DNA of 64,000 nucleotides from the NCBI GenBank assembly GCA_964017235.1, contig OZ024929.1:162611609-162675608 (forward strand), written 5' to 3'. The notes under the pieces were generated by a model, which was not told the origin of the DNA, did not search any database, and saw nothing but the letters and a program-made list of their open reading frames with translations. This DNA is from Sabellastarte sp. h YS-2021. Its lineage: Eukaryota > Annelida > Polychaeta > Sabellida > Sabellidae. This document shows positions 1 to 64,000 of the stretch, piece after piece; position 1 is the first letter of the stretch; each line of letters starts with the position of its first letter. A program made the translations under genes and the position numbers.

Positions 1-931
1 GAAGGAGACAAAAACTAACTCCTTGCGCTGTCTGAGGTCTGAAGTCCTGTCCAAATAGTAGCGCAAAGCTCTGACTGGGCACAAGGATCTGTCAGACTTG
101 AGACTTGAGGGATTTATCTAAAGTAGGAGCCAGGGCTGGTATGACCACTGGGGCTACACTCTCTGGACCCTCTTTGGCCAGCTGATTCTTGGAAAGAAAG
201 CTGGGAGATGGAAACAGGGACACCTTAGACCAATCGGATTGGTGTCTGATGTTCTTGTGCTGCCAAGCATGGATCTCACTCCTTCGTTTGCCAGAGCCTA
301 GGGCTAAAAGGAAGACAGTTTTGAAGGTAAGGTGCTTCAGAGATGCCTCCCTAAGAGGTTCAAAAGGAGCCTTTGTCAGCTGGTGTAGCACCAGGGAAAG
401 GTTCCAGGAGGGAATCCTCCTCCGCCCTTTGGGTCTATCTCTGTGGAAACTTTCCAAGAGACGAGTGAGATTATCATCTTTGCTGATATTGACTGTTGCA
501 TTACCTAGTTTATCAGCAATGGCAGACCTGTATCCATCAATGGTGCTGGGCTGTAACTTCTTGTTCTCAAAAAGGTACATTAGGAAGTCAGCCACCGACT
601 TTACAGGTGGTGACCTGAAGTCCACCTGATTAGTGACGCACCACTTTGTAAAAATGGTCCACTTTGCCTCATAGACTGATCTGGTAGATCTCCTTTGAGG
701 AGCCTCAATTCTTGCTGCCACTGCCTCAGAGAAGCCCTGTTCTTTGATTGTTGTGGCTCTAGGAGCCAGGCATGGAGATTTAGATTTGTCAGATTTCTGT
801 GAGGGATCTGATTGAAGGGCTGTGTGAGCAGGTTGGGCAGGCTGATAGGGACCTGACTGGACATGGTCACTAAGTCCCAAAACCAAGGCATGTTGGGCCA
901 CCCTGGGGCAATTAGAATTAGTCTCTTGCAC
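1..931 (-). pseudogene. DIRS tyrosine recombinase (YR), frameshifted and cut by the left edge
   Basis: The frame entering at 931 acquires recombinase homology from GFSEAVAARIEAPQRRST onward. The core-binding part (VYEAKWTIFTKWCVTNQVDF, KLQPSTIDGYRSAIADKLG) is followed by the start of the catalytic domain, with SGKRRSEIHAW carrying the first catalytic Arg. The frame stops at 92 after LDKSLKSQV. The coding strand has CTCAAGT twice in tandem just before this stop, and the frame shifted by one copy continues with SLCPVRALRYYLDRT to the window edge, so a 7-bp tandem duplication explains the break. The downstream HxxR and Tyr nucleophile would be beyond base 1. The family role is integration of circular cDNA by site-specific recombination. 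Confidence 0.85.
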
Positions 932-2826
932 GGGGAGTCTTGCAACTTCTCCACCACTTTGCCCAATATGGCGGTCGGTGGGAAGGCGTTATGCATCTAG
1001 ATCCTCCCATGGCAGGGTGAGTGCGTCCACTGCTACTGCCAGAGTGTCCGGCACTGGAGACACAAACAGAGGTAACTTGTTGTTGAACCTCGTGGCAAAT
1101 AGGTCTATCTGAGGCCGGTGCCATTTTCTGCACAAGTCTTGGAAAATGTCCGGAAGGAGGGACCATTCTGTTTGGATGGTCTGGTTTAGCCTGGATAGCT
1201 TGTCTGCTATCACATTTAGTCGGCCAGGGATATGTCGGGCTTTTAAGGTCACTTGTCGCTGGGAACACCAGGTCAAGATTCTCCACAGTAGAGCACACAG
1301 CGGGCCCGACTTCATTCCCCCTTCCTTGTTTATATAAGCCACTACCGTAGTATTGTCCGTGGCCACCAGGACAATGTTGTTTGTGCATAGGCTTTGGAAC
1401 TCTTTTAAGGCCAGGAGGACTGCTTTTAGTTCCAGATAATTTATGTGCAGCTTGCTTTCCGGCACTGACCAGGACCCCCTTGCAGTGAACTCGTTTAAGT
1501 GAGCGCCCCACCCTTCTTTTGATGCGTCTGTAAATATCTGCAGAGCATGTCTTACTGGGTGTAATGGTTGACCTTGAAGCACATTGTCTTCGTCTAGCCA
1601 CCATTGTAAGTGAGGGTGCAGGGTTCTCGGTAGGGGGATAATCTTCTCTAGAGATTCTGGCACTCTCCAATTGTTTTTGAGATGCCACTGTAGGGGTCTC
1701 ATGTGCAGTCGGCCGAGGTGAACTTGTTTCTCTGTGGCTGTTAGTAGGCCTATCAGGGACATGAATTGTCGGACCGGACAGGCCGGTAATAACAGAAGTA
1801 CTTGTATCTTGTCCTGAAGGCTTTGCCACCGGTCCGGGGTCGGTCGGACCAGGCCGGACCTGAGGTCGAACTGGTAACCTACAAAATTGAAAACTTGCTT
1901 CGGCACCAGCTCCAATTTTTCTGTGTTCACCAGCCATCCGAGTGCTTGACACATTTCCACCAGACTTTGAGTATGTTGGAGGCAGATATGGTATGATTTG
2001 GCCCGTACTAACCAGTCGTCTAGGTACTGGTGGATTCTTATACCCCTGTGACCGGCCATCAGCTTCACCTCCTTTATTAATACAGTGAACTCCATGGGTG
2101 CTGTGGACAGACCGAAAGGTAAGGCTTTGAATTGGTATGTCCGACCCTGGACATGAAACCTGAGATATTTCTTGGACTGTTCCTGTATTGGGATATGGAA
2201 GTAGGCATCTTTGAAATCGACCGAGGTGACCCATTCCCCTTGTTGGAGGGATGTTCTGATGGTTTCCGGTGTTTCCATCTTGAATTTCTCCACTTTGAGG
2301 AAAAGATTTAATTGGCTTAGGTCCAATATTGGCCTCCATTTGTTGTTGGGCTTGGGAACCAAAAAACAGTCGGTTGAAGAACCCTAGAGAGGTCTGTTTG
2401 AGCACTAGTTCTACAGCATTTTTGTCTATAAGCTGATGCAATGCCTCTAACAGGTAGCTGTTCCTGTGAGGATTGGCATAGCAGCTTACGACTGTGGGAT
2501 GTCTTGTCAACCTTGGCCGGTTCCGAAATGGAAGGGTATAACCCTCTTTCAAAATTTGGATCACCTTCGGACCGGCACCCAGATCCAGCCAAACCTGCCA
2601 AAAGTTTTGAAGTCTTGCCCCTACAGGAAGTTTTGATGCAACATTTTTTACACTTGCTACAGAAGGGACATAAGACAACTGAGTGACACAAGAAGCACCT
2701 TTCACATACTTTAATGAATGATCTCTTTGAGAATAACACTCCACTGGCCCGGGACTTAAATCTTTCCTTTGCGAATGCCCGGGCACAGTAGGTACACGAG
2801 TTACAACATTTAAGTTTACAAAACAA
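610..2826 (-). pseudogene. DIRS reverse transcriptase / RNase H polyprotein, frameshifted
   Basis: A Cys-rich start (CKLKCCNSCTYC; CERCFLCH; CPFCSKCKKCC) is followed by the RT entry region (ILKEGYTLPF, CYANPHRNSYL). The RT core follows: WRPILDLSQLNLFL, WVTSVDFKDAYFHIPI, LPFGLSTAPMEF and the catalytic QYLDDWL. The RNase H has IFTDASKEGWGAHL, LELKAVLLAL and ATDNTTVVAYINK. The entry region and core are in different frames; the join falls at an A6 run at 2361-2366 (T6 on the coding strand), where one base too many explains the shift. A second one-base excess near 988-991 produces the stop after PWEDLDA; the downstream frame resumes with AFPPTAILGKV and RLILIAPGWPNMPWFWDL. The Cys-rich and RT-entry frames also differ. 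The enzyme would copy element RNA to cDNA. Confidence 0.88.
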
Positions 2827-2898
2827 GTGTCTATTGTCTATCTCTTGGAGGTGCTCACGGCCAGCAGCCCTGACTGAAACTGAGTTACATAGTAATTG

Positions 2899-5125
2899 TC
2901 ATTTATAAGGCTGCTGGCCCTTGGCAGGTCGGGAAGTGTAGTTGGAGGCCTTTCCCCTGGGTTTCCGGTAATGACCTTTTCCAATACTTTTCCAAGCTGG
3001 CTTGTCTCCCTTCTTGTCCTGACGTCTGTCAGATTTCTTGTCAGGTCTGTCATAAGGGTGAAAACGGGCCTTGCCGCGTGAACCACTAGCCTGACCTCTA
3101 GACTCGTAGTGTGAGATCTCCTCCTCAGCCCTCTTTATCACTGAATCAGGGAAGAGGGTGGGAATATGAAGGGGCGCTGTTCTCAAGGCGGCTACAGTAT
3201 CCGGTTTAATACCCGACTTAACATGGGTAAGGTAAGCATCGCGTCTAGCCAAGGTGAGATTGCCCATGGAGATGAACACAAATTCGCTCAAGTGCTCCAT
3301 AGTCTTTGCAGCAGCTTGGGTGATACTTGAGTTGAACTCCATAAGATATTTAAGTTCATCCAAGGTGTTAGCACTCTTTGCGGCCCCTTTCCCCTTGCAA
3401 TCTGTCCGGAGACTTCTAAGTTGACTCTGCATGTCCTTCTGTACACGAAACAGGCACCTGTTGAAACTAGCGGCCTGATTGCATATAACGGACGCTTCCC
3501 TTGCGGATTTCTCCCACCTTCTTAAAGATTCCTGGGAAATGCGTCTGGAAGCTGGTGGAGTAGAAGTCAATCCGGACTGACGGGAAATCCGACTGAAACA
3601 ACTGTTTAGCTTTGAAGAATCCGTACTCCAGCCTGAGACAGCAGCAGGGTCACCTTTGTGGTCGGTGGCAAGACCGTACCATCTGGATTGCGACTTCGCT
3701 GTCCTCAGGAACTGGTCCATCAACAGGCCACCGGCCTCAGAACTACGGGAGGGGTATCCCTCAACCAGAGTCACGTTCATCTTCTTCATCTTCTTGCAAA
3801 GCCAATCTTCCGTCGGCATTTGGATGGAAACCTTGCCTGGAGTCACAGCTTTGGGGCCCGAAAAGGGATTGTCCTCAGATCCAGTGTTAGTACTTTCCAT
3901 TTCGGGAATGTCTGACCAGCCCATGTACTCCCGGATACCTTTCATAGTTTCCCTATAGGTTTGCTCTTCAGAAGGGATAAGTTCCGGTTCATTGATCAAT
4001 TCCGGGTCGTCCAACAGCTCTCCCTCCTCAGTGTAAAGATCCACTGCGGGTCTATCAGACAAGTCACTCACAGAGTCAGAGGTGTCACTAGAGGCACTGT
4101 CCTTTCGTTTTTTCTGAAGATGAGGAGAGCCGGTGTCGGTGATAGCAGTTGGTCGGTCAGAATGTTTGCTATGAGACCTTCCGGCAGATTGATGCTTCAA
4201 GTGAGAGTCGGTACCAGAATGTGTAGAAGGTTGGTCCCGTCCGGATGTCGGCCGGTCAGTGGGTTGATGCTGTGAAGCAGAGGAACCCTTATCTGAGTCG
4301 TGACCAGCATGTCGGTGAGGAGATCTGGAGGAAGGTTGGTCGGTGGCAAGATGGCTGGCTGGGTGGTGCTCTGAAGCAGAGAGACCCTTGCCAGAGCTCT
4401 TGGAAGAAACTGAAGCAGTCTGCTGCGTGTTGGATGTGAGCTGGCTGGCCGGTTGATGCTGTAAAGCAGAGGAACCTTTGCCAGTGCGCTCTGTAGTGGT
4501 AGACTGAGAGTCATATTCCGGCTGGCTGCCTGACTGATGCGTTTCCGCAGAGAAGGCTGTGCCAGTGTGCCCTGTAGGTTGAAAAAATGGCTCAGAGTCC
4601 CTGGGTTGAAAACTTTTAGAAAGCAAGAGAGCTTCCAACCTGTTGAAACGGTCGGACCACTTACTGTCCAAATCTGCTAACTTAGCGTCTGTCGAAGCTG
4701 AATCAGAAGACTTCTTAGGTTTAGCAGAAACCTTTTCCTTCTTGGCTTTCTTCTCTGGAGGCATAGAAGAAGAAGGAGGGGATTTAACAGAGTCTGTAGG
4801 AAGTGTTAGAGCCCTCCTGGCCAACAACCCCAATGACGGACACAGACGCAGGGTCGACCAGTTCAGAAGAATCTTTAGTGGGGGTGGCCGCAACAGATTT
4901 CCTTGCCTCACGTTTCTCTTTCTTAATCTTATATGATGGAGTTGAAATCTGAGCTAACTGTTCAGGTGTAAAAGCAGAGCAGAACTTACAAGAAGTAGTA
5001 TCCTTACTCTCCACACAAGGGTCTTTGCCTTTGTTCTTCTCGCGGCACCGCGCACAATAAGAATGTTGATCAAAAATCGCCATAGCATGGCCACAAGACC
5101 CCCTCTTCTGCCCCGGGGAAGACAT
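2899..5125 (-). pseudogene. DIRS Gag-like protein, split by one frameshift
   Basis: The amino end is at 5125 and begins MSSPGQKRGSCGHAMAIFD. It has a Cys/His-rich head (CGHAM, CARCREK, DPC, CKFC) followed by a TPEQLAQISTPSYK segment typical of DIRS Gag leaders. The rest is in another frame from about 4911 to the stop at 2899. It contains a Lys-rich stretch, the coiled-coil-like DAKLADLDSKWSDRFNRLEA segment, long Ser/Thr/His/Gln-rich low-complexity repeats, an acidic patch, a conserved central region, and a basic Gly/Lys/Arg-rich tail that probably binds RNA. The two frames overlap between 4784 and 4911, so one indel lies there. The role as structural protein of the retroelement particle is inferred from the family. 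Confidence 0.8.
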
Positions 5126-5410
5126 ACTGAGCTATGTATCCTATATATCACTTTTGCAAAGATAAACAATGCAACTCTGAAAATAAACAGAGTATATTCC
5201 AAAATTTCAAACACTGAAAAAATTCGCTTGCACAGATCTCGCGCCAAACGAAAAAGAAGATGCTATGACGTCACTCTGTCTAGACAGGAAGGAAGTACGA
5301 CACGCCATCTGGCGAGTGCACAGTACTGGGCCGGCCTGGCCGGTGGAGACACAGGACGTCTTTTTCTGACGTTTGGCGGGCCGGTCCGCGCCGACCGGAT
5401 AAGCTATTGT

Positions 5411-5885
5411 CCATTGGATAGGATGTATTAACGCAATAAAAATGATCATATATGAACATGTAAAACCCTTGCTTACACCGGGAAGATATAACAAGAAGAA
5501 ATTATGAAAGAACTGTGTAAAACATGTTAAAATTAATTATATTGTTGAGAGTTTATGTACTTCAGCACTATCAACAAAATGTATTGTAGAAGATGATCAG
5601 TTACTATTTATTCTATTTTGCTCCATAAAAACACCAAAGACTGCACCGTGTATATTTTGTGATGACAGCTTTTCCAAATCTTATGCACATACAAATGATA
5701 ATGTTTAAACTTTTTGCAAGCAACTTTTTAACATCAAGGTTATTTCATTATTTAAACTAGAAAATAAAAAAAAACAAGCAATCAGTGCTCGTGAATGTGC
5801 TCTGTGTCAACTGACTGTGTGTCTTGAGTTTAAGAGTAGAAGTGACAGAAGAAAAGGACACAAAAGTTGTGCCCTGCAAATGGTA
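5411..5885. other. AT-rich flank of the DIRS element, no gene seen
   Basis: The sequence has short unrelated open frames only. No domain, RNA gene or clear repeat was recognised. Confidence 0.5.
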
Positions 5886-6935
5886 TTCAGAAGGAAAGTA
5901 ACAAGGTAACTGTTTAGGTGTAAAAAGTAGGTTAAAAACATATTTAAAAAAATACTGCAAATGCAATATTTTTTGAGTTCTAACTGATTAACTCAACAGA
6001 AAAAACCTCAAAGTAGCTATTGCTCAGCTATGGATTGAGCTACAGGTCTGCAATTTTACTATGTTATAGCTGACCCAAAAGTAGGTGAACAACATATTTA
6101 AACAAAATACTCTAAATGCAATAGTTTCAAGTTACAACTGATTTACTCAACAGTGAGAACCTGAATTTCAGAAAGTAACTATTGCTCAGCTATGCCATGA
6201 CATACAGGTCTGCAAATTCACTATGTTATAGCTGACCCAAAAGTAGGTGAACAACATATTTATAGAAAATACTTTAAATGCAATAGTTTTCAAGTTACAA
6301 CTGATTTACTCAACAGTGAGAACCTGAGAATAGCTATTACACAGCTATGCCATGAGCTACATGTCTCCAATTTTACAACGTTATAGCTAATTCAAAAGTA
6401 GATGAATAACATATTTAAAGAAATTTTCTAAATGCAATAGTTTCCAAGTTACAACTGACTTACTCAACAGTGAGAACCTGAAAATAGCTATTGTCCAGCT
6501 ATGCCATGAGCTACAGGTCTACAATTTTACAATGTTATAGCTGATCCAAAAGTACATAAAAACATATAAAACAAAATACTCTAAATGCAACAGTTTTGAA
6601 GATACAAGCAATTTACTCAACAGTGATAACCTCAAAGTAGCTATTACTGGGCTATGCAATGAGCTACGAGTCTGCAATTTTACTATGTTATAGCTGACCC
6701 AAAAGTAGCTGAATAATATATTTATACAAAATTCTCTAAATGCAATAGTTTTTGATTTACAAGTGATTTTACTCATTATGGAAGGTACTGAAAAATTCGA
6801 AAGTAGCTATTACTCACTTAGCTATTGGAATAGACACCCAAGTTACTCACCAAGTTGTAGCTATGGAAAAAGTAGCTGAATAACATATTTTAACAAAATG
6901 CTCTAAACGCAATACTTTTCAAGTTATATGTGATT
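5886..6935. repeat. Satellite array, ~155-bp unit, about six to seven degenerate copies
   Basis: The unit contains the landmarks CTCAACAGTGAGAACCTGA, TAGCTATTGCTCAGCTATG, GTTATAGCTGACCCAAAAGT and CTAAATGCAATAGTTT. The GTTATAGCT landmark recurs with its GCT at 6069, 6231, 6386, 6540, 6693 and 6860, giving spacings of 162, 155, 154, 153 and 167 bp. A diverged partial unit precedes it from about 5886. Copies at both ends are the most degenerate, as expected for a tandem array homogenised in its centre. No open frame is conserved across units. Confidence 0.85.
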
Positions 6936-7290
6936 TTGTGCATGATTTCATGAATTTTAATGCATTAAAGATTATTTAAAAAATTCATTAAAAAATAATT
7001 AAAAATGATCCAGGTCTGATACTCACACAAGGGAATCTACTGGTGGCCTAGTACATATACGCATGATAAGAGAGAAATCCCTGAAATAGTCAATCAGAAA
7101 ATAAGTGATTTGGTGCATTATTTCATGAATTTTGATGCATTAAAAATTATTAAAAAAATTCATAAAAACAAAATTAAGACAGATCCAGGTCTGATACTCA
7201 CACAAGAGAATATACTTGTGGTCTAGTACATATATGTAAGAAATGAGAGAAATCCCTGCAATAGTCACTGAGAAAATTGTGATAAAGTGT
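6931..7290. repeat. Dimer of a ~175-bp repeat unit
   Basis: Two copies begin at 6931 and 7106. Shared landmarks are CATGAATTTTAATGCATTAA (TGATG in the second copy), GATCCAGGTCTGATACTCAC and GAGAGAAATCCCTG. It directly abuts the ~155-bp array, so the whole 5.9-7.3 kb block is satellite-like. It is a different sequence family from that array. Confidence 0.75.
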
Positions 7291-7864
7291 TGAAATTTTC
7301 ACACTTTTGGTGTGGGTAACTCCCTTTTAATGTCTCTAGCAAACAGACGAACAGACAGATTTGCATGCCTTGAACAATTTTTCATCCTTGATAGATAAGG
7401 TATCTTTAAAAAAAAACAGCATGTCTCTAGGTCTCGTAGCTTTGGAGGAGAAGTTGATGCGAATGCGTACGCCGCAGAGTGATGCCATAATGTCAGCTAA
7501 CTGACAAGTCAGCTGACATAAAAATGTATCTTGGATATCTGCTGAAGTTAAAAGAAAAGTCTGAACAATTATAATGACACAATAATTTAAATGTCTTTTT
7601 AATACTGAGGTTGTTAAAAATATTTTTACAATATACAATACAAGCAAACGTTTTTAAGTCTGATTTTAAGTCTGATTTCCACGGAATGGTGAAATTATTC
7701 TTCTCAAACAGAACTTCATGATAACAGTAAATTCCTACCGAAAGGACTTTCTCAGGATCAAATAGGTTTTTTTTTTTTGTCGGATTTGTTTATTTCAGAG
7801 TACTACGTCAAAAGGATCTGAGTGCAGCTTGTTCTTGTATTTATTTTCAAGGTAAATACTCTAC

Positions 7865-10800
7865 CCTGTCACAACAAACAGAACCACCACTTTCAGTAGC
7901 TTCTGTCTGTACAGCCACAAGTGCCAGATGCAAAGGGGGATCCACAGAACAGCTGCGGTGGGTCTTATCAGAACAGCCAAGCCAATCAGAAACATGTACT
8001 TCCACTGGGCTTTTCTGGAAACAAACACATTGCATCAGGACTTTGCAATCTAGAAAATCCTGAAAACTTCTTTCTTTTCAACATTTCATAGATAGTGCTG
8101 TAGAATACATTTCTAAGTGATGTAACCAGTAGCGGTCGATAGCCTCGGTGTCACAGTAATGACAGCATTTTAATAAAACACCATGATGGATTTTACAACC
8201 ATGCTTGCTTGTCAATACATATAATGGAAGGATAACTTCAAATAGTAGACACAAACTTTCAAGCTCAAGAAATTATAAGCTTTTATCCCATATTTTTGTA
8301 CATTTGCAGCTTTTATAATGATTTAATTAAGCATAAAACTGCCCTGTTTTGATAAATAAGTGATGACACTACATCTTGCTTGTCAACACATATGATGGAA
8401 GGAAAACATAAAATATTGAAAACAAACTTCTAACTTAAATGCTAACTTTTATCCCATATTTCTGCACAGTCGGGAGATTTATATTGTGATTTCATTCAGA
8501 GGAAACATCCATGTTTTGGTTTCATGAGTTTCACTTCCTGTCAGTGGCTTGTTTGACTGGGGGTGTACTAAACTGCAGAATCCTGGAATCAAAATGGTTT
8601 TGCATTAGTGACCTCCCAATGTACACATTTTTGATACTGACCAATCCCTTGATGTAACTAACCTTGGTGCCCCAGGCCAGGGGTAAAAGTAAAGGGCTAT
8701 GGTTGAGAGTGAAGTCTCCATGGAGTTCGTCAGTGTACGCACACTGGTAAAAAATGTGAACCAAGACGTCAGTTGACAAAGTAAGCTCCATCTACATGGT
8801 AAACAGATATATAACAAAATCACAAAAGACTGCACAATATTGGTGTTTAAACCTTTAAAAAAGGTAAACCATTTATATTAATTATGATATTAAGTAAGAT
8901 ATTATAACAGAACACTATATTTCAACAGTTTTATTTGTGTGCATGTTAAACCATTATAATTATTCTTTATAATAAGTTTTATTATTTTCCCTTTAAACAA
9001 ATCGACAGTGGATATCTTGGAAGGTGAAAAATCCCAACCCTCCTGAGAGTGCCAATCTGTTATCATAATAACACAAAATGTATGTTACAGAGAGGCGCTA
9101 GTAAACCCGAGTGTTTGTTGCACAAGTGTTTGTTCCAGTTTCATACAGAATTTAACCAGTTTGCTGCCTGTGGTAATTCTGCCTGACTTACCGAGCCACT
9201 CCATCCCCCGACAGTTTTCTGGCAGTTTTGTACAAATACAGATCACCCAGAGCAGAAAACAACCCTTGTAGGACCCTTGGCAGTTTGATCTGTAACAAAA
9301 AAAACCACAAGACATAATTTAATACAATCAATGATGAAGAGAATAGTCATACTTTCTTTAGAAAAAAAAACTTATAGTGTGAGCTCTAGCATGCCTCTGC
9401 CTTCTAGAGATCACTCTTTTTTTGTTCTTTTTCCGTCACCAGACTTTCATCAATTGTGGCGTACTGTAATTAGTACCCATCTCATCAATGAAGTTGAGCA
9501 GCAATGGGCTACATTAGTACTTGGATGGGTAACCATCTGAACAGTACAGTTTGTGTATCTGATGGCTTTGTGACTCATGCATGTAGACCGAAACCTTTTT
9601 TCGGCCTTGTATCTGACATCATTTAAACATGAATACAGTTAAACCCTGTGTTGTCAAATCTCAAGCAACCATACATTTAAACAAATAAAATAAATCTGCC
9701 ACAAAATTCCACTAAAACGTATTCTGTTATCATCAATGATCCCTAATTAAGACAAGTCGAATGTCGAAGGCCTGTTGAGGACATGATTAACTTACCAATT
9801 GTTCTGATTTTTGAAGGAAACAACCATACGAAGTTTCCCTATATGATATTCTGGTAAATATGACTTTGAGGCACTTACTAGCAAGATCCTGCTGTCCAGA
9901 TGGAAAAGGTCCAGTACTTTATACAGAGCAGCAAACATCAAGGGGTATCCATATCCTCGGATCTGCTGCCGCCACTCCCAGGTCAGGTAACCATAACTAT
10001 AAAAAAATCAAACTAATATACAATGGTTTTATTGTTATTCAATAAATTTCCAGTCTAAAACACTCAGAATGCTGCTTAGATGTGTCGGTATCAAAAATGT
10101 GTGGAACAGGAGGCCGCCAATGCAGAAAGCTTTGGATTCTGGGACTTCAGATTTTGGTACACCTAAATCAAACATGGATGTTTCCTCTCAATGAAATCGC
10201 AACTCAAGTCCCCAACTGCTCACAATATTTTGGGATAATAGTCTGCAATTTCGTCTGTTTTCCTTCCCTCATATGTGTTGACAAACAAGATGGAGAATAT
10301 AAAATGTCATAAATTATTTACCAAAACATGGCAGTTCTGTTCAATGAAATCGCAAGAAAAATCCCTAAATACACAAAAATATGGGATAGAAGTGTGCAAT
10401 TTCTTTAGATTTGGCATTTGTTTCCAACACTATAATTCTTCCTTACATTGTGTGTGTTTACAAAGAGAGATGGTCATTATAAAATCTTGTCACAGTATTT
10501 CAGTAAAATGCTCTCGATACCAAGACACGGGGTCTACTGACCCCTCCCTATTTAAAATATAACAAAACAATTCCTTTATTTGGTTCTGTTCAGGAAAAGG
10601 CTATTGTTTGACTTTGGGATTTAAATATTGGTGGCAATGCATATATTTCAATATAGCATTCACTAATCAATCAGAAGTACTTGTATCATTTTGCAACAAA
10701 ATAGTGTTATCGTTTATTTAAACTGACAATGACAATCCCTCAAAACATTTATCCTGAGAGATATTATGCAGCTTTTATAGCAACCTTGTCTTAAATTTTC

Positions 10801-12044
10801 TGTAATTTTCAAAACGAGATAACACATTTTCAAAGCCACAGTTACCGTGAAGCTCCTGTTATTTAATACATTTACTGTCAAGCAAATTCCAAAGATATCT
10901 CTGTTTTATGAATAAGGGAACATATGGATATATTTCTATTCCCAAAAGGTTTTAATTTTTTTTCTACACACTGGCATAACATCAGTACATAGCAGGATAC
11001 CTTTGCTTTTCCAATGGGCACAGATACGTTTCAATGAATTTGTCCACATGAATGTCTGTTGGTAAAGTTACTCAGATAATACTGGGCTGATTTTGAATAA
11101 ATTTATAGAAAATAAAGAGTTAGTTCGAAGGAAATGCTAACAATATTTTTTAGTAATTAGAATGCACTTGCCGGAATAAACACTTTATGGAAAATATTAC
11201 CTTAAACATGAGTCAGGATCTCCTTATTAGTCTTACCCAAATACCATGTGGTGAAATAAACATTCACACTTGACTGCAAATATAAACTAAAAAATTAACA
11301 GCCTTGATCTTGTTTTTATGTACAGTCTTACCCAAATACCATATGGTGTGCCACCTCTAGAGATTGCCAGTACTCATCAGGCACAAAGGATGTTTGGATG
11401 AAAAGTGCATTAACAGTGCGGAAAGCCAACAGTCCCAAAAACAAAGTCCAGTCATTTGACATCAGGAGCTTTATAATTGGTGGACCTAAGCAAAAACAAA
11501 AAGCAACACAGTGTTGTAAATCACAAAACAGATTCATGGGTCTATAATAATTCAACTGTACTTACTCATAAGACATTTGTAAATCATGACAAAACTCTTG
11601 CCTCTGGACAATTCTTTGGCCTGGCTAAGTAATATTTTTAGGATTTATACTTAACAGATGCTTTGAACTATTACACTTTACTAATTTCACTGAAAAGGAA
11701 AGCAAATTCCACATGATCAAAAATATTGTCAAGAGGAAAATATACAAAAAATATAATGAATATTTAAGTGAATGACAAATATTAGCTTAAGTTGATACAA
11801 TACATATCTCTTTTTCTTCTGTTACTTTTCATCTACACGAATGCAAGTTATCACAATACATAATTGTGTATCTACCTGTGATAGGCTCAGCAATTCTTTG
11901 TTCTTCATCTTCCTGAAGCAATTCATCTGCAACAATTTTGGTCTTTGATGATGTCCCGCTGTTTCCAACAGTTGTGTGGTTGCTTTTGAGCTTTCTTCTG
12001 CGGATAGTTGCAGCACTTTTACTTTCCTTTGTACTAGATGGCAT
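7865..12044 (-). CDS. PIGB: PIGB-like GPI mannosyltransferase III, 5' six coding exons
   Basis: Exons on the minus strand are 12044-11876, 11485-11332, 9996-9879, 9289-9192, 8791-8663 and 8014-7865. All junctions are GT-AG and phases agree throughout (818 nt, 272 codons plus 2 nt). The start is the ATG at 12044, opening a Ser/Lys-rich cytosolic head. The membrane glycosyltransferase (GT22/PF03901) body follows, with RTVNALFIQTSFVPDEYWQS, YGYLTWEWRQQIRGYGYP, QIKLPRVLQGLFSAL, SVRTLTNSMETSLSTIALYF and FLIGLAVLIRPTAAVLW. The family adds the third mannose to the GPI-anchor precursor in the ER lumen; the acidic DE in the first luminal loop is the expected catalytic region. Only about half of the usual ~550-residue protein is present. 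The remaining exons are not found between 7864 and the DIRS element, so they lie beyond base 1 or are lost. Confidence 0.88.
8110..8530. repeat. Dispersed repeat, two diverged ~170-bp units, in a PIGB intron
   Basis: GCTTGCTTGTCAATACATAT near 8203 and CTTGCTTGTCAACACATATG near 8374 mark two successive units, which also share CTTTTATCCCATATTT. Related units lie in opposite orientation at about 10090-10545. Confidence 0.6.
9377..9615 (+). repeat. 5S rRNA-derived SINE, copy 1
   Basis: Bases about 9450-9548 resemble 5S rRNA. GAAGTTGAGCAGCAATGGGC corresponds to the box A region and TTAGTACTTGGATGGGTAAC to the intermediate element and box C. A non-5S tail follows (TTTGTGTATCTGATGGCTTT ... CGGCCTTGT) that is shared with the copy at 57340-57575. 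The 5S part is diverged and joined to a foreign tail, so it is a pol III retroposon rather than a functional 5S gene. It lies in the PIGB intron between the exons at 9289 and 9879. Confidence 0.72.
10090..10545. repeat. Dispersed repeat units in a PIGB intron, inverted relative to 8110-8530
   Basis: Two internal units share CAATGAAATCGCAA (near 10188 and 10340) and a CCTTCC-T-ATATGTGTTGACAA-like segment. These are the reverse complement of the 8.2-8.5 kb units. No coding potential is seen. Confidence 0.55.
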
Positions 12045-12890
12045 TGTTGTGCAATTTAGACATCCTGTAACTGCAAAACAAAACTTTAAAGGTTTCCCAT
12101 CTAATAGTTAGAGGCCTAACTACTTCCACATGGGTACAAACTGTCACATTTGCAATCTCTTAAATTATCTGACGTGCTACAGTTGGTAACATCACAGCTA
12201 GGAAAAGTGGTAAGTTTTGCACTCAAGTACTCTCTTACAAGTACACTCTTTAGCAAAAAAAGGCAAATGTGTTTTTGAAATATGTCTGAAATTAATAGAA
12301 TTTCCATTTTCCACTACCTGCAGATAGATGCTTTCAAAAACGTCAAAATTAATACCGAACACTACCCCTCCCTCGTTTTTGTCCAGAATACTCATTACCA
12401 ATTCCTTAATGTGAACAAGGGCACATTTTAACAGCCCAGTAAATATCTGTCTAAAATCTGTTATGGCAAAATTACAACAATTACATCAATACTCCTTATA
12501 TGCATTTAACTTTAACAATGAATATACTTTTTTGGTAAGCATTTGTTTGGCTGAGACAATCGGAAGACAACAGTTGTCCTAAGCCAAGGGTATTACATTT
12601 CTCTACAAAAGCCCACTTTGATATCAATGTCCACTGAAAGTATAATGTCCAGTAGACATTTGTTTTACGGTCTCTTTTTGAATATCAACAGCTTGGAGGA
12701 TGTCTTCAAATACTTCCAGATGATTATTAATGCTTGTTTTATTTATTGTAGCAGATGAATTTAGCCAAATCTTGACTGAGATTTTATATTGATATTTGAA
12801 ATTTGGCCTTTAAAATTAATTATTACGTTGAGTAGCCAAATGCAGCTTTTTGAAATTGGAGATCAATTTGGGAAACTGTAAAGAAATAAA
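12045..12890. other. Upstream of PIGB; no gene recognised
   Basis: This region should contain the PIGB 5' UTR and promoter. A possible acceptor, TTTTGTTTTGCAG on the minus strand near 12071, suggests a 5' UTR intron. No TATA box or CpG-rich island is obvious, and nothing else is supported. Confidence 0.4.
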
Positions 12891-12891
12891 G

Positions 12892-13071
12892 TACAGTGGA
12901 ATCTCTATTATCTGACCCTCTAGGGAGAGTAACAATTAGGTTGGATAATAGAAAGGTCGGATAATAGAAAGCCTAAAATAACAGGTTTAAGTGGAGTTGG
13001 GAGAGTGAGTTTGAGGTTGGATAATTGAAAATTCGGATAACAGAGGGTCGGATAATAGAGGTTCTACTGTA
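12892..13071. mobile_element. Pogo/Tigger-type MITE with TA target duplication
   Basis: Left end CAGTGGAATCTCTATTATCT and right end GGATAATAGAGGTTCTACTG form a ~28-bp terminal inverted repeat with a few mismatches. It is flanked by TA on both sides (12892-12893 and 13070-13071). The interior repeats GGATAATAGAAA-like motifs and has no transposase. TIR sequence and TA duplication are those of the pogo branch of Tc1/mariner non-autonomous elements. Confidence 0.8.
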
Positions 13072-13730
13072 ATATTATGTATTAAGAGAAGAAATTGTAT
13101 GCTCCTTTATAATTAGACACAACATAGAAAATACGTTGGCCTTGTTGGGTGACCATAATTGGTAAAGAATAATTTCAGTGGTGGACAGTCTTAGACAGAC
13201 AGGACAGTCATAGTGGATAGAATTACATTTTCTGTTCTGTCCATAAGACTGTCCTCCCTGTAAATTGTCTTTCTTATACTGACCTTGAAACCCCTCGACT
13301 CTCCCCATGTTAATGATTTTGTTTAATTAGCACACAGTCACGGAGTACCCCTTTTGTGGGGAATATATTGTACTTGCAAAGCAGTAGATTAGATTAGATT
13401 AGTATTGAAGGAGAAGCCTTGTAAATTTGCTAGTTTTAACCTTTTGTTAAGCCTACAGGCTTATTTTACTTACAAAAAGTCTATTTGCAAAAATCTGAAG
13501 TTGTTTTATAAATCAATAATGAATCATTTTGTCCTTTAAAAGGTAAATTAAAAAAACAATAGTTTCACAAAGTGATGTCTATTTAACTTCTTATCTAAAT
13601 ATAACCATTTTCACATCCAGATACATGTTTTCCTGAGTTTACTGTTCATTTGAATCTAGCACCATCTGTATTATGTTACAGTATAGTCAAGTCTCCTTGA
13701 TCTGAAGGTTTTGTACATCAATCATTCAAT
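13072..13730. other. Intergenic, nothing supported
   Basis: Only a small GATTA direct repeat at about 13386-13403 (GATTAGATTAGATTAG) stands out. No coding or RNA signal was recognised. Confidence 0.4.
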
Positions 13731-13734
13731 CAAT

Positions 13735-13990
13735 CAGTTGTCAAGTGCTTAATCTACGTATCTACGGATTCTAAGGCACACCATCCAATTCATTAGGCAT
13801 AAATCATCAAGATGTTAGACATATTTCAAGTCACACCCAGGGAGGCAATCCGGTGTTCGGTTTGTATAAACTAAGGTGGAAATGATTTCTGAAATAAGTA
13901 GGTTTTTAGTTGACTTTTGAAACATGAGAGATTTGGAGCACTGCGTATATCATGTGGAAGATCATTCCATAACTTTGGGGCATCATATGA
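13735..13990 (+). repeat. Dispersed repeat family with the 'CTAAGGCRCA' head
   Basis: It contains TTCTAAGGCACACCATCC, a middle with CCGGTGTTCGG, and a tail with TGAAACATGAGAGATTTGGA. Copies of the same organisation lie at 35096-35330 and 60105-60330, with head-only fragments at 36837-36910 and (inverted) 37570-37655. It has no coding capacity. It is probably a SINE or the non-coding tail of a larger element. Confidence 0.6.
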
Positions 13991-14765
13991 GAAACTCCAC
14001 ACATTTTTGAGTATTGCAATTTTTCTTGGGTATTAGAGCATGTATTTTATCTTCTAAATGATAAAATGGTGCTGTGATGTTTACACTTTCAAGAAAAAAC
14101 CTTTGAATTGCTGAAAAATAAATTATTTTAAAGTAAAAAGTGGCTGTAAACAAAAAGTTAAAACTCGTGAATTTAGAAGATGAACAGACTCCTCTTCACT
14201 TGTGTGTAACTCTACATGTCAATAATCTCCAGTTGTGAGGTGGTGTCATGGCAACTGAAATAGAGCAGAGTTAACTACATCTACATTCTACAATTAAGAA
14301 GCAAAGCTACATACACCTGTGGACTGTGAATGGGACAGGACTGTGTGATCTGATTCATCAATGATGATTAATAAATGATTTATTATGTGTTGTAATAAAT
14401 GTTTTAACATGGACTAATTTTGTTGTTTGAAATGTGTAAAAAGTAATGTGTAATGTAATGCATTACAGTTGAAAAGTAATGTAATATATTACACTGTACT
14501 TTCCAAAATATAAAGTAACTAGAGATTGCGACTCGACGCAGTGTATCCCCAGACGGGACATGATTGAAGCATGACATACAGAGTATTATGGTTGACACAA
14601 ATATACCCCTGTCAGGAGGGGGCCTAAGTGTTTATGGGAGCAACTTCTACTGACACTAAGTAAACAAAATGTTTGCTTAATGAAAGATACAAACTAGACC
14701 CAGGGCATCAGAGAACTGATGCAAATTGTATCCACCAGAAAGAAAACTTGCCAATCAACCATCAC
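13991..14765. other. Intergenic, no gene recognised
   Basis: Around 14430-14500 there is a run of TAATGTAATG-like short repeats (AAGTAATGTGTAATGTAATG, CATTACA, TAATATATTACA). Nothing else is supported. Confidence 0.4.
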
Positions 14766-14768
14766 TTA

Positions 14769-15310
14769 ACCTTGAAGGAGGAACCCAAGGTAAACTCTGA
14801 CCACATCAAAAGATTCTTAGCCCACAATTTCCAATAGGTTGGTGTGACATTGCAAACCTGTAGGAACACGAATAAGCGAGTTATAAGCACTTGTAATTTT
14901 GACTATCCTCATTTGACCTTGAACGAGCGGCCAAAGCACAAATCTGATCACATCAAAAGATTCCTAGTGCATGATTTCCTATTGGACGCTTTCACATTAA
15001 AAAACCTCTAGGACCAAGAAAAGTGATTTATAAGCACTTTAGATTTTGCTATCCTCGTTTGACCTCGAAGGAAGGGCCCAAGGTCAAATCTGACCACATC
15101 AAAAGAAACCTCTAGGACCAATAAGTGAGATACGAGCACTTTTAAATTTGGGTACCCTTTTTGGACCTTGAAGGAGGGGTCCAAGGTCAAATCTGACCGC
15201 ATAAAAAGATTCCCGGCCCATGATTTCCTGTATGCTGGTTTGCCATCCCAAACCTGTACGACCAATAATAAGTGAGTTATGAGCACTTTTAAGTTTGGCT
15301 ATCCTTATTT
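14769..15310. repeat. Tandem array, ~147-bp unit, four copies
   Basis: The landmark ACCTTGAAGGAG(G) starts at about 14769, 14916, 15062 and 15165. It is followed in each copy by CAAGGTCAAATCTGACCACA-like sequence and ATAAGTGAGTTATGAGCACT-like sequence. The third copy has an internal deletion, which shortens the last spacing to 103 bp. A GC-rich palindromic block follows immediately (15313-15402). Confidence 0.8.
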
Positions 15311-15312
15311 TC

Positions 15313-15402
15313 ACCGGTGGCTTGCTGACGTTGGCCAATGTTGGCCCGACGGTCAAAAAGCCGTTGGCCCAACGTCGGCAGGCAACGTTGGTCCGACGGT
15401 GG
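15313..15402. repeat. GC-rich GTTGGCCCGACGG motif block
   Basis: Repeated, partly palindromic words GACGTTGGCC, GTTGGCCCGACGG, CCGTTGGCCCAACGTCGG and CAACGTTGGTCCGACGG occur within 90 bp. The block is in both orientations and stands out strongly from its AT-rich surroundings. Confidence 0.6.
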
Positions 15403-17320
15403 AATGCTATCTGGGGTGTTCTGTAGGGTTTCCTCACAATATTTTACAAAAAAGATGCTTGAAGATCAAGTATTTTACATGAAAACGTTAATTCAGGTCC
15501 AGATTAAACACTTCAAATTCATGGCCTTAACAACTCATTTAGATTCATGTATGCACAGCAAAATATGAGGTCACAGAATTCCCCATAGAAATCTTGCTTA
15601 AAGATCAAGTATTTGACATGAAACTGTGTCTAACCCATTAACCTTAGACAGACCTATCATTTAGGGGGCCGAGTTTTTAGAGGGCCGACATTGAAGTGGG
15701 CCGAGATGACAAGATTCCTACTCAGGTATGTGCAGCTCAATAAATAACTTTGGGGCAAGTTTTCACTTGGAGGGGCTTGTCTCGACACAACTAAATTACG
15801 GCAGTTCAAATTTTATTTGCGAAATTTCTCCCCAAACGGAAGGGGTTTGGAATAAGAGGATAAAGAAAGTATGAAGTACATTAGCATTCAGTTTATTTCC
15901 ATAAAAATAATACTGCAGTAGAGAACACCAAACCAGTGAAAACAAACTAAATTAAAGTTCATGTACGGTATGATGACCATTTAATGCGAGATGCAGGGAA
16001 ATAGTTAAGGTCGAAAACATCTAATACTTTACGCAGTTATGCATCGAATAATAAGTTAAAAGAAAAAAGAAAGATGAAAAGTGTGATCCACTTTTTGCAT
16101 ATTATATAAATTATACATTAAACATAAAATCTAGACCTCGGAGCAATATCCTAAATACTTCTCTCCACACTGTAGCAAGGTCAGTGATAGTATTTATATT
16201 TTGATGCGTTTATTTTGCTAAAATTTTGGCACATTTTTATAAAATAACCTAAGTCTTTGGGAACTGGTATAATTTCTTTTAATACAAATTTAATACATAC
16301 ATGTTGGAGATGTTTGAATTTTCTAAAACATAAGCAATTTTATCCTAATTTACCTCAATCTCATGAGGTCAAATTGGTAGGGCATAGATTATATATAAGC
16401 TAGTATACCCAGGTGTACCATTTTTAGTAGAATCATAAATGAGATATACAAGCCATAGCATATATTGCAACTTCTGAAAAATCACTGCACCCCAAATAAA
16501 AAAATCCTAGCTTTTCCCCTGATTGGAAAGGTTGGGATACTCTCTAGTCATACTTTATGCCCATCCAGAATGGGTTTGGTTAAAGTACCTGAGACATGTT
16601 TGTTCAGTGTCAAGTCTAAAAACAAGCCTGACTTCAAATTTAAACATTTAGATTTTTGTCCCTGATTCAACAGGATAGGATTTGGTGACACCCTGATAAG
16701 ACCTGTGAGATAAAACATCAGCTGGAATGACCATCAATGTGACTCCAGGTTGATAGGATGTAATAAGATGTCTACCCATCTACTACTTTGTGTCTGCATG
16801 AAAATACTTTGCTGTCCATGACTCATCAGGGAGTCCTTTATGCGGTTGTTCCACTGAAGCCAACCCTATAACCAACCCTATGACTCTAGGGTCGGTTGTA
16901 AAAGTTGTAGAAAAGTGGAGAAAGGCACAAAAATGCATAGTTGGCTAAGAAACCCCTGACAAGATGGTAGGCTTCCCAACAGGATGTAATGAGCATATAG
17001 ACAAGCCATAGGATCAGGGACGTTTTATGCAGGAACAGTCGGGGAACTAGTATGACAAGCCTAAAACCCTAATAGATAAGCTGAATTGCAAAAAGACAAG
17101 CCTTAAAGACAAACAGACAAGCCAGGACCACATTCCCGACCCATCACAAGACTGATTGATTTAGGGTGTCGGTATCCAGAGTTAGGATCCAGAATTGGGA
17201 TCCCACACTCATTTATCACTGTAAAGATGACAGCTACACATCAAGATAAACTGTTTGACAATTTGAGGGTCCGTTGGTTTTTTATTGAGTTGAATATGTT
17301 ATTTGTCATCATTATTTCTA
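15403..17320. other. Intergenic, no gene recognised
   Basis: A short GGGCCGA-rich patch (15665-15710, three GGGCCGA words) is the only notable structure. Open frames are short and match nothing recognised. Confidence 0.4.
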
Positions 17321-17379
17321 GACAAAGAAAACAGCAGAACTCAGTACCTGCCCAGCCAGCATAACCACCACAGCCCCAG

Positions 17380-18365
17380 CCCCCACCACGTAGAAGGAGG
17401 AAGCCAAAGAATCCATGGGTTATGCCTTTGATATATACTTCAAAGAGAGGAGAGAGGATGCTACAGAACACTTTAACAACTGACATACCAGGTTACTGGA
17501 ATTTCATCAGGAGTTTTGATTTAATTGAAGAAAGAATTTTCAACCACCTCAAGAAGTCACACACAAATTTCATGAAGCATCTAGAAATTGGTTTGAAACT
17601 GGAAGTTACACTTGGGCACTTGTCCACAGGAGACATCTACACTTTAGGGCCAAAGGTCAAAGGTCAAAGTTGGGGTTTTACGTCCCGTTCAACAGCCAGG
17701 GTCATATTGGGACAGGTCCTCAGAATTGCCACTTGTGGGACTCGAACCCACAGAGGTGACAGCCTATGATTAGATGCCAAACTTGCTAACCACTAGGCCA
17801 CTGAGGACCTCTCTACACTTTAGGGTTGGCAGAACTACCATTCGTAAATTTGTCACCAAGGTCTGCAAAGCCATCCTTGATGAGTTTCAGTGGGTATATT
17901 TGATCCAACAGATCCAAAAGAGTGGAGAGGGATTGAGGAGAAGTTTAAAAACAAATGGAATGTCCCACATGCTGTTGGTGCACTGGATGGCAAACTTATT
18001 GCAATGAAGAAACCTAAGAAGTCAGGCAGTGAATATTTCAATTACAAGGGCTACTTCTCCCTGGTACTGCTATCCCTGGTCAATGCAGAGCACAAATTCC
18101 TTAGGTAAATTTGGGGTACAGTGGTTCTTCATCTGATGCACAGATATTCAACTGTAAAAAACTGTGAAGAAAATTGAGGACTACCACCACCAGAACCACT
18201 GGGGCCTCCAGGGCCAAATCTACATTACTTCCTGTTGGGTGACGATGCCTTTGCCCTCATGCCTTGGCTGGTCAAGCCCTACAGCAGAAGATAACTGACC
18301 AGGGAAGAGATAATAACCAACTACAGGGGCAAGGATTTAAGAAGACTGGGAGGAGCACTAGCTGT
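17380..18365 (+). pseudogene. PIF/Harbinger (HARBI1-like) DDE transposase remnant, split by a SINE
   Basis: The amino part (RRKPKNPWV, LKLEVTLGHLSTGDIYTL) precedes a SINE insertion. After it come FRVGRTTIRKFVTKVCKAIL, IFDPTDPKEWRGIEEKFKNK, VGALDGKLIAMKKPKKSGS (first catalytic Asp), YFNYKGYFSLVLLSLVNAEH and GSSSDAQIF (second Asp). A C-terminal piece follows with [17 protein letters not shown] and the EERI-NYR region (third acidic residue). This is the DDE_Tnp_4 architecture. Several frameshifts are needed, at about 17890 and after 18105, and an in-frame stop lies near 18290, so it is dead. The family cuts and pastes DNA with a Myb-like partner, found at 19250-21220. Confidence 0.85.
17650..17812 (-). 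mobile_element. tRNA-derived SINE inserted in the Harbinger transposase, 13-bp TSD
   Basis: On the minus strand the head has an A box (TGGCCTAGTGGTTAGC) and a perfect B box (GGTTCGAGTCC). The target duplication CTACACTTTAGGG occurs at 17637-17649 and 17813-17825, exactly bracketing the insertion. It interrupts the transposase between GDIYTL and the RVGRTTI segment. Confidence 0.85.
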
Positions 18366-19240
18366 CATCTATCAGTCCTTTTCAGGACTATACCCAATTA
18401 TTTCAAGAACCTTTATTTCAATGGTTTTACAAAAATATTAAACTAATTCTAAAACAATTCAAATGTAAATACAGTTTCACCTAAATTCACACCTATTCAA
18501 CTGTTTTTAACAGGAAAAAAAATCAAAGGCTCTGAGGATTTAAGCTCTAGTTCTGTAATGTCAAAGTTCAAACTCCCAACACATTTAGTAAGAATTTCAG
18601 ATCAGCATCTTTGTCTTGGTTTTTCATGCAAACACTATTTTTTTGTTTAATAATTGTGATGTAATTTCACACTGAAGTAAATTTTTCATTTCACAGATAT
18701 TTAAAAAAATATTATTTGAATATTAAATCCCAAATATTTAAATATTTGTTTGTGAACAAAGACACTCTAAATGAAATGTCAGTCATCTGGGACCAAATTA
18801 AGATAATTAGTCAATTTTTTTGTTACTCCTAGCTGTACCACCCTGTCAGTCACTGTAGCAGACAGCAATAGTGGTGCTAGTCACTATGTGTTGTGGTATA
18901 TCTCAGTCTGGATCAGTAGTCAGTCAATGTAGGTGCTTGTTATTGTAAGTCAGTCCGTCAGTCACTCTGTATATTGTTGATCAAGTTAGTCAGTGGTCTG
19001 TGGTTCTGTATGTTTGTCAGTCCATCCACACATTCATTCAAGATTACATTTTTTTTCATTTTTTTTGTGTCATACATTCACTTACTCATTCACTTAGTGT
19101 TTTATGTGTTTAGGGGATGTGCGTGTGTTGGACAGTGTATTTGTTTTTGTTTTGGGAGAACAGCATAGCTATTAAATGTTTTGGAAAGATTCGGGAAGCC
19201 TTGAGAAGAGTCTTTTTAGTGTGGGCAGTCCTGATAAGGA
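18366..19240. other. Spacer between the two convergent Harbinger genes
   Basis: AT-rich, with CAGTCA/GTCAGT-rich simple sequence around 18840-19030. No coding signal is supported. Confidence 0.4.
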
Positions 19241-19488
19241 CTAAAAACAGGCTAATCTGCTGATTTGGGCCGATTCTGTTGGCTGGACTGGCTGAGAGGT
19301 CTTGCTTGTCCTTGCTGAGTGGTAGTTGGCACTGATGGCGGTGCTGGTTGAAGTTGAGAGGGTGAAAATGGTTGTGGTGTATCAATCTGTTGGTACTGCA
19401 GTACGGATGGAATACTCCCGAAAAGGCCTGATAATCCAGAAGTGTTGTGCTGACTGTCCTCAAATTGTCCTGAGGTGACGGATGGCAC

Positions 19489-19725
19489 CACAATGGCAGA
19501 GTGGTAACACTCTCATCTCCCACCTCTGAGATCGGAGTTTGGGAAAGCTGGTAGTTGCTTGCCGTTGATCGGCAGTTTAAAGTACAGAACCTTGACCAAC
19601 TGTATGTGCTGGTTTCCTCTATAAATAAACTACGAGTCATGATATGACCTATACAATGTGTTGAAAGCGTTGTTAAAACCCAAATAAATAAAGCAGTGTT
19701 AAAACCCAAATAAATAAAAATAAAA
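19489..19725 (+). mobile_element. tRNA-derived SINE (family with AACCCAAATAAATAAA tail)
   Basis: The head ATGGCAGAGTGGTAACACTC gives the A box, and GATCGGAGTTTGGG is a degenerate B box region. A body (TGGTAGTTGCTTGC, CGGCAGTTTA, TATGACC-ATACAATGTGTTG) follows, with the tail TTAAAACCCAAATAAATAAA duplicated once. The same family lies inverted at 41820-42046. This copy interrupts the Harbinger Myb-like gene. Confidence 0.8.
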
Positions 19726-20317
19726 GTCTTTGTTGGGCTCAAAGCAAATATCAGTTGTCTGGAAGGCTTAGACTGCTGGTCATCCACAACAACATAGAAC
19801 GCAGACTGTGATGACACTGATGATGACCTTTGTGGTTGAACTTTTGCAATCACTGTTGGAGGTTGTGGTGCTGCTACTTGGCTTGGCTGAACAACTTGTG
19901 TTGAAACTTGTTGAGTATCCGAAATTGTGAGGATGTTTTCAAATCCTGTGGTGGCCTGTGTGGCTTCTGGAAGTTGAAAAGTTGTTACTTGAGCCTGTTG
20001 AATTGTTGTGACCTGTCTCTTGCGTTCTTTGGCCTTATATTGTATTCCACTAAGAAGTTTCACTGTCTCATTCCTGAATTTCAAAATGTCTTGCTCCCCA
20101 AGGTGCTCAATCTTGGAGTAGAGGTACACTGAAATTTATTAATTTGTCAAAATGGTGCCTAAAACAACAAGTTTCCTAAATGTTAAATTCAAATGTCATT
20201 TTCTTGTTCGATGATAGTCAAATGTTCATAACTTATTGGTCCAATTAACTGATAACTTATGAAAAGCAAATTATTGCACTAATAGATTAATTTCATGAGA
20301 ATGTGACCAAAAACAGG

Positions 20318-20957
20318 TATTTGTCAGACATTTTAAGTGTAGTTGCAGAATGACTGTTGTGGATTTGGAGTAGAATCCTGCCGTGCACCCAAGAACTGTA
20401 AATCATTGACCTCATCTGCTGGAACTGATCTAAAACTGGATCTTCAGCAGTGGTGGCAACAACAGCTGGTCTGTGTGAAGGGCTTGTGGTTAATGGTTGA
20501 TTAGTAACATCTGATACCATCCTGATTTCCATCTCAGATTCAGTCTCACATGTAGTGTCTGAAACAGAAGCTGTAGCTGTGGTCCCAACGATCTCAGTGG
20601 TGACTTAAACACGGAATATTTCGACACTCCCTTCTGATATGACCTCGTATTTGTCAGACATTTTCAGTGTAGTTGTAGAACGATTTGGAGTAGAATCCTG
20701 CCATGCACCCAAGAAACTGGAAATCATCTACCTCATCTGCTGGAACTGATCTAAAACTGGATCTTCAGCAGTGGTGGCAACAGCAGCTGGTCAGTGTGAA
20801 GGGCTTGTGGTTGATGAGTAACATCTGATACCATGCTGATTTCCATCTCAGATTCAGTCTCACATGTAGTGTCTGGAACTGAAGCTGTGGCCCCGACGGT
20901 CCCAGTAGTGATGCAAATGCAGAATATTTAGACACTCCCTTCTGATATGACCTCGTA
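20318..20957. repeat. Tandem duplication, ~330-bp unit, inside the Harbinger Myb-like gene
   Basis: TATTTGTCAGACATTTT starts at 20318 and again at 20648, and the similarity continues through GATCTTCAGCAGTGGTGGCA and CACTCCCTTCTGATATGACC. The two copies differ by small indels. Confidence 0.85.
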
Positions 20958-21257
20958 GGAAGCTAAAACTGTCTCACAACCAGGTTTGCCTTTCAGTGCT
21001 CTTCACAGCAGGTTGTCCTGACTTTGTGTGGGTGAGCTTGCCATATCTGGTAGTCTCGAACCACTTCTTGCCAGTGTTGACAGATAAATTCCTGGAATTA
21101 CTCTGGAAAATAGACTTCATTTGGCTGTTCTTCTGCCTGGATTGAGTTGATTCTACACCAGTGTCTGTGTCTGTTTGAGGTCGCTTCTCTGTTCTCTCCT
21201 CAGTTTCCTCTCTCTCCATGTGCCCTGTTCATTCAGTCCACTCTCTATCCAACCTCT

Positions 21258-21338
21258 CTCTCTCTCTCTCTCTCTCTACTCATACTCCTGTCTCTCCCTC
21301 TCCTCTCTCTCCTCCCTCTCTCCTCTTTTCTCTATATC
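21258..21338. repeat. CT-rich microsatellite
   Basis: A (CT)n run followed by imperfect CTCTCC/TCTCTC pyrimidine tract. Confidence 0.9.
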
Positions 21339-21369
21339 CTCAACAGTGTCTCCTAACACACACTGTGGT

Positions 21370-23350
21370 TGAATATCAGTAGGTACTTCAACCTTTCTGC
21401 TTCTGGCATGCTGTCAAATTATATGTACAATCGCAGCTTGTTAAAAAAAAACAAAAAGTTAAACTAAGTGAAATGTCAGAGAACAAGTTCATTCCCAGTC
21501 CAGCCTATCTCAAAACTTAGCTAATTTGAAAAACTAAAGAGTAAATGCTACACCTCTCTCGTCAAAGATAAAACCCAAATGAATTAAGTGCATTTGCCAA
21601 CTGGTCCATTTATAGCCACAGATTTTGAAACAGACAGGCTGTAAGACACCAAAAAGTTGTGGGCTTGTTGGTTACAGTTTCCGCCTGGTCTGTTAGTGTA
21701 ACAGGGCTGTCGACTATTTATGGCTCTTCTGTTTAACTTCAGGGCTTGTTGGTTATAAAAGTTCCTGAGTCCAGGATTCAGACCTGAAAAATTCAGGCCT
21801 GTCAGGAACATTTACAGACAGGTCGGCTAAAGTTACCAACTGTACGGTGTGTTTTCTCGCAAAGTCTGTTTGTCATCACCTACAGTCTGGATAACCATAT
21901 TTGGGACAAGCTGGATGCATGATACAGACAGGCCTGTTGTATTACCCGACAAGGCGGGAAGTGTAACTGACAAGTCTTTAACTGAATTAACATGCCTGTT
22001 GCTAGGTGGATGTACTTAGGGTCTGTTACAAGGATCGGAAACAGTCGTTTGATATTTCACTGACTCTTCCTGACAAACCTGGAAATTACAACCAACCGTT
22101 ACAGACTATGTAAACATTGGTCCCCACTCCAAAAAAGACATAGTTACTGATGGGTTGGCTCCAAGTGAAACACCTGCATTAAGATCATATTTGTCCTGCA
22201 CTCATCATCTTTTCCTAGAAGACAAGTGGATGTCATGTGTATTACAATTAGCTAAGCAGTTTGCTTTGTAATGCTTCCCCATTTACAGTCCCCTAGGGAC
22301 AGACTTAAACACTGGTGTTGGTTACCAGCAACTTCATATCCAACGACAAATAACACTCCCGATAGCTATAGCCGACCTGTAAGCATGACTAGTTCCAGAT
22401 CTATCAGCATCAACATCATAACTTGCTATTCAGAAGCAGCCAGTCACAGAGGCTAGTTACTAGTCTTTTAAAGGTGGTTAACACCCAAGCTAGTGCCAGG
22501 GACCTTCAAGATCACCTAGTCTTCCAAAACAATTAAATAGTTGCTGATTTTCCATTTGAAATTAACCCGCTACAAAAAGAAAAAAATCAATTGTCATGTT
22601 TCTACCCCCAGACATGTCCCCTATCAGTAAATAATTCCTCTACATGGGATTTAAACCCATATACCATCCCAATGAAAATGAATGAAAGACCATAAAGTAA
22701 TATTTAGTCTGCACTTTGTCATGTACTTCGCCTAGTGATTTGAATAAGGTTATTGTTTTGTTGGTGATGAGATCACAAAAATCCAGATAATTAAGGATCT
22801 TTGTAATTTAAAACAAACAATGAAACACGATGTAGGTGACAACATAATCTGATATTTTGCATATTCATTGGTAGGAAGTACACAGTTGTTTTAGAAGCAT
22901 GAATCTCTCAGTGTTTCTATAGACTGGGACATCACAAAATCCCCTTTCTTTTGAATGAATCCTTTACTCAAATATGAAATCATTTAACTATCTCAGTGAA
23001 ACATATTGAGAGACACATACTGTGAGTTTCGTTACTATACTAGGAGTTGACATCAAAAGTTCAGTTATGCAGTTTTCTCAATAAGAAGATACAACAATAC
23101 ACTACAGAATTTAACCATGCTGGTATCTTTCTGGCTTTCATACATTAAAGATGCACTTCAACAATCAAACCATAATACCAATTCTTAGACACTGTCAGCA
23201 GTGGTGGACATATCTAGATCATGTATAAATTATTTGATCACTAAAAGCATTAACCCATTTAATACTATTTAGAAATTCATGATATATATATGTTCCCAAT
23301 GTTAGTCTGGTTATTTCCGTGTTTTAATTTATGCTTTTACAAAATTGTCT
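21370..23350. other. Intergenic, no gene recognised
   Basis: Bases 21640-21850 have several short GGCTTGTTGGTTA / CAGGCCTGTCAGG-like repeats. Otherwise nothing was recognised. Confidence 0.4.
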
Positions 23351-23419
23351 TTATGTTACATTTCTTCAATCTGTCTCTTGAATGTTTGGATGATTCTGGC
23401 ACTGTGAAGCAGTTCAGTC

Positions 23420-26120
23420 CTAACTGGTGTGTGCATCATTTTGACGAAATCTCCATGATCACTATCTTGATTGTGCACACATATTTTGTCTTGATGAGTG
23501 TCTGAAGGTGAACTTATTCTACAGTGTTCCCGGTTTTCTGTACTGACAATCACAGGCACTTTATTAATATACTGCTGGGTTCTCCTAAAAGAAACATCAT
23601 TATTGCTTGGAATGTCATAACTCCTTGGTGTTGTTCCCTTCACAATATGTATCTCATATACATGTATAGATATAGTTTATTGTTGAAGTTATGCAGAACA
23701 ACATTATCATCTGGTTCAAACTAGACAAGTTTCTGCATGGCAGTCACATTGTAACTCCTGTCTTGACCTGCTTTATGCTGAATTATCTTCTCTTGCAAAT
23801 CATCACTTGCAGAGTGTAACAGATTGGGTCAAGTAGGCAGGGCAGCTTTCATAATTCTGTTGAATGCATTTGCACTGGTGATACACCATGCCACAGTGGT
23901 GTAGCTCAATAGACCTGTAAAACCAGTTGATAGTTTTGTTTACTGTATAATGACTTTTTCAACAACTTCTTGACTGATTTACCTGTTGCTTCAGCAAGTC
24001 CATTGCTTTTAGGGTAATGTGGTGATAACATTACATGATGGAATGACCAATCATTTGCCAATGCCTGAAACTCTTTTGATTTGAATTGCTTTACATTGTA
24101 ACTCATTAGTGCATCTGGTGTTCCATGTGTGGCAAAAAGCTGTTTTGATGATGATAACTGTTGTATAAAATGTACTTATCAGTTGAAACACTTCTGGCTA
24201 CAACGAAAAGGTAGTCACATATGATAAGGTATTCCTTACCACCATATGTTCCAAGATCTGCCTCAACTTTCAGCAAAGGTCAGTTTGGTACCTCATGATG
24301 CTGTAGGGGTTGTTGTTCGCTATTATGGTCACTGAATCTAATGCTAGTGTTGCACCTTTGAACCATTTTCTATATCTTGATTCAGTCCAGGCCATTACAC
24401 AACCTCCCATGCCCTTCTGCACTTTTCTATGCCCATGTGGCAAACATGGATTTGACTTAAAATTTCTCTTCTTAGTGTTCCATGGAATCACCAATCTGGA
24501 TTCTTTTAAGATATGGTCATCTGCCACTGAGAATTCTGCTCTAATGTTTCAGAAATAAGCTGTTTCTTGTGAACACATCTCTTTGCTGCTAGGCCACCAT
24601 TGCAGGATATGCTGCTTAAGATCTACCATCACAGGATCTTCCAGTGTGTGTTTCCTTATTTGTTGCATCCTTTTGTCATTTAGGAGCAAAGTTTCTATCA
24701 CTTTAATCTACTACAGCTTCTACTTCATCCTGCAGTTGTTGATCAAAATCACTGGTTCCTGATTTTTGTCAACTGTTCTTGACAAGACATCTGGACTTGG
24801 TAGCCATTTCCCTGGTGTATGCTCTACTTTAAGGTTGTATTTCTGTAGTCAGAGTAAGAGCCCTTGAATCCTTGCTGGAAGTCTTTCAATGGTTTTTTGA
24901 AGAGATTTACCAGAGGACGATGGTCAGTTTTGACTAAGGTAGTACCTCCGTATATAAACTGATGAAATGCAAACACTATTGCCATTAATTCAAGCACGAT
25001 ATTCACAAAGGTTTTTCTGCTTGTGACACACTGAGTAAAGCATAAGAAACCGGGCACCATTTGTCCTCACAGTGTTGCAACGAAATTTCACCTAGCCCAT
25101 TCATGGAACTGTTAGCTGAGATCTTGGTCTCACTTGCTGGATCATAGTATTAGTGCATGCACCAAGAGCTCTTGCAAGTGGCTAAATGCTGCACCAATCT
25201 CTGGAGTTCATATCCAAGATACATCCTGTTTAGCAGTTCTGTCAGCAGTGCTGTCTTTTCTGACAAGTTTGGAATCCATTTAGCCAAATAGCTAATCATA
25301 CCCAAAAACCTCTGTAAGTCTTTGGAATCCTGAGGTACTATCATATTCCTTATGACTGATGCCTTTCTATCAACAGGTACAACTCCATGAATGGTCAGCC
25401 TATTACCAAGGAATGTCAATTCTTTGACTGTAATTTCACACTTATCTTTATTTAGCTTTCAGTTATTTTCCTTTACTATCTTCAGAATTTGCTTTAGGCT
25501 TTTGCAATGAGCTGTGTGAGAATCACCGAAACAATAATGTCATCCATTGACATATCCACCTTAGGAATCCCTTGAAACATCTCATTTATCTGTTGATGGT
25601 AGGTTTATGGTGAAGACGTTATCCCAAATGGCATACATAGATACCTTTAATGTCCAAATGGAGTTATAAATGTTGTGAGATAGCTACTTTCTTCAGTTTG
25701 GAAAACACCTTTGCTTCAGCAAAGTTAGCCATGATTTCTTCTCTGGTTGGAATCTTGTAATGCTGTCTTGTAATAGCTCTTTTTAAATCCTGAGGTGCAA
25801 GATAAATTCTTACATCACCATTCTTCTTTGGTGCTATCGCAAATGAGCTTATCTGGTCTGGAGTCTTCCACTTTGCTGATTATCCCTTGCTTGACCATTA
25901 TATCAAGTTTCTGTTTCAACTGTTTCCTCACCTCAAATGGCACATTTCTACAGTTCCTTTTAACTGGAGTCATATTTTTATTCATCCTGATTGTGTGCTT
26001 GCCTCTCAGTTTACCTAGGCCTTGAAAGATACACATATTTTCAGTCAGCAGCTTTTTATATTCAGTGTCCCAGTTTTTGAATTCACCATCAGTATTGCCT
26101 ATCTTTATCCCTTCCACTCC
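23420..26120 (-). mobile_element. Ty3/Gypsy LTR-retrotransposon pol remnant
   Basis: Order on the minus strand: the protease-RT linker (FQGLGKLRGKHTIRMNKNM at about 26030-25970, with MVKQGIISKVEDS), a degenerate catalytic MDD box near 25545, the RT thumb/connection (TFLGNRLTIHGVVP, DLQRFLGMISYLAKWIPNLS), RNase H (ELMAIVFAFHQFIYGGTTLV, TDHRPLVNLFKKPL), an integrase core fragment (FKSKEFQALANDWSFHHVML, SPHYPKSNGLAEATGKSVKK) and the integrase tail (TPRSYDIPSNNDVSFRRTQQ). All parts are separated by stops and frameshifts. No LTRs were recognised, so this is an old pol fragment of the type common in invertebrates. Confidence 0.85.
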
Positions 26121-26890
26121 ATCCGTGTCTCACACTTGTACTGGTACAAGCAGTTTTATCAAGCTCAGTCTGATAACACAACAGGGATAACACAGAGAAT
26201 AATTTTCATTTTTATATCTCCAGACTTTTGATACTTTTTATATTGCCTTGCCTTGATAAGCTACTGTCACTAAAAATTATCTGGGATTAAGCTTACAGTA
26301 TTACATAAGGGGATGCATTTCATACTTTAATCTTAAGTAGGGAAGAAGGATTAGGTTTGAACATAGCTTTTCATTGTGAGGCTTTATTGGAATCTGCAAA
26401 TCTGAGGGATTGTACACTATGCCATTTGATGGGTAGATGTAATGTTTAAGATATATTTACTGAAATACTTGATAAAATTACCCACATGACAGAGATAGAT
26501 TTGGATACTTACAGCATTTTTCAGGATGTTACACAGTACCACACCTGTCAAGACTATAACTGTGGCCATGCACCTGGGGGACTCAATTGGTCAAGATCCT
26601 TGGTTTGATTTGTAGAACCTTTTTGTCACTTGATATTTGGTTGCAAAAATTATTTCATTTCTATTGATGGATCTGCTTGAAAAGGCTTCATCAGCCACTG
26701 CTTCAAGGCACAGGCATTATCCACAGAAGGAAGACGTTGACATCTGGCTCTCCTATAATCACTCGTTCTGGTCTGGGTAACATGATTGATCCATCTTCAA
26801 TTCAGAGTGATTGAAAATTTGGAAGTGACCTTAAGCTTAGATTACATGGCCATGAGGCAAATGGGCCACATTAGGTGACCCTGGATATTT
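26121..26890. other. Flank of the Gypsy remnant; no gene recognised
   Basis: No gag or LTR was recognised here. Short open frames only. Confidence 0.35.
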
Positions 26891-26895
26891 CCATA

Positions 26896-27228
26896 AATTG
26901 TATTTGTATTGTATTGTGTATTTATACTCAGCGCAATATCTCCATATACTACAGGACTCAAAGCGCTATTTAACCAATCCCACTGTACAGGTACAGCCCC
27001 AACTCACACATAACTGACATTCCCCTAACTGGAAGATAGAGGCTCAAGGATGACCATTTATCAACGTCCTTGAGGTTCTTTAACCTGCCACTGGGGATAG
27101 GACCCAATGACAGAGGACCGCCATTTTAAGTGGTCATCCGAGCCACTATGTATCTGCCTGTACCTGGGTTTGAACCCACGTCCTCTGAGTTCCTAGACAA
27201 GTGTGTTACCCGCTAGGCCACAGTGGCA
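26896..27228 (-). mobile_element. tRNA-derived SINE, long-bodied family
   Basis: On the minus strand the tRNA-like head begins near 27228 with an A box (TGGCCTAGCGGGTAA) and a B box (GGTTCAAACCC). A ~250-bp body follows with TGGATGACCACTTAAAATGG-like sequence, ending in an AT-rich tail with TACAATACAAATACAA near 26900. It is distinct in body from the SINE at 41820-42046. Confidence 0.8.
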
Positions 27229-27433
27229 TATAAATGGTTAAATAGTTTCCATAAATGTGTTAATGTGTATGCAAAGTATGTGAATAAAGTAGAAAAATAT
27301 TAATATAGAGTCTTATAAACTAATAGAAACCCCACTAGTTCCTTCATAAAGAATTCTGAAGATTGGGCATCTGAGCATGGACCACTGCATAGCCAGCATC
27401 ACAAATGAATTAAATCACTTTTAATTGAAATAT

Positions 27434-28060
27434 TCACTGCTGGCATAGAGTAGTTTCTCTGTCACCACGAACTTGCCATCTATGGAGTATATAGCATGTC
27501 GGATAGTTCATCTGTTTCCTCAAGTCCTCTTGGATATGGAACAACATATGTTTTCCTTCAAATGTCCACTTAGGACTGCCTGGCACACCACTGGTAGAAG
27601 TTTTGTGAGGCTTCTTGACTTGCAAGCTCTGAATAAACAGAGCAACAGGGAGTTGTAACACTCTTAGGTGGCTAATTGCTTTAAACTGGCTGCAAGGTTT
27701 GTCTAGACATCTAATGATCTTTGTAACCATGATATATTTTTTGAGGGTGACTAGTTTCTAGGGTGACAGATGACTCTGTCAATTTTTAAATTGAAAACTT
27801 AAGGGGCCAGCCTGAGGAAATTTCTGTATGCATGTTCATCACAAGTTTTGCAGCATCCATATAAGTCACGCCTTTGAGTCTAAGGCTGTATAGCCAGTGG
27901 ACGGGTAATCTGCTCTTGACCTGAAGTTACCTGGGGAAGAGCCTGCGGTATGGACAGGTGGCCTGTGGTTTCATATGCAGTTTGTGTAGAGCCTGTTGGT
28001 TGAGTCTCTGTCTTTCCTGTATTCTCCTCAAAACTTCATACTGATCAAGAGCTGGCATTG
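27434..28060 (-). other. Two unidentified exon-like open segments
   Basis: Segment A (28060 to about 27930) opens with an ATG, reads MPALDQYEVLRRIQERQRLN and continues to a possible GTAACT donor after RRLFPR. Segment B (27730-27434) includes SPKWTFEGKHMLFHIQEDL and ends with a stop. Both look less random than surrounding DNA, but I recognise no family. They could be fragments of the Gypsy element, of another transposon, or true exons. Confidence 0.2.
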
Positions 28061-28069
28061 TGGATTAAG

Positions 28070-31000
28070 ATAAAATTTTACACATGTCAGGACTGGTCAT
28101 AATTAAGTTGCCAAAACAGCCGAGACCCTCATTATTATTGCCGACAGATCCGATGATTAAAGTATCAATAATACATCAAAATCATCTTAAATATTTATCT
28201 TGAAGTGCTTATTATTGGTCCAACCTGCACCATTTCTGTTTCTACAGATCTGCTTCAATTGTCTTTGGAAGAGCCTCTACTGATGTCTGCCTTATGGCAA
28301 AATTGGGGACTCAATTAGTTTATATGTTATATGCTTATTATATCCATACAATCCTACCTTTTTATTTTTTCGGGAAAGATGTTGTTCTGGTGATTTTGCA
28401 ATTCTTTATGTGACAGAGTTTGAGGTGAGAAAATATTCAATATTCTCGGCTGGTGCATTTGGTAATTTTCAGGATCATGCATTATAACACAGAATCTTAA
28501 GTGTGCTGTCTTTGTAAAAGTTTAGCTTTGACGTTTCTCTCTGATGCAGAGGCTTCAATATGGTTAGGAAAGATGCATGGCTTGGTAGTTTGGTATACAT
28601 CTTTCAAAGTATTATATCATTGTCAGTAATCCTGATTGGAAAGAAATTGGTTAGAAATTTCAAGTGGGACTCCACCCATGTGTGGTAATGAATGTATTCC
28701 ACATTAAAAAAGTCCTTCTGTTACTGGATCCAAACAATTGGCTTTGGGATCTCCATAAAAAGACACCTGATTATATATATGAATGATTGATCTCTGAAAT
28801 TCATGCCCAAACTGAGAGACTAGGTCCCGTGAATGGGGATCAGGTGTATATCTCTGGGTTTTGTTCTCCCTCCCCAGAAAATTAGTGTTTTGTCCTAGAT
28901 ATAAAATCTCTCTGAGGCTTTGACCACTAGCGTATTGTACTCAATGAGTTTTGTCCTACATCTAGGAGGGGCCATTTTGGTCAGTGTATGAGCCGTATTG
29001 TAAATGGAGTTTTTTTATATCTGTAATGACGTCAACCAAATGTACACAGATGACACTGGTTATTTTCTATTTATCTTCCACTAATGTTACGGTCATAACG
29101 TTTATGAAATTCATAGAAATGAGCACTTTTTATACCTTATTATTTTCAGATGCCAGGGTGTATACTGTATTGAAAAACTGACAGTTAAATATTCAATATT
29201 TTGTAGTTTAAGAAATGTTTCCACATAATGACGTCATACCCACAAAACTGGTGCACCACAAAAAGAAAATAACCACTTCATCAGTCATAAACCATCTATT
29301 ACAATTGGTTCACAACATTTCAGATCTAAGGAAATCCATTCACAATTTGCACATTAACTGACCAAACATGGATTGAAACTTTTTTCTCCGCCCAATTGCA
29401 TGAAAACAGATCTTGCACCTATATACTATTTCAAATGCAGACCACAATCAGATCTGAATTGGATTAGATTTGTGCCAGGAATGTTTTGAATATGAAAAGG
29501 ACCACATGCACTTGATAGTAGGTATTTTTGTCATGACCTCATTTGTTTCAGCTGAATGGGTCAAAATCAAAACACACCTGATACATCGGGGAAGTGTGAC
29601 TGGACCATACTAAACAAAGCTTATGTGTAAAATAAACTCAATTATAACAAGTATGAAAAAGTTTTGAAAAGTTTATCTTAAATTGGTAACACACTGGTAC
29701 ACTGCAAATTGAACCATATTGTTTTACTCTATAACATCTTAATCCTCTTTATTTATTTTAACATTCTTAACGTTAGTAGTAGTAATGACCTCCACCACAG
29801 TGAAATCTCTGGCCAAAAGTTTTATTCTAACAAACATCAAGAAAAAATTATTTGAAAAAGCAAAAACAAAAAAAAAAAACCCCAAAAACTACTGAGTACT
29901 AAACCTACTGATTATGAATTACAGAATTTCCTATCATCAACTACGCCTTCACAGCATGAAAAACAACTCTTGCACAATAGATGTGTTTTTCAAGCAAGAA
30001 TCAATAGGATTGATCAACCATTAACAAGGGATTTCCTAGGTTTTGTAGCATACCCTACTTTGGCTTGTTAGAAAATTGACAGCAACCCTTTTAAAGGGTT
30101 GGGCTTTTTGGAGGTCTGGTCCCCCATTTTGGGGGGCAGGGAGCTAGTCAGTTAGCTAGCTGCAAAATCTGACTGTTGAGAACAAGGCACAAATAAATTG
30201 GCGAGTTAGAAGACAAAAAGGCTGCACAGTCTATTGACTTTACAGACTGAGATGAACGATTAGGCCAAAAATTGTTTTTGTTGTGTGTTTATTCTACATT
30301 TTTAGCTTTAAGTAAGAATGTGGATATAAAAAAAAATATTCTACAAGTTGGCAAAAAAAAAAACCAAATTTGGTAAAAAGGGGAATGGATTTGATTTATT
30401 ATTATGGGTTTATTTAGATTACTGGGTCCTAATTTTGTAGAGACGTTGTTGTTTTTTTATTAAGGAAAGCTTGGCTGTTTCACCGTGTTATTGCTATAGT
30501 TTGGATTAAAATAATGGATATTAGACTTCATCTCATACATTTTACGTACACATTGAAACAGCTGGTCAAAAAGGAAATTATTTAATTTGTGTTGGATTTA
30601 GTGTGACATCTGGGTCATGAACTGGTACAGTTGATTTATGCCTTGTTTTAGATTTGAACAGGCATCGGCTATGGATTTGGATGTACAGTGTATATGGTGA
30701 GAAAACAGTTAAATCCTGATAATATCTAGGTTAAAATATAGACCAAAATATGCTAATTGATTTTATGTATTTAATTAATAAAATAGATTGTTTTACTTTT
30801 TAAACAATGTCATTTTTTTCACAAAAGTTTAGCTTCTATATTCACTTAGAAATATTCTGTATAAGGTCAATATATTCGTCATTATTAATTATATTCTAGC
30901 TGTCTCAAAACTCTTGTAAGTATATTTACATATTTTACAGACAGAAGTAGACAAAAACTAGTTCTCATTGTTAAATGGCAAGTGTATATTTGTTTGAATA

Positions 31001-31200
31001 AAATGTCAACATCATTATATCAAGGAGCATTAAGATCCAAATTCTTTTTTCAGGAAAATGATCACTTTGTTTTCTATTTTCCTTGAGATATGCATGTATT
31101 GCGTCGAAAATGTGTGATAATGGCTTAAACCTTTACCAGTGTTGCCTAGCTGCAAAAGAAAATAATTTCTTTGGAGAATTTTTTTTCGGCCCTATGACAT
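28070..31200. other. AT-rich gene-poor interval
   Basis: No domain, exon chain or structured repeat was recognised. Homopolymeric A tracts lie near 29865 and 30350. Confidence 0.4.
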
Positions 31201-31201
31201 A

Positions 31202-32875
31202 TATATGTTACAGGCAATCTGTGTAACCAGGCATTACGCGTAATGACTGAACATTTCAGTCATTTCGCGAAATGCCTAAACAGTTTAGCCATTTTGCGAA
31301 ATGCCTAGGCATTTCATGTAATGACTGAAATATAAGGTTCAGTGTTACACAGATTGCCTAAACAAGTATTTGAGATTTCAGGCAATCTGTGTAATCATCT
31401 TTTTAAATTGTCTTTTTGATAGAAACTGATTCTTTCTTGCTATAAGCAATTCATGATGTAGTTTTAACTATATGAAAATTAATGAAGATATATTTTGATA
31501 TATCTCGTACATTTTTGCATAAATTAGTAAAGAAACAGTTTTACTATATAATCATTCATAATGATACATTTCATACTTAGTCTCATTTAACTAATAAGAA
31601 GGGTACTACATTCAAATTATTTTTTAGTTCTTAGTATATCATCTAATGTTATTATGTGGTTTCTTTAACTATATCAAATACTTAAATATTGGTTTGAGTT
31701 TTCAAGCAGTGTGTGTGACTATCTTTTCAAAAAATGTAATGATAGGAAGTGTTATTTCTTGCCAATAGAAGCAATTCAAGTTGTAGTTTAAAGTGTATGA
31801 CATGTAATTAAGGTACATTTTGATATCTCTTGTACTTTTTTGTATAATTGAATAAATAAATGAGCAGTTTTGCAATGTGATCAGTAATAGTCATATATTC
31901 TATAACTCTTTTAGTTTAGTTGCAAGAAGGGCGGATAGGTCCAGTTCATTTTCTTTTTCTTTTTTTCAAGAGAATTTGTTTTCTGGTCCTGTTATGTGGT
32001 GGGGCTTCATTAATTACATGAAGAAATGCAGAAAACTTTGATGTTAATCCTGTTTGATGAAACAAGCTTAACTGCAATTAGGTCTGCACAGCCTATTTTA
32101 GCATTCAATCACTCAGCCTGGGTTTGTTTGACAATAGTGAGTATTCTGCACAAATGCCCCCAATAAAAGGTACTAGCAGCTTTGATATATGACAAAATAC
32201 TTTATGTGAAAACATCAAAGGTGCAAGAACCTGAGTTAGGATTTAATGAGTTAAAACTCACTTGTGGGCAGTCTTTTAGTTTAAATAACTGATATAATTT
32301 TTGACAAGACAGGTTACTGATATATTGCTCAGTAAAACTTTTGAAGAGAAATTTAAAACTCAGCTATTCAAGAAACATAAAACTGATAATAAAGTTTCAC
32401 TGCTTACTTTGTTCACAGAACAATATCTGTGTAATGAGATTAACCCTGTTGATGAGAACAACTTTATGGTTAACATTCTCTAGAATTGGATTTATGTATT
32501 ATTATTTTTTCTGTATACTTTGCATGCGTAGATAAACATATCAGTAACAAAACAGTTTCAATAAAATGAGATATTTTAATCATTATACCATTTTCATTAT
32601 AGTTGGTCATGGATGGACATATAATATCTTCTCTATGTTTACCAGAAGCAAGGATAAAAGTATATAATATCAAAATAATCTATAAATAATCATCAAATAT
32701 GATAAAAAACTATGTTCAGGCATTACGCGTAATGCCTAGAGGTCATTTTCAGCCATTACATGAAATGCCTAGGCATTTCGCGTAATGGCTAAACTGTTTA
32801 GGCATTTCGCAAAATGACTGAAATGTTCAGTCATTACGTGTAATGCCTGGTTACACAGATTGCCTGTAACATATA
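31202..32875. mobile_element. 1.67-kb element with ~125-bp palindrome-rich terminal inverted repeats, no transposase
   Basis: The left arm (31202-31328) and right arm (about 32750-32875) are near-perfect reverse complements. Each starts TATATGTTACAGGCAATCTG and runs through CATTACGCGTAATG-, CATTTCGCGAAATG- and AATGCCTAGGCATT-type palindromes. Extra copies of the TTACACAGATTGCC end motif (31354-31370 and inverted at 31380-31394) and a further CATTACGCGTAATG (32720-32733) lie just inside. The ~1.3-kb interior is AT-rich with no transposase-like frame. This is the structure of a non-autonomous DNA transposon; the superfamily was not recognised. Confidence 0.8.
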
Positions 32876-34800
32876 CACAATTAGACTTTACCACTGTAGA
32901 TATATATGACTGATTTAGTTTGAATAAATATTCAATAATTGTGATATCTATAAATTGCGAACATAAATGCCAGTTTTGGACAAATTACATGTATTGACAA
33001 ATAGTATGTGAGGAATTATAAATCTGCTAATTTCCTGTGTTCTTTCTCAGTGTAAAACAATACACAGAAGACATGTATTATTCTACAGAAAAAAAGCAAA
33101 GGAAAAAATTATGTAGCAGATCACTTGGACAAATCTATAGCTTTACCCTATAATGCAGGATACAGCATAGCCCACTTGCCACAAACACAGTTGATATGTG
33201 TCTGAATGTGACAGATCTCTGCTAATGTGATATAAAATATCCTTCTTTCTGAGCATAATTTCTGAGTATCAGAGGTTTTATTATCAGGTTTACTTATACC
33301 CCAAATTATAAAAAATACTTGAGTATATATTTAGTGGTCTTAAAACAGAAATAAAGAAGGCAGTATTTTTTATTATATTATCAATTCAAAGTATTTCAAT
33401 ATATCAGTTATAAGTTTATAAATCCTGTACTGATATATTTTACAAGAAAGCCTAATAGTAATAATAATAATTTGGGATGCATTGATGTCTTTTTTCGTCT
33501 TTCAAAATATGGCCAAATATAAAAGATGCTTGAAAGAGATTAAATGATTTTCAGAACTTTATTACTAAGCAATATACAAATTTGAAAGTACTGTTGTTAT
33601 TGTTTCTTCTTCACATAAAGAGACATCACAATGTCCAGATTAGATCACATCATATTATTTAAATAGAGGCAGACGGTTCCATTTGATAAAATTACTTGGT
33701 TTGCCAAGTATTCATTTATAGAAAAGCATTCATGACAATTTTTTTTTCTGTGAGATTAAACTACTGCCAAAAGACATTACAAAGGAAGCATATTGCAGGA
33801 AATTGAATGGATAAAAAAGGACCCAGTCTTTCCGGTCTTAATGGTCTGCTGTGTTACATGACATTCACACTAATACTGAAGAAATACAACTAACTTCAAC
33901 CCTTTACGTGTTGTGCAAGTCAAGATTTCTACTTCAAGAATAAAAATCAGCTGGTATAAAAAAAATAAAATATAATTTAAGTAAATAAACCCATACAAAC
34001 GTTTAATGAAACCAAAACAAATTATTTGAATACATTCTATCTTTTTTATTTTGTTTTTTTTTGTGGTAAGTATTGTTAAAGGTGAAAACATGAAACAGTT
34101 TCTTCTTATTTTCGTTTTTGTAACAGCTGTAGAAGTCTTGCATATTTTCTTAATCTTTTTTCTTGTTTATATTAATATGGGACAAATTTTGAATTTTTGT
34201 ATCAGTTATACAATTTACCTTACAAAATAATTTTTATACTTGCACACAAAAACAGTTTGAATATTTATACCAGTAAAAGTTTTAGCTACATGTGATCATT
34301 TTTTTCATAAATTCAGAAATATTGCTTGAAAGATCGTACAATATTCGAAATGGAGATTTATATTTAAAATATTGAAAGTTTGGCATTAAATTAACCGGTG
34401 TTAACAGCAAGACTCATTTTTGATTGTTATTGTCTAGCCTAATGCTAAAAACCATACAAAGTGAAAGTAAACAGCTTAAAAGATCGTACTCGCCAACCAT
34501 AACAGAATATGAAATGATACAATGATATATTACAAAATTGGAAATGGTATGATAAACCTTATCTACAGTAGTCAGTAGCACAATTACAGCCAAACAAATG
34601 AAGATAAGATTAAAAACATTGTAATTAAAAATACACGTGAATGAGGACATTATGAATTGCTGGTTGCAATCTGCCAATGTATCCCCACCCCATAAGTAAA
34701 TAAGTGGACTGAAAGTAACATGCATTACAATTGATATCTAAACTGCACATACACTGCATATACAAAATTATCTTTGTTTTGAAAAATTCTCTAAGTTTTA
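32876..34800. other. AT-rich gene-poor interval upstream of the PXYLP1-like gene
   Basis: Nothing coding was recognised. The 3' part may hold the promoter of the gene starting at 34996, but no motif is convincing. Confidence 0.35.
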
Positions 34801-34995
34801 TTGACCATCAGCATGTCTTTAGCACTAACCGCCAGTTAAAAAGACCACAACTTCTTTATATCTGGTCCGATTTTAACAACTTTTTCATCGTTTTCTTCAA
34901 CTAGATGAAGGTTCGGCTCTGACCTGATACTGATTGCTGTATGTTTCAGAACAGGACTGAAGCCCAAATAGTTCAGCAGGCTGGATGACAGTAAA

Positions 34996-37900
34996 ATGCA
35001 GGTGATATTTATCAGGCGGCATTTACTCCTTGCAGCTGGTGGTGTGACTGTTGCCTTTGGTATGATTTTGTGTAAGTACATTGGCTGGTTCAGGTATCTG
35101 AATTCTCCGAACTAGCGGATACTAAGGCACACCATCCAAATCGAAATTCACAAATCATTAAGTTGTAAAACATAATCAAGTCATCACCCACGGGACCGTC
35201 AGTGTTCGGTAGGTAGAGAAACAAGGGAGGGAAAGACTTCTGAAACAGATAGATTTTAAGTCGCCTGTTGAAACATGGAAGTGTAGCAGAAGTTCGAGTT
35301 TCCAGTGGCTGACTAAGATGCATTTTTCACTGGCATATAAAAACACTAAACATTACTAAGGTGCATTGTTCGAGTGACATGTAAGAGCACTAAACATTAA
35401 TAAGTTGCATTAATCCACTTTCGTGTTAGAAAATAAACGTTACTAACTTGCATAAACATTACTCATTTGAATGGTTTTGCTTACAAATTAGAGCATCAAA
35501 CATTACTAAGTTGCATTGTTCCACTGGCATAAAATAGCAAAAAAAAAAAAAAAAAAAAAAAAGGAAGAAAAAATTACTAATTTGCAATATCCTGCTTACA
35601 TATAAATACAAGAATTACAAAGTGGCTTTGTTTTGTTGAGATATGAGTAACACAATATTTGAACTTATAAGTACAATTATACATAACCATTTTACAAGTG
35701 TATCAGTATATGAAGTCTTAAGTGTCTCTTGCAGCAATAGTGGTGGTGGACCAATTCACGCCCGGGTACCAATTCACGCCCACCCCTAAATTTATCCAAA
35801 ACAATCACAGTTAAACAGTAAATTACAAATGTAAATGATCCATTTGATGATTATCTATGATGTGGTAAACATCTTCTCTATGAAAAATTATAAATCTTCG
35901 AGAAAATTGAGGGTGGGCCTGAATTGGTATCCAGGCGTGAATTGGTCCACCACCACTACCTATTTTAGTCCATCATAAGATATTTTATGAGAGTGTCTAA
36001 ATGTCATTTTGTGTGGATTTTCTTGCTCTTCATTTCGCTGAGGTGAAATTTTCTGTATCTGTGAGAGGAAGGTATAGAATTAACGTATCCATCATTTTCA
36101 TGAAAATTGGACAATGGAATCTCTGGTAGTCATGAGGTTAACAACAATGCACACACAAATATTGTCCTGGTCATTGTTATGGTTCCAAATTTATCTTTTT
36201 CACAGCATTCTGCAATCCACAATTGGTTCACAAATGTAATTTTGTTCATTCACTATTTGATCATAACAATGTTTATTCAGTCAGTTCTCTGTAATTACAC
36301 TGAACACCCAGTATTGAATACACCTTTTTAAAATTATTTGTTAAAATCAAACCATTAGCTAAATCAGTTATGATAATAATAAAGTCTAGATTTAAAGCTT
36401 GTACCGTTTTTCTCGGGCCTTATAAATGTCTTTCCGTTTAAATTCGTAATTTCCAATATTTAATAAAATAGCATGATAGTACACATGGCATACATTAAGT
36501 GTTTACAGACTGCTACTTTGTCATAAATGCTTAAGCACATACTCTATAATTATAGCTATGTAGCATTTGTAAAAATACCCCCCTCGATAACCACCTGGAT
36601 AACCAGATTTAAATTCAAAATGTAAGGATGGCTCGGGATGGGCCACAAACCTCCATTTTCCACGAGTATATATATGAAACGTCAGCGGCATAACTGACTG
36701 TTGGCTTATTTTGTACAGTCAAGAGGGTCAACTTTTTATCCTGGAATGAAAAATAGTATTAAATTTCATTTTCAGTGTGTTTTCTGTTGACATATTGCAT
36801 GTGATCTGTATGAGAGTGAAATCCTCTTTGAACTCCTAATTCTAATTCTAATTGGACTTTTATAGCGGTTAATCTCCCCAAATAAGAGGACTCTAAGGCG
36901 CAACTAAGCAATAAGCAGACATCAAAATATCTGTATCCAGGGGCATAGCAGGGGTATTCACTTCAGTAATATTATTTGTTTTCTTTGTTAATTGTGAAGC
37001 ATTTGCCATGTATATGGGTGGTTATTTCATCATCACATCTAATGGGGGATGCATTTAATGAATTGCCTTTTACCCCTCAGCTATCCGGTTTAATCAGCGT
37101 CTCTTTTAAAAAGTACACGTAGTTACCAGCTCCAACTAATCCAACAAGAGGTATGAAAGAATTGAATAAGGGCATAAGTCCATTTATAATACAACAGCAC
37201 CTTTGCTCAAGTGTTGAGTTTCTTTATATATAATTCCAGTTTCTTTGTAATTAATAATTTTCAGCTTACACAATGTACTCGTACATATACTGGCTTTTAC
37301 AGAAGCATACCGTCGAGTCTGTGCCCGGTGAGCTGATAACTTTATGAATACCATACATTTGAGCACGGTTGACAAGTAATTTTGTTCAAATTTGAACCAC
37401 AAGAAAGACTTAGGCAGCAGTCGTAAATACATGGATATTATAAAGAATACCACAATTGCTCACAAGTGCTAGAAGTTTTTTTTTTAGTTTTCAGGAATTA
37501 CACTGCAATAGTGTCAGTCTTTCTCCGTGGTTCCGACCCCTGCAATGTTTCTGATTTAATGATAATGATCTCCGATTTATTGTACTCTGCGCCTTAGAGT
37601 CTGTCAATAGGTGGAGATTAAACACTATAAAAGTACTATTAGAAATTAGAAATAGTCAGATCATCCAAAGGAGGCACTGAAATACTTTTAGGCGGCCTTA
37701 GTCAGAGCTGAAGTTACTAAACTTAAGTTTACCAAAATTGGGAAATTGTAAAAAATAAGAGAATAAAGAAATATTGAGAATAATTTAAGATGACCTGTTG
37801 ATTTGTTTCCAAATCCAGACACTATGTGGCAGAATTGTGTGACGTCACTGCAAGAAGAACGTTTACAATCCTTGGCCTCTGGTTTGTACAAACTGATGGA

Positions 37901-40309
37901 ACAAAAACATGACAGGTAGGTCTGCAATGTAAACAAATGTTATTTTTAATAAAGTATATTTTCAGATGATGTTATAAGCTCGAGTGTTGTAGTTTTAAAT
38001 TTCTTGATGTTACAAAGCAAAACAAAAACATGACTGAAAGTATAGTAGACACTAGTACAGAGAAGGCACTTAACACAATAAGAAGTCATTTCTAAAGATT
38101 GCAACATAATGAAATAAAAGCTTTTTAGATGAATAGGCTGCATTGGTTTTAGGCTTATATTATCAAGTATAATGTAAGTTCTGTCAATAAAATTTATTAG
38201 AATAATGGGTAAATGACCGTGACATCTGCTGATTGTAAATATTCTATTTGGTCAGTGACTTCACAAGCTTTTCAAAGGACTCAGAAGATGAAGTGCCTAA
38301 TTGGCTGGCCTCCATAAAGAAACATCAGAGCAGTCCGCCACATCAGGTACCCAATTCAAAGTGTTTACACACATTCACCTCTATTGCTGTTGAAGTCAGT
38401 CTTCATATGCTAATTGATAAGCAGGATACAACAACAGGCTTCAAACGGAATTTATATACAATGACCTCTGTTAGTGTTCAATATATTTCAATCTTTATAT
38501 GGGGGTTTATTCATAATGTTTGAGTCTTTGTATTTGTGTAACATTAAAAATAGGTAAACTGTGTAGCTTGTCATTATGATATTTGTGTTTTAACAATACG
38601 TTGGTGGAGTTTTATATAAATTTTTATGTCATAGAATGACACTTTATTTCATTTATTTGACTGCCACAGACAGGTATTACCTTTGAAACAAGAGCAACAG
38701 AATACTGTCGTCCTTTAAGTCACATCATGCAAGGGGAAGAAGGTAAATCATTTGAAACAAGACACATGTTATGTGTTCTAATTGCCAATATAACATGTAT
38801 TTTGGATTCTATGAATGTACATGTATATTTTTTCAGGTTGTACTAGGGAATACAACCACCTGGCAATGTTAAAATACAGCTTTAAAAATCATTATTTTAA
38901 CATGTTAAACATTAAAAATAAATTATTAATGCAACACAGTCGATTAAAAACGATTTAATATAAATAACACATAGCTTAAAACATGAATAAAGTGTCCACT
39001 ATAATTTGAATAAGTTAAATTTTACATCATTTAAATAAGCTTCGTACAACTACAATATAACTTAACCATCCATTCTAATTTCTAAACTCACTCTTTGTGC
39101 TGTATTTTAGGCAAGATAAATACTTCTCTGGAGCTTGTTAGTGTCCATGTTATCATCCGTCATGGAGACCGGAGTCCTATTTATGGCCTGCCCGGTATCA
39201 AGCCACCAAGGATATCATGTCTCTTCCATGACCGACCCCAGGATAATACAGTGACTAAGTACCTCAAGTGGTCAGCTGAAATGAATCTTACTTCAGGAAA
39301 GTATTATCCAAGTGATCCACTGTGTAATGGTGGCCAGTTGACACCTCAAGGAATGCTTCAGCATATTTCTAATGGTCAGTTCCTGGCATCCTCATATAGA
39401 GCTTCACTCCTGAATCAGACTTACATCAACAAATCTGCCATTAGCATATATATCAGAACAAGTGAAAATTCGAGAAATGTTCAAAGTGCATTAGCTTTTA
39501 CCTATGGATTAGTCTCTGATTTATCAAGAGTGGATTATTCTGTAGCAAACATGGAAGTATCTGATCTTACCAATTTTTGTTCTTCTAACTTTGCCAAAGT
39601 TCCTTGCCATTGTCCAGTTCTAGACATTCCTCACACTCATAAACACTTGTCCAAGGAACATGCTCAGATTCTAAGGTATAATCCTGAATATAGTAAAATA
39701 AAAGCCAAATTTGCTGCAGTTCTTGGTGTTACAGAGGGTAATGTGCCTTGGTTAGGAGCTGGTCTTGATGTACTGATGTCCTACACATGTCACCACCAGC
39801 ATTTACCTTGTGTGTCTCAGACTGGCAAGTGTACCACCCCTGAACTAGTCAGTGACATGTGGAGAGTCATTGACCAGACGGCAGAGACTGAGTTTAAAGC
39901 CCAGACCAAGAGACATTATGGCAGCCTTCTTATGTATCCCCTACTCAGAGAGATAGCATACAGACTGAGAAATATTACTAATGGTCTGTTGAGTCCAGCA
40001 TTTGTGTTGTATTCGGGCCATGACAAGATGCTTATTCCTATGGCTATAGCTTTGGGTGTCTATAATGGGAAGTGGCCTGGATATGCCAGTAGATTAGTCA
40101 TAGAGTTATATCGAGGAACTAAGTCAAGATATTACTTGCGCCTTTTGTTCAATGGAAAAAATATGACCACACAGATGAAACTATGTACAAAGTTTGAACA
40201 AGGTTTATGTCCTCTGAGTCAGTTCTTAAAGTCAGTATTTTCACAAAGTTTTGTGCCCAGTAACAGTTACAGGAAAATATGTAATGGTAGTAGAATTAAG
40301 AACAAGTAA
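34996..40309 (+). CDS. PXYLP1: PXYLP1-like 2-phosphoxylose phosphatase (histidine acid phosphatase), complete
   Basis: Coding exons are 34996-35071, 37819-37915, 38256-38346, 38670-38742 and 39111-40309. All have GT-AG borders and compatible phases (1536 nt, 511 residues). The start is the first ATG after an in-frame TAG at 34969. Residues 1-25 (RRHLLLAAGGVTVAFGMIL) form a short basic head and a type II signal anchor, as in the vertebrate Golgi enzyme. The branch-2 histidine phosphatase domain carries LVSVHVIIRHGDRSPIY (RHGDR at 129-133, His nucleophile 130), the Arg of RTSENSR near 228 and the acid/base SGHD near 416-417. Many Cys and N-glycosylation sequons suit the Golgi lumen. The vertebrate protein (about 480 residues) removes 2-phosphate from xylose in the glycosaminoglycan linker, allowing chain growth. 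No disabling changes are seen. Confidence 0.9.
35096..35330 (+). repeat. Dispersed repeat (same family as 13735-13990), in PXYLP1 intron 1
   Basis: It shares ACTAAGGCACACCATCCAA, AGTGTTCGG and GAAACATGGAAG-type segments with the other copies. It starts about 25 bp after the exon 1 donor. Confidence 0.6.
35527..35563. repeat. Poly(A) microsatellite
   Basis: A run of A's with a short AGGAAGAAAAAA continuation. The flanks carry repeated CATTACTAAGTTGCATTGTT-like words (35350-35580). Confidence 0.8.
35739..35957. mobile_element. MITE with 47-bp terminal inverted repeats
   Basis: Left end AGTGGTGGTGGACCAATTCA and right end TGAATTGGTCCACCACCACT are exact complements. The inverted match continues inward through a second CCAATTCACGCC-type word to CACCC/GGGTG. 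The 219-bp element has no coding capacity. It lies in PXYLP1 intron 1. Confidence 0.85.
36837..37655. repeat. Inverted pair of dispersed-repeat heads in PXYLP1 intron 1
   Basis: GGACTTTTATAGCGGTTAAT...GACTCTAAGGCGCA at 36852-36903 is matched in reverse by TGCGCCTTAGAGTC...TTAAACACTATAAAAGTAC at 37587-37640. These are 5' fragments of the family at 13735-13990, about 0.7 kb apart in opposite orientation. Confidence 0.55.
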
Positions 40310-41320
40310 GTATCAGTGTATCTCTATGATATATAAGGAGATACTTTTTTACAAGTGGCTGTTATTTTTAAGTGAATGCTCATGTTTTTATTAAAATGTT
40401 TTTGTAGAAATAGTTTCTTTAGAATTGGCTGAACAATTCAGTGTCAGGGGTTGTTTATAAAGAGTCTAGGACTTTGCCAAGTTTTGGCTAGCTGAGAGCG
40501 ACTTTCAGTCTGAGCTTTTTGTCTTTGTTCAGTTTCGGACTTAAAACTATTTTATAAAGGGTAAACTTAGTAACACCAAGCTCAAACTGATTAACAAATA
40601 TAAAATAACTGCTCAAAATAAGCCACTGGTTTATGTTTTATGCCTGCTATACAGGAGTCAGTTTCACAAAAGGACATAGACCGAACTTGGACTTAAAGTT
40701 TAGACTCTTGTCTTAGACTTAGGCAAGATCTATTGTCTTAGACTTAGTCGATTTAACAAAGCAGAAAATTTTTATCATTTTAATTGGAAGATCTAGAGTT
40801 AAGTCTACCTGGGAGTGGGCTTAAGGAAAAGGCCAATGCCAGGATTATTTTTTTTTTCATCAAAAAGTATCCAATCTGGCTATCTGAACAAATGCGTGTT
40901 TTGGCGTCTTTGGCCAGCCACTTTGGCCTTGTGTAGGGAACAGTAACTGATAGGCCAAAACTTTATTTGCTTGTTTTGTTCCTCCCTTGAGTTGAGAAAG
41001 GAAGTGTCCTCTAAACTAATGTTTCTTATTTATGAGAGCACAGCCACATGCATGATATATTCTCAACATGAACTTTATCCCACGGTGGATAAAATAAAAC
41101 AATGTTGGTTTGGTTGAGTGATAAAATATACATTAGCATCTTCGATTGCAACTGATTGAAGTGATTTAAGTGATTGGAAGTAATCTTTTCTATTCAATTG
41201 TGGCCTTTCGTGTAATTAAAATCATTACACCAAGTGATTCTATGGGGAAGACTGATCACTTAGATCATGATTGAAATAAACAAAGTGGACACAAAATATG
41301 TGTGTCATCAGTATAGAGAC
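40310..41320. other. Downstream of the PXYLP1-like gene; MITE-like repeats, no gene
   Basis: Bases 40450-40830 contain two short repeated blocks: TTTATAAAG words near 40452 and 40551, and TCTTAGACTTAGGCAAGATC / GTCTTAGACTTAG near 40713-40750. The latter resemble DNA at 46870-46905. No exon is recognised. Confidence 0.4.
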
Positions 41321-41325
41321 AGTAG

Positions 41326-41690
41326 ACGCATTTCACACACATAACCCGTGGAATCTGGATTCCCCAGGTTAATGGATTCATTTTTTGATGTGACCAGAAT
41401 CCTAATCTGGATTATGAATCCATTGATCTACCTCTAGAAGTGGATTCACGGATTCAGATTCATTGGATTATCCATAATTCTATGCAAAATATGGCGGTCA
41501 ATTTTGGTAGCAAATTTCAAGAATTAAATGACTTTTATGATATTTATAGAGATTTTTCTTATTTTTGTTTCATTTTAAATTCTGATTCAGAGAGAATTGC
41601 ATTTCGCAAATCTAGCTAATCCAAAGAATTGAAATCTAAATCTGGAATGCACAGATTATGTCTGTGAAAGGCGAAACGTCTTTCGATCTA
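41326..41690. mobile_element. Putative MITE with imperfect ~30-bp TIRs
   Basis: The left end GACGCATTTCACACACATAA resembles the reverse complement of the right end TTATGTCTGTGAAAGGCGAA with a few differences. Internal repeats of GGATTC/GAATCC words are abundant. The exact borders are uncertain. Confidence 0.5.
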
Positions 41691-41790
41691 CAGGTGTGAG
41701 CCACAAAGCCATCAGTAGGGTACTGACATCAGAGCTTGAAAGCCATCAGAGACACAAGTAGCACACTAGATTTTATGAAAGTCTGGCAAC
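41690..41790 (-). repeat. Tail fragment(s) of the 5S-derived SINE, inverted
   Basis: On the minus strand TACTTGTGTCTCTGATGGCT and TACTGATGGCTTTGTGGCTC reproduce the post-5S tail of the copies at 9377-9615 and 57340-57575. The tail core appears twice. No 5S portion is visible here. Confidence 0.55.
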
Positions 41791-41819
41791 AAATATAAAT
41801 TCAGAGTCAGATGTCTTCA

Positions 41820-42046
41820 TTTATTTTATTTATTTGGGGTTTAAAGTCGCTTTCAACACATTGTGTGGGTCATATCTCGATGGGTAGTTTTATGGGCAGA
41901 GGAAACCAATACATACAGTTGGTTGTACTGTAAACTGCCGACAAACTGCAAGCAACTACCAGAGTTTTCCCACTCCCACTCGGGCAGGGATTTGAATCTC
42001 AGAGGAGGGAGGTGAGAGTGTTACCACTCTGCCACTGTGACCCCTT
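41820..42046 (-). mobile_element. tRNA-derived SINE, near full length
   Basis: On the minus strand it runs from CAGTGGCAGAGTGGTAACAC (A box) through a B-box-like GATTCAAATCC, CTGGTAGTTGCTTGC, CGGCAGTTTACAGTA, GATATGACCCACACAATGTG and the tail TTTAAACCCCAAATAAATAA. It is the same family as 19489-19725. Confidence 0.85.
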
Positions 42047-42165
42047 GTTGTTGTCTACACTAAAAGGGTCTTAGCTGAAGGAAAGCTTCTGTATGCTGTT
42101 TCATTTAATAAGTCCCACCACTCTTTGGGAATGTGATTCATTAACCTTTCTTATTCTGACATATG

Positions 42166-42228
42166 CCACACCCCCCCCCCGCCCCCACACACACACACAC
42201 AAAAAAAAAAGAAAAAAAAAAGACCTAA
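42166..42228. repeat. C/CA/A compound microsatellite
   Basis: Poly(C), then (CA)n, then A-rich tract. Confidence 0.85.
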
Positions 42229-42652
42229 GTAGAAATTAAAGGCAATCAATATATCCTTAATCTGTCATAGCAATCAAATTCCATTCATTACGTTCAGCGA
42301 TTCTTCAGTGATCAACTATCTACTCTACTTGAAATATAATTCTCAGAAATGAAGAATTAATTACACAACGGTTTCACATTAATTATTTCATTGTATTACA
42401 CTGGTCTTCCCTACAAACACAAATCACCACATCACCACACTGGTAGAAACTTGCCTCCATTAGCAGATTATTAATTGATTCATAATAACCCTGCTTTATA
42501 TTTACAGTAATGACGTTTTCTCACAAGAAATAGAAATAGTGGCCTATTTAAATGTAATTCATTTCCTTGGTAGTTATTCTAAAACGCCCAGCTTGGTCGA
42601 GAAATATTAGAAAAAAAATTATTTTTAATACCCAACTAAAACTAGACCCAAC

Positions 42653-44053
42653 ATGTCCACAAAAACCAGTGAGATGTATTTGCAGTGCACAGCACTGATT
42701 TGTCTACTTGTTTGCTGTGGAAACTTGGTGGAAGGCTACTCCACTGGGGCACCAGTCAGCCGGTGTGACAGTATGACACCCAACCATGGTTCTAATGAAC
42801 CCCAAGATGAGGATACTTCACCATCTCCCTATGTTCTCAATGTGGACAAAGAAACCATGAAAGTGGGAGAAACTACTTCAGGTAATAATATAAATTAATA
42901 TAAATTTTTTACATTAAATTAATTCTACATTTTTAAAATACAGTAGTGACGTCACTCTATTGTTAAAACAGGGGATTCGTACAACAGAATGTACTGTTTT
43001 CTTCTACTGTTCTTTGTTCTAAAAATGCCAGTAAAGTTGAATTGGGGTGAATCAGAATTTAAATTGTTGGGGTTACATTATTCTGTAAATATTGAAAAAA
43101 GCCCTGAAATTAACTATACAAATGCTATTAATAAAGTATACAAGTTAATTAATTTATGGAATAACAGAAGTCTCACCTCTCTTGGAAAAGTTACTGTTAT
43201 AAAAACATTATTTCTGCCTCAATTTAATCACTTGTTCACATCACTATTGACCCCCCAAAAATTCTTGACAGTATAAATAAATTATTTTTTCAGTTTCTGT
43301 CATGGAGAAAGCACAAGGAACAGTAGATTCGTAGATACGAATGTACGAGGGCCGAAGGCCCGAGTACATTTGTACTACGAATCTACTGTTCCAAGTGCTT
43401 TCTCTGACTTAAAATACTGTTTAATAATGATAGTAGTTTTTTGGTTTCAAGTTAATTCCACATTTTAATAGACATTTCTCATAGCATGGAAATATTTTTA
43501 GTTACTTTCCAAAATAATCACATCACCATTACTGGCTGTAAATATGTCAAATCATAAACATTTCAGCCTAACTAAGATCTTAAATACTTAAACTGTATAA
43601 ATTAGAATGCCATATAGATCTGAGTATACATATTACACATAGTCTTGCAAAACGTAATGCCTTGAAATATTGCTATATTTAATATTTTCTCTTTAAAGTT
43701 TTGCACTACAAAAAACAAATGTAGGTAAATGTTAACATTTTTACATACTTCTTAAATCCCAACTTGTATTACATAAAAATACGAATATTACACACAAAAT
43801 AGTCTATCTTGAATGCATTTTTAAAGAATGTAAAATACTGATACAGGAATTTAAAATGTAGTGTTAATTGAAGGCTAAACTGTAAATGGTCAAGCTTTGT
43901 ACCTTGGGTCCCTTTACAAAAACAGTAGAAAAAACAGCACATTCTGTTGTAGGAATCTACTGTTTTAACAATAGAGTGACGTCACTACTGTATTTTAAAT
44001 GGGACAAAAAACCTGAAAAAATTCGTAGAAATACAATATGTAGAGACTATAAT

Positions 44054-44089
<36 letters not shown>

Positions 44090-47000
44090 CTAAAATGATT
44101 AATGTCTATCAGTTTGAGAATTCACTAAAATTGGGATGGATAAAAAGATTAATATCACAAAACTCAGATGATCCTCCACCATGGTACACTTTTTTGACAA
44201 ATTTAGTTGGTGATCTAGGCAAAATAACAACTTTGGGTGGAGACTGGTGTAAATTGCTAGAAAAAAATTGAAAACCCCTTCTGGAAGCATGTTTTTAAAC
44301 AGTGGTCATACTTTTGCCTTCACAGAACACCAGAAAATAATTCTGAGTTAATCCAATCACCACTATGGTTTAATTCCCAGATCTCAACTGTCACTCTGTT
44401 TCTACCATCATGGCGAAATAAAGGAATAAATGTAATTGATGATATTGTCAACCACCGAGGAGATATTGTGAACTGTGAGGAGATAAAGAATATATATCAA
44501 TTAAAAAACATAGAATTTGATTACTATAGAGTTCAATCTTTGTTAAGAACATTCATAAATAAGTATAAAATAGGTAATAACTTTGTTTGTGAGAAACCTC
44601 ACATACCAACCCACATTAAGATTCTGATAAAACCAAATAAAGTAAGTCGGGATTTCTATCAGCAGCAAAATAAATTTACTTTTACAGACAGTCCTTTGTG
44701 TGAATTTGCATGGAACAGAAGTTTAAATTTTTTGTTTATTAAAAGCCAATGGATTAATGTATATAAAGCTTGTTTCCAAGTATCATCTAACAATAGTGTT
44801 ACGTGGTTCCAGTATAGAGTCTTGAATCAAATTTTAGGAACCAGATATCGACTTTTTAAAATGAACCTATCCACAAATAGTTTATGTGGACTATGCAACT
44901 CCAATATTGAAACTGTTCAACACCTTATGTCAGAATGTTCAGAAAGCAATGGACTGTGGTCTAATATATATGTACATGGATAAAAAATAGATTAAATATG
45001 GATGTGTGTTTATCCAGTCAAGACAAAATATTAGCCTATCTTTCAAATAACAGCAATTTTGTTCCTTTAAATTTTGTTCTAATCCACTCACGCAAGTATA
45101 TATTCTGGTGTGCAAAAAATACATACAAGCTCAACTTCTATATGCTACAACAAATATTGAAGAACTGTTTTTTTGAAGAAGAAACTTGGGCGAAATTGCA
45201 TTTTAAATTGGAGAGGTTTAATCGTATTTGGTCAAACTGGAAAAAACTGTTTGTGAATTGTTAAAATATATACTTCATTTCATAACCATCAATATTTACG
45301 TAACCACATAGTAAATACCAATTACTGTGTTGTCCATTTAGCAACAAGACACAGTCTCAACAATCTCAATTAATGTTTTATATTGCTTTAATCTCAGAAA
45401 TTTATAGTAGAATTTGGAAGTTATAGTTGGCTTTCAGCCTATAAATATTTGTAAAGGAAGACCCTAGCTGCCCTAGCTCTTCCACTCATTGTAAATGTCA
45501 GATGTAAAAAAATAAAATAAAAATATAAAACAAAAAAAAAACCCAAAAGAAACCATGAAAGTGGGAGAAACTACTTCAGGTAATAATATAAATTTTTCTA
45601 AGCAGCTTCCCTTATTTCTACATTTTTAAAATACAGTAGTGACGTCACTCTATTGTTAAAACAGGGGATTCGTACAACAGAATGTACTGTTTTCTTCTAC
45701 TGTTTTTGTAAAGGGAGCAAAAGCTTGACCATTTACAGTTTAGTCTTCAAATGTCGTTACATTTTAAATTCCTACATCAGTATTTTACATTCTTTCAAAA
45801 TAGACTGTTTTGTGTGTCCTATTCATAATTTTAATATAATACAAGTTGGGATTTAAGATCTATGTAAAGTAAAAATGTGTTAACATTTACCTACAGTAAT
45901 GTTTTGTTGTGTAAAACTTCAAAAGGAAAATATTAAATATACCAATATTTAAAAGTTTTACATTTTGTGTAATATGGATACTCAGACAAACCCAGGGCCG
46001 GTGTAACAGGTAAACCTCCCCCCCCCCCAAAAATGAATTTCCTAGGATTTTGTCCCCCCACCAGGAAATCCTTCCCCCCCATTCTGTTTTTTCAGTCTTA
46101 TTTACAATAGTGAAAAAATATTCTGCAAATTTTTATAACATTCAAACAATAAACACAAGAAACAAAGCATAAGCAATTAAGAAACACTATTATATAAAAA
46201 ACATGTAACATATGATGCATACACTTAGCAGACATATATGAAAACTAAGTTTGTATAAGTACTACCCAAACCTAAAGCATGGTGCAGATACATGAAACTG
46301 AAACACTATGCTACAGTTGTTGTGATTGCAAGAGTCACTTTTCATATCTTGCCACAGACAAGAAAGGTGACACAGAATGCCACAAGTTTTACAGGATGTC
46401 ATGTTTCTTGTGTCTGTTTTTTTTTGCAGTGGCAGCTTTTTTTCAAATTAAATGTTTTTTGGGCCAATATACATCATTAGATCCAATGATGTTTAAGGCA
46501 AAGTTTTTATAAATTTTATTTTGGTTAATTTTCAATCTAAAATTTGCAGAACAGTGAAAACACCTATTAATGTTTCAAAGTACAAATGATTATGTGAGCT
46601 AATTTTTGCTTAACGTTCTGCTGGCTTCAAGTCAAAACTTAATCAGGGGTATAGGAAAATTCCTTGAAATGTTTCAATCTAGACAAATATATGTTCTATT
46701 ATTGGCTTAACTTTCAATTAGAAATACATGTAATTGTAATATTCCATTAACAATAAAAAAAAACTTAAGTGGGGGGTAGATTTCCTAGAAAATTATTCCC
46801 CAGGTGGGGGGGAATTTCCAAGCAGTGGGGAGGATTTCCTAGATTTCCTAACTTTAAGGCTGGTCTAAGCAAAAGAATTGTCTAAGACTTAAGACCTTTT
46901 GTGAATTCTGGCTCAGATCTATTTGGCATTATAATTTCTACAGTTTAAATATTTAAGATTTTATTTAGACTAAAATGTTTATAATTTGACATATTTACAA

Positions 47001-50000
47001 CAACTAATGGTGATACTTCAAGTGCAATCAAATGGGATTAATCTATAATATGAATATTTTATAATTTTCTATATTTCGAGTGCTATTCTTACAAAAAATG
47101 TCAAAACTGTTACTATCCTACTATTTAACAGTATTTTAAGTCAGAGAACGCAAAAGGAACAGTAAAGTTGTAGGACAAATGTACTCGGGCCTTCAGACCT
47201 CATACATTTGTATGTACAAATCTACCATTCTTTGTGCTTTCTCCATGACATATCTTTTTCATAATTGTGGGACATATGCAGTCTTTATTCTAAATATATA
47301 TTTCATATATTTCTTTGAAAGGGTATAAACAACATTTTTCTTTTGTCTTGCAAACTAAAAAAAAGTATTTATTTGAAAATGTTACAGTATTTAAATATAA
47401 TAGATTTAATGCAAATTAGATATTTCTGGTCCTATTCCTTTCATAGAAAATGTACATTTTGAAATTTGTTCTTGACCATGAAACAATACTATGTCTTTGT
47501 TTACAAAAGAACACCTTCTTTGAGCCAAAACTAAATGCCTTTTTTAACCAAATGAAAAGTTATATGTATAAATAAACAGATATTTTTTAGTGGTCAAAGA
47601 ATTTGGAATATTTCCAATCAAGCTCATTATAAATGTCAAAAACAGCAGTCTTGTACGCTATAAACTTTAGAAAACTGTATTTAGGTACCAGATAAACAGT
47701 GCCATAATAAAGTCTAACCATGATCATACAGTCCTACATGTTCTTGGTCAGACTTGACCCCATGTTGGTGATATTCTTAAACTCAATGCAGAGAATAGGC
47801 AAGACAATTGTGGAGTTGAACCCAACCCTTGTGGCCATTGATTAAATATATGGGCTAATGATAATAATGGCAATAAAACATGCACCTGCATTTAGATGCA
47901 TAATGAAATGGTAAAAAGATCCCAGCACTGCGCTACAGCGAAGAATCTTGAAGCAAAACTCGCCTCTTACATGGCCATCCCATGAAAGGTCAAATACAGG
48001 TCAAGGTGACTACTAATTAGAATTTGAAAGTAAAGAAGTGAGATAGAGTGAAGTGAGCCAAACCAAAGCAACCCCAAGAGTCAATGCACAAAAACAAGAT
48101 CATATATTTTGGGCCATTTATTACTACCAAACATTTATTAGTAATTTTAGTAACAACAATACACAACAAGGTAGAAATAAAGGGTACATGTCCTGCATCC
48201 ACTCAACTTTCTCTTTGTCACTAACATGTTGTGAACACTCATATCACATAGAAACTTTTTAATAATGTTCTCAAATAATGTAGATCATTCAAAAAGTTTT
48301 GTTCCATCTGTTCTTGTTACACAGTGTCTTGTTTGTAGTGAGTTTGAAAAAGAAAGACACAGATGCAACAGTGAAGTTTAAGGGTCTGCTGTTGGAATGC
48401 CGGAATACAGATGGGGACATAAAGGGGAAATTTGCAGCTCCCAAGGACCCTTTTCAGCTGCGGGATTGTTCTGGTGATGACTCAAAGTCTGCCATTACAC
48501 ATAAAGATGGCACTGACAAAAACTTACCAGTTAGCTTCACTTGGACTTGCCCAGAGAAGGGAACCTATGAGTGTCTGTAAGTATTGTTTTTTTTAAATTT
48601 TATTTTTGAGTCACATTGTAGAAGTCATACACAATTCAAACTTATACAAAATGATAACATTATAATACCATAAAAGACAAGTGAATGAACCACATATAGC
48701 AAAGTTGCTTGTACCTATTGTTACAAATATCTATTTTCTACAAATTCTAACATGTTTTCTATTACCTTATAAACTCATGAATTTTTTCCTTTTAATTTAC
48801 ATAAATATAACTCTTTCTCTATGCTGCTATGTAAAACTTTACAAACTATGCACTCTGAGAGGGGATTGTCATTCCTTTTAGACAGGTAAATAAATTGTTT
48901 TGTAACTAACATTATCAGCTTCAACAAATGTAAGGTGCTGTTTCTCTGGCATGGAATACCTAGGAGAACTCCTAAAACAGTACAAATAAGTGTAAATTAA
49001 GAACCTTTTTAGATAAAATTTTTACAACATTCCACAAACTTTGAACACAGTCACAATGAAAGAAGAAACTTGATAGAATCAGTTAAATAAGAACTTTGAC
49101 ACATTGGGGATTTTACTATATTCCACAGGTTTAGATTGTAATTACAAACTGTGTATCTGTGTATGATGCTAAATTGTAGGCTTTGGAGTTTTAAATCGTT
49201 TGTCACTTTAGCTGGAAGTAGGTAGATTTTAGACCAGTTAAACTTGTCCATAAAGGATAGTATTCTACCCATTTGTTTTGTGCTGGTGGAGTTGACAAAT
49301 TACATGTTAAACTATTATAAATATCTTTATTGCTCAGTTTTTCAGCATTTAATTTTAGGCGCAGAATTTTCCAACTTGATGGTGGAAAATCTAAAGTTGT
49401 GTTACTTTTGATTTTGGTTTTCCATGCCATTGGAATAGCTGACAGAACAGAATGATATTTAAGGTCTTCTAGATCACAGTTGAACTCTATTACAATTTCT
49501 TGTATACTTTTAAAATTGCCATGTTTGACTAGCTGCCCAACTTGTGAAATGTTCGTCTTTTTTATAAAGATGTGATTGGGGCTAATGGTCTTTCCGCCAA
49601 TTAAAATAAACTTGTGATAAACTAGTTTTTCATTTAAAATTTCTTTTATACGATTAGGGTAGATAGCATAAAACTTATACCATGATTCTATGATCTGACT
49701 ATCAAATTTTGATAAACTTGAAGGAAAATTTGCGGCAGGAAGCTTATTCAACAGAATACTTTTGTCTTTAATACCAGCACAGGGCAGAGCAAGGTTAGTT
49801 GATTTTGAGGTTGAGCTCAGAAACCTTTTTGTCCATAATGCTTTCATAGAACAAATCATGTTTTGAAAATCAATCATTTTAGCTCCACCTAGGGTTTTAG
49901 AATTAATCATAACTTCTCTTTTCACTTTTGCCCTCTTTCCTTGCCCCCACAAAAATTGAAAAAATAATTCATCGACTTGTTTTATGAAGTATTCTGGTAT

Positions 50001-53000
50001 ATACACAGTGCTATATACATTTAGGATTTGGCTAAGCAACATTGTTTTAAGTACTGTTATTTTTTCAAACATTGTTAGATGCATGTTTGACCATGTTGTG
50101 ACTGTATTTTTAATTCTTTCAACTTTATCACTCAGATTTAGCTGAATCATCTCATCTTCATTACTGCTAATCCATATGCCAAGCATTTAAAAACTTCCTT
50201 TTTGCCAGGATATACCTGACTTATGCTTATCAACATTTTGCATATCCAGAGGAATAACTTCTGTTTTGTTTTAATTAATACAAAGTCCAGAACACACTGC
50301 GAACCTTTCTAATAATAATAATGAATTTTTCAGGGAAGAAATAGTGGCAAGATAAAGAGTGGTGTCATCTGCGAGTTGGCTTATCTTGAACTCTTCTTTG
50401 TTTATATTAATACCTTTGATGTCCTTATTGTTCATAATGCTTTTGGCTAAAATTTCCACAACAAGAATAAACAGAAGGGCAGAAAGACAGCAACCTTGCC
50501 TTATACCTCTTTCTAAAGTGAAAAATTCTGAAGATTTACCATTATTTGTCACACAACTTTCAAATCTGGGTATATAGTATTTTTACCCAGGATGTAAAGG
50601 TGTCACCAAAGTTAAAAACTTTCAGACATTTCAATAAGAAGGACCAATCAACTGTGTCAAAAGCTTTTTGAAAGTCAAATTGAGCTATTAGGCCTTTTTG
50701 CAAAGTCTTTTTACAGAAAGTTAAAATGTTTGCAGTAGTGCGAATATTTAGCCCTATAAAACGACCCTTTATATACCCAACTTGATCATGATCTACAATG
50801 TTATCAAGTACTGCTTGCATTCTCATAGCCAGTGCTTTCGTTAAGATCTCATAGTCAATGATATGAAGGGTAATAGGGCGCCAATGCTTTAAAAGTTGTA
50901 AGTCTTTGCCTTTTTTTGGTACTAAAGTGATAACTCTCCTTCTTTGATCTAGTGATAAAAGCTTGTGTTGAAACAACCAGACAAAACTATTGTGAAGGAA
51001 CATCTTTATTTTATCCCAGAAAAATTTACAAAATTCGACAGTAAAGCCATCACATCCTGGAGACATATTGCATCCTGGAGCCTTGCTGCATTCCTTTATA
51101 GATAATATTTCGTCGCAAGCACCTTTTTCTGTTTCTGTCAGTTTTGGAATATTATCTGTAAGCAAGAAAAGGTCTTCTAGAGATTTTTTGCAACAGTGGG
51201 TATTGTTTTTGCAAATGTCATGAGAGTATAAAGACTTGTAGTATTGTAGGATCTCTGCCTCAACAAAAATATCTCCTTTCTGTGTTTTCAGTCACCTTAT
51301 GCATTTTGTGTTGAAATTCCATTTTTCTATACTTTGCATGTAGCTTATACCTTTGATATCATTTTCTACCAGCTGAGCTATGGATCTTAAGACCGAGGCT
51401 TTTGCTCTATCTAAGTGTAATTGATATAGTTCTGCTTTAGTGTCTTCATGAGACCACATAAGGTCAGCTGAAGGTGCTTCCCCCAACTCCATCTCAAGTG
51501 AATGAAATTTGCTTGTTAGGTTATTTTCATAAAATTCTTTTTGTTTGGCTATATATGAGGTATGGGATATGGTTATTCCTCTTACATTTAATATAGTCCC
51601 ATAGGAGTGATTTGTTGTTATGTTCTTGTTCTTCTAACAGGAAGTCAGATAGAAGATAGTTGAGTTTACATACATATTCTGCATCTTTCAATAATTGTGC
51701 ATTGAATTTCCAAAAACCCCTACCTCTGGTCCATACTGAATTTTGTTTGAAGATAAACTGAACTAGACTATGATCTGAAATTATTCCTGGTGGAATTGAA
51801 CATTTAGGACTCAGATACTAAAAATCTTGTGATACCAGAAACATATCTAACCTTGATTGTATTAAAGTTGGTCTACCTTTATCACGCCAAGTATATTGCC
51901 TTTTTTAGAGAACAGAAATCCATAAACATCAAATAAACAAAACTGATCACATAAATCCTCAATGGCTTTTGAGGATTCTGACTGTGCCTCCCTAATGCCA
52001 CCAGATTTGTCTAACTCTGGATTTAAGTAAGTGTTCAGATCACCCCCGATCACGATAGGTTTCTCAATATATCGGATAAGAGTACTTTGCACATAATGAA
52101 AAAACGATAGTTGTTCAATCTTTTTATCTTTGGTGGGAGCATAAAGGTTGCCTAATACATATTCCGATTTTTTGTCTTTAATATGTAATAGCAGAAATTG
52201 CCCTTTCTCATCCATAACTTTGTCTAGTATTGTACAGTCAAGCTGCTTCGATATAAGAATACAAACACCTCTAGAAGATGTTGTACCATGTGAAAAGTAT
52301 AGATCAAAGTTTCTCATATCTTTCTTCTATTCTGTTTCAGTTTCAAGAGATGAGTGAGTTTCTTGTAAGAAAATTATGCTGTTATTTATTTTATTTAGCA
52401 ATTCAAACACTGGAAGCCTTTTTGTTTTTTTGCGCAGGCCGTTAGTATTAAAGGTCGATATTTTCACTTGACAAGACATATTTGATTGAAAAACAAAGAC
52501 TTTAAATTTGAATTAATACACCACTCTTCATCAGAAGGAGAACTCTTATTCCCCCCAAAAAAACATGGTTAAACAGCTTAGATGATCATAAGTTATATAT
52601 GCTGCCACTGAGATTGAGAAACAAAAGCAATCAGTTTTGCTCTATTACAGAAACACATTTTTCCTTCACCTTTTAAAGTTTTAACTGTGGATCTCACAGC
52701 ATGAAATTCTACAACATAACAAAAAAAATAAACAAATATTAAATCAAGAAGAAGCTTAACTAACATGGCTATTTGAAGACATTCTTCCCAGAGGGTCTCG
52801 CCGGTTTAGGGATTAGATGAACAAAAGTCTGCCTACACCAATTACCATATTTCTAAATATTTTCATTACAATGAATTAGTTGGTACCTAAATTTCTGGTA
52901 TGTTGTGTCACTTTTTGTAATAAAAACCTGGGTGTTTTAGTTAAGCACTTTTAGTCATTCATTACTTCTACAACATATCAGAATTTATATATATTTTGAA

Positions 53001-54841
53001 AACCATCAAAGCAATGTGTGCATTTAATTCCTAAATCTTGCCTGAAAACAGTATGTTGTTGACATATACAATGGTTACTGCAAAATGCACAATAAACACA
53101 GCACAACCTTTTCAGCTCAAAAATGCCTGAAAGGCAGTATGTTGTACAGAAGTGACTCACACTCTCTGATGCACTGTATGTAGTGACTATTGCTGTATTT
53201 GATGATTTGGGTGTTTTATGCCATTTTCAACACTGAAAAGGTCATATCAAGATGGGTAGTTCTATGTCCCTTTAATTCCCAAATCTTTCCTGAAAAGCAA
53301 TCTGTTATTACCATACAGTGTTTACTCTGTTGTATATTTCTTACAGTACCCACCTTATATGAAAATTTAGCTACACCAAGCACAAAGGTTTTTTATCACA
53401 GTACAGGCTATATCAAGATGAATAGTTATGTGTACATTTAGTTCCCAAATCTTGCCTGAAAAGCTTTATGTTATTATCATATAGTGTTTAATACTCTGTT
53501 GTATATAATACCACATGCATTATAAGCCAAATGAACTACACAAAGCACTGTATATATAGGACTACCTTTTCAACTCAAATCTTGCCAAAATCTTGTTACT
53601 TTCCACCCAGTATAGGTCATATCAAGAAGGGTGGTTATATATGCATTTTGTTTCCAAATCTTGCCTGAAAAGCAATGTTATTAGCATCAAGTATTTACAA
53701 CTCTGTAGTAAATAATACCACATGCATTATATGACAAATGAACGACACAAAGCACTGTATATATAACACTACATTTCAACTCAAATCTTGCCAAAATCTT
53801 GTCTGTAAGTATTGGATTTTTGTTTGGTACTATTTTGACACATTTCATTAGTTAATTGATGACAACTCTTGTTAAGTCATGGTCATACTTAGAATTTGTC
53901 ATTGCAATAATGGTTAGGCCAAATATACTGGTTCATACAAAGTTTAAAGCATAAGAAATTGCTGACAGGCCACATTTTTATGAAATTTCTAAATGTTCTT
54001 CAGATCAGTTGAGATAAAATATGAATACTAATACAGGCATTTATGTATCTCCTATAATATTTTGAAGAAATATTGCAACATGTGCCTTATCTTAGAACTG
54101 TTTAACTAGTTTGGAAATTGTATATTTTTATGTTTTAAAGTGTCACAGTTGTCCAGCAGTATAACACTTTCTGGGTGAAAATAAAGTCTGGCCAGTTCAA
54201 ATGTGAGTACACCTGATGTTGTCTCTTTGCAAATAATATATGAATTACCCAATATATGAATATATATAATCCACTATATGAATTACCCAAAATTTGTTTG
54301 TTTGCTTGCTTTTGTGTTTCTCAAGAATTAACATACCTAAATATGTGTAGTACAGAGTAAATAGAAATCTATACAATTTTGTGGTGATAGGTAAACAAAA
54401 AATGAGCTAACAACTAAATTGCTCCAAGATGTTTCACTTTACATCAATTTTACTAGCTAAAGTCATATCAGGTTATGATACACTAGATTGAAACACATAG
54501 TCACTGTAAAGAACCCAGATAAAGTTAAAGTAGTAGTGGCCAGAGACAAGTGCTCTATGAGAGTTTCGGTTTATTGCCGAAACAAGGTTTGAGAGATTGT
54601 ATTTATTTAGTGAATTTAGGACAACCCTACGATGAAACAAATCGAAAAGGACTGTCTGTGTCACAAAAATGTCAAAGAAGACATTTTCAGATATTTTCTA
54701 ATTTTTGTTTCTATGAGAATACTAATTATGAGTGTGCTTAAAAGTCTGTAAATACCTGCTTAAAATGTGGACCTGCAAACCTCATTTTTATCTATTCAGG
54801 TACAGATGGAGCCTGTGTTCAAATACTTATACATTTGTGAC
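42653..54841 (+). CDS. Secreted Reeler-domain protein (putative defence-protein-like)
   Basis: Exons are 42653-42881, 48339-48576, 54141-54202 and probably 54800-54841. Phases agree at each join, giving roughly 190 residues. The N-terminus has a signal peptide (TALICLLVCCGNLVEG). The Reeler domain follows: YSTGAPVSRCDSMTPNHG, SPSPYVLNVDKETMKVGE, VKFKGLLLECRN, DPFQLRDCSGDD, FTWTCPEKGTYECL and VTVVQQYNTFWVKIKSG, with Cys placed as expected for the disulfides. Small proteins of this type are extracellular; several invertebrate ones are immune-induced or associated with bacterial surfaces, but function here is inference. Introns 1 and 2 (about 5.4 and 5.5 kb) are packed with transposons. The last exon is uncertain: without that splice the frame would end at a TGA a few codons after 54202. 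Confidence 0.78.
42848..43011. repeat. Left copy of a ~160-bp duplication flanking a LINE (includes the Reeler exon 1 end)
   Basis: It runs from AAAGAAACCATGAAAGTGGG, across the exon 1 donor (TTCAG|GTAATAATA), to GTACTGTTTTCTTCTACTGT. The right copy is at 45546-45704. The arms are near-identical except for a ~25-bp patch (42896-42926 against 45594-45616). Confidence 0.88.
43300..43997 (-). mobile_element. Hairpin-ended ~0.7-kb element, copy 1, nested in the LINE
   Basis: On the minus strand it starts near TAAAATACAGTAGTGACGTC and ends with a ~100-bp hairpin at 43305-43404. The hairpin arms read AACAGTAGATTCGTA / TACGAATCTACTGTT around a GGGCC-GGCCC core. Its insertion separates FFQF from WDKKP of the LINE. 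A second copy lies at 45628-47250, and the first ~80 bp of a third are at 42934-43011 inside the duplication. It has no coding capacity. Confidence 0.78.
44055..44089. repeat. G35 homopolymer
   Basis: An uninterrupted run of 35 G lies at the position of a conserved Gly-Gly pair (RGGLK) in the LINE RT region. Confidence 0.9.
45546..45704. repeat. Right copy of the ~160-bp duplication flanking the LINE
   Basis: It starts right after the LINE A-rich tail and repeats the end of Reeler exon 1 with its donor, then the start of the hairpin-ended element. See 42848-43011. Confidence 0.88.
45628..47250 (+). mobile_element. Hairpin-ended element, copy 2, itself interrupted
   Basis: It is colinear with the reverse complement of 43300-43997: ATACAGTAGTGACGTCACTC at the left, GATTTAAGATCTATG and GTTAACATTTACCTACA in the body, and a degenerate GGCCTTCAGACC-cored hairpin at 47143-47243. 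A 925-bp insertion (45987-46911) splits it. Confidence 0.75.
45987..46911. mobile_element. Insertion with C-rich / G-rich inverted ends
   Basis: It interrupts hairpin-element copy 2 at CTCAGA, which is present on both sides (45981-45986 and 46912-46917). The left end carries C-tracts with AATTTCCTAGGATTTTGTCC and CCAGGAAATCC. The right end carries G-tracts with GGATTTCCTAGATTTCCTA and CCAGGTGGGGGG, so the ends are roughly inverted. The interior has no recognised gene. Confidence 0.55.
47251..48338. other. Rest of Reeler intron 1, nothing recognised
   Basis: AT-rich; no further element was recognised before the exon 2 acceptor (TTGTTTGTAG at 48338). Confidence 0.4.
48900..52490 (-). mobile_element. 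Tx1/L1-like LINE ORF2, antisense in Reeler intron 2
   Basis: From high to low coordinates: APE endonuclease (KISTFNTNGLRKK near 52465, QETHSSLE, GNLYAPTKDKK, IGGDLNTYLNPELDKSGG); RT (SPGCDGFTVEFCKFFWDKIK, KHWRPITLHIIDYEILTKAL, AQFDFQKAFDTVDWSFLLKC, ERGIRQGCCLSALLF and the catalytic ISQLADDTTLYL); then the thumb and C-terminal part (MFEKITVLKTMLLSQILNVY, VDELFFQFLWGQGK) and a decayed zinc-binding tail near 49070-49200. Stops and frameshifts occur at several points, including an in-frame stop near 52345, so it is inactive. No ORF1 was recognised. Confidence 0.87.
53010..53810. repeat. Tandem-like array in Reeler intron 2, ~170-250-bp spacing, four copies
   Basis: AAATCTTGCCTGAAAAGC-like landmarks occur near 53033, 53281, 53447 and 53656. 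They are accompanied by GGTCATATCAAGATGGGTAG-like and GTGTTTA-ACTCTGTTGTATA-like segments. The last two copies share TACCACATGCATTATA. Confidence 0.65.
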
Positions 54842-56750
54842 TTACATACGGGATTCTTCTCAGTTGAAAAAAATTATCTTCCTTTGCAACGTACAAAGAA
54901 CATGCAATCCACAAAGGGAAAATTCCAAAAATGGTTGCTATTCGTAAGCGGTTACTCTTCACAGGTTTAGGTATAAAGGTCATGGGGCAATGCATGACTT
55001 ATGTGTTAAAATAATCATTTTAACATAAATGTTTTATGTAAAAGTGTGTTTTTTGTTGTTGTTGTTGAAAGAACCTGTGAAAACTGCTTTGTTTCGTTTG
55101 GTAAAGCCATATCCACCGAAGAATCCTCAGTGCCCATATCCCTCAAAATAAATCCAAAATTTACTGTTTACACAAGAGAGGTAGTATTTTAATTTTTATA
55201 ACTTTAACATAACTGATTATAATGTTATTATGGACTGAACTGACTTATGTGAAGATTCTATGGACTGAATTCAGGAGTGAGTTATAAGTAATTGTTTGTC
55301 TTTGAAGATCTAGTTGTCATCAAGGTGAGGCAAAATAATAGGATGTGAATCCACTTTCCAGCAAAAAAGAGTGTTCAGGTATATACTGCTACGTTACCAA
55401 CTAAACATCTCAGTTACTGGTAGCAGATAATTGTTGGTTACTATCTTGCATTTAGAAAGGCAGTTTTTTTGCAGGTGGTTGTCAATGATTGCTTGAACAG
55501 GTTTGTAAAAACTAAAACCAACTTAAAAATAATCATATCTTTTATCATCTGAAAAATGGTTGTAATACGAGTCCTTTATGCACATTTGTGAGAGTAGCTG
55601 GGTGTACACATAAATTTTCTCAATATTTGATGACAGTGTATTTATCTCTCAATGTACTTAATTGATGCAGATAATTGCTGCATATTGCAGACTGATGGCT
55701 TTGCATTTTCTGCTATTTTCAATCATTATAATGGCTATCTTTGTATGCATCAGGGGTTTAGTGATGTAATTCTCTGTGGTGAAACATGGGAGATTGAAGG
55801 ACAAAAATATCTGAACTATTCCTTCTTGTTGCCCTCCAACTCAACATTGTTTAACATAGCTAAGATACAGCTTAAAGTGACATAAAATATTGCTACAGAG
55901 TCACAACTTGGATAACATAGCAGTCACATAGCCCTAAAGTAACAACACCATGCTGATACGTTGCCTTCATAGAACAAGTTCCTCATTGTAGTTTGTGCTA
56001 AGTCTCACCTGCAGCCTTGAAAGAAGCCCGAATAGACAACATTTATACATTTTGGATATAGCAATGGATTGAGAAGTTATTTGTATGACAACTTAACTAT
56101 TGAAGCCATGACCTTTGATCTTTCAAATTTACTAAAAAGTTTGTTTCTGTGTTCCCAATAAACCATTGTAAAGATTAACTGTTGCTCTTCTCTCTAAGTT
56201 CTCAATAAACCATTGTGAATATTAACTGTTGATCTCGTTTGTTATAAGACAATCATCTTGAATGGGGTGTAAATCAACTTTGTCTTACGATGTGTCTAAA
56301 CAATAATCATAGAGCAAATCAGAGTCCTTTGTAAGTGTTTTATGTAGTAAATTTTGTTTTTCTAAAAATCTTTATTACTGTTTTCAATAAAATCCCACGA
56401 ATTATTGAGAACAGACGAATTGCATTTCTTTATTATCACAAATTTTTATTATTTTCATCATAGTTGTTTGCATTGTCTTAACTGATCTGTATTGTGTTTG
56501 GAGATGGGGTTGAGGGAATGCTTAATATTCTCATTTGGTCTGTTTTTGTTCGGGCTCTCAAATCTGCTGTTTTGAAAGTAGAATTCAAGGAATAAATAAT
56601 TATTTTCACAACGAGAAAAAGAAACGTGCAAATGTTTTTTCCCCAGAGTACGAGTTTAAAGACTCAGAAATATATTTATTTTGTGTTGCATATATTACTA
56701 AGAAACATTCAGAATTGATTAATGTCCAGCAAATATAAAATTCAAATATC
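54842..56750. other. Downstream of the Reeler gene; no gene recognised
   Basis: A small direct repeat (CAATAAACCATTGT followed by ATTAACTGTTG) occurs twice near 56158 and 56206. An open segment at 55652-55885 has no recognisable homology. Confidence 0.35.
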
Positions 56751-56788
56751 ATGTATTTTTCCATACAGGTGAAGAAGATAAAGGTAAG

Positions 56789-56862
56789 ATCCACCACCAT
56801 ATGTATCATATTTACCACCATATGCATCTTATTCACCACCATATGTATCTGATTCATCATCT
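56789..56862. repeat. 21-bp minisatellite, three to four copies
   Basis: CCACCATATGTATCATATTTA, whose first 20 bases recur with substitutions, repeats every 21 bp. Confidence 0.8.
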
Positions 56863-57129
56863 TAACAAAACTTTTTCCAAATGCCAAAGGTGAGGTTTTC
56901 ATATGTGTGGCTATTTTGTTTATAAATTGATGTATAAATTACTGTATAGTAAATGTATGCCATTTAGTCATAAACACTGAATATTATGCTAACCAAAGGG
57001 CGATCGTTAGAAAACAATAGTATAGAAACAAGTATAAGTGGTAGTAGAATGTAAATTTATTGTACCTTGTGTAACCAGCATTTGGTAAAGTGCATGGATT
57101 CATTAAGAGTGATGGTGCTCCACTACTTT

Positions 57130-57575
57130 TAGGATGGGATTTTATCATTTTTTTCTTTTTATGTACGAGCCTCGAAAGAGCTTGCACTTCTACAGATCAC
57201 CTTTTTTGTCTCCAGACTTTGATGAAAATGACAACACCTGTGGATTCTGTATTTGCCTCTCTTGCTCTCCAATAGCTGAAAGGACACGTGTCCTTTTGGC
57301 TTTTTCCCATATACATGTCCTTCTTGCATCGGACTTTCATGAATTGTGGCACAGAGTGATGACTATTTGTCTTCTCGATGAAGTTAAGCGGCAATGGGCT
57401 ATGTTAGTACTTACTTGGGTGACCGTCTCAGTTCGGGACCAACTATGGGATGTATCTAAGTTGGAATTTCTTTCTGTCACGAGACTTTTGTAAATTCTAG
57501 TGCACTATTTGTGTCTCTGATGGATTTGCGCTCATGCTAGGGGACCAGAACACCCTTTGGCCTTGTTTATTAACT
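57130..57575 (+). repeat. 5S rRNA-derived SINE, copy 2
   Basis: Bases about 57341-57432 match 5S rRNA features: GATGAAGTTAAGCGGCAATG, TTAGTACTTACTTGGGTGAC. The tail (TTTGTGTCTCTGATGGATTT ... TGGCCTTGTTTA) is shared with copy 1 at 9377. The shared leader TCGGACTTTCATGAATTGTG versus CCAGACTTTCATCAATTGTG shows that similarity also extends 5' of the 5S part. Confidence 0.75.
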
Positions 57576-57889
57576 GATTTTGAATTGGATGACTATGTAA
57601 CAGGGTGAGCCTAAGATATCTATCCAGGGAATGACCCTGCTTATTTGAACACTCCTATGACCACTGCTACTAGCCAGTCAGCTGTAATTGGTATCAGCAA
57701 GCCAACATAAATCCATGACTTTCTATACTCAACCGTCACAGTAATGACATAGTCTTGAACTGAGGTTCCTTTCTTGGTTCATTGTTCTAATTTATTCGCC
57801 CCTCTTAGTTAGGTCATTACTAATCATCCTCACACCAAGTTTCACTTTGATGCTGACAACACAAACTATATATCTTACTCATAAAAGAA

Positions 57890-58330
57890 AGCATGGGCTT
57901 TTGAAAGGTTGTCCAGATGGCAACCTGCAAGATGGTATAAAGAAAGAGTTTACTGCAAATAAGTTGAAGTTGAATCCAGATAAAATACAATACAGTGTGT
58001 ATATCAATTAGGTCAAAGGTAAAACATGCAAAACTTTACAAAATTCCTTCAGTCAAGATACTGAGTAATTCCCTCTCTCCTTCTGATGTGGTCACTGTGT
58101 TGTTTGACTCTGATTTATATTTTTCCAAGCATGTTCATAGCGTTTGTAAAGCATGTTTTGTTCAAATCAGACAGTAGACAAAAGAAAACTTAGCACCTCA
58201 CACAAGATGTGGCTGGTATTGCTACACATACTCTCTTGTTGGTAGTCCCCCTTTTCGACAAGTTCATAAATCCCACAGACAGTTTTCTTCTAATCATATA
58301 ACCTCCTCTTTAGTGGCCCTTACAATAGCA
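57890..58330 (+). pseudogene. Non-LTR retrotransposon RT fragment (thumb region)
   Basis: LKLNPDK in one frame and SLSPSDVVTVLFDSDLYFSK followed by HVHSVCKACFVQIRQ in another are the usual sequence after the RT palm in CR1/L2-type LINEs. Stops and frameshifts are frequent, and upstream catalytic motifs are absent. Confidence 0.65.
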
Positions 58331-58411
58331 TTAAATGTGGTGATTTGGATAACTGAAAGTCTAGTATAGAGCTGTTTTTTCTGCTCTGTCACACATGACT
58401 ACTTATACCCA

Positions 58412-58798
58412 ATTCACATTACAGGCGATATAACACCCAGTTATAGGCATTGGGTGAAACACCCCTGTCATCGAACTACTGTCCGAGCTTCATATGTGAA
58501 CTTGTGACACAGTTACAAAATGCGCATTACCTTGCATGTCCTATGGAAATTGTAAAATGTTTAAACTTTCCGCCTCTGAATTTGGTACCTTGGACATGTG
58601 CAGATAAATGCAAGGATGAATTTCTTGTTGTGACTCGGTCAGCTTTGTGTGTAACACGGCAACAAAAGGCAAGTGGACATAAATGGAAGTTTCACCACTG
58701 TGTCATAAGGTTGCACACAAACCTCGGACATTGGTTGAAGTTCAGGGGCGTTTCGCCCCATGACTATAACCGTAGGTTATACCACTTTTAGTGTGAAT
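58412..58798. mobile_element. MITE with ~56-bp imperfect inverted ends
   Basis: The left arm ATTCACATTACAGGCGATAT to GGGTGAAACACCCCTG (58412-58467) is mirrored by CAGGGGCGTTTCGCCCC to GTTATACCACTTTTAGTGTG (58743-58798). A second, related right-end sequence (GGGTATACTGCCTGTAGTGT) follows to about 58905, suggesting a nested or composite element. No coding capacity. Confidence 0.7.
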
Positions 58799-58905
58799 GA
58801 TACACCAAATCTCGGAAGGTATGTGGCATCCCTGGAGGTAGTCCACCACCGAGTAAAACCTCTAACTGCAGGGTATACTGCCTGTAGTGTGAACGGGGCA
58901 TTAGT

Positions 58906-60100
58906 CTATATTAAAGTCCCCTACCTGTGTCCTCTCCCGTATAAGTGCAAGTGTAGTTGAGCTTCTGTTAAAATAAGTCCTACTGGAGGTACTCTCCAAG
59001 TGTGTCTGGCTTAAGATTGTATGTATAAAGTATGTAACTTAAATAAACCTCGTAGATTTACATATCATGTTACCCTTTGGTTAAGGGGCTAGGGCTGTTT
59101 TAGTATTTTAATTTATCTTGCTTGCCGTGGTATTTTATTTTTTTGTTGTAATTCGTCTTAAAGGGTGTCAGGGCCCGGATTTGTGTTCTTATGTAGGTAT
59201 ATAAATACTTTAAGGGTAATATTTATTTGCCTTAACTGGTTGCAGCAGATCAGTTTCCCAAGAACTGACAAACTATTATCCGCTGAGTTGGTTGCAATTT
59301 AAGCCAAATTTCTAGCTGACCAGTGTTTTTTTCACTCTGCTTAATAAATTGTTACACTCACACTTATAATTGTCATTTAAATAGGACTGAATCTTTTTTT
59401 CACTTAGACGGGTAAGAGACCTCAACTTACTTAAAAATATTGTCAGTAAATCATCCCATAGAGTAAATATTAAATTAATCGGTAGACATATTGAAAAATC
59501 AACAGCTTAATGATCCTTTCATGGAGACTTGAAAACTTGAGGTTGATATATGCTCCTTATAAATTCTAAATTTTCAAATTTGTCTACATTTCTTAGATTG
59601 CAGAATCGACATATTTTGAAGGAGGGTATTTTAAGTGGCAATCACACATTTGAATTACTTTTAAACTGATAAAATTAACGACACAATTTATTACTCCTGC
59701 GGTAATGCCTGGGTAACACTTCTCTATATGAAAATTTTGACAAGGTCATACAGGAAAGATGTATAACAATACATTCAAAGTTGTGACATCATAGTTTTAT
59801 GTAGTTCTAAACAGTTCTTACTTAATAGAAAGGTTCGCTGCACAATTAAAAATATGGGTAGCAGTGACTTAGCCCAACTTCACCAGAAAAGGGGGAAAGA
59901 TAACACTTGATGGACCATAAAATGTCATGTTCAGGTTTGAGCCCCTATAATTTTGAATAATTCATTATTGCGGCTCTAAAAATGGAATCAAAAATGTGAG
60001 CTGTACTAACACAGTATGAACAATGTGATAGAAGGCCATACTTTTGTTATTAATTTCAAAATCCGTTATATTATGGGATCAGACCGAGGCATGAATGTTT
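58906..60100. other. Intergenic, no gene recognised
   Basis: Short open frames only; no repeat structure was recognised. Confidence 0.4.
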
Positions 60101-60104
60101 TATT

Positions 60105-60330
60105 CTATTTTGAACTTTTATAGAACCTAATCTCTGCCAAGGCAGACTCTAAGGTGCAACACCAGGTACATAATCAATAATCATCATCCATAGACATAGC
60201 CAAGTTGACACCACGGAGACGCCGGGAAGTTTACATGTTAAGGTGGGAAAGCCTTATCAAAGAGATATGATTTTAGCTTTTTCCTGAAACAGGCAAGATT
60301 TGGAGCAGAACGGACATCTTCACAGTAAAC
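60105..60330 (+). repeat. Dispersed repeat (family of 13735-13990)
   Basis: GAACTTTTATAGAACCTAAT, GACTCTAAGGTGCAAC and CTGAAACAGGCAAGATTTGG correspond to the head and tail of the other copies. Confidence 0.6.
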
Positions 60331-61055
60331 ATGTTTGCATTTTGCAAATGTTTGATAGGAAACATTTGGCTAAGGTTAAAAATTGATGGGTGCGAAAACC
60401 ATTTATAATAGAATGTTTTTAAAATGTTTTATGTAAACCATTTATTAAAAGTTTAATGATAAATGTTAGAAAAGCATTACAAATAAAAATATTAATGTCT
60501 GAATAATAATGGGGTCAGAGGTCAAATTCAACATATTTTGAAGGTGGCTCACTAATGAAAATATTATGTTTATGTTTAAAATTATAAGATAGTGACTTAA
60601 AAATTGTGCCCCCATTCAATTCTTACTTTTAGGGATTGCATGTGGGGCTTTTTTGACAAGTCCTCTAAAATCCACTATTATTGCTCACCGCCATCTTTGT
60701 TAGGACATGCTTGAAGGTGAAGGTTTAATAAGCATTCTGAAAATAAGGGATTAAAAATGTTTTTGACAGAATGTTTTTAAACATTTGATCAACAATGCCT
60801 TTTTGAACATTTTATGTGTACTGTTTATAAAACACTTCATGATGAATGTTTGAAAAACATTTCTAGCATAACCTTTATTTCTTTAGCTATTTTATAAATG
60901 TTTAAAAAAATGTTTCCAGTCAAACCTAGCTTCTTGAGTTATTTTATAAACATTTAATAATGTTTTCAGTAAAAACCTTTGTATATAGAATGTTTATAAA
61001 ATGTTTTTTAAATATTACAGCGTAAACGTTTGCTTGGAAACATTCAAAAAACCCT
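60330..61055. repeat. Region dense in AACATTT / AAATGTT inverted words
   Basis: Many degenerate units such as GAATGTTTTTAAAATGTTT, GAATGTTTTTAAACATTTGA, TTATAAATGTTTAAAAAAAT and AATGTTTATAAAATGTTTTT occur in both orientations. They form local palindromes. No gene is visible. Confidence 0.55.
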
Positions 61056-61589
61056 AATATAGGTCCTACATGTCACAGGAGAGGAAAGTGTGTTTTTTTT
61101 CTTGTGTGCTTTTTTGAACATTTCAAGTGGATATGTTTTGTCTTATGCAATAATTTTGGTACCACAAGAAAGATAAAGTAACATAGAATCAGCTGACCTG
61201 ACTGATAATCAGATCTTAATAAAGTCAGTGCTATTATAAACAGTTTCATGTTTTTGCAAAAAATCACAAGTCTTTGGATAAACTGATATTACACACAAAG
61301 AATTGGTTTAGTGATTAAATTGTTTAGTGGGGAAATTAATTTATCAACAAAAGAATAAATAACCACTTCACACCTTGCTTTTTGGCTGATGGATAATGAA
61401 CAAGGTGTGTCAACTGAATCTTTTACGAGTGTGTTAGCCTTTCACAGAGCTTGAAATCTTGTAACCTTTCATGAAAAAACTCTTTGGAGCCTTCAGTTGG
61501 ACAATGTAACTTAAGGGGAAAGAAATATTAGCCTTGCTGCATTGTGACATTTCACTACCTAATTGGACTACAACTCTTATTATAGCAAA
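61056..61589. other. Upstream flank / possible 5' UTR of the LINE at 61590
   Basis: No coding signal. The LINE 5' end is probably within the last ~100 bp but cannot be placed. Confidence 0.35.
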
Positions 61590-62843
61590 TATGGATTTAT
61601 CACAGGTTCAACCTGTCTTTATAAATGCCAAAGATATTATCAACTTTAAAACTGTGCAGGAGTATGAAATTTGTGAATCAGTTACATAGTCATATCTAGG
61701 GACAAACTGATTGCGACCCAAAGTGTCTGCATGCTTTGGAGGATTTATGTGAAAGACAATGAAGCAAGGATAAACTTGTGCACGTCACATTTTAACATCA
61801 GAAGACAAACTGTGCAAGTATTCACCAACAATCCATTCAGGGCAGGCATTGATATAGACCAAACTGATGATGATGTGCTTAGAATAGTTATCAAGGAAGT
61901 CCCCTTATCAAAGGGCAACAGGGACATTGAAAAGTATTTAACCTTGAAGGATATAAAATTGAAGAGGCCTATAGAGTTTGGTAAAGTGAGAAATGATCAC
62001 AATGAACTTACAAACTTTCTGAATGGTGATAGAATAGTATATGTTGAACCTTTCCGAAATCCACTGCCAAGAAGGGCTCAAATTGGAGGAGAAAGTGCCG
62101 TTATCTTCCACAGAGGCCAAAAGAAATGGCAAAAACCCCTGTGCAACAACTGTTTTCAAGAGGGTCACTTTCGAAATCAATGCCAGAATGAGCCTTGCTG
62201 CATGGTGTGTAAAAAGCCAGGTCACAGCCCAGGTGAGCCTATCTGTCCAGGATCAGCAAAACAGTTGCATAAGAATGTTGAGCCTTTCCAAGGTTACGAA
62301 AGCCCATTGAGTAACTATTATCCCTGTGACTTTAAAGTCTTTGGTGTTGAGGTTAAGTCAGCTGAACATGGCTATCAGTTCTCCAAGGCTGTACAGTGTG
62401 GACATGAGGATATTGCTAACCAGGTTCTCTCTGCAAAAACTGCATTGCATCCAAGGCACATTGCCTCATCACTTCCTTTTAATCCAAACTGGGAAAGTGT
62501 TAAGGAGGGTCAAATGGCACAAGTCCTGGAAGCAAAGGCAAAATAATGCCAAGAATTTTGTGACATGCTGAAAGAAAGCGGAACAAAAATCTTAGCCGAA
62601 GCTGTACCTGGCGACTTCTTTTGGTCGGCAGGTCTCAACAAATGTGACATTTTAAAAGTGAAAAAGAACAGTGTGCCTGGGCAGAATCGAATGGGGAAAC
62701 TTCTTATGGATATAAGAGCAAAAGTTGCAAAACAAAAGACATGGAAATCAAGCCAAAGAAGAAAAAATCAGGGAAAGACAACAGCCAGGCAAACCAATGA
62801 CAGAAGTGAATCGGAATCAGATTATTATTTTTCTGACTTGTAA
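61590..62843 (+). pseudogene. LINE ORF1: RRM-like region, two CCHC knuckles and a NADAR domain
   Basis: An ATG at 61590 opens MDLSQVQPVFINAKDIINFK; after a frame break near 61665-61690 the main frame runs from about 61690. Bases 61870-62060 read as an RRM-like fold (VLRIVIKEVPLSKGNRDIEK, ELTNFLNGDRIVYVEPF). CCHC knuckles follow: CNNCFQEGHFRNQC and CMVCKKPGHSPGEPIC. From about 62280 a NADAR (YbiA-like) domain begins: FQGYESPLSNYYPCDFKVFG, KSAEHGYQFSKAVQCG, and after an in-frame TAA at 62544-62546 the same frame continues with AVPGDFFWSAGLN and NRMGKLLMDIRAKV. NADAR proteins act on ADP-ribose/NAD-related substrates (de-ADP-ribosylation has been shown for some). Its role in a LINE is unknown. 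The ORF2 start lies 124 bp downstream of the ORF1 stop. Confidence 0.82.
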
Positions 62844-62966
62844 ATTTGTAGCTGAGGTTATATTTTGTGGGAGTGAATATTGTGAAATCTCTACTCTGAC
62901 TATTGTAGTACAATAAGCTTTATTATGTTTATTTGATACGTGAAGTTACAGTATATATTGTAAAAA

Positions 62967-64000
62967 ATGCCCAAAAAATTCAGTTTATTAACATGCAATG
63001 TTAGAGGTCTGAATGACCTTAACAAGTGTAGGAACGTATTTTCATGGATAAAAGATCAAAACATTGATATTGCTTTCCTGCAGGAAACCTTTTGTACACC
63101 AAACTTTGAACAAAATATAAAAACTGCCTGGAAAGGTGAGGTTCGAAATGCATGTTCTGATTCCAGTCACTCAAGAGGTGTAAGCATCTTGTTTTCTGAA
63201 AACTTTAAAGGTAAAATCATAAACACTGAAATCGGTGAAAATGGTAGAACTTTATTGGTTAATTTAGAGTACAACAACGAAATATTCACAGTAGTGTCTG
63301 TATATGCTCCAAACTGTGAATACAGCAGGATAGAGTTTTTAAAAAACTGACTAAGTGGGTTCAACAACATACAATTAACAGTAATAATGTTATCATTGCT
63401 GGTGACTTTAATGTGTGTGTCCACCCTGTGGATAGGTTTCCTCAAAGGTCTTTGATAGATAAAAGTAAAAAATGTTTTGATGTTTTCTAGACCAGTGCAA
63501 GTTGCTAGATTGTTGGCAAACAAAACATACAGGTAAGCCCGGTTTTACGTATTATGATAAGAAACACAAAAGCTACAGTAGATTGGACTATTGTCTATTA
63601 TCACAAAATTTAAGTAATGTCTTATCTGAAATTTTTATTAAACAACCACCAAGTGAAAGAAATGTTATTGATCATAAAGCCCTTATTATTTCTTTGAAAT
63701 TAAATACCATAAAACGGGGTCCCGGTTACTGGAAATTAAATAACAGTATTCTGGGAGATCATGAGTACACTTTCAATATTCAAAATATTATAAAAGAAAC
63801 AATTGTGCTATGCAAAAACAAATTGAGTAATCGACTTATCTGGGAGCTATTAAAAATAAATATCAAAGAATACTCGGTAAATTTTAGCGTTAAAAGGGCA
63901 AAATTATTAAACACAGAATTAAAAGATCTTCAGAATGAGTTAGACTCTCTTAATGATATAATAACTGAATATCATATTAGAGGAGAAACTACTGCCAACC
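62967..64000 (+). pseudogene. LINE ORF2: APE endonuclease and start of RT region, cut by the right edge
   Basis: It starts at ATG 62967 with KFSLLTCNVRGLNDLNKCRN and continues with DIAFLQETFC, SHSRGVSILFSENFKG and VVSVYAPNCEYSRIEF. A frameshift sits at an A-rich run near 63340-63350; the next frame has VIIAGDFNVCVHPVDRFPQR. It stops near 63488, and from 63491 an open frame runs to the window end with the endonuclease C-terminus (SRLDYCLLSQNL, DHKALIISLKL) and the linker toward RT (GPGYWKLNNSIL). This is the Tx1/L1 type of AP-like endonuclease that nicks target DNA for target-primed reverse transcription. The RT domain proper lies beyond the window. Confidence 0.88.

What the first reader, a model, noticed from the sequence alone, without database searches (positions are those of the whole stretch)
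61590..62843. LINE ORF1 fused to a NADAR (YbiA-like) domain
An RRM-like region and two CCHC knuckles, normal for Tx1/L1 ORF1 proteins, are followed in the same frame by a NADAR domain (PLSNYYPCDF, SAEHGYQF, DFFWSAGLN, LLMDIR). An APE-type ORF2 starts 124 bp later. The sequence shows the fusion and the linkage to ORF2. That NADAR enzymes act on ADP-ribose chemistry is established. That the element uses it to remove host ADP-ribosylation, for example from PARP responding to nicked target DNA or RNA, is my inference. I recall similar domain strings in invertebrate genomes but no experimental account of a LINE-borne NADAR.
Basis: partly seen in the sequence, partly recalled or inferred. Interest (0 to 1): 0.72.

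Follow-up and report, generated by a model that had tools for sequence, protein, structure and literature searches.

The report
ADP-ribose-removing enzyme inside LINE retrotransposons
In this large genome, several kinds of LINE retrotransposon carry, at the end of their RNA-binding protein, a conserved enzyme domain of a family known to strip ADP-ribose from guanine; it is kept by selection, so these elements may be protecting or cleaning their own nucleic acids.

Summary
The fusion is real, but the window copy is dead: ORF1 (61591-62843) has a frameshift and an in-frame stop, and ORF2 is broken. Four of 8 full-length siblings (93-97% identical) keep one open 420-aa ORF1 with CCHC knuckles and NADAR (E 6e-24 in L014), linked to ORF2, so this is no chance insertion. 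NADAR is a widespread ORF1 module in this genome: the Pfam search gave 2,705 candidates, and all 150 scored passed the cut-off. A second ORF1 type, L1-like (coiled coil-RRM-CTD) plus NADAR, is linked to Tx1/L1-like ORF2s and to an unrelated, probably Jockey-superfamily, ORF2. Ligand residues E43, W89, E125 and W133 are invariant in the open copies aligned; K50 is lost in 3 loci. NADAR evolves under purifying selection. ORF1 and ORF2 histories disagree, implying ORF1 exchange. One 2025 paper already mentions NADAR in oyster Tx1 ORF1s. Best mechanism, inferred: ORF1p carries an ADP-ribosyl-guanine hydrolase to the element's own RNA and cDNA.

The parts
61063..61590 (+). 5' part of the element upstream of ORF1 (probable 5' UTR)
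   Evidence: Similarity to 8 of 8 sibling loci compared (L010-L017) begins at 61061-61063; 92-97% identity.
61591..62843 (+). ORF1, decayed: frameshift upstream of about 61690, in-frame TAA at 62544-62546, terminal stop 62841-62843
   Evidence: siblings L011-L014 keep one open frame here.
61677..62258 (+). N-terminal part of ORF1 including the knuckles (RNA-binding region expected; RRM not detectable by sequence)
62142..62246 (+). Two CCHC zinc knuckles (about 62142-62183 and 62199-62246)
   Evidence: Read from sequence; zf-CCHC weak matches; nucleocapsid profile match.
62298..62723 (+). NADAR domain, interrupted by the stop; ligand positions by reading: E 62364-62366, K 62385-62387, W 62490-62492, E 62598-62600, D 62613-62615, W 62622-62624
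   Evidence: PF08719 pieces; residues mapped to 8BAU on siblings and carried to the window by reading.
62967..64000 (+). ORF2 start: APE-type endonuclease of an L1/Tx1-like ORF2, frameshifted, runs off the window
   Evidence: Exo_endo_phos 7.8e-7; open relatives.

Best explanation
The window holds a decayed copy of a Tx1/L1-like LINE whose ORF1 normally ends in a NADAR domain. Shown: NADAR is a standing ORF1 module of many LINE lineages in this genome, with two ORF1 architectures and at least two ORF2 kinds, and it is kept by purifying selection with the main ligand and catalytic positions intact in most lineages read. Inferred: ORF1p coats the element's RNA and brings an ADP-ribosyl hydrolase into the RNP. 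There it removes ADP-ribose from guanines of the RNA template, the nicked target or the new cDNA, where such an adduct would block reverse transcription or mark the element for restriction. Likelihoods: NADAR a functional, selected part of the element 0.93; acts enzymatically on ADP-ribose chemistry 0.65; substrate is guanine-linked ADP-ribose on the element's own nucleic acids 0.4.
For: Open siblings and linkage: 20 of the 25 best window-family ORF2 rows have ORF1 upstream, 0 opposite, 0 downstream. L1-type ORF1-NADAR lies upstream of the L041-type ORF2 in 23 of 78 match rows (22 NADAR places, since one gave two rows), 0 opposite, 0 downstream, and upstream of the L042-type ORF2 in 10 of 96, 7 of them at exactly 2,611 bp; only 150 of 2,705 NADAR candidates had coordinates, so these are lower bounds. 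Residues E43, K50, W89, E125, D130, W133 of the ADP-ribose-bound oomycete NADAR (8BAU; PMC11543638, passages) are identical in 31 of 31 open NADARs first read; in 12 window-type NADARs E43, W89, E125, W133 are 12 of 12. Purifying selection at low divergence: L139/L144 NADAR omega 0.10, dS 0.15, p 8e-6; L039/L045 0.15, dS 0.11, p 5e-4; at higher divergence L042/L053 0.13. Guanine de-ADP-ribosylation is shown for bacterial, phage and oomycete NADARs (PMC11543638, PMC11125620, passages). Clams have a guanine-N2 DNA ADP-ribosyltransferase, CARP-1 (PMC11209040, passages).
Against: No activity or expression data. K50, whose counterpart is essential in the E. coli C7 enzyme, is H or Q in 3 of 12 window-type NADARs (L136, L139, L144), and L139/L144 are still under purifying selection, so some lineages may use a non-catalytic or altered domain. 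R79 and R93 vary. E. coli YbiA is linked to riboflavin intermediates (PMC11543638, passages), so other N-glycosides are possible. Whether this host makes guanine ADP-ribose is unknown; the search for that transferase family (accession recalled) did not complete.
Confidence: 0.4

Rival explanations
1. NADAR acts on small molecules (cyclic or linear ADP-ribose derivatives, RNA-repair by-products), blunting a host NAD-based alarm rather than cleaning nucleic acids.
For: Proposed for viral NADARs in PMC9503650 (passages); the L1-type LINE NADARs lie on the side of viral-contig NADARs in the trees and reach 45.5% identity with phage ones.
Against: The same paper argues that eukaryotic RNA-virus NADARs target macromolecules; fusion to an RNA-binding ORF1p fits a nucleic-acid substrate better than a diffusible one.
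Confidence: 0.2
2. NADAR serves element RNA processing, as suggested for Ectocarpus Gypsy and oyster Tx1 elements.
For: Hypothesis in PMC12477816 (passages); a nematode trans-splicing paper deals with a NADAR-domain protein (PMC9303266, search listing only).
Against: No biochemical case known to me of a NADAR processing RNA ends; the members tested in the papers seen are hydrolases of ADP-ribosyl-guanine.
Confidence: 0.12
3. One reading: NADAR removes host protein ADP-ribosylation made by PARPs at nicked target DNA.
For: Target-primed insertion nicks DNA, and PARP1/PARP2 gather at single-strand breaks (PMC8535693, passages).
Against: Loss of PARP1 or PARP2 is reported to halve human L1 insertion (PMC8535693), so they help; the NADARs tested act on guanosine-ADPr and not thymidine-ADPr (PMC11125620, passages).
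Confidence: 0.08
4. NADAR is now a non-catalytic binding module (ADP-ribose or nucleic-acid reader) in these ORF1ps.
For: K50 changed in 3 of 12 window-type NADARs, with continuing purifying selection in L139/L144.
Against: All six ligand positions are unchanged in 31 of 31 others first read, which a pure scaffold would not need.
Confidence: 0.15
5. Chance insertion or readthrough of a host NADAR gene next to a LINE.
For: The window copy alone is broken.
Against: Repeated across sibling copies, subfamilies and chromosomes with constant spacing.
Confidence: 0.01

Closest known systems
Tx1 LINEs of Pacific oyster with NADAR in ORF1 (Repbase; one sentence in PMC12477816)
   Same: Tx1/L1-like element with a YbiA-family NADAR in ORF1, as in the window family.
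   Different: The passages I read give no linkage, selection or catalytic analysis for the oyster elements and do not mention an L1-type ORF1 or a second ORF2 kind.
Ectocarpus Gypsy elements with NADAR in Pol (PMC12477816)
   Same: A retrotransposon carrying NADAR.
   Different: LTR element, domain in Pol, brown alga.
P. nicotianae NADAR 8BAU and E. coli YbiA 2B3W
   Same: Sequence match; E43, W89, E125, W133 and mostly K50, D130 of 8BAU conserved.
   Different: Stand-alone enzymes; R79 and R93 are not kept as Arg in most LINE copies.
Human L1 ORF1p (2YKP) and ORF2p (8UW3)
   Same: The second ORF1 type matches L1 ORF1p over coiled coil to CTD (E 1.7e-12); the L042 ORF2 matches ORF2p over nearly its whole length (220 bits).
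   Different: No NADAR in L1 ORF1p (recalled).
CR1/L2 LINEs with exchanged ORF1s (PMC4120745)
   Same: Whole ORF1s moving between LINE lineages; an enzymatic ORF1 domain (esterase) as precedent; type II ORF1s occur in some CR1 and L2 subgroups.
   Different: That study covers the Jockey superfamily; here the same ORF1 kind sits on Tx1/L1-like and on L041-type ORF2s, and it carries NADAR (word absent from that paper).

Membership tests
NADAR (PF08719), YbiA subfamily | Profile match over the curated cut-off | tested here: met
   Open sibling L014 85.5 bits against cut-off 35.1; three L1-type ORF1s 146-149 bits.
NADAR (PF08719), YbiA subfamily | Glutamate at E125 (YbiA) rather than Asp or His | tested here: met
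   31 of 31 and 12 of 12, 4 of these shared with the first set.
NADAR (PF08719), YbiA subfamily | Lysine at K50 | tested here: inconclusive
   31 of 31, but 9 of 12 in the window-type set.
NADAR (PF08719), YbiA subfamily | ADP-ribosyl-guanine hydrolysis | not testable with these tools
   Needs biochemistry.
Tx1/L1-superfamily LINE | APE endonuclease and reverse transcriptase in ORF2 | tested here: met
   Exo_endo_phos in L012, RVT_1 in relative L037.
Tx1/L1-superfamily LINE | RT closest to L1/Tx1 in a reference tree | tested here: inconclusive
   The L042 ORF2 prefers human L1 ORF2p and window-type endonucleases resemble it (103-117 bits); no reference tree was made and the Tx1 label is recalled.
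Type I ORF1 (RRM upstream of CCHC) | CCHC knuckles | tested here: met
   (weak scores, clear motif).
Type I ORF1 (RRM upstream of CCHC) | RRM domain | tested here: inconclusive
   No match in Pfam or in PDB sequences; single-sequence fold too poor (pLDDT 38).
Type II (L1-type) ORF1, for the second NADAR group | Coiled coil, RRM, CTD as in L1 ORF1p | tested here: met
   Profile of 19 sequences matches 2YKP best, E 1.7e-12; 575 chains matched up to E 5, those listed after L1 ORF1p being mostly coiled coils. Pfam itself gave no RRM or L1 ORF1 match for the three scanned.
Jockey superfamily (CR1/L2), for the L040/L041 ORF2 | RT groups with CR1/L2/Jockey | not tested
   Only shown not to be L1/Tx1-like: 90 bits to L1 ORF2p, RT part without endonuclease; at most 25 bits to the Tx1-like endonucleases. 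The Jockey label rests on recalled RT motifs.

The most novel reading that the evidence does not exclude
LINEs in this genome are locked in an ADP-ribosylation conflict. NADAR erasers were captured twice (a YbiA-like one by Tx1 elements with a CCHC ORF1, a phage/virus-like one by elements with an L1-type ORF1), and the second ORF1 was then handed across LINE superfamilies because carrying an eraser of guanine ADP-ribose pays. This implies an unknown host system that ADP-ribosylates retrotransposon RNA or cDNA.
Probability: 0.25. Interest if true: 0.87.

Novelty: new variant of a known kind. Interest (0 to 1): 0.62.

Why it matters
NADARs occur across invertebrates, and their roles in animals are described as unclear (PMC11125620, passages; a nematode trans-splicing protein, PMC9303266, seen in a search listing only, may be an exception). 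If many of them are LINE ORF1s, their role is in retrotransposition, and annotations of 'animal NADAR genes' need sorting. A selected eraser inside a selfish element points to a host activity that writes ADP-ribose on nucleic acids, which would be directly testable. It would also add an enzyme to the few known in LINE ORF1s and extend ORF1 exchange across LINE superfamilies.

Tried and rejected
Chance insertion was rejected by linkage. Independent double capture of NADAR by LINEs is the free-tree topology (split 98/93, whose bootstrap had not settled) but is not required: the AU test does not reject a single LINE clade (p 0.33 with 23 LINE rows, p 0.198 with 29). The first tree held rows that I take to have been read in a wrong frame (L085, L104, L116, L124) and is superseded; for I dropped 11 of 80 rows (short, near-duplicate or long) and added 6. 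AF2 on the window protein alone gave pLDDT 38 and was not used. Counting-method dS saturated for most pairs, so pairwise ML was used; pairs with dS above about 3 only show omega well under 1, not its value. The first ML script stopped after 4 pairs. Near-identical pairs (L012/L014, L043/L049, L047/L052, L042/L048) do not differ from omega 1. Window versus L014 gave omega 0.40 over 368 codons (2dlnL 5.65), compatible with selection on the source lineage and decay since. DNA search of phages with the window NADAR found nothing; protein search with the L041 NADAR matched 719 phage records, all under 60% identity, best 45.5%. Not settled: whether NADAR-less sister LINE families exist here (DNA requests gave nothing), whether the host has guanine ADP-ribosyltransferase genes, the ORF1-ORF2 link of the L039 group (unanswered, not repeated), the species.

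Full report
What is in the window. The element begins near 61063, where similarity to 8 of 8 sibling loci compared begins, and runs off the window end. ORF1 spans 61591-62843 but is broken: the start codon at 61591 is in a different frame from the main open stretch 61677-62543, a TAA stands at 62544-62546, and the same frame continues to 62840. ORF2 starts at 62967 with an APE-type endonuclease and is frameshifted. NADAR matches come from both sides of the stop (E 1.7e-5 and 2.4e-9). A translated search with 31 NADARs and their N-terminal parts finds this ORF1 and no other in the 64 kb.

Is it the element's own domain? The window lies in a 1.786 Gb genome held as G000 (species not given). A DNA search with the ORF1 gave 42 matches (45 candidates, 40 scored), 9 of them full-length at 93% or more counting the window itself. 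Of the 8 siblings among these (L010-L017), 4 keep one open ORF1 of 420 aa with knuckles and NADAR (L011-L014), 3 have shorter open pieces and in 1 none was found by the motif used. In L014 NADAR matches at 6.1e-24, and L012 and L014 have an open ORF2 start. More distant subfamilies show the same layout: L025 (70% DNA identity, 400 aa) and L033-L035 (66%, 421 aa). Of the 25 best of 97 ORF2 rows, 20 have the ORF1 upstream on the same strand, with constant spacing within subfamilies (121-126, 182 and 256 bp for 15 of the 20), and none has it on the other strand or downstream within 3 kb. Upstream of 14 more distant ORF2s (36-45% identity to the L014 ORF2), 10 hold both the N-terminal part and NADAR by translated search and 4 hold neither. 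I therefore met no NADAR-less relative, but could not look for one properly because the genome tool stopped answering.

A second, larger group. The Pfam NADAR search of the whole genome had 2,705 first-look candidates; 150 were scored and all 150 passed the curated cut-off. The best 38 rows have short frames (167-179 aa); 8 of them were read (L001-L008, see the passing notes). Of the 150, 54 have open frames of 390 aa or more (from the table). I fetched 24 of these 54 (4, 20): all 24 are an ORF1 with a C-terminal NADAR, and no CCHC pattern was found in them. A profile of the N-terminal parts of 19 of the 24 matches human L1 ORF1p best, across coiled coil, RRM and CTD (2YKP, E 1.7e-12); weaker listed matches are mostly other coiled coils. 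So this is an L1-type (type II) ORF1.

Which ORF2s they travel with. For the L041-type ORF2 (1,146 aa), 23 of 78 match rows (22 NADAR places) have a scored NADAR upstream on the same strand, 21 of the 23 at 810-1,630 bp, and none lies opposite or downstream within 8 kb. Downstream of 11 other L1-type ORF1-NADARs, 8 show a Tx1/L1-like endonuclease frame on the same strand within 2.5 kb and 3 show none. The L042-type ORF2 has NADAR upstream in 10 of 96 rows, 7 at exactly 2,611 bp. The L042 ORF2 matches human L1 ORF2p over its length (220 bits). The L041 ORF2 matches it outside the endonuclease only (90 bits), and the L040/L041 endonucleases share at most 25 bits with any Tx1-like one, against 63 to 418 among the rest. 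That the L041 kind is CR1/L2-like (Jockey superfamily) is my reading of recalled RT motifs, not a tree.

ORF1 exchange. In the tree of N-terminal ORF1 parts (NADAR left out), the ORF1s with the L041-type ORF2 group with the L042/L053/L055/L059 ORF1s (97/98). The ORF2s of that second set are Tx1/L1-like where seen (L042, with repeated linkage; L055 and L059, one locus each; none seen for L053 in 2.5 kb). The NADAR trees put the same lineages side by side (83/81, 90/91, 86/89 with L056 inside). Within the Tx1-like set the L042 ORF2 resembles those of L049, L050, L054 and L061 (314-327 bits) far more than that of L055 (139 bits), although its ORF1 sits with L055. So ORF1 and ORF2 do not share one history. 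Exchange of whole ORF1s is documented within the Jockey superfamily (PMC4120745, abstract, passages and sections 7 and 13); here it appears to span LINE superfamilies.

Selection and catalytic positions. Numbering follows the oomycete NADAR bound to ADP-ribose (8BAU; residues from passages of PMC11543638). E43, K50, W89, E125, D130 and W133 are identical in 31 of 31 open NADARs first read; these include 2 stand-alone copies and several near-identical pairs, and most were chosen for open frames. R79 and R93 vary. In 12 window-type NADARs (4 shared with the first set; L143 is close to L133 and cut short, L144 close to L139) E43, W89, E125 and W133 are 12 of 12, K50 is 9 of 12 (H in L136, Q in L139 and L144) and position 130 is D in 6 and E in 6. 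L131 could not be read there and L134 was not given. L131 is frameshifted and shows K at the E43 position by eye. Pairwise ML rejects omega 1 for NADAR at low divergence: L139/L144 omega 0.10 (dS 0.15, p 8e-6), L039/L045 0.15 (dS 0.11, p 5e-4); at higher divergence L042/L053 0.13 (dS 1.5). The other diverged pairs have NADAR dS of 2.5 or more and reject 1 strongly. NADAR is constrained about as much as the rest of ORF1. Near-identical copies do not differ from neutrality.

Origin. In the last tree (75 rows) window-type NADARs lie on the side of bacterial YbiA-like proteins (with 2 viral-contig rows), and L1-type ones on the side of the other viral-contig, the oomycete and the stand-alone NADARs (split 98/93; bootstrap not settled). 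An AU test does not reject one LINE clade (p 0.198; p 0.33), so two captures are suggested, not shown. The L041 NADAR is up to 45.5% identical to phage NADARs.

Mechanism. Established: NADARs of bacteria, a phage and an oomycete hydrolyse ADP-ribosyl-guanine in DNA (PMC11543638, PMC11125620, passages), and L1 ORF1p binds RNA and acts as a nucleic-acid chaperone (PMC4120745, passage). Shown here: the two are one protein in many LINE lineages, selected together. Inferred: the hydrolase works on the element's RNA, cDNA or nicked target. A donor of such marks is conceivable, since clams contain a DNA guanine-N2 ADP-ribosyltransferase, CARP-1 (PMC11209040, passages), but I do not know the species here and the search for such genes did not complete.

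What is known. Paper searches for NADAR with retrotransposon (20 of 104 listed), NADAR domain (one listed), YbiA with ORF1 or retrotransposon (12 of 1,150 listed) and DUF1768 (one listed) led to one relevant paper, PMC12477816 (passages). It reports NADAR in Ectocarpus Gypsy Pol and adds that several Tx1 ORF1s of Pacific oyster in Repbase appear to hold a NADAR, with role unclear. I saw no account in these searches of NADAR on an L1-type ORF1 or on a second LINE superfamily; the library holds open-licence papers only, and apart from the passages named I saw listings.

Noticed in passing
L001-L008, L110 (for example G000:C1:16781450-16791449): A stand-alone NADAR frame (167-179 aa) lies in a repeated unit: L001-L003 and L004-L008 form two sets of near-identical stretches (98-99.8% over most of 3.4 kb) with tandem repeats downstream (period 166 in L110). 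L110 also shows a dUTPase frame (E 1.3e-19) and frames without a Pfam match, so it looks like a large virus-like mobile element; it was only described.
   Followed up: partly
L042 and siblings, between ORF1 and ORF2: A spacer of exactly 2,611 bp between NADAR and the ORF2 match recurs in 7 places; such a long gap in a LINE seems unusual and its content was not analysed.
   Followed up: no
L139, L144 (K50 to Q) and L136 (K50 to H): Window-type NADAR lineages that lost the lysine whose counterpart is essential in E. coli C7, yet L139/L144 stay under purifying selection.
   Followed up: partly
window 95-4953, - strand: Long frames that look by eye like a DIRS-type element (RT, RNase H, tyrosine recombinase); no domain search was run.
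   Followed up: no
window 49206-52326, - strand: Pieces of a decayed L1/Tx1-like ORF2 (by eye); no NADAR next to it.
   Followed up: partly
window 39086-40306, + strand: A 407-codon open frame resembling a histidine acid phosphatase (by eye).
   Followed up: no
literature: Animal NADARs are listed in PMC11125620 (passages) for molluscs, echinoderms, cnidarians and others; some may be LINE ORF1s rather than host genes.
   Followed up: no
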